Of a stretch of 42,650 nt of DNA, positions 1 to 42,650 are shown one piece after another (position 1 is the stretch's first letter; every line of letters begins with the position of its first letter). A program made the translations under genes and the position numbers. Source of the stretch: Xenococcaceae cyanobacterium MO_234.B1 (GTDB taxonomy: Bacteria; Cyanobacteriota; Cyanobacteriia; Cyanobacteriales; Xenococcaceae); the NCBI GenBank assembly GCA_030064915.1, contig JASJEK010000003.1, positions 1-42,650 of the forward strand. Direction: 5' to 3'. A model generated the notes under the pieces. It was not told the origin of the DNA, made no database searches, and was given only the letters and a program-made list of their open reading frames with translations.

Positions 1-325
1 CTTCATCTTCCAAACTAGATAGTGGCTTTTGAGCAATGTGCCTGACAAAAAGCACATAAACCTTGTAATCAGCAACAGTAAAAAGAATTCTGTAAGCTTT
101 ACTTCCTTTGTCATAAATAAGTTGTCGGATTTCTTCTTCAAAAAAATCATTTTCAAAAGCAAGAGAACAACGAAAAGGCATTTGTTGTAAAGACATAATC
201 TTTTTATATATTCCTTCCAACCATTTTCTTGCTGTTTGAGGAGAATAATTACTATGCCAAAAGTAAGCTGTTTCTATTCCTTTTTGTGCTTCAGGCTGAA
301 TAATTACTGAATATTTTTGACTCAT
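1..325 (-). CDS. RelE/ParE-family toxin, 3' end outside the window
   Basis: Partial leftward gene of about 108 codons, read by reverse translation from an ATG at 325 to the window edge with no stop. The protein starts MSQKYSVIIQPEAQKGIE, continues with a Trp-rich helix (FWHSNY..ARKWLEGIYKKI) and a strand set (KAYRILFTVADYKVYVLFVRH) typical of RelE/ParE ribonuclease or gyrase toxins. Its start overlaps the stop of the upstream antitoxin in an ATGA (322-325), so the two are translationally coupled. The family member normally cleaves ribosome-bound mRNA or poisons gyrase and is neutralised by its partner; which target applies here is not visible. The C-terminus lies beyond base 1. Confidence 0.85.
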   Translation of the reverse strand, partial: MSQKYSVIIQPEAQKGIETAYFWHSNYSPQTARKWLEGIYKKIMSLQQMPFRCSLAFENDFFEEEIRQLIYDKGSKAYRILFTVADYKVYVLFVRHIAQKPLSSLEDE

Positions 326-618
326 AAAGAACTATCTAACTTTTCAAACAGTTCGCCAAAAAAATCTTCTGCCTTTTTCCCCTCTCCTTGCTTCATCTGT
401 TCCAAGCCTCGTTTGATACCTTGAAGAGTCTCCATCAACTCAGCAGCATCCAAAAGTTTCTGGTAGGATTCTGTATCCTGAACAATAAGTTCTGCCTTGC
501 CATTAACAGTGAGTACTAATGGGTGTTTTGTTGCTTTGAGACGTGTTAAAAATTGATTCGTATTGCGTTTAAAATCCGTCAAAGAATGGATATCTTGAGA
601 AAGGTTGATTTTAGACAT
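322..618 (-). CDS. Phd/YefM-type antitoxin
   Basis: 98-aa leftward protein with the Phd/YefM layout: an N-terminal DNA-binding half (IHSLTDFKRNTNQFLTRLKAT, then the strand-turn PLVLTVNGKAELIVQD) followed by helix YQKLLDAAELMETLQGI and a charged C-terminal tail that would wrap the toxin. It is the first gene of a two-gene operon, overlapping the toxin start by 4 nt (ATGA). By family rule it represses its own promoter, which should lie in 619-700, alone and more strongly as a complex with the toxin. No operator palindrome was identified with confidence. The call rests on length, motif order and the coupled RelE/ParE partner. Confidence 0.9.
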   Translation of the reverse strand: MSKINLSQDIHSLTDFKRNTNQFLTRLKATKHPLVLTVNGKAELIVQDTESYQKLLDAAELMETLQGIKRGLEQMKQGEGKKAEDFFGELFEKLDSSL

Positions 619-986
619 AACATTTAATTAGCATTTTATTTAATGATAAGCTAATTTTCCAACAATTTTTACAATCAATTATTGCCAAAGTGTGATAGCG
701 CCTGGCCTTTGGCAAGATCGCCATAGAAGAGAAAATTATCACTATTTTGCGATCGCTCCCCTCACTAAACTAGGCAACACCTAACGATAATAGGCAATTA
801 TCCATCATCAAAATAACACTTGACTAATAACACTTGACTCGGGACGCACCCTATGTTAATGTCAAATTCAAGAGTAATAACCACCACGAGCGCGAAACTC
901 GTTGACTAACTAAAACGGTGGCAATAACTCCAAAAACCCAAAAAAATACACGGCTCAAAACCGTGTGAAACAAAAAAGATAACATT
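619..986. other. Intergenic region with HIP1-like palindrome and a hairpin
   Basis: No convincing gene. It should contain the antitoxin promoter at its left end. A palindromic segment near 697-725 (cgcctggcctttggcaag flanked by gatag and gatcgcc) belongs to the HIP1-linked palindromes seen elsewhere in the window. A 6-bp stem ACACGG/CCGTGT (948-953 and 961-966) ends about 20 nt before the next start codon and could act on its transcript or simply be a repeat remnant. Confidence 0.5.
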
Positions 987-1418
987 ATGATAACAGTAAA
1001 TAACTCTTTATTTAAAGGGCAACTTTCTGATGTCCTATGTGTAATGCTTGAAGGCCAACAAGTCAGCATTATTCGCTTTATTCCCGTCACAGGCAGAAAT
1101 GGCATTTGCTGGATCTATATCGAAGACTCTCAGGGTAATCGTCGAGCCACCTTTATCTCCCGTCAATCCTTAAACATCGCCTTTATGAGATGGCTTGGCC
1201 GAATTAAGTTAGATAAATTAAGAGCCAGAGCCAAATGTGCCATATCAAACGCCATGTTAGCCGTCTTAAGTATCGGGGAATCCGTATGGCATCGCTCCAA
1301 AAATCTCTTCGGTACAATAATTGAAAAGGGATTCGATAGTCGTGGTGATGCTTGTGCCAAAGTAGACTGGGGAGAGCAGATTACCAAGGAAGAAGCTTGT
1401 TATCTGGAAGTCTTTTAA
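987..1418 (+). CDS. Hypothetical protein, 143 aa
   Basis: Open frame from ATG 987 to 1418. I do not recognise a family. The first half looks like strands (SIIRFIPVTGRNGICWIYIED), the second half is basic and helical (LGRIKLDKLRARAKCAISNAMLAVLSIGESVW) and the end is acidic. There is no signal peptide and no clear membrane span. No strong Shine-Dalgarno precedes it. It sits between the toxin-antitoxin pair and a coiled-coil gene in an accessory-looking patch. The sequence directly after its stop (1421-1449) is repeated at 3236-3264, so its end lies at the border of a duplicated segment. A real gene is likely but not certain. Confidence 0.55.
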   Translation: MITVNNSLFKGQLSDVLCVMLEGQQVSIIRFIPVTGRNGICWIYIEDSQGNRRATFISRQSLNIAFMRWLGRIKLDKLRARAKCAISNAMLAVLSIGESVWHRSKNLFGTIIEKGFDSRGDACAKVDWGEQITKEEACYLEVF

Positions 1419-1509
1419 GCAACTATATTCCATAATCCCATCGTGATCGCCATATCCTGAAAAAGCGATCCCATTATAATGGAGTATTAAATAAAAATCC
1501 TTAGATAAA

Positions 1510-1959
1510 ATGACCCCAGAACTGACTCCAGAACAAAGATTAACCCAAATTGAAAAGATTCTCGCTTCAGCAATTAAACTCAGTCATAGTAATACGGCAA
1601 AGATTGAAGCTAATACTGAGATGATTGATCGGATTGGTCAAAAAGTTGAAGCTAATACCGAGATGATTGATCGGATTGGTCAAAAAGTTGAAGCTAATAC
1701 CGAGATGATTGATCGGATCGGTCAAAAAGTTGAAGTTAACACCGAAGCGATCGCAGCTCAAGACCTCAAAATAGATCGCCTCACCGAACAAATGGGACGT
1801 GCCACAGACATGTTTATTGATTCAATGAATGTTATGAGAACAATGCAGACTAACATTGAAAATATGCAGACTGATATTCGTGAAATGCAAAGTGAAATCA
1901 GAGGCTTACAAGTTGAAAATCGTCGCATTATAGACCGAGTTTTTGGTGAAGATAATTGA
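1510..1959 (+). CDS. Coiled-coil protein with 14-residue internal repeats
   Basis: 149-aa soluble protein predicted to be almost entirely helical. After a short lead (MTPELTPEQRLTQIEKIL) it carries three near-identical 14-residue blocks (EANTEMIDRIGQKV) followed by a degenerate fourth, then heptad-rich helices (LKIDRLTEQMGRATDMF; MQTNIENMQTDIREMQSEIRGLQ). Hydrophobic positions recur every three or four residues, as in a trimeric or dimeric coiled coil. The function is not known. A 5'-deleted second copy lies at 3263-3508, with the Uma2 gene between them. The tail ending in RVFGEDN is preserved in both copies, suggesting selection on the C-terminus or recent duplication. Confidence 0.75.
   Translation: MTPELTPEQRLTQIEKILASAIKLSHSNTAKIEANTEMIDRIGQKVEANTEMIDRIGQKVEANTEMIDRIGQKVEVNTEAIAAQDLKIDRLTEQMGRATDMFIDSMNVMRTMQTNIENMQTDIREMQSEIRGLQVENRRIIDRVFGEDN
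1606..1731 (+). repeat. 42-bp tandem repeat, three copies, inside the coiled-coil gene
   Basis: Units at 1606-1647, 1648-1689 and 1690-1731 differ by only a few silent changes (actgag/accgag, ggattgg/ggatcgg). Each encodes 14 residues. A diverged fourth start follows at 1732. The near identity implies recent expansion, and copy number probably varies between strains. Confidence 0.9.
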
Positions 1960-2053
1960 GATTAAAAAGCAACTACTTTTTGCTATTGCGCGATCGCTAA
2001 TTTCCCCCAATTGATCGAAGATCGCTAGTTGTCAGCCAGAAATTTCTTACAGC

Positions 2054-2099
2054 CGATCGCGAAACTCAAGATTAATTCCGCTCCTTTAGGCGATCGCTT
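2054..2099 (+). repeat. 46-bp dispersed repeat, copy 1
   Basis: The segment from cgatcgcgaaactcaag to ggcgatcgctt is repeated base for base at 3128-3173. Both ends carry a HIP1 octamer. The upstream words gccagccagaaat or gtcagccagaaat also recur (about 2033, 3079 and 4292), so a longer, diverged repeat family is present. Confidence 0.85.
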
Positions 2100-2177
2100 T
2101 GACCAAATATACGAGGAACAATTTCAACAGGTGTGATTGCTATAAACTAGAGAATCCTAACCTCAATCAACTTCCAA

Positions 2178-2951
2178 CTAGCGAAGGCTTTGTCTCACTT
2201 CCTCGACAGATAAATCCAACGCTGCTGCTATCTGTTCCACACTCAACCCCATACTCCTCAGACGAGGAATAGCATCTCTCCTCGCTTGTTCTGCTTGCTG
2301 TCGGGCTGACTCCGCTTGTTGCTTTTCTAGTTCTGCTTGTTGTCGGGCTTGTTCGGTTTCTTGAGGGGATAAAAGCTTCTTACCGGTTTTAGACTCATAA
2401 AATCGCAATTGTCCTTGTCTAAGTCGCAAGTCCAATCCCAATACTGCTGAGGGAATTGACAAGCCCCCATCAGCTAAGATACGTCCTGGAATTGGCTGAT
2501 ACCCTACCTCTACTAAACGAGCCCCCTTTAATTGCGGCTGTAAGTAGTCTCCTGTCGGGTCGTATTGCCAATATTCTCTTACTCCCATCTGGGCATATTT
2601 AAGCGGTTTGTCATGTTCGTCATTTTCTTGGGTGGTTAATGAGGTGATTTCCAAGACAAAGTCTGGCACTTTGTCATTTTCTTCCCAGACTTTGTAACTG
2701 AGGCGTTTTTTGTTGTCAATCCCGAATACGACAAAGACATCTGGAGCGACTACGGCGCTGGGTACGCCTTGCTTGTAGTAGAGGAAGAGATTGCCAGAAA
2801 CGTAAACGTCATCTCGATTGGAGAAGTAAATGGTGAGAGCTTCCACACCATAGATCAGGTAATCTCTAGCCGGATCGCTTTCTGCCATAGGCGCACCGTT
2901 ACTGTCTGGGTAAATAATAGGAGTGTGGAGTTGGCTAGAAGCAATAGTCAT
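2178..2951 (-). CDS. Uma2-family (DUF820) PD-(D/E)XK nuclease-like protein with coiled-coil tail
   Basis: 257-aa leftward protein. The N-terminal 190 residues show the Uma2 fold: an acidic residue in VVAPDVFVVFG, then the strand PDFVLEITS and the helix KYAQMGVREYWQYDP, a PD-(D/E)XK-like active-site layout. Residues about 200-230 form a Glu/Gln/Ala/Arg coiled coil (QQAELEKQQAESARQQAEQA), followed by a small helical module (LRSMGLSVEQIAAALDLS) resembling a helix-turn-helix. This tail is common in cyanobacterial Uma2 proteins. The family is greatly expanded in cyanobacteria and its biological role is unsettled; nuclease activity is inferred from the fold. It lies between the two copies of the coiled-coil gene and is flanked by identical 46-bp repeats. 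A second, tail-less Uma2 is at 31945-32595. Confidence 0.9.
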   Translation of the reverse strand: MTIASSQLHTPIIYPDSNGAPMAESDPARDYLIYGVEALTIYFSNRDDVYVSGNLFLYYKQGVPSAVVAPDVFVVFGIDNKKRLSYKVWEENDKVPDFVLEITSLTTQENDEHDKPLKYAQMGVREYWQYDPTGDYLQPQLKGARLVEVGYQPIPGRILADGGLSIPSAVLGLDLRLRQGQLRFYESKTGKKLLSPQETEQARQQAELEKQQAESARQQAEQARRDAIPRLRSMGLSVEQIAAALDLSVEEVRQSLR

Positions 2952-3127
2952 GGTGATTGGATGATAGCCATCACCTATTTAGTATAGACCACAGAAAAGA
3001 GAAAAGGCGAGCACCATGTACTATCTTTGCCCAAACGCGATCAGCTTCGCTGCCTCGGCAAAGCCGAGATCGCTAATTGCCAGCCAGAAATCAATTAGTG
3101 TGATCTCGCCAAAGGCGAGGCGCTGCG

Positions 3128-3173
3128 CGATCGCGAAACTCAAGATTAATTCCGCTCCTTTAGGCGATCGCTT
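3128..3173 (+). repeat. 46-bp dispersed repeat, copy 2
   Basis: Identical to 2054-2099. It is directly preceded by a palindromic HIP1-linked segment (3102-3134, gatctcgccaaaggcgagg then gcgctgcgcgatcgc) that has relatives at 11509-11542 (other strand) and 29513-29571. Confidence 0.85.
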
Positions 3174-3262
3174 CAAGCTATGAATTAATTCAGGCGATCG
3201 CCTTGTCTATTGCACTTTACTGAAGTATTTTAAGGAACTATATTCCATAATCCTATCGTGAT

Positions 3263-3508
3263 CGGATCAGTCAAAAAGTTGAAGCTAACACCGAAGCGAT
3301 CGCAGCTCAAGACTTCAAAATAGATCGCCTCACCGATCAAATGGCAAGAGCTACAGAAATGTTTTTTGACTCAATGGGTGTAATGCGGACAATGCAAACT
3401 AATATTGAGAATATGCAAGGTGATATTCGAGAAATGCAAAGTGAAATCAAGGTATTACAAATGGAAAATCGTCCCATCATAGACCGAGTTTTTGGTGAAG
3501 ATAATTGA
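3263..3508 (+). pseudogene. 5'-deleted second copy of the coiled-coil gene
   Basis: Remains open for about 82 codons and matches the C-terminal half of the 1510-1959 protein (QKVEANTEAIAAQDFKIDRL through RVFGEDN), with several substitutions. The start codon, the lead and the tandem repeats are missing. Upstream, 3236-3264 matches 1421-1449, the non-coding stretch before the intact gene, and then jumps straight into the repeat region. Both borders carry tgatcg in the intact copy (1444-1449 and 1710-1715), so a 266-bp deletion between short direct repeats explains the structure. An internal ATG at 3341 could give a 55-aa peptide, but no Shine-Dalgarno supports it. Confidence 0.75.
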
Positions 3509-3639
3509 GATTAAACAGCGATTACTCTTTATCATAATGCGCTCGTATTATCTCGAACTAGAAATTAGCGATCGCCAGATGAAGGGGAGCAGGCGCTCGC
3601 TTATCCTAAACTAGCAAAAGCTTTAAAACAGTTTAAAAA

Positions 3640-4119
3640 CTAATCCAGTTTTTCCAACTTATTACTCACGGATATAATTAGCTCATCTTGATTTTTCAAA
3701 TAAGTCAAATTAAGTAGGCTATTAGTTAAGTAAAATAAGTTCTCTTGATCGACTAACACTTTCAATTCTTGATAATCCATTCCTCCGCGAATTTCGTAAC
3801 TACTATTTAACAAAGCACTAGGATAGTTAGACTCAATATATTCTAACCATTCATCTTTGTAAATATAATAAGCCTTTTTACCTAGCTTGTTCTTTTTCTG
3901 AATTGCTACCAAACTATTAAGAATTGACTTCTTCCAAGAGCTAGTTAATCTTTGCTCAACTTGGTTTTTTATTAAGTGAATTAATAGAATTACTAAAAAA
4001 GACTCTAGATTTTCAATAATAGATTTTCTTCCCACTTCTTCAAGCTCTTCTACAATATACAAAGCTTGTTTAATGTTGCCTGACAATAAATTTTGTTTTA
4101 GTTCTAATATTTCTTCCAT
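3640..4119 (-). CDS. DUF29-family protein
   Basis: 159-aa leftward protein resembling cyanobacterial DUF29 proteins: the helical start MEEILELKQNLLSGNIKQAL then VEELEEVGRKSIIENLESF and ILLIHLIKNQVEQRLTSSWKKSI, a Tyr/Lys-rich middle and the C-terminal LVDQENLFYLTNSLLNL. The RxTxSWxxSI motif is typical of the family as I know it. Length is normal. The biochemical function is unknown; the family is mobile and multicopy in cyanobacteria, fitting the repeat-rich setting. No operon partner is visible. Confidence 0.75.
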   Translation of the reverse strand: MEEILELKQNLLSGNIKQALYIVEELEEVGRKSIIENLESFLVILLIHLIKNQVEQRLTSSWKKSILNSLVAIQKKNKLGKKAYYIYKDEWLEYIESNYPSALLNSSYEIRGGMDYQELKVLVDQENLFYLTNSLLNLTYLKNQDELIISVSNKLEKLD

Positions 4120-4549
4120 ATCAAAGTCTTAACCATTATCATAAATAATATGTAAAATCTAGACTTGTAATAATCACAATTTACTTCTGCTTTTAATTCT
4201 ACACACAAATACATAAAGCAAATGCTCGGCAATTAAGCATAACAATCCTTCCCTTTGCAGTTCTTCTCTTTGATGGTAGCGCGAGGCATAATTGCCAGCC
4301 AGAAATTTTTGAAGGCGATCGCGTTATCTATTGCAATTTACTCAAGGGCGATCGCCCTTAAATCACATCCTTCCGCTTCTAGCAAACCAACCAACCACCG
4401 CAGCGATAATAATAAATCTAAAAAATGAGTATCCTGTTGGATTTTCTCTATCTAAAGACTGTTGATTTCAATCCTTATGACAGATTACTGCTTACCCTAT
4501 TAAAGGTTTACTTAAAAGTATCTATTAAGAACTTTCAATAAACAGGCTG
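4120..4549. other. Intergenic region with dispersed-repeat remnant
   Basis: No supported gene. The segment about 4286-4352 (taattgccagccagaaat, then gcgatcgcgttatctattg and a further gcgatcgcc) resembles 3073-3230, so it is another diverged copy of the local repeat. The remainder is AT-rich with no recognised RNA or terminator. Confidence 0.5.
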
Positions 4550-4800
4550 ATGTCCAAGTTTGAGTTTATTTTGAGCTTGAGAATGCTGCAATTATCTGCT
4601 GAATTCAACCTGATTTTACAGATAAATAAACACTACTCATCCCAACAATCTCGCAGAAATAAGACATTTGCAGAAAAGCAACCCAAACAAAGACAGACTT
4701 ATCAACAGCAAGTAATCTCAGAAATCCAAAATTTGAATTGCAAGGTGATTAAACTACATAAGCTTTAGTACAATAATAATCATTAACTATCAGTAAATAA

Positions 4801-4850
4801 TAGTAAAAGATAATAAAAGATAATAAAAGATAATGAAAGATAATGAAAGA
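4801..4850 (+). repeat. 10-bp tandem repeat, five copies
   Basis: Five consecutive decamers of taataaaaga, the first and last two slightly altered (tagtaaaaga; taatgaaaga twice). It ends about 90 nt before the probable start of the MscS gene. The period is close to one DNA helical turn, so phased A-tracts could bend the DNA. A regulatory role is only a possibility. Confidence 0.85.
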
Positions 4851-4938
4851 TAGGCAATTGATAATTAGCAAATGATAAACAGCTTCTGCTAATTTGGTGG
4901 CTCAATCAATAAACCCAGAAATCCTGAATTTTTTAGCT

Positions 4939-6612
4939 ATGTCCTATAAAAATAAATTTACTTGGAATTTCTGTAAACAACAAAGCTTTAACTTTTCTTG
5001 TCCAAGAATAGTTTTAGTGATTTTGTTATTTTTATTACTTTGGGTTACGCCCGTTTCAGCCCAAAACAATGGTTTTTCTTTAGAAAAATTGCCGATATTT
5101 TCGGGTTATTCCACTTTAGCTGAAACTAAGGCAGCAATAACTATTGATGGTCAAGAAATTTTTCAGGTGAGTGGAACAACCCAATTAACTGCTGAAGAAC
5201 GGGCTCAGATAATTAATTCTGAACTTCAAATCGCGATCCACTCATCAAAGCCTCCTGAAATTGAAATTAAACAACGCAATCAATTACCAGTTATTTATCT
5301 TAATGAGCGCTATTTACTGACAATTATTCCTGATGATGTCACTGGGGGAAATACTTTAGAAAAGCAAGGTAATATTTGGGGTCAAAAGCTAGAACAAAGA
5401 ATAAAACAAGCCCAACTAGCCAGGAAACCTGAATACATTAGGAAAAAATTGCTCTTAGCTCTAATTATCCTCATAGTGGTTTTGGCTACTGATAAATTGC
5501 TTAGTTTACTTAAGAATTATTCTAGGTCTAAAGCGATCGCGAAACTGCTTCCAGGCATTAATTCTCCCCCTTCAGAGTCTCCCAATCTAGGAAGACTATT
5601 TAAAGCCAAACTAATCATAGTCAGGGTGATTTTATGGCTAGTCACCGCTTATTGGTTGAGTGGTTTGTTTCCCCAGTCTCGACAATGGCGTAATAATATC
5701 ATCAATTTTTTGGGGGGAAGCTTTAAGACTTCTTTGTTTACCCTAAGCGATCGCTCTTATTCTTTAATCGATCTGCTAATCCTAGCAGGTTTGTTTTGGG
5801 GACTGTTCTTTGCCACTCAAACTTCAACTAATCTCCTACGAACCAAGATTCTGCACCAGACGCGGATAAGTCGGGGTTCTCAAGAAGTTATTTTTATTGT
5901 TGTAAAGTACAGCTTAATTTCTTTTGGCACGATTATTCTGCTACAAGTATGGGGGTTAAATCTCAGTTCCCTAGCTATTTTAGGTAGTGCCTTGGGTGTG
6001 GGTATCGCTTTTGGTTTTCAAGACATTACCAAAAACTTTGCCAGTGGGTTGGTGCTATTATTCGAGCGTTCGGTACAAATTGGCGATTTTATCGAAGTTA
6101 ACGGACATAAAGGTACAGTAGAACGGTTACAGGCTCGCAGTATTGTTCTTAAAACTCTAGACAGCGTTTCTATTGTTGTTCCCAACTCCCACTTGTTAGC
6201 AGATGAAGTGATTAACTGGAGTCACGACAATCCAATTTCCCGCTTTGCTTTGTCTGTTGGAGTTGCCTATGGTTCCGATCCCGAAGCTGTCAAAGGAGTT
6301 CTGTTACAGGTAGCAAAAGAACATCCAGAAGTTTTAGATTTTCCTCTGCCCCAAGTGTTTTTTACTGGCTTTGGGGATAGTTCTCTAGACTTTGAACTAC
6401 TTGTCTGGATTGCCGAACCGAATCGTCAACCAATTGTTAAAAGCGAACTGTATTTTCGGATTGAGAAGGTTTTGCGCGATCGCGTTATAGAAATTCCCTT
6501 TCCCCAGCGAGATCTACACCTACGGGGCAATTTACCCTTAGAAATCTCTCCCGATTTAGAAGCTGCCTTAATACGCTGGCTCAATAATTTCCCCCATCGT
6601 CCATCTAATTAA
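4939..6612 (+). CDS. MscS-family mechanosensitive channel
   Basis: Small-conductance mechanosensitive channel-like protein, 557 aa from ATG 4939. The frame stays open to a TTG at 4894, but the ATG places a signal peptide correctly (IVLVILLFLLLW.TPVSA, cleavage before QNN). A periplasmic region of about 130 residues follows, then membrane spans (LLLALIILIVVLA; IIVRVILWLVTAYWL; LLILAGLFWGLFF; LISFGTIILLQVWG) and the pore helix and beta domain (LGVGIAFGFQDITKNFASGL, then FERSVQIGDFIEV and VVPNSHLLADEVINWS). It would release osmolytes on hypo-osmotic shock. Its stop overlaps the convergent hydrolase stop by 4 nt. A five-copy decamer repeat lies upstream. The pore-helix Gly/Ala pattern is conserved. 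Confidence 0.92.
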   Translation: MSYKNKFTWNFCKQQSFNFSCPRIVLVILLFLLLWVTPVSAQNNGFSLEKLPIFSGYSTLAETKAAITIDGQEIFQVSGTTQLTAEERAQIINSELQIAIHSSKPPEIEIKQRNQLPVIYLNERYLLTIIPDDVTGGNTLEKQGNIWGQKLEQRIKQAQLARKPEYIRKKLLLALIILIVVLATDKLLSLLKNYSRSKAIAKLLPGINSPPSESPNLGRLFKAKLIIVRVILWLVTAYWLSGLFPQSRQWRNNIINFLGGSFKTSLFTLSDRSYSLIDLLILAGLFWGLFFATQTSTNLLRTKILHQTRISRGSQEVIFIVVKYSLISFGTIILLQVWGLNLSSLAILGSALGVGIAFGFQDITKNFASGLVLLFERSVQIGDFIEVNGHKGTVERLQARSIVLKTLDSVSIVVPNSHLLADEVINWSHDNPISRFALSVGVAYGSDPEAVKGVLLQVAKEHPEVLDFPLPQVFFTGFGDSSLDFELLVWIAEPNRQPIVKSELYFRIEKVLRDRVIEIPFPQRDLHLRGNLPLEISPDLEAALIRWLNNFPHRPSN

Positions 6613-7508
6613 ATAAAATTCTTAATCGCTTCTGTTACAGCTTCAGGATACTCTTCGTGAATGCCTAAAGTTCCAGTTAATCTAACTACTTTAACTTTTT
6701 CTAATTCTGCCATTGCTATCATTTCTGCTTTTGATTTGGGTGGTGCATTTTCCGCCAAAATAATTAACACAGGCATAGATACAGAGGATAAAAGATGCAA
6801 GAATTCCTCTCTATTCGCCACAGGATCGATCGCACCAGTGACAAAGGCAGCAGGAGCATATCTTGCGCCATTTTTTGAGGTGATTTGGTGTTTTTGGGCG
6901 ATAAATTCGGGGGTTAGTTTAGTTTCATCTACATAGACGTGGCGTTTATACATCAAGCGAAGAAAAGAAGGAGTAGTGTTGAGATAGTATAAAGCTTGTC
7001 CAATAATAGGCAATCGCACCAGGTTCTTAACAACCTTTCTCACCCCATCGGGTAAACCCATGACTTTTAAAGGTCCTTGCCAAGTAGGAGCAACTAAAAT
7101 CAGTTTTGAGACAAGATCGGGGTTATCCTGAGGAAATTTTAAAGCATATCCCGAAGCATGACCCGCAGCAACAAGGATAATAGGACAATTAAAAACAGAT
7201 TTAACAAAATCTTGTAATAACTGTTGAAATAAAACAGGATTGTAATCGACAGGGGGACATTGGGACTCACCAAACCCCAACCAATCTAAAACCGTAACTT
7301 GATATTGACTAGCGAGTATTCTAGCAATACCTTTCATTTCTGTGCGACTGGAAACCGTACTAAAAGCAGGAAGTAATAATACTGGATTCCCCTGTCCAAT
7401 GGTTTCGTAGATAACTTGATATTGTTTGCCTAAAAAATGCCAATTATAGCGATCGCTTGTACCGCCAATACCAGAGTTAAGCTGAGTCGGATTAGTTACT
7501 GTAGTCAT
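6609..7508 (-). CDS. Alpha/beta-hydrolase fold protein with altered nucleophile
   Basis: 299-aa leftward protein with an alpha/beta-hydrolase core: PVLLLPAFS (oxyanion strand), VTVLDWLGFGES, the elbow strand IILVAAGHASGYAL, LILVAPTW, a lid region with LPIIGQALYYLNTTP, and a late His in GTLGIHEEYPE. At the elbow the usual G-x-S-x-G reads G116-H-A118-S-G120, so the residue in the nucleophile position is Ala, with a Ser one place later. His284 is retained. Either the neighbouring Ser serves or the protein is not a classical hydrolase. The substrate is unknown. Convergent with, and overlapping, the MscS gene by 4 nt. Confidence 0.85.
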   Translation of the reverse strand: MTTVTNPTQLNSGIGGTSDRYNWHFLGKQYQVIYETIGQGNPVLLLPAFSTVSSRTEMKGIARILASQYQVTVLDWLGFGESQCPPVDYNPVLFQQLLQDFVKSVFNCPIILVAAGHASGYALKFPQDNPDLVSKLILVAPTWQGPLKVMGLPDGVRKVVKNLVRLPIIGQALYYLNTTPSFLRLMYKRHVYVDETKLTPEFIAQKHQITSKNGARYAPAAFVTGAIDPVANREEFLHLLSSVSMPVLIILAENAPPKSKAEMIAMAELEKVKVVRLTGTLGIHEEYPEAVTEAIKNFI

Positions 7509-7563
7509 AGTGATAGTTGATCTAAAGAGCGATTAATCTACAATGGGAAGTAAAGTATAGTTT

Positions 7564-8094
7564 TTATGCTACTACTTTGGGATTATCTAAGAATGCTAAA
7601 ACACTTTCTGGTTCCAACCAATCATCCTCAATGCTAAAACCCAGTTTTTCCAATACCCGAATTGATGCAGTATTGGCTTTGTGTGGGCAAACTACTAATC
7701 GTTTCAAACTAGCTATCTCAAACCCATACTTGATCCACGCCTGAGATGCTTCTGTTGCATATCCTTGCCCCCAGTAAGCTCTACCAAGTTTATACATTAT
7801 CTCAAACTCGTCTGTGATATTACCATTCTGATTCTCAAACTCGTGAGGACTTAATCCACCTAAACCAATCAGTGTTAAGTCAGGTTTATGCTCTATGCCA
7901 AAACACCCAAAGCCATAGATTTGATATTCTTGAATACGACGTTCCATCACCTCAATACGCTCATCCAGCGATCGCGCATATCCAGGATCGAACTTCCAAA
8001 CCTTTGGATCGCCATCACAAAGCTGATAAAGTTTCTCTGCATCATCAAGGGTTAAAGGACGCAATTTTAATCGCTCTGTCTCTAATACAAACAT
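7564..8094 (-). CDS. GNAT acetyltransferase, RimJ/RimL-like
   Basis: 176-aa leftward protein. It starts with the RimJ/RimL-type lead TERLKLRPLTLDDAEKLYQL, has the central strand TLIGLGGLSP and the acetyl-CoA loop YWGQGYATEASQAWIKYGF (Q/R-x-x-G-x-G/A), followed by LKRLVVCPHKANTASIRVLEKLGF, where Asn and the ENxxS-like helix are typical of the subfamily. It transfers acetyl from acetyl-CoA to an amine, perhaps a protein N-terminus or a small molecule; the substrate cannot be told. It lies 55 nt upstream of the hydrolase in the same direction, so co-transcription is possible. Confidence 0.9.
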   Translation of the reverse strand: MFVLETERLKLRPLTLDDAEKLYQLCDGDPKVWKFDPGYARSLDERIEVMERRIQEYQIYGFGCFGIEHKPDLTLIGLGGLSPHEFENQNGNITDEFEIMYKLGRAYWGQGYATEASQAWIKYGFEIASLKRLVVCPHKANTASIRVLEKLGFSIEDDWLEPESVLAFLDNPKVVA

Positions 8095-8255
8095 TTTTTC
8101 TATCTGGGTTTTTCTGAAATCAGAGATTTGGCTACCGGCTTAAAGCGGGACACGGTGGTTGAGACGCTTGTGGTAGGTGGTGCGGTCGAACGGTGGTAGG
8201 TGAACAAGAAAAAATATATTACCTCTCTTTTGGCAAGTACTAGGCAAAAGGTCGG

Positions 8256-8564
8256 TCACTGTATTTCTACACCCTCCAACTCTAAAGTTTCTGTTTGCTG
8301 GGGTTGAGATTCGATTTCATAAGGTTTTTTGAGCAAACCAAATTTATTGAGAGTAATAGTGATAATTAACGCTAAAACTAGTCCTAATCCAACACCAAAA
8401 CCAATTAAATAGATAAAAAGTTTCTCTAGCTGTTTTTTACGCTGAATAATCTGTTTTTTAGATAAATTATCAAGATCATTTCCATCTATAAGCTCTTGAG
8501 TTGAACTATGATGATTCAGGTCGTCATTGGGTTCAAAATCAAAATTATTAGGAGATTGGTACAT
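8256..8564 (-). CDS. Small single-span membrane protein, unknown function
   Basis: 102-aa leftward protein. The N-terminal 48 residues are Asn/Asp-rich and polar and end in a basic stretch (KKQIIQRKKQLEKL). One strongly hydrophobic span follows (about residues 49-72, with Gly-rich GFGVGLGLVLALI), then a short tail rich in Gln and Glu. The positive residues before the span predict the N-terminus in the cytoplasm. I do not recognise a family. It follows the exoprotein gene on the same strand but is separated from it by about 165 bp, so linkage in function is uncertain. Confidence 0.65.
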   Translation of the reverse strand: MYQSPNNFDFEPNDDLNHHSSTQELIDGNDLDNLSKKQIIQRKKQLEKLFIYLIGFGVGLGLVLALIITITLNKFGLLKKPYEIESQPQQTETLELEGVEIQ

Positions 8565-8728
8565 TGTTTTTATGAATTAAGTTTTTATGAATTTATTAGA
8601 TAAATTACTTGGTATGATAGCAGTTTTAAATTAAGCAGTATTATAAACTGGCTATTATTTGGTTAAGAAACAAACCATCAAAACTTTTTCCCATCTCCTG
8701 TTCTCAATAACTACTACTACTATTACTA

Positions 8729-11243
8729 CTAAAATCCGCCACACTTAACAGAATATTGCCAAAGAGTTTGATGAGTGGCTTGAGCTGCATAAGCAAGAAG
8801 TTCTATATTTCCTTGGTCATTCACAATCCATCCTTTGGCTTCAACAATAGATGTCTTCTGATTGTTTCTAGTAACACTAGGAATAGAATTAGGAATAGAA
8901 TTGTTTGTTACTGTCTATAGTTATATTGCCCCCACCACCGTTACTATCTAAAACACTAGTACTTATTAAACTATTATTTTGCAGTTGGATAAAATCTGTA
9001 GTGATCTTGATATCTCCACCGCCAGTTTGTTCGGAAGTAGCAGTAATAAAACCTTGGTTAGTTTGAATGCGATCGCTGTCTAAATTAATATTACCAGCTT
9101 GACCTGCTCCGGTACTGCTAGTAGTAATTGTTCCTTTAGTAGCGATATCTAGCAAGTTACTAGTTACAGAGATGGTCCCGGCATCTCCTGCACCAGTGGT
9201 ACTACTACTAATAATTGCATCACTGTTGAGGCTGAGATTCTCTGTGGCAATTTGGATCGAACCGCCAGCACCTGCTCCTAGGGTTTCGGCAGTTATTTGA
9301 CTTCCATTACTAATGTTGACCGACTCTTGTGCGTTGAGAATGATGTTGCCACCACCACCAGCATTAGTAGAGGCAGTAATACTACTAACTCGCTCGAGAT
9401 TATTACTATCAAGTTGGATTGAGTTAGAGTTAATCGTAATATCACCTGCTGTTCCTGTTCCTGGGGGAATATTGGGATTATTGCTAGAGAAGTTGCCCAC
9501 ACTAATAGTAGCTCCATCTAGAACCGTTAAGCGATCGCTGGTTATACTGATGTCTCCACCATCACCATTCTCGACAATGGCATTAGCAAATAAGCCACTA
9601 CGACCTAAATCATTAAACCCTAATAATTCGACATTTTCAGCGTTAATTGCCAAATTTCCTGCTTTTCCAGAGCCAGAAGTACTGACTGCTATCTGCGCTC
9701 CATCAGTAACCTGTAAAGTTCCTGTTTCAATAATTAAGTTTCCTCCGTTACCGACACCAGCACCCAGAACAGTAGCAATCGGTTCTGGGATACCAGGTAT
9801 TTTAAAGACTGTAGCAGCAATATTACTGGGAGCGAATTCATTCCCCCCACTGACATAGATTTCATCAGCTTTAATTGTTACATTTCCGCTATTGCCAAAG
9901 CCAAATGTTTGACTTGTGATCTGTCCTGCATCAGTGATTTCTAAACTACTGGTTTCGATTGTTAAATCGCCACCATTTCCCCTTGCTCCTAAAGCAACAG
10001 GAGTAAATAAACCACTGGGACCAAAAGGAGAGCCACCACTGATTTTAATATTTTGGGCTTTAACCGTTAAAGTTCCTGCATTACCAACTCCAAAAGTTCC
10101 ACTAGAGATTTGACCGCCATCAGTTACCTGTAAGCTGTCTGTTTCAATGATGACATTACCTCCATTTCCTGTAGCTCCTGGGGCAACATCTGCGATTAAG
10201 CCGCTGAAAATGGGACTGAGAGCCGAAATTCCCTCGACTTTAACTGATTCTGTTCCTCTAACCTTCAAAGTCCCCCCCAAACCATTACCAAGAGTTTCGG
10301 TTAAGATTACCGAGCCATCCTGAACCGTTATATTTTGACCTTGTAGCTGAATCTCGCCTCCCCTATTACCACTCCCATCAACTGAGGCTGCTTGAGAAAA
10401 CTGAATATTGCCGTAGGTGAGAGGTTCTTGTCCAGTCTCTATTTGTAGCTGTCCGTTGGAATCGATAATTGACACTAAGCCATCATTTACTGCCCATAGT
10501 TCAATGTTACCCTCGGCTGCGGTCAGATTTCCCCCTGAAAGTATCACATCGCCACCCATCAGAGCTAAAGTTTTACCGTCTGGTACTTGGAGTCCAACAG
10601 GTCGATTACTAAGATCAATAGAAAAATCTCGATTGAGAACGAGATTATTACCTGAACCCTCTACAACTATGCTTCCTGGATTTACACCGTATTGTAAGCC
10701 TACAGGAATATTAACAGTTAATAAAGGTGGCTCTTGGGGATTGATGGCACTGAATTCACTACCATCAGAAAACTTGATACTATTAGCGGTACTGCCGATG
10801 AAAGAACCACCAACATCTAAAGAAGCATTAGGACCAAAAATAATGCCCTTGGGGTTAATTAAGAAGAGATTGGCATTACCTAAACTCCGAATTAAGCCAT
10901 CTATGTTAGAAACAGAGTTTCCTGTAACACGATTGATTATATTTTCAATGTTTAAATCATTCTGGAAAACAACTGTTTGACCCGTGGGCAAAGAAAATTG
11001 CTCAAAGCTATGGAATAAATTGTTACCGACAGTTGTACCTTCAGTAATGTTAATGATGTCACCATTAGGGGTGACAAAAGAATTGTTAGGAAGAGTGTTA
11101 TCTGGGACTATTTCTGGGACTATTTGTGCAGAAGCTTTTAAGTTTGTTTCTGCCAGTAGGCAAAAGCCAAGGGAAGCAAGCAACAAGGTTTTGATGCTGT
11201 TTGTTTCTGACGGTAATTTTAAAAAATCAGCTATGGTTAGCAT
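8729..11243 (-). pseudogene. Two-partner-secretion exoprotein (filamentous haemagglutinin N-terminal domain), 3' frameshift
   Basis: The main frame (8889-11243, 784 aa) opens with an extended signal peptide (LLLASLGFCLLAETNLKASA) and the TPS secretion domain (VTPNGDIINITEGT; LFHSFEQFSLPTGQT; FLINPKGIIFGPNASLDVGG), which guides export through a TpsB pore. The rest is a long series of beta-helix repeats (GGNLIIETGTLQVTDG-like). The frame stops at 8889. In the +1 frame the next 58 codons to a TAG at 8729-8731 read IVEAKGWIVNDQGNIELL and end with Trp and CGGF, the customary C-terminus of such cyanobacterial proteins. One extra base in or near 8901-8909 (AACAAACAA on the coding strand) explains the break. 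No TpsB gene is in the window. It may be a genuine frameshift, phase variation or a sequencing error. Confidence 0.85.
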
Positions 11244-11386
11244 TTAATTTTCTGAAAAATTTTGGTTTACTTGGCTTGATGAGTGTTGTTTCATAAATGA
11301 AGCACTAAGGCAATTAAGTTTAAATGCATAAATCTCCCTCCAGTGTTTATTATTCCCAGAACTTTTATGCAAGTAACAGCTTTAAA

Positions 11387-13123
11387 TTAAGAGTTGAGTG
11401 CATTATTGTGCAATCTAATATCATTTTTCAAGAGAGATTGTTCTAGTAGTTCGGAAACTAAACCATCGGATAATAATGAGTCTGACTCTCGATCAGTTTG
11501 CTTATTGTGATCGCTTTGCGCCTCGCCTTCGGCGAGATCGCTAAAGTCAGATTCTTGCTCTTTAAGATTGTTCAGAATACTGTCATCATCTTGCTCTGCA
11601 AACCGGTCTCTATTTTGTTCAAGATTGTAATTATTGTTTGCCCTCTCGATTATGCCTCGAACAATATTGTCAGAGATCCTAAAAATATCTAGTTCAGGAA
11701 AAATATCTATTCCAGGAAGTTCATCCTGAGAAGAAGATTCATTATTTGACTTAGTAACATTGGAAACATCAATTGTTTGCTGGCTGAAATGTTGCCACAA
11801 ACCATCTTGCTCAGCAGCAGATTGCCAGTAGCCACTCCAGCCCCACCAGTAGCCACTCCAGCCCCAGAAATAGCCACTCCAGCCCCATTCGTAAACTTCG
11901 CTGCCAACTATCATTTCGTTAAGCAGTTCGCCTCGGTCATCATAGCCATCATTATCTTTATCTAGGTAGTCTGGGGTCAGCAAAGCAGCAGCTTTAGTAG
12001 AATTAGCATCCATCCAATTCACTGTTACTTCCATTTTCTCTGCCAGCAGAGTTTTCGCCTCATTGTAGATAGTGGTTAAGTCTTTGCCTTCTGTATCTAA
12101 GTTGTAGCCAATTACATCAAACATTTTTTGGTCGAGAGCTGAAATTTGTCGTCTCTGACCTGGTGCTAAAAGGGGATCCATAATTCCCAAAGGCTTACCT
12201 TCCTGATACTTCCAGTGACTAGCTTGATATCCGTCACCGCCGATGCTGCTATCCTCTCCCGTGGCAAAGTTAGCTTCAACAGTCTTTCTATCCAGTGAGA
12301 AGAAAGCATCTCCCCCGACTGACATATCAATAGCACCTACAGCAGCACTCTGGGAAGAATAACGGAACAAATCTATAGAAGTACTCTGATCTGCTTCTGG
12401 AGTTTTAGTTCGATCCAACACAGAGATAGTAGTATACTTCATAGAGTCGCTGTTATTTGTCCCACTATTACCGACATCATCAACTCCACTGACAAAACCG
12501 AGAACGTGCCCAATCTCATGGATAGCGACACTGAGAAAGTCTAATTTCTTGTGTGGGACATTATTGCTGTCAAAACCGTAGTGCCATTGAATATCGTTAC
12601 CCTTACCGTTATCCTGGTTGACCGTTATATTAGAAAGGTCACTGAGCAAAATGTAGCCATCTAACCGACTCTCGCCACTCACCAACTCACTATTAGGATC
12701 GTTTAACAGTTCTATTGCCTTAGTATTAGCACGGGTCAGGTTGAGTTGAGTATTGTTATATCTCATATACTTTTTGCCATAGTCTATGTTACCTGAAACT
12801 GTAGCCCCGTTAACCATGGCTGTAAACTCAGAGTTCCCCGGCAAATTGCCAACCGCAATCTCATCCGCACCTGAGAGCATATCCCTCTTGAGGCTATCGC
12901 GAAATGACATATATGATTGATCGACCTCCATTCCTGGCAATGCGCCACCGAGGACATTTTCTGGCAACATATCAGTTACCTCAACAAAGATGTTGATGCT
13001 GACATCATCAGTGAGATAATCTGACCAAAACTGCCCTGCCATTTCAAAGCCAATCATTTGCTCTAGAGAAACTCCAGGGGCGTAGGTAAAGTCGAATTGT
13101 ATTCCTGTATCTATTCCGTCCAT
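11387..13123 (-). CDS. Metzincin-like zinc metalloprotease (NF038122 type) with GWSGY repeats
   Basis: 578-aa leftward protein. The catalytic zinc helix is HEIGHVLGF at residues 202-210, with Glu203 as the general base. A Met-turn-like GIMDP lies near 313-317. The metzincin third ligand position (212) is Ser, not His. No signal peptide is seen; the start MDGIDTGIQFDF is typical of cyanobacterial proteases thought to leave by a C-terminal signal or another route. Residues 380-400 hold an acidic DKDNDGYDDRGE segment resembling a calcium-binding loop. Residues 412-433 are three Trp/Tyr-rich units (GWSGYFW, GWSGYWW, GWSGYW). The C-terminal 140 residues are acidic and low in complexity and include a repeat-derived insert near 528-538. 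It may act on surface or extracellular proteins; the adjacent exoprotein is a possible but unproved partner. Confidence 0.85.
   Translation of the reverse strand: MDGIDTGIQFDFTYAPGVSLEQMIGFEMAGQFWSDYLTDDVSINIFVEVTDMLPENVLGGALPGMEVDQSYMSFRDSLKRDMLSGADEIAVGNLPGNSEFTAMVNGATVSGNIDYGKKYMRYNNTQLNLTRANTKAIELLNDPNSELVSGESRLDGYILLSDLSNITVNQDNGKGNDIQWHYGFDSNNVPHKKLDFLSVAIHEIGHVLGFVSGVDDVGNSGTNNSDSMKYTTISVLDRTKTPEADQSTSIDLFRYSSQSAAVGAIDMSVGGDAFFSLDRKTVEANFATGEDSSIGGDGYQASHWKYQEGKPLGIMDPLLAPGQRRQISALDQKMFDVIGYNLDTEGKDLTTIYNEAKTLLAEKMEVTVNWMDANSTKAAALLTPDYLDKDNDGYDDRGELLNEMIVGSEVYEWGWSGYFWGWSGYWWGWSGYWQSAAEQDGLWQHFSQQTIDVSNVTKSNNESSSQDELPGIDIFPELDIFRISDNIVRGIIERANNNYNLEQNRDRFAEQDDDSILNNLKEQESDFSDLAEGEAQSDHNKQTDRESDSLLSDGLVSELLEQSLLKNDIRLHNNALNS
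11825..11890 (-). repeat. 21-bp tandem repeat encoding GWSGY units
   Basis: Three consecutive 21-bp units (core agtagccactccagcccc on the plus strand) encode W-G-W-S-G-Y-F/W. The DNA units are nearly identical, implying recent amplification. The peptide resembles Trp/Tyr-rich repeats at the C-terminal side of other secreted bacterial proteases, where a role in anchoring or sorting has not been settled. Confidence 0.85.
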
Positions 13124-13710
13124 AGTGATTAGATCCTTGTAATGCTCAAAGATAAGTAAATTAAGTAGTCAAGCCAAATTAAATTCAACTGTAAAGATAG
13201 GAAATGGGAGGTAGGCAATAGGGATTAGAAGTCAAGAATGTGTAATTAATTTTCATAGGTACTTATTTATATATGCCTAGACTGAATTTAATCTATAGAC
13301 TTAATTTAATCTGATGAGATATCAATTTGGGTTAATTTTGTGTCAAGAAACATTTGCAAATGATTAATTTAAAATCAATTTTTATTCTATTTATCATCAA
13401 ATATTTCCGAATATTTACTTACTTAGTAAAAAACATCAATCCGTATAATCTTGGAATACTTTATACTAAATCTTGTTGTGAAACCCCACTTATAACCTAC
13501 AGGTTAAAACCTGTTGCTATACATACAAAGTCTGCCTACCCAGACTAGAAAAATAAAGGGGGTATGAGAATCAAATTTGGTATTAGGATTATACGGATTA
13601 ATTTTTATTGATTAATTTTTATTTAAGTCCTGCTACTACTTTTGCTTGTCTCAACCGATCATTTCAAAATTGACAGACTACTACTTGCTACTTGCTACTT
13701 GCTACTTGAC
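13124..13710. other. Intergenic region, repeat remnants
   Basis: No supported gene in 587 bp. The stretch 13195-13262 (gtaggcaataggg, then gtgtaattaattttcatagg) resembles 27925-27985. A 7-bp palindrome ACAGGTTAAAACCTGT lies near 13499. Near 13680-13707 a 9-bp unit (ctacttgct) is repeated three times just after the ygfZ stop. No terminator with a T-run was found. Confidence 0.5.
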
Positions 13711-14670
13711 TTAATCAGGATGTTTAACAAAAGGAACATTAATTATTTCGCCCATACTTTCTCCTACTGACACTTTTAAACCTACACCACCAGCTTTAGT
13801 TTTGATATAGGCTAAACCAAAAATTCCATCAGGGGTAACCGTGCAACTGGTGAGAACACCTACTTTGTTTCCTGCTACTGTTACAGGAAGTGGTGGTGTG
13901 ACTTCTTGGCTTAATTTGATGCCGTAGAGTCTCTGTTTTACACCGTTATAGGTATTAAGACGAGCAATAGTTTCCTGCCCAATATAACAACCTTTATCAA
14001 AGGAAATAGTCTGCCACAATCCTGCTTCTAGGGGGTTGTAGTCTTCGGTTAATTCTTTGTCGGGGGCTGGTCTTCCCTGCAATATTCTTAATTTTTCCCA
14101 GTCGCGATCGCTTATCAGGGTGGCACCATTCTCAATGAGTTTTTGCTGTAGCTTCTCACCATATTCAATAGGGAAAATCAGATTATAACCAGCTATTGCC
14201 AAATCACTTCCCACGGCAACTCTTACGGGTATATCTTCTATTTTCAATAGCTGATGACTGCCTTCTGGCTGACCTATTATGGTATTTAAACCTAATTTTT
14301 GCAGTAAAGTATCGCTTTGTTCTCCTAAAAGTGTAAATAAGCCATTTTCCGCCGAAATATCAGTCAATTCTACTTTGTCAAAGGGAAAAATAAAGCGGTC
14401 TAACCACTTCAGTAAATATTCGCGACGTTGAGGAGAAACAATGACCAAAACCTCATCTTCTGTGACATAAGTTGTAGCTAAATCTAAAGTTCGTGCAGTG
14501 GAGGTGACAAAAACCGTCTCACAACCTTCTCCTGGCTGGAGATGGTCAAATTTATTAGTACTTTGATTATGAAGATACTTTAAGCGTTCTGCTCCTGTGA
14601 TTTTAATTAATCCCCAAGAAGAGCGAGCGCATAATAAAACTTGATCTGATTGATAATTTTGATAATTCAT
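13711..14670 (-). CDS. ygfZ: YgfZ/GcvT-like folate-binding Fe-S cluster assembly factor
   Basis: 319-aa leftward protein of the YgfZ/CAF17 branch of the GcvT fold. The signature K-G-C-Y-x-G-Q-E is present (DKGCYIGQETIARLNTYNG), with the N-terminal LKYLHNQSTNKFDHLQPGEG and the early strand LIKITGAERL. The reactive Cys is intact. The family binds tetrahydrofolate and helps to build or repair certain Fe-S proteins. It lies 5 nt downstream of the 14676-15107 gene, so the two form an operon. The length is normal. Confidence 0.93.
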   Translation of the reverse strand: MNYQNYQSDQVLLCARSSWGLIKITGAERLKYLHNQSTNKFDHLQPGEGCETVFVTSTARTLDLATTYVTEDEVLVIVSPQRREYLLKWLDRFIFPFDKVELTDISAENGLFTLLGEQSDTLLQKLGLNTIIGQPEGSHQLLKIEDIPVRVAVGSDLAIAGYNLIFPIEYGEKLQQKLIENGATLISDRDWEKLRILQGRPAPDKELTEDYNPLEAGLWQTISFDKGCYIGQETIARLNTYNGVKQRLYGIKLSQEVTPPLPVTVAGNKVGVLTSCTVTPDGIFGLAYIKTKAGGVGLKVSVGESMGEIINVPFVKHPD

Positions 14671-14675
14671 TATTG

Positions 14676-15107
14676 TTATTGTTTATTTTCTAAACTTTCA
14701 AAGACATCTCTTACCACTTTTTGTGCCTTGGCTTCAATTGATTGCCAATCAATATCTCCTGTTTCATCTAACAGGCGATCATCTATATCTACTTCACAAC
14801 TTCTGGTTTCTGCGGAACTAAAGATATTATTAGGAGTAGGATGATAGTCTTGAAAACAAACTTGATAGCAGAGTTCCCAGATATCTATTTCTATAGTGCG
14901 TTCGCTCTGGGACTCGCTGGAAGCGGGACCTTTCTTACTTAAGCAGAGAAGATAGCCAGGGATGGGATGAGTAATTTCTCGATAATTTCCTTGCCAAGAG
15001 GATGTATCCAATTGTTTACGAATATTATCTAAAACTCGGATTAATGCTGGTTGCATCAAAATTTGGGCTTTTTCCCAAGCGAGTCTAGTTTTAAACTTTG
15101 GTTTCAT
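14676..15107 (-). CDS. Conserved cyanobacterial protein of unknown function
   Basis: 143-aa leftward protein, first gene of a pair with ygfZ (5-nt gap). It opens KPKFKTRLAWEKAQILMQPALIRVLDNIRKQL, has a central TSSWQGNYREITHPIPGYLL and an acidic segment (EVDIDDRLLDETGDIDW) before a C-terminal helix. No catalytic motif or membrane span is visible. The stretch GPASSESQSER (about residues 60-70) comes from a palindrome-like DNA block (14896-14930, gtgcgttcgctctgggac then tcgctggaagcgggacc), which looks like a repeat inserted in frame. Coupling to ygfZ hints at a role near Fe-S or folate metabolism, but this is inference only. Confidence 0.75.
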   Translation of the reverse strand: MKPKFKTRLAWEKAQILMQPALIRVLDNIRKQLDTSSWQGNYREITHPIPGYLLCLSKKGPASSESQSERTIEIDIWELCYQVCFQDYHPTPNNIFSSAETRSCEVDIDDRLLDETGDIDWQSIEAKAQKVVRDVFESLENKQ

Positions 15108-15174
15108 TACTTACTGTAATTTTTTGTAATTTCTGTAATGGACTACATTGATTGTAGAACTGCTTGATATCCCA

Positions 15175-15216
15175 GTCAGCGTTACACCGCCGTAAAACGA
15201 CGGTGCCTGCGCTGAC
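15175..15216. repeat. Nested palindrome upstream of hisH
   Basis: Outer arms GTCAGCG/CGCTGAC enclose an inner stem CACCGCCGT/ACGACGGTG with an AAA loop, a long hairpin. It starts with the same ccagtcag.g word as the palindrome at the hisH 3' end (15938-15981), so both belong to one repeat family flanking hisH. Confidence 0.8.
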
Positions 15217-15320
15217 CGCATTCCGCGGTAAAATAGGGAAAAAGTGCGAGGTACTTCGCCTTGAAAAGACGTAGTCTGCTTGTACTTTGTTAAGAATTAA
15301 GCCATAAAAAGAGGAAGCGC

Positions 15321-15980
15321 GTGAAGACTATTGCTGTCATTGATTACGATATGGGAAATCTCCACTCTGCCTGTAAAGGTTTGGAGAAAGCAGGAGCAAC
15401 TCCTCAAGTAACTGACTCTCCCAAAGATATTGCCCAAGCAGATGCAGTAGTCTTACCAGGAGTAGGTGCATTTGATCCTGCAATGCAGCATATTCGCTCT
15501 CGTCATCTCGAACAACCGATTAAAGATGCGATCGCATCAGGTAAGCCTTTTCTGGGTATTTGTCTCGGATTACAAATTCTGTTTGAGGCTTCTGAAGAAG
15601 GCACAGAAAAAGGTTTAGGGGTGATTCCAGGTATAGTAAAACGTTTTCGGAGTGAGCCAGGAATCACCATTCCTCACATGGGTTGGAATCAGTTAGAGTT
15701 GACTCAGGCTAATCATCCTCTGTGGCAAAAATTACCTACTAATCCCTATGTTTACTTTGTTCACTCCTACTATGTACAGCCTCAAGATGCTTCTGTCAGT
15801 GCTGCTATGGTAACTCATGGTTCCCAACAGGTAACAGCAGCGATCGCTGATGATAACCTCATGGCAGTACAGTTCCATCCTGAAAAATCCTCTGACAATG
15901 GGTTACAAATTCTTTCTAATTTCGTTACCTTAGTTACCAGTCAGAGAGACCCCGCCTTGACGAGGGGGGGCTTCCTCTGA
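15321..15980 (+). CDS. hisH: Imidazole glycerol phosphate synthase, glutaminase subunit HisH
   Basis: 219-aa class I glutamine amidotransferase. The nucleophile Cys is in FLGICLGLQILFE, the oxyanion strand is VLPGVGAF, and the His and Glu of the triad are in AVQFHPEKS. It releases ammonia from glutamine and feeds it to HisF in histidine synthesis. GTG at 15321 is the start; MKTIAVIDYDMGNLHS is the usual N-terminus, and a gaggaagcg stretch lies upstream. The last 12 residues (about QRDPALTRGGFL) are not part of the usual HisH end, which closes near SNFVTLV. They are encoded by a palindromic repeat that has replaced the original stop. HisF is not in this window. Confidence 0.96.
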   Translation: MKTIAVIDYDMGNLHSACKGLEKAGATPQVTDSPKDIAQADAVVLPGVGAFDPAMQHIRSRHLEQPIKDAIASGKPFLGICLGLQILFEASEEGTEKGLGVIPGIVKRFRSEPGITIPHMGWNQLELTQANHPLWQKLPTNPYVYFVHSYYVQPQDASVSAAMVTHGSQQVTAAIADDNLMAVQFHPEKSSDNGLQILSNFVTLVTSQRDPALTRGGFL

Positions 15981-15981
15981 C
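15940..15981. repeat. Palindromic repeat overlapping the hisH stop
   Basis: Arms GTCAGAG (15940-15946) and CTCTGAC (15975-15981) with an inner C-rich/G-rich pair (CCCCGCC / GGGGGGG). It supplies the last codons and the TGA of hisH. It is also placed like a transcript-end hairpin but has no T-run, and rsmD starts only 20 nt on. Confidence 0.8.
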
Positions 15982-16001
15982 TTCGTAAAGTTGCAGTTTA
16001 A

Positions 16002-16553
16002 TTGACCTATATCTTGAGAATTTACGGTAATCGCCTTTTAAAAACTTTACCAGGACAAAATACTCGTCCTACCCCGGCAAGAGTCAGAGAAGCTCTATTT
16101 AACATCTGGCAGGGAACTATTACTGGATGTACTTGGCTAGATGTGTGTGCGGGAAATGGCTCGATAGGGGCAGAAGCCTTGTGTCGCGGTGGTTCTTTCG
16201 TAGTTGGAATCGAGAAAAATAGTCAAGCTTGTCAAATTATCCATCAAAATTGGCGAAAAATAGCTACCCCAGAGCAAACTTTTCAGATTATTCGGGGAGA
16301 TGCCACTGCAAAACTAGCTAGTTTGCAAGGAATACAATTTGAACGAGTTTATTTCGATCCTCCCTATGAAAGTAAGTTATACGAACCAGTGCTAAATGCC
16401 ATAGTATCTTATAGTTTACTGGCAACCAAAGGAGCAATTGCCGTAGAGCATAATCCTAAAATATGGCAACCAAAAGACATTCCAGGGTTAGTTATGAATC
16501 GAACTAAAGTATATGGCAATACCGCCTTAACTTTTTATCATCTTCATGATTAA
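16002..16553 (+). CDS. rsmD: 16S rRNA (guanine966-N2)-methyltransferase RsmD
   Basis: 183-aa Rossmann methyltransferase. The N-terminal LRIYGNRLLKTLPG then TRPTPARVREALFNIW is the family signature; the SAM loop is WLDVCAGNGSIGAEAL and the N6/N2-amine motif is VYFDPPYES. It methylates G966 of 16S rRNA in the small subunit. TTG at 16002 is chosen because it gives the family N-terminus and no in-frame ATG lies before it. It follows hisH by 21 nt in the same direction, so co-transcription is likely despite the palindrome at the junction. Confidence 0.94.
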   Translation: MTYILRIYGNRLLKTLPGQNTRPTPARVREALFNIWQGTITGCTWLDVCAGNGSIGAEALCRGGSFVVGIEKNSQACQIIHQNWRKIATPEQTFQIIRGDATAKLASLQGIQFERVYFDPPYESKLYEPVLNAIVSYSLLATKGAIAVEHNPKIWQPKDIPGLVMNRTKVYGNTALTFYHLHD

Positions 16554-16582
16554 CTGTAAAGCTCATGATTTATTTTATTGAT

Positions 16583-16611
16583 TTGACAGTGAACAAATTT
16601 TTTTGTTAAAT
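16583..16611 (+). promoter_or_regulatory. Candidate sigma70-type promoter for the FMN reductase gene
   Basis: TTGACA at 16583-16588, a 17-bp spacer and TTAAAT at 16606-16611, about 60 nt before the start codon. The -35 box is perfect and the -10 weak. Prediction by eye only. Confidence 0.35.
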
Positions 16612-16671
16612 TAAGCGTAGTCATAACGAGTATGGATAAGCCCAAAGTTTAAATTATCGGAGTCAACTTTT

Positions 16672-17214
16672 ATGGTCAAGATTGTAGGTATTATAGGGAG
16701 TTTGCGAGTTCAGTCTTATAGTGCCAAAGCACTGCAACAAGCAATTGCTAGAGTAGAAGCCTTAGGTGCAGAAGTAGAAATCTTAGATTTAAGAGAAATG
16801 AATCTACCTTTTTGCAATGGTGGTGACGAATATCCCCATTATCCTGATGTGATCAAACTTAGAGATACTGTTAAAGAAGCGGATGGTTTGATTTTAGCCA
16901 CACCTGAATATCATGGCAGCGTTAGCGGTGTCATGAAAAATGCCCTCGATCTGATGAGTTTTGAACATTTATCAGATAAAGTGGTAGGAATGATTAGTGT
17001 TTTAGGTGGACAATCAAATAGTAATGCTCTCAATGATCTCAGGATTATTATGCGGTGGGTTCATGCTTGGGTAATCCCAGAACAAATTGCAGTCGGACAA
17101 GCATGGCAAGCTTTTAATGAGGAAGGTAAATTATTAGATGAGAAGCTTTCAAAAAGATTTGATCAATTTGCTCAAAGTTTAGTTAATAACACTGGCAAAC
17201 TCAGAGGGGTATAG
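16672..17214 (+). CDS. NADPH-dependent FMN reductase
   Basis: 180-aa flavodoxin-fold reductase. The phosphate-binding loop is GIIGSLRVQSYSAKAL and the flavin-contact motif is ATPEYHGSVSGVMKNALD, both diagnostic for the NADPH-dependent FMN reductase (ArsH/YieF-like) family. The usual reaction is transfer of hydride from NAD(P)H to FMN and on to quinones, chromate, azo compounds or ferric iron; the real substrate is not visible. It has its own candidate promoter. A short remnant resembling an antibiotic-biosynthesis monooxygenase follows at 17255-17311. Confidence 0.93.
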   Translation: MVKIVGIIGSLRVQSYSAKALQQAIARVEALGAEVEILDLREMNLPFCNGGDEYPHYPDVIKLRDTVKEADGLILATPEYHGSVSGVMKNALDLMSFEHLSDKVVGMISVLGGQSNSNALNDLRIIMRWVHAWVIPEQIAVGQAWQAFNEEGKLLDEKLSKRFDQFAQSLVNNTGKLRGV

Positions 17215-17254
17215 GAAGTATAGATCGATCTTAACTCGCTTAACTCGAAAAGTC

Positions 17255-17311
17255 ATAACTAAAGTAGAAGCTCAACCTAATTCAGAAAAAATCAAAGAGA
17301 TTTTATCTTAA
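17255..17311 (+). pseudogene. Possible remnant of a quinol monooxygenase-like (ABM) gene
   Basis: In one frame the bases read ITKVEAQPNSEKIKEILS and then stop. The VEAQPN word followed by a KIKEIL helix matches the start of small ABM-fold proteins as I know them (KVEAKPG..E..K..L). Nothing downstream continues the family. It is short and may be chance, but its position after a flavin reductase gene fits a lost neighbour. Confidence 0.3.
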
Positions 17312-17379
17312 CACCAGCACAAATTAAAATTACAAGCAACTAGGCTACTACATAATCTTAATTCACCTGGAATGGCAAG

Positions 17380-18258
17380 ATGAACCAAAATCAAGACCGC
17401 ATATTGGATGGGTTAGATCTAGCACGGAAGATTCAAACTCATCTCCAAGAAAAAATAGCTGATTTACACCCTAAAATCGGTCGTCCCCCAGGACTCGCAG
17501 TATTGATGGTGGGAGATAATCCTGCTAGTGCTGTGTATGTTCGGAATAAAGAAAAAGCTTGTAATCGCATCGGTATGGCTTCTTTAGGTAAACACTTATC
17601 AGGAAACATCACCCAAGAAGCGTTAGCAGCGGAAATATCTGCCCTAAATCACGATGATAACGTTGATGGCATTCTGATTCAGTTACCGCTACCAAAGCAT
17701 CTTGATGCCATTAGTTTACTCCATCAGATTCATCCTGATAAAGATGCTGATGGTTTACATCCTCTGAATTTAGGGAAATTAGTCCGTTCTGAACCTGGCT
17801 TACGGAGTTGTACTCCAGCAGGAATTATAAAATTATTGGAAGAATACAATATTCCTCTACAAGGGAAAAAGGCAGTAGTAATAGGGCGTAGCATTTTAGT
17901 AGGAAAACCCTTGGGGTTGATGCTGCTAGATAAAAATGCCACGGTAACGATGGCTCATTCTAAAACCCAAAATTTATCTCAAGTTTGCCAAGAGGCAGAT
18001 ATCTTAGTTGCAGCAGTAGGTAAACCAGAACTTATTACCGCTTCTATGGTTAAACCAGGGGCAGTTGTGATCGATGTAGGAATTAACCGTATCAAAGACC
18101 AAGAGGGAAAGTCTCGTTTGGTAGGAGATGTGGAGTTCAACTCAGTCTCAGAAGTAGCTCGTTATATTACCCCAGTTCCTGGGGGTGTTGGTCCCATGAC
18201 TGTAGCCATGTTACTTAGTAATACTTATTGGAGTTATCGTCAGAAATTTAATTTTTAA
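17380..18258 (+). CDS. folD: Bifunctional methylenetetrahydrofolate dehydrogenase/cyclohydrolase FolD
   Basis: 292-aa protein of normal length. The catalytic Tyr-Lys pair is in [13 protein letters not shown]; the substrate loop is [24 protein letters not shown] and the NADP motif [17 protein letters not shown] follow; the C-terminal signature is [14 protein letters not shown]. It interconverts 5,10-methylene- and 10-formyl-tetrahydrofolate in the cytoplasm. The ATG at 17380 gives a short lead ([10 protein letters not shown]) before the first helix. It stands alone, with a 543-bp gap after it. Confidence 0.97.
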
Positions 18259-18801
18259 ATTGATTTTCTCGAACTGAATAAATTCTATAAGCAACTTTGT
18301 TCCTTTGTTCTTCTAAGTTGCCCCCGTTTAAGTTACTCTGTGGATCTACTTATGGTTGCTCAGTAAAAATATTATACTATCTCTCATTTTTACGACTAAA
18401 ATAGTAATATTTACTGTTCTAAAATAACTACTTAAGTAAAATTAATTACATAATCTTCAACCCTACTGCTTTATTACTTATTTTTTTAAACAATTAGTTT
18501 AAAAATTAAATATTAAACCAGCTAAATAGCTACAAAATAGGAGTGTTGAGGCTTGAAAAAGCATATCCATATCTCAAGCAGAACTTCCCCTGTTACCCTG
18601 TTAGCCTTCATGTTGAGCTTTGGTTCATCAACAGTCTCTAAGTAGGGAGAGAAAAAAAAAGTTATTGGAAACAATATTTAGAGCATAATAGGGCATTATT
18701 AAAATAAGCTTCTTTAGTATCTGCTATATTTTCAGCCCAAAAATTTTACGGATACTATTAAGTATAAGTAGTTTGTAATGTAATCTTACGGTTAAAAATT
18801 T
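18259..18801. other. AT-rich intergenic region, possible small RNA
   Basis: No gene in 543 bp. A less AT-rich block at about 18540-18650 could fold: GTTGA and TCAAC frame an 11-nt loop near 18614-18634, and CTCT/AGAG frame aagtaggg just after. I cannot match it to a known cyanobacterial RNA. The remainder should include the promoter of the 18802 gene. Confidence 0.35.
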
Positions 18802-19107
18802 ATGAGTAAAAACAGAAAGCCATTACCTGAGGCGCAAAGAGGAGGACGTATCGACACTCCTCTTGCGAGCGATGGGTTAAAAAAACCTGCTGCAGGGGGT
18901 CAGATTCAAACCAATTGGAAGGATATTCGCTGGACAAAGAAAAAGATTACTTTTGTGAGTTTACTCCTGGGTACACCTTATGTCATAGCTCTAATCGTGA
19001 GTTGGGTAGCAATAGGCAGATTAATTACCTATATTTTGCTGGGAGTAGCTGTGTTATTTGGTCTGGTAGTGCTGTTTTTGCGATCGCTGGATGCCGAAGA
19101 ATTTTAA
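18802..19107 (+). CDS. Small two-span membrane protein
   Basis: 101-aa protein. The first 48 residues are hydrophilic and basic (SKNRKPLPEAQRGGR; KDIRWTKKKIT). Two hydrophobic spans follow (about 50-70, FVSLLLGTPYVIALIVSWVA, and 74-93), with a short LRSLDAEEF tail. The pattern of a positive N-terminus and a hairpin of two helices recurs in small cyanobacterial thylakoid or plasma-membrane proteins, but I cannot name the family. It lies 61 nt before the large TPR gene in the same direction and may be co-transcribed with it. Confidence 0.7.
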   Translation: MSKNRKPLPEAQRGGRIDTPLASDGLKKPAAGGQIQTNWKDIRWTKKKITFVSLLLGTPYVIALIVSWVAIGRLITYILLGVAVLFGLVVLFLRSLDAEEF

Positions 19108-19168
19108 TATATTGATTATTTATATCTCCCAATAAAGCCATTTTCTAGGATAAGTTTACTATAATATC

Positions 19169-22100
19169 ATGTTAAACCGAGAGTATAGAGAACTAAATCT
19201 TTCGCCACAATCAGGGCAATCTCCACCAAATTTTAAACTAGCCGATCGAGCTGCAACCTTAGATTCCTATATTGAGACTGGTGATAAGTATTGGCAACAA
19301 GAAAATATTGCCGAGGCGATCGCCTATTACCGTCAAGCGGTTCAAATTGACCCAAACTGTTCCAAGGCTTGTCAAAAACTGGCTGCTGCTTTGAAACAAC
19401 TAGGTAATTTAGAAGAAGCGGCAGGCTATCTTTATGAAGCAATTCAATGTCAAAAAGAAGTAACAAAGACCTTGCCACAACTGGCGCAAGGAGAATTTAT
19501 CAAAGACTTAGACCCATCACAATCTAGTAAAACCTTGCTAGAGATTAGTGCTATCAAGGAAAAATTTGCTAATTCGGCAATTGTCTTACAACCTCAATCT
19601 CAATCCCATGAAGAAATTGAGGTTGCTTCCAAGATGGGATCAAAGCCTCAAGATAGTACGGCTATTGTTCATAAGTTTTGCGACTTTATTGAACCTTCTC
19701 AATGGACTAGAAAACTAAATTCTCAATCGCCAAAAATGCTTACAAAGTCGAAGCAGGCTCAGTCGTCTCAGGGCGAAGAATCTTCGACTGAAGAGCTAAG
19801 GGCAGAAAAAATTCTGAAAAAAGCCATTGATTATCTGGCAGAAAATAACTATCAAGAAGCTCTTGATATCTGTCAAAGAGTGATTAATCGACTACCTAAT
19901 TTTGCGGAAGGATACAAGACCAAAGGGAACATTTTACAAAAGTTGGGTCACTTGTCCCAAGCTATAGAATGCTACAAGCAAGCAATTGAAATTGATCCTG
20001 ACTATACAGATGTTTATGCTAACTTGGGGGGTATCTATGCTCAACAGAAGCAATGGCGACAGTCAATTACTTACTATCAAAAAGCTATTGAACTCAACCC
20101 TAAATTTGCAGGAGCTTATCGTAATTTAGCTAAAGTTTGGTATAAAGTAGGACGAAATCAAAAAGCTATTGAATGTACCTATCAAGCTTTGAAGATAGAG
20201 CCAGAAAAGACTAGCCCTCAAACTCACTACAAAGTAGGCAACGAACTCTTAAATCAAAGAAGAATTGCAGAAGCGATCCAGTGTTATGAGTATGGGATTA
20301 AATTAAATCCTCAATTTGCTGAAGCTTACCAAAAGTTAGCTATGGCTCTAGAAGAGCAGGGAAAATGGCAACAAGCAGCTTCATTTTATCGTCGTGCTTT
20401 GGAATTAGTAAAAGAAGGTTCTGGTTCAGAGCAAGAGCAAAAGCAGGCAACATCCCTTCCCCCACAAGCCCTACCTGTCATCAGCGGAAAACGGATGATT
20501 GATTCTGCTTCTGCTGTAAACAATAACGCTGTAAACAATAACGTAAACAATAACAATGAGGATAATCAGAGTATAGAACAAAAAATTGCTTACTCTAAAG
20601 CAGCTTTGATTACAGAGTCTAATTCGGCAACGCTCCATGCTAATTTGGGTAGTCTCTATGGTCAAAAGCAAGATTGGAAGCAAGCAATTCGCTATTATCA
20701 AAAGGCACTCGCCCTAGACCCAAATTTAGCTGGTGTTTATCGTAATCTTGCCAGAATTTTAGAACAGGTAGGAAAACACCAACAAGCAAGTCAATATTGG
20801 TTTGAAGCCTTCTCTCTAGAGCCAGAAAAGGCGACTCCCCAAGACTATTTGCAATTGGGAAACACCCTTTTAGAGCAACGAGAATTAGAAAAGTCTGCAA
20901 CCTGCTATCATCAAGCGATCAAACTTAGACCAGACTATACGGAAGCTTATCATCAGTTAGGTAAAATTCTGATTCAACAAAAACGCAGTCAAGAAGCGAT
21001 CGCCTGTTATCGTCAAGCGGTAAATCAGAATCCTCAAGATAGTCAATCCTATTATTCCCTCGGTCGTATTTTAGCTGCTAAACAAGAATGGGAAACAGCT
21101 ATTATTTGTTATCAAAAAGCTTTAGCGATTGAGCCTAACCAAAGTAAAATACATCACTATTTAGGAGATGCCTATCTCAAACAGCAACATTGGGAAGAAG
21201 CTATCCAAAGCTATTGTCAAGCTAAGAAGTTAAATCCTGACTTTAGTTGGACTCATCATAATTTGGGAGATGCTCTTAGGGAAATTAAACACTGGGAATC
21301 TGCCGTTCAATCCTATCGGGAAGCTATTAAACTTAATCCTGAGTTTGGTTGGTCTTATTACAATGTGGCAGAGGCTCTCGTTGCCTTAGAAGACTGGGAA
21401 GAAGCTTATCAGGCTTATGTTCAAGCTCAAAGGCTAAATCCAGGATTACCAGAATTAGCAACCAAAATAAATCACGCTTTACATCAAAGGATTAAGTCTG
21501 ACCTTAATTCCGCCTTGCGATTATATTTACAAGCTATTAAACAAGAACCAACAAATACGGAGAATTATCGTCAAGCCTTAAAAATTGCCCCCCATAACAC
21601 TGAGCTTTATCTGGGTTTGAGTCAAAATTTGATTACTCAACAACGTCAGGAAGAAGCGATCGCGATTTTACAACAAGCAATTCAAATTAATCCCCAATTT
21701 ACCGAAGGTTATTTACAATTAGCAGAACTTTTAGAAACTATTGACGATAGTAACAATAGTAATAGTAACAATAGTAATACTCAACAAGCGACGGAATATC
21801 GCTATCAAGCCTTACTTACTCAATCAGAGAAAGCAGATATCCAAGATTATCTTAATTTGGCTGAGCAGTTTTTGGCTCAACAACAATTAGCCAAAGCAGA
21901 AACCTGTTATCGCCAAGCTCTAGATATGGAGCCTCATCTGGTAGAACCCTATGTATCTCTTGGGAAACTCCTAACTCAACAACAGCAGTGGGATAAGGTG
22001 GTGCAACTTTATCAACAAGCCATCATACAACATCCCAGCCACACCGAGTTTCATTTCTGTCTAGGGGAAGTCCAAAGTCAGCAGGGAAATTACCAAGAGG

Positions 22101-23260
22101 CTCTTGCTAGTTATCAGCAAGCGATCGCCATTGACCCTGATTTTTGGCAAGCTTATCATCATCAAGGGGATGCTTGGCTCAATCTATCAGATTGGAACAA
22201 GGCAATTAACTGTTATGAAAAGGTCTTAGAACTCAAACCTGATTTTGTTTGGACTTATCATAATATGGCAGTAGCCTATAGTAAGTTAGAAAGCTGGTCA
22301 GAAGCTGAATACTACTATGAGCAAGTAACCCAAGTCGATCCTAATTTCTGGAGCGAAAATCAAAATAATTTTGCCCTTCAGAATCAATTGGCAGATGTAT
22401 TATTTCATCAAGAACAATGGGCAGAAGCTGCGATCGCCTACGAACGAGCTATTCAACTACAAACCCAAGATTTTTGGTGCCATCACAACCTCGGTAAAGC
22501 TCTCTACAATCTACAACAATGGGATGGTGCAACAAAAGCTTTTCAAACCGCAGTTAGTCTCGATAGTCAATCTGCTTTATCCTATTACTATTTAGGAGAA
22601 CTTTACAGCAGACAAGAAAACTGGGAGCAAGCAGTTTCTGCTTACCGTAGCACCATCAATCTTCAGCCAGATTTTTCTGACGCTCAAGACAAACTCAGTC
22701 ATGCTGTTCAACAACAAGCTAAAGCGAATTTAGCTGATGCCAGACAGTACTATCGCTCTAAAATAGCTGAAAATCCTCAAGATATTACTAGCTATCGTAA
22801 AATGCTAGAACTAACCCCTAATGATCCTCAAATTCATTATGGATTAGGCAAAGCTTTAGTTGAAATAGGTAGAATTCATGAGGCGAGTGTATCCCTTAAT
22901 CGGGCGATCGAGCTTCAACCAACCCATACAGAAGCTTTGTTGGTGTTGGGAGAAGTTTTAATGGAGCAAAATCGCTGGGTAGATGCTATCTATCTTTACC
23001 GCAATGCTTTAGATCACACACCCCAAAATGAGCAAATTAGTCTAAACTTAGGAGCAGCATTATTTCGCTGCAATCAACTAGAAGAAGCTATAGCTATCTA
23101 CAGTCAAGCAATCAAACTGGACCCCGATAACCATCTTTTTTATGACAGACTAGGAGATATTTTAGCTCATCAAGGCAAAACGGCTGAAGCTAGTAACTAC
23201 TATCGCAAAGCCGTGGAACTGGAAACTATGTACTCTGGTCAACACAAGGATGAGGAATAA
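19169..23260 (+). CDS. Very large tetratricopeptide-repeat protein
   Basis: 1363-aa protein made mostly of TPR units of 34 residues (W..AI..Y..A....P.....Y..LG pattern, for example QWRQSITYYQKAIELNPKF and DWKQAIRYYQKALALDPNL); more than 20 units can be counted. The recurring GD.L....W..A...Y..A..L.P consensus is the cyanobacterial TPR form. There is no enzymatic domain, signal peptide or membrane span. Two Asn-rich spacers interrupt the array (about residues 450-467 and 858-872), and a polar Ser/Lys-rich linker lies near 105-210. Such proteins act as scaffolds; the partner is unknown. It is preceded at 61 nt by a small membrane protein. Confidence 0.93.
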   Translation: MLNREYRELNLSPQSGQSPPNFKLADRAATLDSYIETGDKYWQQENIAEAIAYYRQAVQIDPNCSKACQKLAAALKQLGNLEEAAGYLYEAIQCQKEVTKTLPQLAQGEFIKDLDPSQSSKTLLEISAIKEKFANSAIVLQPQSQSHEEIEVASKMGSKPQDSTAIVHKFCDFIEPSQWTRKLNSQSPKMLTKSKQAQSSQGEESSTEELRAEKILKKAIDYLAENNYQEALDICQRVINRLPNFAEGYKTKGNILQKLGHLSQAIECYKQAIEIDPDYTDVYANLGGIYAQQKQWRQSITYYQKAIELNPKFAGAYRNLAKVWYKVGRNQKAIECTYQALKIEPEKTSPQTHYKVGNELLNQRRIAEAIQCYEYGIKLNPQFAEAYQKLAMALEEQGKWQQAASFYRRALELVKEGSGSEQEQKQATSLPPQALPVISGKRMIDSASAVNNNAVNNNVNNNNEDNQSIEQKIAYSKAALITESNSATLHANLGSLYGQKQDWKQAIRYYQKALALDPNLAGVYRNLARILEQVGKHQQASQYWFEAFSLEPEKATPQDYLQLGNTLLEQRELEKSATCYHQAIKLRPDYTEAYHQLGKILIQQKRSQEAIACYRQAVNQNPQDSQSYYSLGRILAAKQEWETAIICYQKALAIEPNQSKIHHYLGDAYLKQQHWEEAIQSYCQAKKLNPDFSWTHHNLGDALREIKHWESAVQSYREAIKLNPEFGWSYYNVAEALVALEDWEEAYQAYVQAQRLNPGLPELATKINHALHQRIKSDLNSALRLYLQAIKQEPTNTENYRQALKIAPHNTELYLGLSQNLITQQRQEEAIAILQQAIQINPQFTEGYLQLAELLETIDDSNNSNSNNSNTQQATEYRYQALLTQSEKADIQDYLNLAEQFLAQQQLAKAETCYRQALDMEPHLVEPYVSLGKLLTQQQQWDKVVQLYQQAIIQHPSHTEFHFCLGEVQSQQGNYQEALASYQQAIAIDPDFWQAYHHQGDAWLNLSDWNKAINCYEKVLELKPDFVWTYHNMAVAYSKLESWSEAEYYYEQVTQVDPNFWSENQNNFALQNQLADVLFHQEQWAEAAIAYERAIQLQTQDFWCHHNLGKALYNLQQWDGATKAFQTAVSLDSQSALSYYYLGELYSRQENWEQAVSAYRSTINLQPDFSDAQDKLSHAVQQQAKANLADARQYYRSKIAENPQDITSYRKMLELTPNDPQIHYGLGKALVEIGRIHEASVSLNRAIELQPTHTEALLVLGEVLMEQNRWVDAIYLYRNALDHTPQNEQISLNLGAALFRCNQLEEAIAIYSQAIKLDPDNHLFYDRLGDILAHQGKTAEASNYYRKAVELETMYSGQHKDEE

Positions 23261-23320
23261 GCTAATACCCATCTAAATTGCATATCAGATTTCCGAGAAA
23301 CCCTGTAGCTAAAAGTATTG

Positions 23321-23833
23321 CTATGAAGAATCTTCAGATGTGTTTAAAATCTTTTTTAAAGATGCTAAAGAAGCCCAACGACTATCAAGATAATTTTCTT
23401 TATGAGTTTCAGTTGTAGGTGCACCTTGGCAATTCTCTCCGCACAATTGACGGAGAGGCAGTGCTAAAGAAAATTGTTCATAAAGCCAGGCTTCAGGGTC
23501 AAAATAACCCGTGGGAGACAAAGTTTCTGATAAATCTTCAAGAGCAACTTCTCTTTCTAAAGGAAGATTGTCTATCTGTATTGCTTCGAGCCAAATCAAT
23601 TCAGAAGTATTTACTTCTAGACGATGATTATAATTCTGCAAGCAGCGATCGCAAGTTAAAGTAACGATGGTTTCTGCTTGGACAATTAACTCCAAAAAAT
23701 TGCCCCCATGTCTCACGACTAACTTACCGCGCACTGGAGTTAAGGTATTCAAACCTGCAATACCATCGTTAATGATAATCTCAATTTTGCGGTCTGGAGC
23801 TTTGAGTATTTGGGGGATATAAATTGATTTCAT
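23321..23833 (-). CDS. YceD/DUF177 family protein
   Basis: 170-aa leftward protein, last gene of the rpmH cluster. It has the DUF177 form: LTPVRGKLVVRHGGNFLELIVQAETIVTLTCDRCLQ, and a second Cys pair in LRQLCGENCQG. The two Cys pairs (CxxC and CxxxC) probably bind zinc. In bacteria the family is linked to 23S rRNA or ribosome production, usually beside rpmF; in cyanobacteria and plastids it is also connected to 23S rRNA maturation. It follows the KH-R3H gene by 15 nt. Confidence 0.88.
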   Translation of the reverse strand: MKSIYIPQILKAPDRKIEIIINDGIAGLNTLTPVRGKLVVRHGGNFLELIVQAETIVTLTCDRCLQNYNHRLEVNTSELIWLEAIQIDNLPLEREVALEDLSETLSPTGYFDPEAWLYEQFSLALPLRQLCGENCQGAPTTETHKENYLDSRWASLASLKKILNTSEDSS

Positions 23834-23848
23834 AAAGTAAGAGAGACT

Positions 23849-24337
23849 TTAACGTAGTCGCACTACTAATCTACGGTTTGGCTCTTGCCCACGGCTTTCT
23901 GTGGCTAAATCGGCTGAATTCTTTAACAAAGAGTGAATTTGTCGTCTTTCTGCGGAAGATAGGTCTGCTATCTCCGTTTCTTGTCCAGTATTTCTAACCT
24001 TTTCTACGGCCTTATTAGCTAAAGTTACTAGTTCTTGATATCTTCTAACTCTGTAACCGTCTAACTCTATGGTGTAAGAACCTTGAACATCAGATTCTTG
24101 GTCAAGATTGAGTATTGTATTGGCTAGATACTGTATGGCGTCAATGTTTTTGCCTTTTTCCCCAATTAATAATTTGACTTGTTGGTCAGTTAGGTTTGTC
24201 GGATCTATACCTAGCCAGCAAGAATCTGTATCGGTAAGTATCTTATCTAACCCTTCTAGGATAACATTGGTTTTTATGGCCATCAGTGCCAACAGTTCTT
24301 CTAGCCACTGTTTACCTCGTTCTGGGCGATTTTCCAT
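23849..24337 (-). CDS. KH-R3H RNA-binding protein (Jag/KhpB-like)
   Basis: 162-aa leftward protein. The KH part has the GxxG loop and helix in LIGEKGKNIDAIQYLANTIL. The R3H part is LSSAERRQIHSLLKNSADL then ATESRGQEPNRRLVV, with R and H spaced as in the motif. It lacks the N-terminal Jag domain of Firmicutes, so it is the short cyanobacterial form. It likely binds RNA. The gap to yidC upstream is 3 nt, giving tight coupling. Confidence 0.92.
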   Translation of the reverse strand: MENRPERGKQWLEELLALMAIKTNVILEGLDKILTDTDSCWLGIDPTNLTDQQVKLLIGEKGKNIDAIQYLANTILNLDQESDVQGSYTIELDGYRVRRYQELVTLANKAVEKVRNTGQETEIADLSSAERRQIHSLLKNSADLATESRGQEPNRRLVVRLR

Positions 24338-24340
24338 AAC

Positions 24341-25489
24341 TTAAGAGGTTTTTTCTTTCTTTTTAGAACGCTTGCGCTCAAAAGGGAGTGCATCCCGTGA
24401 CTTTTCAGCTTTTTCTTGCTCTTCAACGATTTTTTGTAAATTGTCGGGTAATGGCTCTCGCATTAAAAACCAAGTTTGACCCATCTGGAACAAGTTAGCT
24501 ACCACGATATACATCAATACCCCAGCAGGTAGAGGGAAGAAAAGAAACATACCACTAAAAAGTAGGGGAGTGATCTTATTCACAGCTTGCTGTTGATCGG
24601 CATTGGCGCCACCAGTTCCTTGACTTCCTGTGAGTTGTTGGTTGATGTAAATGCTAATCCCAAAGAATAGCACCATCCCTAAAATATCGAAGTTGATGTT
24701 ACCGTCTTCATCAGTCACTCCAACTTGTCCTAGAGCTTTGATAAATAAAAATCCTTTGTTAGCTGCTAGTCCAGGAATTGTTACCTGAATTGTAGCCTCT
24801 CCTGGTTGTAAAGCTTTAACTGTTCCGTCTTCGGCAATTTTAATTCTTTCGGAACCTTTGGTGACTTCCCACTGAGGAATTAAATTATCTACTGAAGATT
24901 CTGCTAGGAGGTTCGATAAAGGTTTTCCTTCCAGAGTTTGTAGCTCTACTTTGGTATTTTGTCCTACTACGAGCTTGTTACCAGCAGGAAGTAATGCTTC
25001 TATCTTCTCGTGAATTCCATCATCGATGTAGATATTTTGGGCTTTGGTAGCAAAAGCTTGAGGTTGAATAAGCTCTATCTGCTCTCTGGGTAGAATCTGC
25101 ACATCTACGGTGTAAGCAGTATCAGTGAAAGGTGAACCGCGCAAGGTAGCAAACAGAGCAAAGAGAATTGGCATCTGTAGGAGTAATGGCAGGCAACCAG
25201 CCAAGGGATTACCGAATTCTTGCATTAATTTTGCCATCTCTTCCTGTTGCTTTGCAGGATCATTTTGATAGCGTTGCTTAATAGCTTCTTGTCGCTCTTT
25301 CATCAGAGGTTGAACAATCCGCATCTTCCGCATATTGCGAATTTGACCTGCACTGAGGGGGAAAACAGCAAAGCGAATTACCAGAGTTAGAGCGATAATT
25401 GCTAAACCGTAACTTGGCACAATCCCGTAAAAGAAATCCAGGATTGGCAACATGATGTTGTTAGAGATGAAGCCGATACCAAAATCCAT
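24341..25489 (-). CDS. yidC: Membrane protein insertase YidC/Oxa1
   Basis: 382-aa leftward protein. The first span starts at [21 protein letters not shown], which carries the groove Arg; then the cytoplasmic coiled coil ([20 protein letters not shown]), the span [19 protein letters not shown], a large lumenal or periplasmic insert (residues about 125-255), and late spans ([44 protein letters not shown]). The C-terminal tail is basic, as needed for ribosome contact. It inserts membrane proteins into the plasma membrane and thylakoids. The extended insert between spans is characteristic of cyanobacteria. Confidence 0.96.
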
Positions 25490-25593
25490 TCTTAAATCCG
25501 TCCAGCCTTTGAGCGGTAATTTTTCACAGTCTAGTTTAGCTGATTGCCGTTAGTTGTCGGTCAGCTTATTTTTACTATAGAGATGATTTTTGC

Positions 25594-25986
25594 TTAACTA
25601 GCGATCGCTTCTGCTGATTTACCAGTTTTTTTTGCTGCTTTTTCAGCGATGTATTCAGAAATTTCGCGAAACTTGGGTATCGCCCGCAATTCTAAGCGAC
25701 TTTTGTCTTTAAGAGTGACCACTAAGTCTCCCCATAACCCGATTCCCCTGGGAACTTTTACCACCTTAACTACTTCGTTGTAGATGATGTCGGTGCGTTC
25801 TCTACCCATCCAGCCACCAGTAACAGAAATACGGCGGTCTGTAATGCGATATCGTAGCCACAAAGCTCGGACAATTGCTCCTACTGTCAGAGGAATACAA
25901 ATCACTGTAAAGGCTAGTAAAATATTGAAGATTAAATCCCCAATATGGGGACCACCTTCATAAAAAACGTCTTCTTTAATGCCCAT
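25594..25986 (-). CDS. PH-domain (bPH2) membrane protein
   Basis: 130-aa leftward protein. A membrane segment (GDLIFNILLAFTVICIPLTVGAIVRALWL) is followed by the PH-like fold with YRITDRRISVTGGWMGRERTDIIYNEVVKV, the signature of bacterial PH (YdbS/bPH2-type) proteins. Its first codons overlap the rnpA end by 11 nt, indicating translational coupling. It is always found between rnpA and yidC in cyanobacterial clusters I know, so it may assist membrane-protein insertion; that role is inference. Confidence 0.88.
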   Translation of the reverse strand: MGIKEDVFYEGGPHIGDLIFNILLAFTVICIPLTVGAIVRALWLRYRITDRRISVTGGWMGRERTDIIYNEVVKVVKVPRGIGLWGDLVVTLKDKSRLELRAIPKFREISEYIAEKAAKKTGKSAEAIAS

Positions 25987-26347
25987 TGATTATTTCTGCT
26001 TCTATTAATAACTGTTCTAATTCTCGCAAAAAATGCTCATATTTGCATTCAATTGCCGAGGGCTTAACTACAATGACAATATCCCATCCCTCTGCCATTT
26101 TTGGAAGGATATGGGCGATCGCACCTCTAATTTGTCGTTTAATCCGATTGCGTTTAACTGCTTTTTTACTAACTTTAGTACTAATAGAAATACCTATACG
26201 ACTGGGATTAATTGGGGAATACTGATCTTTTGTACCTGTGAATAATGCCCTCAAGACTAGGTGAGGACTATGGCAACTGAGCCCTTTTTTATAAACAGAA
26301 CGAAAATCTCGCCAATGTTTGAGTCGATAGATTTTCCGCAATCCCAC
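25976..26347 (-). CDS. rnpA: Ribonuclease P protein component RnpA
   Basis: RnpA binds the RNase P RNA and helps tRNA 5' maturation. The signature RNRIKRQIRGAI is present near the C-terminal half, with GISISTKVSKKAVKRNRIKR and the N-terminal LRKIYRLKHWRDFRSVYKKG. I take the GTG at 26347 (VGLRKIYRLKH) as start because RnpA proteins usually begin with two or three residues before this motif; a TTG at 26356 adds three residues. Length is about 123 aa, within range. It is 23 nt downstream of rpmH and overlaps the PH-domain gene by 11 nt. Confidence 0.93.
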   Translation of the reverse strand: MGLRKIYRLKHWRDFRSVYKKGLSCHSPHLVLRALFTGTKDQYSPINPSRIGISISTKVSKKAVKRNRIKRQIRGAIAHILPKMAEGWDIVIVVKPSAIECKYEHFLRELEQLLIEAEIINGH

Positions 26348-26370
26348 CCTAATCAATAAGTTTTTCTAGA

Positions 26371-26508
26371 TTATGCAGATAAACGACTACGACCTTTTTT
26401 GCGGCGAGCTTGGATTATCTTTTTACCATTTTTAGTTCGCATTCTGGTGCGAAACCCTGATGTTCTTTTTTGCTTGCGGTTTGTACCACCAAGAGTACGC
26501 TGGGTCAT
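26371..26508 (-). CDS. rpmH: 50S ribosomal protein L34
   Basis: 45-aa basic protein read directly from the reverse strand: ATG at 26508, stop TAA at 26371-26373. It begins [19 protein letters not shown] and then [20 protein letters not shown], ending RSRLSA, a classical cyanobacterial L34 (R-T-L-G-G-T x R-K-x-K-R). It is first in the conserved rpmH-rnpA-PH-yidC-KH/R3H-YceD cluster. A Shine-Dalgarno-like tggagg lies upstream (on the minus strand, near 26518-26523). Confidence 0.97.
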
Positions 26509-26578
26509 TTATCTATTCCTCCAACAGATTGATAATTTTTGTGATAAAAAGTCACAATCTCTAATTGTACTACAAAAT

Positions 26579-27115
26579 TCAATGAGTGATGCTAATAATC
26601 CAAGTCCCCACATATTCGCGAATGGGCAAATCTCCAGCAGGTAGAACGTCGCAATGGAAATAATAAGTACCCATATCAGGATTTTTGACATTAGAAAAAA
26701 CTAACTCGACTTTTTTACTTTCTCTAAGAGGTTCTTCTAGGTCGATTTCAATGACTTGACTTTCCTTGTCCCAAAATACTTCTCGTATAGGTAAAGATTC
26801 TTTATCAACTCGAACTTCAACTTTGTCCACATCGAATTTCCCATCGAAGTATTCAGGATATTTAATAAAAAACCTAGCTGCACCCCGAATTAATTTTTTC
26901 CCTGAAATTCGCAGACGATAGCGATCGCGACCCTTTCTCCTTCCATAAAAATCTAAGCGGTAGTTTAGGATATTTTCTCGCTCAATACCACCAAAGATGG
27001 TTAAACCTCCTTGTGCATAACTGATTAGGGGAATACTGCTAACTATACAGCCAGAGATGGCTAGAGTGGTAAAAAAACGTTTCCAAGAACTAGGACGATT
27101 TAACAGATTTAACAT
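26579..27115 (-). CDS. DUF2808 secreted protein
   Basis: 178-aa leftward protein with a signal peptide (RFFTTLAISGCIVSSIPLISYA, cleavage before QGG). It matches cyanobacterial DUF2808: AARFFIKYPEYFDGKFD, VRVDKESLPIREVFWDKES and VELVFSNVKNPDMGTYYF. It has the basic-rich region YGRRKGRDRYRLRISG. Function is unknown, probably periplasmic or surface-associated. It lies just upstream of the rpmH cluster on the same strand, with a 70-bp gap that could contain the rpmH promoter. Confidence 0.88.
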   Translation of the reverse strand: MLNLLNRPSSWKRFFTTLAISGCIVSSIPLISYAQGGLTIFGGIERENILNYRLDFYGRRKGRDRYRLRISGKKLIRGAARFFIKYPEYFDGKFDVDKVEVRVDKESLPIREVFWDKESQVIEIDLEEPLRESKKVELVFSNVKNPDMGTYYFHCDVLPAGDLPIREYVGTWIISITH

Positions 27116-27198
27116 AAGATCTCACACCTTTAGTTGTGAATTAATATTTTAAGTTATTGTAATTAAACTTTACTTTTCTCTAACTTTAGCAAAGTTTG

Positions 27199-27268
27199 TT
27201 TTTGTTAAGACGTTTTTGTTAAGACGTTTTTGTTAAGACGTTATTGTTAAGACGTTATTGTTAAGACG
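27199..27268 (+). repeat. 14-bp tandem repeat, five copies
   Basis: Three copies of tttttgttaagacg then two of ttattgttaagacg, upstream of the DUF2808 gene (which reads leftward). It is non-coding. Copy number is likely variable between strains. No CRISPR-like spacers are present. Confidence 0.92.
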
Positions 27269-27412
27269 TTAGACGATGCAAAAAGTGCCATATTTTCATA
27301 TTTCAGGCTTAAGATATAAGAGTTAAATTCTACGAATAACTAAATGTTATACAGGGTGAAATAAATATTTGCTAACCTCCCTCCCTATATACATAACAAA
27401 TTACATAGCAAA

Positions 27413-27880
27413 TTATGAGACGTTTATCTTTCTCAAATTTAGAATATGGGTACATTCTGGCCTCTGATAACTCCGCCTGAAACCTTGAGCCAAATAAAAT
27501 TTATCTGCCTCGGAATTAGTGGTTCTTAAATTCAGCACATCAAAGTGCTGTTGGGCTTGCTGAATAATCTGTTTTATCAGTTGAGTTCCAATACCTTGTC
27601 TTCTTTTTGACGATAATACATACAAATGGCGCACACGGCCTAATCCCGAAACAGGATGATAAGGATCGAGGTTTAAACCACACAAGCCAACCAGCTTATC
27701 GTCATCTCTTGCCCCAAGGAGGATTTCACCTTCTCGGTTAAAACAATTTGTGCCAGAAATCCAGTCGTCAACGAGACGCTGAATTAAGAAAATACCTTGA
27801 TTTTTGCTGTCTTCAATCAAGGGTTGAAGTTCAATAAAATCAAAATGAAGTTGCTCAATTCTTTTTATTTTGATAACCAT
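27413..27880 (-). CDS. GNAT acetyltransferase
   Basis: 155-aa leftward protein. The acetyl-CoA loop is RRQGIGTQLIKQII after the strand VRHLYVL; the strand KLVGLCGLNLD precedes it, and the C-terminal VLNLRTTNSEADKFYLAQGF is the usual catalytic-domain end of GNATs. The substrate is unknown. It stands alone between the 14-bp repeats and the decayed GMC region. Distinct from the other two GNAT genes in this window. Confidence 0.9.
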   Translation of the reverse strand: MVIKIKRIEQLHFDFIELQPLIEDSKNQGIFLIQRLVDDWISGTNCFNREGEILLGARDDDKLVGLCGLNLDPYHPVSGLGRVRHLYVLSSKRRQGIGTQLIKQIIQQAQQHFDVLNLRTTNSEADKFYLAQGFRRSYQRPECTHILNLRKINVS

Positions 27881-28020
27881 TTAACCCTCTACATAAATAG
27901 TAGTGCAAAATTAAATTCAAAGTATGAAGGAAGGTAATAGGTAATAGGCAGAAGAATCAACAAGGTGTAATTAATTATGCATATAGCCCTACAAATTTAG
28001 GTTAGGACAAATCAAATTCT

Positions 28021-28048
28021 GTAAGGGCTTTTCGCGAAAAGCCCCTAC
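28021..28048. repeat. Near-perfect 28-bp palindrome
   Basis: GGGCTTTTCGCGAAAAGCCC (20 bp, perfect) with matching flanks that extend to 28 bp with one mismatched pair. It is a strong cruciform or hairpin, lying upstream of the leftward GNAT gene at 27413 and 265 bp before the GMC remnant's stop side. It resembles common cyanobacterial palindromes that end in cctac. Confidence 0.85.
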
Positions 28049-28086
28049 TTTAAATCCTATGTCTTAACCTTCTGACGTATTGCTAT

Positions 28087-28254
28087 CTGACTTTTCCCGT
28101 TAAGTCTGAAAACAACGAGAGAGTAAGCTTTTCAAGGTCTCACCAGTTGTCAATAAGTCTAGTTTAATGACAATTATTTACGTAGCAATAAGGCTTTGAG
28201 ATAGAGGTAAACAAAGCGATCGCTCAATTGAAAAGATAACGGGAAAAGTCAGCC
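28087..28254. mobile_element. MITE-like element with 16-bp inverted ends
   Basis: Left end ctgacttttcccgtta (28087-28102) is the exact reverse complement of the right end taacgggaaaagtcag (28239-28254). The 168-bp unit has no coding capacity and an internal HIP1 site. No transposase in the window has matching ends. It abuts the GMC remnant, whose stop is 32 bp away. Confidence 0.65.
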
Positions 28255-28285
28255 CTAGCATAGGTGTGAAGTGCTGTTGACTCCT

Positions 28286-28696
28286 CTAGCCCAAATGTTG
28301 TGATAGGCGCAAGGCTAAACCGCCGAGGGTGCGGACAGGATTTGCGGCAGTACTAATGGGCATCACTGACATATCGCAAACATAAAGACCAGCACTTCCG
28401 CGTACTTTGAGATTTTCATCTAGAACGGAATTTGCATTGAAACTGCTCTTGCGATCGAACTTCCAGGGCATTCTCAGAGTACCGCAAGCATGATGTACAG
28501 TACCCCAGCCAAAAGGTGGTTGTTCCCCAGGTTTGTTACCGTAATTAGCTGTAATAATATCTAAATCTTTAAACTTCTTGAAAATGCGATCTCTGGTACT
28601 GTTGAGTAAATTGAAAAACTCCTGTTCGGATTTACTCCAACCTGCTAAAGCTGGAAAGCTTACAAAGCGAATACTGCTGCTGGATTTTTGAAAGGA
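28286..28696 (-). pseudogene. GMC-family oxidoreductase, 3' remnant only
   Basis: About 136 codons remain open on the minus strand before a TAG at 28697-28699. The remnant reads SIRFVSFPALAGWSKSEQEF, then FGWGTVHHACGTLRMPWKFD and GSAGLYVCDMSVMPIST followed by AANPVRTLGGLALRLSQHLG. The catalytic His pair (HH..GT.RM) and the Asn of AANP are those of GMC oxidoreductases (FAD-dependent alcohol or sugar oxidoreductases). The N-terminal FAD-binding GxGxxG part is absent, and no continuation is seen upstream. Truncation by rearrangement in a region rich in inverted repeats is the simplest reading. Confidence 0.85.
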
Positions 28697-29048
28697 CTAC
28701 GATTGGCTTTAATTTGGAGCAAAAAACATATCAGGAGAAAACGCACTTTAAATAAGATGCGAAAATTATATTGAGCCGATACTAATTTTGTCTATGTACT
28801 TATTGTGCAGACGAGGAGAGCGTAAGGCTGAGAACACCATTAGATCGAAAAAGCGGGGGGGCAGAATTTTAAAGGGCTGAAATTTCATGAATGACTAGGC
28901 ATCGCATTTTTTCAACGACAATGAGGGTTTAATCTAATGGGTGAACCAGCAATCTTTAAAATGTTTTCATTATTAGTCTTCCAAGTCGTATACAGAAGCT
29001 ATTGCTGAATTTGATCGCTTGAAAAATAAATAGGCGAAGAATTTCCAG

Positions 29049-29147
29049 AATTATAGTCATTTCAATTAAGTTTGAGACAAAGCATTCTTCCTATGACAAG
29101 TCTTTGAAGAAAAAAGTGTTTCATTTTTATTTGAAATGACTATAATT
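29049..29147. mobile_element. 99-bp MITE-like element with 17-bp inverted ends
   Basis: Ends aattatagtcatttcaa (29049-29065) and ttgaaatgactataatt (29131-29147) are exact reverse complements. An internal TTCTTC/GAAGAA pair is also seen. No coding capacity. The ends resemble those of non-autonomous elements related to IS630/Tc1-type transposons in cyanobacteria, a memory-based comparison. Confidence 0.65.
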
Positions 29148-29362
29148 GAGGAAACACCAAGGGTTGGACTTTGGACAAAATCAAGGGTACCAAACATCTG
29201 TCGTCAGAGCATCCAACCCCATCAAAAGCCTACATAGAAAGCGTTTTATCCGAATCAGAACATGGGGGATGGTTGCTGTAGGAATAACTTGGCAGAAGGC
29301 GTGAAAATAGTTTTTGCGTCAAACCTCAAGGTTATTCGTTAAGCAGAGCCTGAGGTAGCCTC

Positions 29363-29398
29363 AAACAACGTAAAATCGTTAAACAACGCAAAATCGTT
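29363..29398 (+). repeat. 18-bp direct repeat pair
   Basis: aaacaacgtaaaatcgtt then aaacaacgcaaaatcgtt, one base different. Confidence 0.85.
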
Positions 29399-29452
29399 TA
29401 ATTAGACCTTAAGTCAGGAGGTAATTTGTCCAAAGTGCAAAACTTTTCTACC

Positions 29453-29639
29453 TGTAAATTTTTCGTTGATGGGTAAGTTGATTTACGAGAACAGAAGTGA
29501 TTAACTACTTATCGCGATCTGCCGAAGGCAGCACTGCGTGGTCAGGCAAAGCCTGGCACTGCGCGATCGCCTTTATGACATCGATCTAGCCCAAAACGCT
29601 TGAAAATAAACAATCCCTCCTATCAACGAAAAATTTACA
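29453..29639. mobile_element. 187-bp inverted-repeat element containing a HIP1 palindrome
   Basis: The left arm begins tgtaaatttttcgttgat (29453) and the right arm ends atcaacgaaaaatttaca (29639); 20 of 21 positions pair. Inside (about 29513-29571) is a double palindrome between HIP1-like sites (gatctgccgaaggcagc; gtcaggcaaagcctggc; gcgcgatcgcc). It ends 155 bp before the methyltransferase start. Confidence 0.6.
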
Positions 29640-29793
29640 CCTGGAATAATTTTCGTTGTTTGGGTCTAAAATAGCTGGTATAACCTCATCCTGTTCTAAT
29701 TGCTTATAGCTGTACTGACCTTGTTCATTCTCGTTATCAGTATTTTCTAAATCATCGGCTATGGCAATCCACTCACCAGCTTTTAAATATACT

Positions 29794-30960
29794 ATGGAAA
29801 CAAATAATTCTCAAGCATTATACAAGATTGTTTTAAGAAATATTGCTGAGAGTCCGCAGTCTCGTATTACTTTTGCTGAGTACATGGATTTGGTTTTGTA
29901 TCATCCTGAGTATGGTTATTACAGTTCACTCGTTATAGATATTGGCAAGAAGGGGGATTTTTTCACTTCTGTGGCGTTAGGCAAAGATTTTGGGGAGTTA
30001 CTGGCAATTCAGTTACAAGAAATGTGGCAAAAGTTGGGCTATCCCAAGCTATTTACTGTGGTGGAAATGGGCGCAGGAAATGGTAATTTAGCAAGGGATA
30101 TCTTAAGTTATTGGGAAAGTAATAATCCTGAGATCATTGCTCATTTACAGTACATTATCGTAGAGAAATCATTATCATTAAAACATTTACAACAAGCAAC
30201 ATTACAACAGTTTGATGGTCAGATAGATATCAAATGGCAATCTTGGGAATATATCCTTGATGATTCTTTAGTTGGTTGTTGTTTTTCTAATGAGTTGATA
30301 GATGCTTTTCCTGTGCATCGGTTTGTGGTGAATGGGGATAGGTTACAAGAAATATATTTGACAGTAGAAAATGACTGTATAACAGAAATACAGGATGATA
30401 TTTCCACAGAAGATATCACTAAATACTTTGATTTAGTAGCAGTAGATTTTACTAATACAGAATATCCCCTAAACTATTGTACAGAAGTTAATCTTGCTGC
30501 TCTTGATTGGTTAAATACAGTCAGTAATAAATTAAATCAGGGATATATTTTAACTATTGATTATGGTTATCCTGCGGTTAAATATTATCATCCTCAAAGA
30601 AGTCAAGGAACTCTACAGTGTTATTATCAACATCGTCGTCATAACAATCCTTATGTAAATCTTGGTCAACAAGATATTACGGCTCATGTTGATTTTACTG
30701 CCTTAAAAAATCAAGGAAAACTCTGCAATTTAGACACTTTAGGTTTTACGAAACAGGGAATGTTTTTGATGGCTCTAGGAATTGGCGATCGCCTTAATGA
30801 ACTTTCTAGTGGCAAATATAATGTCATGGAAATTTTACAACGCCGTGATGCTCTTCATCAACTTATAGATCCTATAGGTTTGGGAGGATTTGGAGTCTTG
30901 ATTCAAGGGAAAAATTTAACTAAAGAGCAGTCTATTTTGCAAGGCTTAAGTATTAATTAA
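29794..30960 (+). CDS. MidA/NDUFAF7-family SAM-dependent methyltransferase
   Basis: 388 aa from ATG 29794; the frame is open to an ATG at 29761, but residues before METNNSQALYKIV do not match the family. Motifs: ITFAEYMDLVLYHPEYGYYSS at the start, KGDFFTSVALGKDFGELLA, the SAM site VVEMGAGNGNLARDIL, FSNELIDAFPVHRF and YILTIDYGYPAVKYYHP; all are diagnostic for MidA/NDUFAF7. In mitochondria the relative methylates an Arg of a complex I subunit (NDUFS2). In a cyanobacterium it may modify the NDH-1 homologue, an inference. The next gene follows after 17 nt. Confidence 0.92.
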   Translation: METNNSQALYKIVLRNIAESPQSRITFAEYMDLVLYHPEYGYYSSLVIDIGKKGDFFTSVALGKDFGELLAIQLQEMWQKLGYPKLFTVVEMGAGNGNLARDILSYWESNNPEIIAHLQYIIVEKSLSLKHLQQATLQQFDGQIDIKWQSWEYILDDSLVGCCFSNELIDAFPVHRFVVNGDRLQEIYLTVENDCITEIQDDISTEDITKYFDLVAVDFTNTEYPLNYCTEVNLAALDWLNTVSNKLNQGYILTIDYGYPAVKYYHPQRSQGTLQCYYQHRRHNNPYVNLGQQDITAHVDFTALKNQGKLCNLDTLGFTKQGMFLMALGIGDRLNELSSGKYNVMEILQRRDALHQLIDPIGLGGFGVLIQGKNLTKEQSILQGLSIN

Positions 30961-30977
30961 GTTACAGTGTAAATCCA

Positions 30978-31964
30978 ATGAAAAATATTTATTTACTCTT
31001 CGAGATTGTTCTAGCTTGCCTATCTTTCCTCTTTTACAAGGGAATAAAATTGATTATTGGCAACTTATTTACTATTTATCTTGCTGTTAATAAAAAGCAA
31101 GCTTCTCAATGGCGAGTTTTATCCCAAAAAACCTTACAATCTCCTTTAGTATTACCTGTATTGATGACTAAAGGACCTCGTTGGAATACTCATGCTATTA
31201 TTGGCACGCTAGGTCCTTTTAAGGTAAAGCAAGAAATTGCCATTGACCTAGAATCTGCTAATAACTCTGCTGCTTCTTGGATTGCTGTAGTTTATAGTTT
31301 TCCTGGCTATAAAACTATTACTAGCATCGAGTCTGATAAAATCAATTCTGATGGTAAATGGCATTGCATTAAACTACCTCCTGGCAAGTATTCTTTTGGT
31401 TTGAGGTATTATAATCGCCTAGACAAGATAGTATTTCCAGCAGTTAAAATAGACAATCAAGAATTTGTCTCTAATGTCCTAGTCCCATCAGATATCAATA
31501 ATTTTTACCATGACTTAATTAAAGCTAAGAATTGGTTTTACTTGAGCCTTCACTATTATATTTTTACGATTCTCAAGCTACGAAAGTATTTACCAGAATC
31601 ATTTGTCAGACGAGAATATTTACCCGTAGGTGCGCCTGATACTTTTTTTGTCTATAACTACTTAGAAGCAAGCCAAGCTTTATACATAAATTTTGCTCCA
31701 GAAGTCATTAACAATTACAATATTTACTTTACTCTGTATGACCGTTCTAGTTTACCTTTGAGCTGGTGTCAAATAGATACTACTCAATATGATTTACCAG
31801 CACCACAAAGTAAGGGTTATTATCTTTTAAGAATACGCCCTAAACCTTTATCTTCCACAAATAATTTAACTTTAGATTGGCAACTAGAGGAAGATAATGA
31901 TGAGATACAAAAGTTAAATTTGATTCAGCTTTCTGGCTCTTATCCTACAACAAAAGTTGATTAA
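30978..31964 (+). CDS. Conserved cyanobacterial protein, perhaps DUF6208
   Basis: 328-aa protein following the MidA gene by 17 nt, probably co-transcribed. It has an N-terminal membrane anchor (LLFEIVLACLSFLFYKGI, then LIIGNLFTIYLAV), followed by strand-rich segments (HAIIGTLGPFKVKQEIAID; SWIAVVYSFPGYKTI; KWHCIKLPPGKYSFGLRYY). A second hydrophobic stretch (NWFYLSLHYYIFTILKL) and a C-terminal strand set follow. I recall this pattern from a cyanobacterial DUF, possibly DUF6208, but I cannot confirm it. Its function is unknown. It overlaps the convergent Uma2 gene by 20 bp. Confidence 0.7.
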   Translation: MKNIYLLFEIVLACLSFLFYKGIKLIIGNLFTIYLAVNKKQASQWRVLSQKTLQSPLVLPVLMTKGPRWNTHAIIGTLGPFKVKQEIAIDLESANNSAASWIAVVYSFPGYKTITSIESDKINSDGKWHCIKLPPGKYSFGLRYYNRLDKIVFPAVKIDNQEFVSNVLVPSDINNFYHDLIKAKNWFYLSLHYYIFTILKLRKYLPESFVRREYLPVGAPDTFFVYNYLEASQALYINFAPEVINNYNIYFTLYDRSSLPLSWCQIDTTQYDLPAPQSKGYYLLRIRPKPLSSTNNLTLDWQLEEDNDEIQKLNLIQLSGSYPTTKVD

Positions 31965-32595
31965 ATTCTCTCAAAGCCACACTAGAACCTACTTCCCAAG
32001 CACGATTAACGTATTGGGGAATGGTTTGTTTAACTGGAAAATCAGGAAAAATATTACTATGATCTGTTGCTAAATAATTATTATCCTCAAAGCTATATAT
32101 ATTCAATTCACCTTTTTTATAAATCCAAACCTCAGGAATAGCTAAAGGAATATAGTCTTCAATACGAGTAAACGAAGTAACATCGATTTCTATCGCTAAA
32201 TCTGGGGGAGGATCGATGCTCATATCTAACTTACGCTTTCCCAATATTGCTTGATAATTGTCAATGTAAAAACAAGCATCAGGTTCTAATCCCGCTTCTT
32301 TCCCACGTCTTAAAGTTACAGGATGAAAACTTTGCCAGTCCCTTCCTCGATCGCGCAATAGTGCTTTAATCAAATCGGATATAACATCTATTTGATTACC
32401 ATGTTCTGATAGAGGACTCATTAAGAAAATATGATTATCTCGGAAACGAATACGGGGAATAGCGCGATCGCCTAATTGGGCTAAAATTTGTTCGTAATCC
32501 GCTAAAGTCCCAGGAAAATGTAACAACGTTCCAGGGGGGAGATCGATTTTGTCTGGAGTGATAGTAGGCAACATTGATTTGAAGTTAAGTTTCAA
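31945..32595 (-). CDS. Uma2-family (DUF820) PD-(D/E)XK nuclease-like protein
   Basis: 216-aa leftward protein without the coiled-coil tail of the 2178-2951 relative. Active-site layout: LEPDACFYID, then PDLAIEIDVTSF and a helix (YIPLAIPEVWIYKKGEL). The N-terminal part has the family lead (TLADYEQILAQLG, RIRFRDNHIFLMSPLSEHG). ATG at 32595 gives MKLNFKSMLPTI; an internal ATG eight residues later is also possible. It overlaps the C-terminal codons of the convergent upstream gene by 20 bp. Biological role unknown. Confidence 0.9.
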   Translation of the reverse strand: MKLNFKSMLPTITPDKIDLPPGTLLHFPGTLADYEQILAQLGDRAIPRIRFRDNHIFLMSPLSEHGNQIDVISDLIKALLRDRGRDWQSFHPVTLRRGKEAGLEPDACFYIDNYQAILGKRKLDMSIDPPPDLAIEIDVTSFTRIEDYIPLAIPEVWIYKKGELNIYSFEDNNYLATDHSNIFPDFPVKQTIPQYVNRAWEVGSSVALREFNQLLL

Positions 32596-32623
32596 TGTTC
32601 GAGAGTTATGCTATCCATCATAG

Positions 32624-32785
32624 TTGGTCTGGCTCACATTAACAGCGTCTCAAATTCAATCTCTTCAGTTGACTATTACTGAACACCTAACCGCTTTATT
32701 AACTCCAACAATTACATCTGGGTCGCGTTTTTTTCGAGAATTGGGACTCAGAGATTGGATAATATATATTCAAACCATAGTCTGA
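32624..32785 (+). CDS. Doubtful short ORF overlapping the carboxypeptidase start
   Basis: A 53-codon frame from TTG 32624, hydrophobic and helical (LTASQIQSLQLTITEHLTAL; TSGSRFFRELGLRDWI), ends in a TGA that overlaps the carboxypeptidase ATG as TGATG. That junction is typical of coupled genes, but the start is weak, no Shine-Dalgarno is clear and I know no relative. It may be the end of a lost gene. Confidence 0.25.
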   Translation: MVWLTLTASQIQSLQLTITEHLTALLTPTITSGSRFFRELGLRDWIIYIQTIV

Positions 32786-34272
32786 TGATTAAGAAAGTTA
32801 TTTTTCAAAAACCCATATTCTGGAGACTAGTCTTACTTATCTTTGCCATCAACTCTTTCATTCCCCCAGTAGCTAAAGCTAATCTAGAATCTGCTTCTGT
32901 TTGTAGCCAAGACTTATCTCTAGAAATTAACTCTATTATCGATCGCCCTGAGTTCAGTAAGTCCCGTTGGGGAATCTTGGTCCAAAATCTTAGTTCAGGA
33001 AAAACTCTTTACAGTCGCGATCGCGATAAGTATTTTGTTCCTGCTTCTAATGTCAAACTTTTTACTACCGCGTCTGCATTATTAGAGTTGGGGGAGGAGT
33101 TTCGGATTAAAACCCCCATTTACGCTACTGGGGAATTGCCCAATCTCACTACATTACAGATAAAAGGACAAGGAGATCCCACTATATCATCAGAAAACCT
33201 AAAGAATATAGTACAACAGTTGCAAGTATTAGGAATTAAACAGATAGAAAAGTTAATAATTGAAGATAGTTATTTCGACCAAAATCCCCTTAATCCTACT
33301 TGGGAATGGTCAGACATCTATTACTATTACGCTACTTCTGTTAACAGCATCATCTTAAATGAAAACACTTTCACTCTCACCCTATTACCTCAAAAGGTGG
33401 GAGAAACAGTAAAACTCAAATGGTCGGACGCGATCGCAGCTAGACAATGGAATATTCTCAATCATGGTGTAACTGCTGTTGCTGAAACTCCTTACAATAT
33501 AGAAATAACTGGAGTCTTAGGAAAACCAACTTTAAAAATTCAAGGAGAATTAGCCCAGGATAGTCAACCTGATGATTGGGATTTAGCAGTAGCAGATCCT
33601 GCTAACTATTTTTTAGAGACTTGGCGTCATTTATTGTCTCAAGCAGGAATTAAAGTCAATCAAGGAATAGTAATTAAGGAGGCTTTAACTATTCCCGAAG
33701 CCAGAATTATTGTTACTATCTTTTCTACGCCTCTTAAAAATATACTCCAAGAAATCAACCAAGAAAGTAATAATCTCTACGCGGAAACCATAGCAAATAT
33801 TCTAGGTCGCCAACTCAACACTGAAACAGGAGTAGAAGCAATTAAACAAATTTTAGATCAGTTAGAAATTGACTCTAATAGTTATATCCTAGCAGACAGT
33901 TCTGGTCTATCTCGCCACAGTTTAGTTACTCCAGAAGTTTTAGTCACTCTCTTAAGTAAAATATCTCAAACTTCAGTAGCTAAGACTTATAAAGAATCTC
34001 TAGCTTTAGCAGGAGTTAGTGGAACTTTAAAATATCGTTTTGCCAATATTTCAGGTAATTTGTGGGGCAAAACAGGAACCCTATCGGGAGTTATTACTTT
34101 ATCTGGTTATCTTGAATTACCTAATGATGAAACTTTAGTATTGAGTATTTTAGTGAATAATTTTGACACTGATAAGAAGATAGTGCGTCAAGGAATAGAA
34201 GAGATAGTTGCATTACTATCAAATCATCGCCACAGATTGTGCCAAAATCGTAAAATAGAAAGTCAGCCCTGA
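32785..34272 (+). CDS. dacB: D-alanyl-D-alanine carboxypeptidase/endopeptidase, PBP4 type (S13)
   Basis: 495 aa from ATG 32785 (the frame is open to TTG 32755). Signal peptide: VLLIFAINSFIPPVAKA, cleavage before NLES. Peptidase S13 motifs: the catalytic Ser in PASNVKLFTTAS (S-x-x-K), the second motif in QESNNLYAE (S-x-N) and the third in LWGKTGTLSG (K-T-G). It trims or opens peptidoglycan cross-links in the periplasm. The long insert between motifs 1 and 2 is typical of class C PBP4. Its 3' end overlaps the convergent FHA-domain gene by 54 bp. Confidence 0.94.
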   Translation: MIKKVIFQKPIFWRLVLLIFAINSFIPPVAKANLESASVCSQDLSLEINSIIDRPEFSKSRWGILVQNLSSGKTLYSRDRDKYFVPASNVKLFTTASALLELGEEFRIKTPIYATGELPNLTTLQIKGQGDPTISSENLKNIVQQLQVLGIKQIEKLIIEDSYFDQNPLNPTWEWSDIYYYYATSVNSIILNENTFTLTLLPQKVGETVKLKWSDAIAARQWNILNHGVTAVAETPYNIEITGVLGKPTLKIQGELAQDSQPDDWDLAVADPANYFLETWRHLLSQAGIKVNQGIVIKEALTIPEARIIVTIFSTPLKNILQEINQESNNLYAETIANILGRQLNTETGVEAIKQILDQLEIDSNSYILADSSGLSRHSLVTPEVLVTLLSKISQTSVAKTYKESLALAGVSGTLKYRFANISGNLWGKTGTLSGVITLSGYLELPNDETLVLSILVNNFDTDKKIVRQGIEEIVALLSNHRHRLCQNRKIESQP

Positions 34273-36930
34273 ATTTTCTTTTGGTTCCATATTACGATCT
34301 AGTTGCCAATAAGCAGGATAATTACCCGTAACTTGTCCTTGACTTGCTATCCAGAAATTTCCACCCATCATCGTCACTAACTGCTTACAAATAGCGAATC
34401 TTAGGCCTACACTATCATAAACTTCCTGGGAAAAGTTATTATCTTGACTAATATTATCTTGACTAATATTATCTTGACTAAAAGGTGTCAATAAGGATAT
34501 CAGTTGCTCTAAACTTAGAACTATGCCTTGATTATAGATAGTAAACAAAATTTCATAGTTATTTGTTTCTGAATCTACTAAAAATGCAGTAACAAATATT
34601 TCGATTGCTGTCACCTCTGCAAAATGCATTCCTTGGACAATTAAATCGGTTAAAATTTGCTGAAATCTTGGCAAATTTTGAATAATTGCGGGAGGAACTT
34701 GGGTTTCTAACTGATAGGATAATTTTAAGTTTTGATTTGTAGCTTGAAACAGACTTTGTTTAATTACTTCTTTAAAACATGGTTCAAGTTTAAACAATTG
34801 TTTATCGAGAGTATTTTTTCCAGATTCTAAGTGAGATAAATCTATAAGGTCATTAGTTAAAGTTAAAATATTGTCGCAGTTTTGCTGAATTGATTGAAGT
34901 TGACATTCTTGTTCTGAGCTTAAGTCTGTATTCTCTAAAAAATTTAAGTCGTTAGTGATTTTATTGTTCAATATTTGAATATGTTTAACGGCATTAACCA
35001 AAAAGTGACTTTTCTCAGTTACCGTCTTAGATAAGATTTCTTGAATAGCCTTAAGTTCTTGCTCGCGTTTATTTAATAAAATCTTTTGTAATGTTTCTTT
35101 TTCTAACAATTGTGATTGGGCTATCAAAATCCCTACCTGTTGAGCAACAATTTCAATTAACTCAATTTCGGTTGCTGTCCAATTATGATTATTAGTGTTT
35201 GTGGCATTAAAAGAACTATAATCGCGATAAACAGCTAGTAAGCCATTAACTTTTCCGTGATGAGAAGTGCGAACTGTTAACATTGATTCAATAGCAAATT
35301 GCTGACAAAAATTAGTGCTGACATCATCACTAGCAATATCACAACTTAAATCAGAAATTACTGCCCCATCTTGAGTTAAAACTTTTTGAATATAAGGACT
35401 ATTTACTAAAGAAATGTCAACATTGAGCATTGATTCTAGCTCTCCTTGGAGGTATTCTGCGACGCAGGGAATTGAGATATTAGGTTTTTCCTTATAGTAA
35501 TGAATACTGCAACGATTAACTTCTAAAGTTTGACCAATTTGTTTAACAATATTGTACAGAATATCTGGAGTACTAAACCCATGATTGATTGCTTGAGTAA
35601 TTTGCTTTAATAATTTTGCTTGCTTTGCCTGTTGTTGTAAAATATTTTGAGTCTGATAATTGGCAATTTCTTTTCCTAGCCACTGACTCATTAATTTTAA
35701 GGAATGCAGTTGTGATGCTGTAAAATTTTTCTCTAAATCATTAGATCCAACAAAACTTAAAATCCCTAAAACTCGACCCTGAAATACTACTCTAATTCCG
35801 AGATATCCTAATCTAGAAAAATATTTAAGCTCCAGATTATTTCGATGAAAGTCGCTAAAAGGTTCTATACTATTAAGAGTATTATAAAAGCAAATTAACT
35901 GGTCTTCCTTTAAAGGTTGGGTTAAATCAAAAACTTCTCCTGGTTTAAAGATAAAACTATTATTAGGTTGAGAATGTACTTGTATAATAGTTAAGCTATT
36001 CCCTTTTACCTGACAGAAAACTCCCGTGTTTAACTGAAAATAGTTACATCCAATCTTTAACAAATTTGCCAACTGTTCATCAAAGCTTAAATGGGAAACT
36101 TTAAGTAAATTTTGCAGTAAATTATCCTGTTGTGGTTTTTCCTTTTTGACTTGTTTGCGCTCAGTAATATCAGTAATAAAAATTCGGATCAGTTCACTTT
36201 CCGCAATATAGTGTATGCCCTCTTCTAAGATTCTGTTGTCAAATTCAATTTCTCTAACAAAATACTTAACACTATGTAGTTTTACTAGAGAAGGTAGTTG
36301 AGCAATGAGCGGGTGTTGACTACCAAGATTTTGTAACTGAGGAAATTCTAAAATTGCAGCGGGATTAGTATAAGTAATATTTCCAGCTAGATTAATTTCA
36401 ATAATTGGATTAGGGGTTAATTCAGGAAAAGAAGCTAAACGGGCTATAGCAATTTCATTAGTATCTAAATCATAATTTCGGGCTATTTTTTTGGTGTCAT
36501 AGCTGTGAGCAGAATTGCTTAAAATTCTAGCAAAATCATCCACTTGACAAAACTTTTGAAAATCAGCATCTGAAAGGTTAGATAGAACATAATATTGTAT
36601 TGTTACTTCATCTCCAAACTTAATTACATCCCTATGTTGTAGGTCGTGAGAAAAAGATTTATTGTCATTAATATATAAACCATTAGTACTTTTTGTTCCA
36701 TTTAAGCTACCATCAATGATCCGAAATCTGGTTAATTCATTATCAGGATTAGGAATACGAAGAATTGTAGCGTGTTGCCGAGAAATACAAGGGCCGTAAA
36801 GCACAATAGAGTTACTATCAGAGCGACCAATAGAATAGCTTGCCATCTCCAAGGGGATAGCCCTTCTGCCTTCTCTATCTTTAATAATTATTAGATGACG
36901 CAATTTTTTGCATTCGTTGAGAGTCATCAA
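34219..36930 (-). CDS. FHA-PAS-GAF-GAF protein with a degenerate histidine-kinase core
   Basis: 903-aa leftward protein without membrane spans. Domains: FHA at about 24-115 (YSIGRSDSNSIVL, SRQHATILR, GSLNGTKSTNG), which binds phosphothreonine peptides; PAS-like at about 162-258; GAF at about 272-425 and 441-605; then a HisKA-like helix pair (about 638-705) and an ATPase-like domain (about 752-895). The kinase core is atypical. At the H-box, FLVNAVKHIQILNN aligns with FLANMSHEIRTPLN, leaving Lys649 in the His position and no Pro. The N-box lacks Asn (TDLIVQGMHF), and the G1 region (TIYNQGI) lacks the Asp. The lid holds a 15-bp repeat (SQDNI). It is probably a phospho-dependent scaffold or sensor, not a kinase. 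Neighbours do not include a response regulator. Confidence 0.88.
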   Translation of the reverse strand: MMTLNECKKLRHLIIIKDREGRRAIPLEMASYSIGRSDSNSIVLYGPCISRQHATILRIPNPDNELTRFRIIDGSLNGTKSTNGLYINDNKSFSHDLQHRDVIKFGDEVTIQYYVLSNLSDADFQKFCQVDDFARILSNSAHSYDTKKIARNYDLDTNEIAIARLASFPELTPNPIIEINLAGNITYTNPAAILEFPQLQNLGSQHPLIAQLPSLVKLHSVKYFVREIEFDNRILEEGIHYIAESELIRIFITDITERKQVKKEKPQQDNLLQNLLKVSHLSFDEQLANLLKIGCNYFQLNTGVFCQVKGNSLTIIQVHSQPNNSFIFKPGEVFDLTQPLKEDQLICFYNTLNSIEPFSDFHRNNLELKYFSRLGYLGIRVVFQGRVLGILSFVGSNDLEKNFTASQLHSLKLMSQWLGKEIANYQTQNILQQQAKQAKLLKQITQAINHGFSTPDILYNIVKQIGQTLEVNRCSIHYYKEKPNISIPCVAEYLQGELESMLNVDISLVNSPYIQKVLTQDGAVISDLSCDIASDDVSTNFCQQFAIESMLTVRTSHHGKVNGLLAVYRDYSSFNATNTNNHNWTATEIELIEIVAQQVGILIAQSQLLEKETLQKILLNKREQELKAIQEILSKTVTEKSHFLVNAVKHIQILNNKITNDLNFLENTDLSSEQECQLQSIQQNCDNILTLTNDLIDLSHLESGKNTLDKQLFKLEPCFKEVIKQSLFQATNQNLKLSYQLETQVPPAIIQNLPRFQQILTDLIVQGMHFAEVTAIEIFVTAFLVDSETNNYEILFTIYNQGIVLSLEQLISLLTPFSQDNISQDNISQDNNFSQEVYDSVGLRFAICKQLVTMMGGNFWIASQGQVTGNYPAYWQLDRNMEPKENSGLTFYFTILAQSVAMI
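34435..34479 (-). repeat. 15-bp tandem repeat in the ATPase lid region
   Basis: Three copies encode SQDNI, SQDNI and SQDNN (plus-strand unit ttatcttgactaata). It sits in the loop after LISLLTPF, where histidine kinases carry the ATP lid. Confidence 0.85.
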
Positions 36931-37222
36931 GATTTTCCTTAGATACTGGCTTACATATTTCTTTTGTAATCTGTTTAATATTGCTTGACCAGTGCTGAGA
37001 ACAAAATACTAACTGTTTAGTTGAGATTACTGATATAATGGGACAAAAATCCCAATAAAGTTCCCTTCACTACTTCATCGTGCTTCACAACTTCCTCAAA
37101 CTTGTGATCTATCCTCCAGATAGTGAGAAGTAAGTGTTTGTTTTTTCACCATAGCAACTAATAAGCAATAATTCACATTGTTGCATTTGGGATTCGGCAA
37201 TAAGTCGAGGGAGGTAAGTAGA
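36931..37222. promoter_or_regulatory. Divergent intergenic region
   Basis: It separates the leftward FHA-domain gene from the rightward phosphoribosyltransferase and should hold both promoters. A strong Shine-Dalgarno (gagggagg, 37207-37214) lies 8 nt before ATG 37223. No operator or riboswitch was recognised. Confidence 0.5.
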
Positions 37223-37912
37223 ATGAAAGCAATCCTGCCCAATAGGAAAGAAGCTGGCAAAAGATTAGCTCAAAAACTTACTGCTTATGCTAATGAACCC
37301 AATGTAATAGTGTTGGGATTACCCCGTGGAGGGGTTATAGTAGCATATGAAATTGCACGGGCTTTGAATCTTCCTCTCGATATTTGTCTAGTTAAAAAAT
37401 TAGGTACTCCAGGCAACCCAGAAATAGCAATGGGTGCAATAGCCGAAGATGGGTTGATGCATGATTATAGTAAGGACATAGTTATTATTGATAAAAACAC
37501 GACTCAAAATCAAAAAATAGACCGAGAAGAAATTAGGGCAGTCTTTGCCAAGAAAAAAGCAGAATTAAGATGGCGTGAACGTTGTTATCAAAACTATCGC
37601 CCCATGCTAGAAATTCGCGATCGCATTGTAATTATAGTTGATGATGGTATTGCTACAGGTTTGACAATGCACGCTGCGATTAGACTCATACGCCAACACC
37701 AACCAAAAAGCATTATAATTGCTGTTCCTGTTCTATCTTTCTCAGTTATAGAACAACTCAAAACTCAAGCAGATGATATTGTGTATATCATTGCACCCAA
37801 ATCTTTTCATGCTGTTGGTTTGTGGTACGGAGATTTTACTCAAACCACAGATCGAGAAGTCTGCAATTTACTGTCACAAGCTACCCATAAATCAACAGCA
37901 AGCTATTACTAA
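37223..37912 (+). CDS. Phosphoribosyltransferase-family protein
   Basis: 229 aa from ATG 37223, chosen because of the Shine-Dalgarno at 37207-37214; the frame is open to TTG 37178. Type I PRT fold: VLGLPRGGVIVAYEIARAL at the start, then the PRPP loop IVIIVDDGIATGLTMHAAI. An inserted region (EDGLMHDYSKDIVIID, then KKKAELRWRERCY) resembles the PRT type found alone in bacteria, often near stress or dienelactone hydrolase genes. The base or substrate is unknown. The gene runs toward the convergent lpxB with a 27-bp gap. Confidence 0.9.
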   Translation: MKAILPNRKEAGKRLAQKLTAYANEPNVIVLGLPRGGVIVAYEIARALNLPLDICLVKKLGTPGNPEIAMGAIAEDGLMHDYSKDIVIIDKNTTQNQKIDREEIRAVFAKKKAELRWRERCYQNYRPMLEIRDRIVIIVDDGIATGLTMHAAIRLIRQHQPKSIIIAVPVLSFSVIEQLKTQADDIVYIIAPKSFHAVGLWYGDFTQTTDREVCNLLSQATHKSTASYY

Positions 37913-37939
37913 TTGTTCTTACTAATTTTTGATTAATAA

Positions 37940-39112
37940 TTACTTAGGGACGCTATCCCCCTGCTTACCAGCTATCTTCAGAATTTCCCTTGCAGCACGA
38001 TTGGATACTCCCATATCTCCCAATAAGGACTTCATTTCTTGATAGTCATCAAGTATTTGTTGGCGTTTATTGCTGTTAAATAATAATTCCCAAGCAGATT
38101 GAGCTACATTATCAGGTGTGGCAGATTCTTGTTGCAATTCTGGGACAATTTGGCGGTTAACTATTAAGTTGGGTGGCGACATCAAAGGAATGTTAATTTT
38201 TAGCAATTTGCGAGCCAACCAAGCAGTGACAGGATGAACTCGATACAAGACTACTTGAGGAATGTTTAGTAACGCAATTTCTAAATTAACTGTCCCTGAT
38301 TTACTAATAGCCAAATCCGATGCAGCGATCGCCTCTAAAGCTTGTCCTTCTAAAATGGTAGCGGATAAATTATATTGCTTCACTGCTGCTGAGATCGCAT
38401 CTCGATAGATATCTAAGGAAACAGGAATTAAAAACTTAACTTGAGGTATTTTAGTTTGAATTAATTGGGCAGCAGCACCCATAATAGGTAACATTTGTTG
38501 GATTTCCTGTTTACGGGAAGCAGGAAATAAAGTAATGATGGTTTCTTCTGGTGTAATACCTAATAATTGACGAGATTGCTCACGAGTTAGAGTATTTTGC
38601 ATTCGATCCAATAAGGGATGTCCCACCCAAGTAGCATCTATACCTTGTTTGTGATAATATTTAGCTTCTTCAGCAAAAATGGCTAATAGTTTATCCACAA
38701 ATTTAGCTAACTTAGGCGCATTTCCTAACATTGGTACAGCCCAATCTTGAGGAGCAATGTAATAGACTATAGGAACTTGAGGTAGATGTTTTTTGACATA
38801 GCTACCGATGGGAATATTGGGCCCAGCATAGTCAATTAGCACTAAAACATCAGGAGGATTATTTTGTAGATACTGTTTAGTTTGATTTTGAATTTGGAGA
38901 GTGGGAAAGACAAAAGGTAATGCTTCCAACAAACCCACCGAACCGATACTAGTAGTATTGGCGAGTAGAGTTGCTCCAGCCTGTTTCATGCGATCGCCAC
39001 CTAAAGCAACTATCTCCAATTCTTTTCCCGATGCTTGATGAAGCAGTGCCTCAACTAACATTCCTCCTTGTAAATCTCCTGAAACTTCCCCTGTGCTGAT
39101 AAAAATATCCAT
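37940..39112 (-). CDS. lpxB: Lipid-A-disaccharide synthase LpxB
   Basis: 390 aa from ATG 39112; the ATG at 39136 adds eight residues (INDKCQT) that are not conserved. GT-B glycosyltransferase family 19: FISTGEVSGDLQGGMLVEAL, LIDYAGPNIPIGSYVKKHLP, IVYYIAPQDWAVP, WVGHPLLDRM, LFPASRKQEI and SKSGTVNLEIALLNIPQVVLYRVHP. It joins UDP-diacylglucosamine to lipid X, giving the lipid A disaccharide on the cytoplasmic face. Other lpx genes are not in the window. Confidence 0.96.
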   Translation of the reverse strand: MDIFISTGEVSGDLQGGMLVEALLHQASGKELEIVALGGDRMKQAGATLLANTTSIGSVGLLEALPFVFPTLQIQNQTKQYLQNNPPDVLVLIDYAGPNIPIGSYVKKHLPQVPIVYYIAPQDWAVPMLGNAPKLAKFVDKLLAIFAEEAKYYHKQGIDATWVGHPLLDRMQNTLTREQSRQLLGITPEETIITLFPASRKQEIQQMLPIMGAAAQLIQTKIPQVKFLIPVSLDIYRDAISAAVKQYNLSATILEGQALEAIAASDLAISKSGTVNLEIALLNIPQVVLYRVHPVTAWLARKLLKINIPLMSPPNLIVNRQIVPELQQESATPDNVAQSAWELLFNSNKRQQILDDYQEMKSLLGDMGVSNRAAREILKIAGKQGDSVPK

Positions 39113-39319
39113 AGTTTGACATTTATCATTTATCATTTACCATCTACCATTTATCAATAGTCGCGAGTTCATTGTTTTAAGAGATAAAAAAGAAAAGGAA
39201 CAATATATTAATTGTATTGGCTGTATTGAGGCCGTTTTTGAGTATAACAAAATCAGGGATTCATGATTCACATAATCATAATATAGATGTTTAGAAAAAT
39301 ATTCGTGGTTGATTGGTTT

Positions 39320-39346
39320 GTAAGGGGGCATGCCATGCCCCCTTAC
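39320..39346. repeat. 11-bp hairpin
   Basis: GTAAGGGGGCA / TGCCCCCTTAC with a TGCCA loop. It has no T-run on either side, so it is probably a repeat and not a terminator. Confidence 0.85.
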
Positions 39347-39373
39347 CCCGAAACTACTTTAACGAAAACTGGT

Positions 39374-39464
39374 TAAGCTGATCCACATTAAACTTGCATA
39401 ATTTAGGCTCCCAAATCCTTTACTGACTTGGTTTGACGATAAAAACTCAATGTTGATCAGCTTA
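39374..39464 (+). mobile_element. MITE, copy 1 (91 bp)
   Basis: Ends taagctgatccacatt and aatgttgatcagctta pair in 15 of 16 positions. The left 29 bases and the right 20 bases match, in inverted orientation, the element at 42502-42593; the middles differ. It lies between lpxB and the ycf52-like gene. Confidence 0.8.
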
Positions 39465-39518
39465 TCCCCAATGTCAAGAAATAGCTACAGAAAGCAGGAA
39501 GCATTTACTTAAACTGCT

Positions 39519-39601
39519 GTAAAAATAGTATCAGAACTACAGAAACTTCCAGTTCAATCACCAATACTCATTATTGCCACTGATAAAGGAATTGACACTC
39601 A
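39519..39601 (+). pseudogene. Possible protein-coding remnant
   Basis: Between a stop and the next gene the frame reads TAVKIVSELQKLPVQS then PILIIATDKGIDTQW, a regular helix-strand pattern. It continues out of frame into the acetyltransferase start and then stops. I cannot assign a family. It may be the tail of a lost gene or chance. Confidence 0.25.
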
Positions 39602-40096
39602 ATGGATTGCAGCCACATTCAATTTTGTCTTGATAAATCAAAAATCAACCTAGAACAACTTCATAAACTCTTACAAATAGGTGCATTTTGGGCAAAAAAC
39701 CGTAGTATTGAAGGACTGAGTATTGCGATCGCCAATAGTAATCCAGTTGTTACGGTGTGGGCTCAAAGTCTACTAATCGGATTTGCCAGAGCTACTTCTG
39801 ACGGAATATATCGTGCTGCAATTTGGGATGTAGTGATTCACCCTGATTATCGAGGATGTGGCTTAGGGGTAAAATTAGTGGAAACAGTCTTGACTCATCC
39901 CCAAGTTAGTAAGGTAGAGAGAGTTTATTTAACTACCACTAATCAACAAAGTTTTTATGAGCGTATCGGGTTTCAGCGTAACGACACTACTACAATGGTG
40001 TTATATAACAATAGTCCCATAGAAACTATATATCAGCAGAGGATAAAGCTCAAGGCTGATGGGGAGATCTCTCAAGGGTATGATTTCAAGATTTAA
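39602..40096 (+). CDS. GNAT acetyltransferase of the ycf52/NSI type
   Basis: 164-aa protein. It has the pattern of the plastid ycf52/NSI-type acetyltransferases: LLIGFARATSDGIYRAAIWDVVIHPDYRGCGLGVKLVETVL, with the acetyl-CoA loop RGCGLG, and the end VYLTTTNQQSFYERIGF. In plants the relatives acetylate chloroplast proteins and serotonin-type amines; here the substrate is not known. Length is slightly shorter than plant NSI, as it lacks a transit peptide. A MITE lies 137 bp upstream. Confidence 0.88.
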   Translation: MDCSHIQFCLDKSKINLEQLHKLLQIGAFWAKNRSIEGLSIAIANSNPVVTVWAQSLLIGFARATSDGIYRAAIWDVVIHPDYRGCGLGVKLVETVLTHPQVSKVERVYLTTTNQQSFYERIGFQRNDTTTMVLYNNSPIETIYQQRIKLKADGEISQGYDFKI

Positions 40097-40156
40097 AGGT
40101 TTAGATAGAGTGTTTTTTTTGCATGAGTGCCTCTTTCCTTTTGCCTTGAATGTCTC

Positions 40157-40654
40157 TTATTGTCTCCAGCCACGCCCACGCCACAGGGGAAAACCATTTT
40201 CATCTCTAAGTACGAGAGTTGCATTACCTTTTTTTATCTGACTGGCGATAATCGCTTGTTCTCCGTCAATGTTAATTCTCGAACCTGTAATGGCAATTTC
40301 GTCTTCTGGTGCAATTTCAAAATCTCGTTCTTCTAAATACCAAGAAGGTGCTAAGTGTACTTCGACTGTTTCTTTACCTGTATTGACTAGAAGATGTACG
40401 CCCTGAGAAACTCCCCTTCGAGAGGTATAGGAATCTACACTAACTACCTCTCCATCAAGGGTTTCAATATTGTTGAGATCGTATCTTCTGCTATATCCAC
40501 CCCTACCCCAGCCAGACTGGTTGTCTTTACAACAATAGAGATACTCCGTCTTGTCGAGGGGTTCTTCCGCAGCAAGAGGACTAGCTGTAATTACTACTAA
40601 AATTAAGCTGGTTATAATCGTAGCTAAAATTTTCCAGGCTAGTTTGGTATTCAT
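40157..40654 (-). CDS. Secreted OB-fold-like protein
   Basis: 165-aa leftward protein. Signal peptide: ILATIITSLILVVITASPLAA, cleavage before EEP. The mature part has the pattern LDGEVVSVDSYTSRRGVSQGVHLLV, VEVHLAPSWYLEERDF, IAPEDEIAITGSRINIDGE and then ATLVLRDENGFPLWRGRGW. This order occurs in small periplasmic proteins with an OB-like domain that often accompany multihaem cytochromes (MamS/MamX-like). Two adjacent Cys (YLYCCKDN) follow the signal. No cytochrome gene is next to it. Its role is unknown. Confidence 0.72.
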   Translation of the reverse strand: MNTKLAWKILATIITSLILVVITASPLAAEEPLDKTEYLYCCKDNQSGWGRGGYSRRYDLNNIETLDGEVVSVDSYTSRRGVSQGVHLLVNTGKETVEVHLAPSWYLEERDFEIAPEDEIAITGSRINIDGEQAIIASQIKKGNATLVLRDENGFPLWRGRGWRQ

Positions 40655-40842
40655 TTATCCCTTCCTCCATACCTTCAAAAAGTTTAAGTTATGCAGACTT
40701 GCAAAATTGCTCAGGAAGTTCCTGTAATTTTAGAGTAGAAAAATAACTTGAAGAACTTGTGAGGATAAAAAAAGTAAAAAAAGTATTTTTTGATACAGAA
40801 TTCATGATATATTTATGGTAAGGAAAGTAAGGAGAACCAACA

Positions 40843-41040
40843 ATGTCTATTCAAACACAAGCTCGCTCTTTATTAATGCGCCATCACAAATTAGTCGTAA
40901 ATCGCGAAAGATCGATGTTGGCACGTACTGCCTCAGAAATTGGTGTTGATGTTGATCCCAAGTATCACACCCATATCCAAGGCAAAACTCTCAACGATTT
41001 TAATACTATTTATGATCGCTCTCATGTAGCTATGAGCTAA
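40843..41040 (+). CDS. Small conserved protein, 65 aa
   Basis: Starts at ATG 40843 with a good Shine-Dalgarno (taaggag, 40828-40834, 8 nt before). The protein begins MSIQTQARSLLMRHHKLVVNRE and contains the positively charged helix RSMLARTASEIGVDVDP. It has no signal peptide or membrane span. I believe similar short proteins are widespread in cyanobacteria but cannot name the family. Codon use and the ribosome site support a real gene. Confidence 0.72.
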   Translation: MSIQTQARSLLMRHHKLVVNRERSMLARTASEIGVDVDPKYHTHIQGKTLNDFNTIYDRSHVAMS

Positions 41041-41377
41041 GAGTGTAATTGACCCAGAAAACAATTAAATAACCTGGAAGCAAATGCAATTCGGTTTTAA
41101 GCAATTTGTAGGAGTAGGGAATGGGGTGTATTTCTAGTGTGGAAGCACCTCATTTTTGATATTTGTGGTTTAAAGGGAGAGGGGGAATTCCCACCCCGTT
41201 CAGGGGGCAGGGCTGCTCCCTGCTAGCTCAAAATGCACAATTAATTTTGCACAGGTACTTACGTCCCGTCCGAATGAGCGCGTAGCGGATTCTGGGGAGT
41301 GTCAAAAAAATGTCTGAGCCAGAAATACTAAGAATTGCAAAACACAAACAGGTATTAGCTTTCAACCGTTCCTATTA
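41041..41377. other. Intergenic region with hairpin
   Basis: No gene in 337 bp. A 6-bp GC stem (GCAGGG/CCCTGC, 41207-41223) follows a G-rich run, and 41226-41260 resembles the dispersed repeat at 13228-13262 (aattaatttt, then caggtactta or cataggtactta). Confidence 0.5.
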
Positions 41378-42313
41378 TTAGTTTCTCTCTCTTGGATTCA
41401 ATCTTTTCATGGCCACTTCTAAGCTGTATTTCATACGATTGAAGGCCATTGCCAGAATACCAATTTCATCTTTAGAATCTTCTTCAAAATCAGCTTTCAT
41501 ATCTCCAAGACTGGCAGCTTGTGCCGTTTTAGCTATTTTCTGAATTCGCTGGATTACAGTGCGTTTCAGCAAAAAATTGAGCGAAAAAACAATGAGCAAA
41601 AAAGTACCAATTAAAATTCCCAGAGTCATCACAAATGAGCGACGAACGCTCGCCATAATTTCCTCGGCTGGAACGTAGACGATCTGAGCTGCCACAATAT
41701 CGTTGAGCTTCCATCCAAAACCGTGCTTAGTCCCGTAGGTTGCCAACAAGCTCTTAGGGGCAATATCTGGAGTTGAGTGGCATTCCAGGCAACTCGGTTT
41801 CTTAATAACAATTGGTCGTGCTGTGTAAAATGCCTTTCCGAAGGAAAAGTCGCGCCAGCCATTTTTTTCCGAGGATGGTTGATTCTGGAACTCCTTTACA
41901 AGCTTAGTTTCAAACTCATCTGCCTGATCTCTTAAGTTTGTCGGATTAGGTGCAGCATTTTTAAAAATGAAATTTTCATAACCTGGATTTTTACGAAAAT
42001 ACTCAAAGACTTCTCTAGCTGAGAAGGGTGCAACTGCCTCGGGAGTGAATTTAGACTCAGTTTCTAGTCTCTCTTTTAGAAGAGGTTTAATTCGATCTTG
42101 AGTATAACTTCGAACTCCATTCATGGTTTCCATGAGGACTAAGGCTTTAGAACTAACTTCAGCTTCCGCCCTTTGCTCAAGAGCTATCCAAAATGTTGAA
42201 CCACTGAGTAAAATCCCAATGATGAAAATGAGAATTACAAATAAATTAAACTTAGTGCTAATTTTAGTATTTTTGAAAAGAGTTTTAAAAAACATACCCA
42301 TACCTATCCTCAA
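41378..42313 (-). CDS. c-type haem DUF3365 (Tll0287-like) sensor with HAMP
   Basis: 311-aa leftward membrane protein. TM1 at about 24-45 (LFVILIFIIGILLSGSTFWIA), an extracytoplasmic domain of about 180 residues with the haem attachment motif CLECH at 175-179, TM2 at about 227-249, then a HAMP (RIQKIAKTAQAASLGDMKADF, DEIGILAMAFNRM). It follows the Tll0287/DUF3365 pattern of cyanobacterial haem-binding sensors: KALVLMETMNGVRSYTQDRIKPLL, PNPTNLRDQADEFE and FYTARPIVIKKPSCLECH. It would sense redox state, oxygen or NO and pass the signal to a partner. No kinase or cyclase domain follows in the frame. Several possible starts exist near 42295-42313 (M1, M5, M7). Confidence 0.88.
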   Translation of the reverse strand: MRIGMGMFFKTLFKNTKISTKFNLFVILIFIIGILLSGSTFWIALEQRAEAEVSSKALVLMETMNGVRSYTQDRIKPLLKERLETESKFTPEAVAPFSAREVFEYFRKNPGYENFIFKNAAPNPTNLRDQADEFETKLVKEFQNQPSSEKNGWRDFSFGKAFYTARPIVIKKPSCLECHSTPDIAPKSLLATYGTKHGFGWKLNDIVAAQIVYVPAEEIMASVRRSFVMTLGILIGTFLLIVFSLNFLLKRTVIQRIQKIAKTAQAASLGDMKADFEEDSKDEIGILAMAFNRMKYSLEVAMKRLNPRERN

Positions 42314-42650
42314 CTTGATTTTTTAAACTGCTACGGTCCAGTCAGCAATTTTCATTTTGAAACCAGTTTGCGCCATAGAGAGCGAGCCCCAGATTTGTTA
42401 AGAATTATCAACCCCTCTTGGTATAAGAGTTTTAATGTCATGAAATCTTAAAATGAGAATTGCTGGCGATCCAGTAAAAGTGCTTGACCTAAAACGCAAG
42501 ATAAGCTGATCAACATCGAGTTTGACAGAACGTTTCAAGCTATATATAGGGATTGAGGGTCGGAATTATGCAAGTTAAATGTGGAGCAGCTTATGTGTGT
42601 TGCAATACTTCTCGGATAAGCAAATTGATTAATTAGTCAAGATGGGTAAA
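42314..42650. other. Intergenic end of window
   Basis: No gene seen. It includes the upstream region of the haem-sensor gene and MITE copy 2. Confidence 0.5.
42502..42593 (-). mobile_element. MITE, copy 2 (92 bp), inverted relative to copy 1
   Basis: Reverse-complemented, it begins taagctgctccacattta and aacttgcataatt and ends aactcgatgttgatcagctta, matching copy 1 at both ends. Its own ends pair imperfectly (taagctgatcaacat against taagctgctccacat). Confidence 0.8.

Follow-up and report, generated by a model that had tools for sequence, protein, structure and literature searches.

Two inverted copies of a short cyanobacterial repeat read as MITEs probably mobilised in trans by an IS630-type transposase

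What are the two short repeats that lie about 3 kb apart, in opposite orientation, on a cyanobacterial contig, and what moves them? The window, a stretch of 42,650 nucleotides, is contig C390 of Xenococcaceae cyanobacterium MO_234.B1 (G000; 459 contigs, 81% complete). A first-pass annotation, made from the letters of this DNA, had read the repeats as two copies of a MITE family mobilised in trans. Its coordinates proved exact to the base, and the pair flanks four plausible genes, as it had claimed. The features are as follows:

39374–39464, + strand: MITE copy 1, subfamily A, 91 bp with TA at both ends; in the same genome, C299 and C216 carry copies 93–96% identical to it
39374–39403, + strand: left end of copy 1, beginning with the target TA; conservation extends to about 30 bp
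39445–39464, − strand: right end of copy 1, conserved over about 20 bp, closing with the target TA
42502–42593, − strand: MITE copy 2, subfamily B, 92 bp with TA at both ends; C124 and C18 in this genome carry near-identical B copies
42564–42593, − strand: left end of copy 2
42502–42521, + strand: right end of copy 2
3 kb between the copies: genes for a GNAT acetyltransferase, a 165-aa protein, a 65-aa ORF and a Tll0287/HAMP protein

Copy 1 reads TAAGCTGATCCACATT...AATGTTGATCAGCTTA. Its alignment with copy 2 scored 38, against a mean of 7.9 and a maximum of 15 in 2000 shuffles. As had been claimed, the copies have one end of about 30 bp and another of about 20 bp in common, and their middles (41–42 bp) are unrelated, with an alignment score no higher than that of shuffles. 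The terminal inverted repeats are likewise real, but imperfect, and each side has its own sequence (left ..GATCCACATTWAACTTGCATAATT, right ..GATCAACATYGAGTTT); the outermost TA is the target; the arms of copy 1 are 89% complementary over 19 nt, and the ends of copy 2 pair over 15 nt with at most one mismatch. No ORF of at least 60 aa starts or ends inside either copy. Both elements have the make-up of MITEs: short and non-coding, with terminal inverted repeats, dispersed copies and a target-site duplication.

A genome-wide search for the ends, as the first-pass annotation had proposed, returned further copies. Allowing one mismatch, the 16-bp end matched 24 times in the genome and its reversed control pattern not at all, and BLAST retrieved more copies, two of which match the greater part of copy 1 at 93–96% identity. 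At least 10 two-ended copies belong to subfamilies A (copy 1, C299:1746–1836 and C216:5531–5638, the last with a short internal duplication), B (copy 2, C124:6668–6759 and C18:19181–19272) and C (C220, C7, C289 and C297). Subfamilies A and B have only their ends in common; members of C measure 121–219 bp, with the left end TAAGCTAATCCACATTTAAYTTGC and, mostly, the right end TAAGCTGGTCAACATC. Copy 1 was matched (E ≤ 0.001) in 8 of 60 genomes, its own included, and in none outside its cyanobacterial family; allowing one mismatch, the 16-bp end is present in 15 of the 27 genomes of that family. Among some 85,000 species scanned, the exact 30-bp left-end pattern occurred only in records of Xenococcus, Xenococcaceae, Hyella and Pleurocapsa. 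A search of plasmid DNA with copy 1 gave no match.

Individual copies show local peculiarities. The subfamily A copy at L003:1468–1575 is 108 bp long instead of 91, owing to a tandem repeat of the 17-bp GAGTTTTTATAGTCAAA, and in the right flank of the B copy at C124 (L005) the MITE is followed by a long perfect palindrome, GGTAAACGGGTATAGAGATCGCCTATAAATAGGCGATCTCTATACCCGTTTACC.

The target-site duplication, which the first-pass annotation had left to be determined, is TA. Nearly all two-ended copies start and finish with TA, and beyond it there is no further common flanking duplication. Tests at L030, L098 and G013:C52 establish one TA as the target. At L030, where a subfamily A copy lies in a relative, a continuous COP23 domain is restored if one TA is left, but not with none or two. 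At L098, the site of the insertion sequence described below, leaving one TA restores the interrupted frame to 276 aa, with a gapless alignment to a paralogue across the junction. At G013:C52, the site of copy 2 is uninterrupted and has a single TA (42 of 48 nt identical), its orthology resting on that short stretch and not on gene order; a stricter search for more copies of this empty site found only that one. The G013 site is flanked by genes that we take to resemble those for cyanophycinase and cyanophycin synthetase, and the window contig ends 57 bp past copy 2. No clean empty site was readable for copy 1 in G002 or, for the copy at C216, in either G001 or G002, where the flanks are too diverged. 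In G002, similarity to the right flank of copy 1 starts exactly at the MITE edge, but to the left of it the DNA differs, which accounts for the lack of a clean copy 1 site there; lpxB is followed by the GNAT gene, an order kept without the MITE.

A transposase gene with the same ends, the autonomous relative that the first-pass annotation had called for, exists in the same genus. With further copies and this relative both present, the outcome it had named as refuting its reading did not come about. DDE_3 transposase loci of the MITE-bearing genome were checked for the MITE ends and none has them, the legible inverted repeats being different (for example TATAGCGTTTCTC and AAGTACCTAAGCAAAATTAATTG). 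We then followed the ends of subfamily C, which led to a 1,189-bp IS630-family element in G003 (L098:2501–3689) with an intact ORF for a 370-aa DDE transposase; the protein matches the NCBIfam IS630 transposase model at 268 bits (cut-off 100), as well as Pfam DDE_3. Its ends, TAAGCTAATCCACATTTAACTT on the left and TAAGCTGAGCAACATCGA on the right (also given as TAAGCTAATCCACATTTAACTTACAATAAC and TAAGCTGAGCAACATCGATATTGCATAAAA), are unlike each other, and each is nearer to the MITE end on the corresponding side, a relation that holds for nearly all MITE copies. Over all copies, the left end differs from that of the IS at 1–5 of 24 positions, and at 3 in both window copies. We found no IS with exactly the A/B ends; the best has A for G at left position 7 and G for T at right position 9.

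Relatives of the G003 transposase (E ≤ 1e-140) occur in 44 of 391 genomes of the order, with 57–68% identity, G003 itself excepted. Nearly all of the 32 IS630 loci examined in the order end in TAAGCT, and many continue like the MITE left end, as at L127 (TAAGCTGTTCCACATTTAATTTGCATAAAA). Because most relatives share both TAAGCT and the MITE-like sequence further in, the MITE ends are typical of this cyanobacterial IS630 clade. The clade agrees with the MITEs in its terminal sequences, left with left and right with right, and in its TA target duplication; it differs in having a transposase gene, which the MITEs (91–92 bp, or 121–219 bp in subfamily C) do not have.

In the MITE-bearing genome itself, the matching IS is represented by its end, which lies on contigs C438 and C451; the interior is missing from the assembly. 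Both contigs stop inside the element, which they match at 94–96% identity over 77–87 bp that encode the transposase C-terminus. The natural reading is that a multicopy IS broke the assembly at these points, and a full resident copy spanning the breaks would be expected to have the end sequence TAAGCTRATCCACATT. The only intact relative assembled in this genome, at C108, encodes a protein 63% identical to that of G003, and it is conceivable, though improbable, that this or another IS630 relative drives the MITEs instead. It speaks for C108 that no other intact member of the transposase clade is assembled in this genome; however, its ends, TAAGCTTAAACGCA and TAAGCTTAATCGCA, fit the MITE ends clearly worse than those of the G003-type IS, whose end is present twice in the same genome. 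A further relative lies in two pieces (64% and 60%) at G000:C97:16684–18796: a second element of the IS630 type, whose ends are TATAGCGTTTCTC, appears to be nested inside it.

Together, the many copies, the TA duplications and an autonomous IS630 with the same ends support the view that the repeats are MITEs mobilised in trans. We consider both features, with a probability of about 0.93 on sequence grounds, to be non-autonomous MITEs of an IS630-type insertion sequence (IS630/Tc1/mariner superfamily) on which an IS630 transposase would act in trans. The original reading stands with the refinements that the terminal TA is target, that the copies represent two subfamilies, A and B, and that there is no sign of joint movement of the 3 kb. 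By analogy with the cut-and-paste transposition known for the IS630/Tc1 superfamily, transposase made elsewhere in the genome would bind the common ends (TA)AGCTGATCCACATTWAACTTGCATAATT and (TA)AGCTGATCAACATYGAGTTT, excise the MITE and insert it at a TA, which the insertion would duplicate. Judged from its sequences, the family is one of IS630-powered MITEs with several subfamilies. The left (about 30 bp) and right (about 20 bp) ends keep distinct sequences both in the IS and in subfamilies whose middles are unrelated; as a speculative and rather unlikely extension, each end may be recognised by the transposase in its own way, with middles perhaps swapped between fixed ends.

The arrangement in the window also invites the reading that the inverted copies form a composite transposon moving the 3 kb between them as a unit, a proposal we regard as highly improbable. 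The copies are indeed inverted, 3 kb apart and complete at both of their ends, and the segment that follows the GNAT gene does not adjoin that gene in G002. Nevertheless, copies 1 and 2 come from different subfamilies and are unrelated in their middles; each, with two ends, the standard size and a TA pair to itself, is an insertion independent of the other; and in G013 there is an empty site, with a single TA, for just copy 2. The GNAT gene beside copy 1 did not arrive with the pair, since it has the same neighbour, lpxB, in the MITE-free G002. We saw no joint movement of copies 1 and 2, and a TA outside both would be expected either way. On present evidence, the intervening 3 kb does not transpose as a unit, and we infer that the copies moved singly. 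Equally hard to sustain is the suggestion that the repeats are no transposons at all but are kept for a function, such as hairpin RNAs or terminators. Their ends can pair, and in three cases out of four a single strand gives a slightly better fold than its shuffles (z −2.1 to −2.5); yet these scores are weak and accounted for by the inverted ends, an Rfam search with the repeats returned no match, the middles are not conserved between subfamilies, one copy breaks a COP23 gene, and the TA duplication is a mark of insertion. A function gained later at single sites is possible; as an origin it is already unlikely.

A comparable element, Nezha, reportedly has an IS630-like partner and a TA target, and was described in other cyanobacteria (Anabaena/Nostoc). 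Nezha (Zhou et al. 2008) appears in PMC10969869 as a short non-autonomous MITE of cyanobacteria. The present family is likewise short, non-autonomous and cyanobacterial; the hosts differ, and the likeness is one of description. The MITEs of Anabaena sp. 90 are 77–541 bp long and mostly intergenic, some interrupting genes, and were assigned to type II because a search for an IS sharing their ends had found none (PMC3542288); unlike them, the present family has such an IS, the trait of an IS630-derived (type I) MITE. Cyanobacterial MITEs are already well described (PMC10969869, PMC3542288), and MITEs moved by the transposase of a full-length IS that shares their ends are commonplace in bacteria. 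In literature other than ISfinder and most subscription papers, we found no paper containing the end sequence, and this MITE family of pleurocapsalean cyanobacteria is apparently unnamed. What the analysis adds is a link between a MITE family and a specific IS630 clade through both ends and the TA target, together with a probable explanation, in the IS630 element, for some contig breaks. Its use lies mainly in annotation and genome comparison of pleurocapsalean cyanobacteria.

Between the two copies, at 41229–41249, an isolated CAAAATTAATTGTGCATTTTG matches a portion of the terminal sequence of a different IS630 type of this genome (AAGTACCTAAGCAAAATTAATTGTATATTTT, L060), and may be a remnant. 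At 42343–42465, 36 bp from copy 2, there is a second, unrelated MITE-like repeat of 123 bp with 16-bp inverted ends (CAGCAATTTTCATTTT and AAAATGAGAATTGCTG); this genome (at C323 and C68) and G019 have copies about 80% identical, and many relatives have parts of it.
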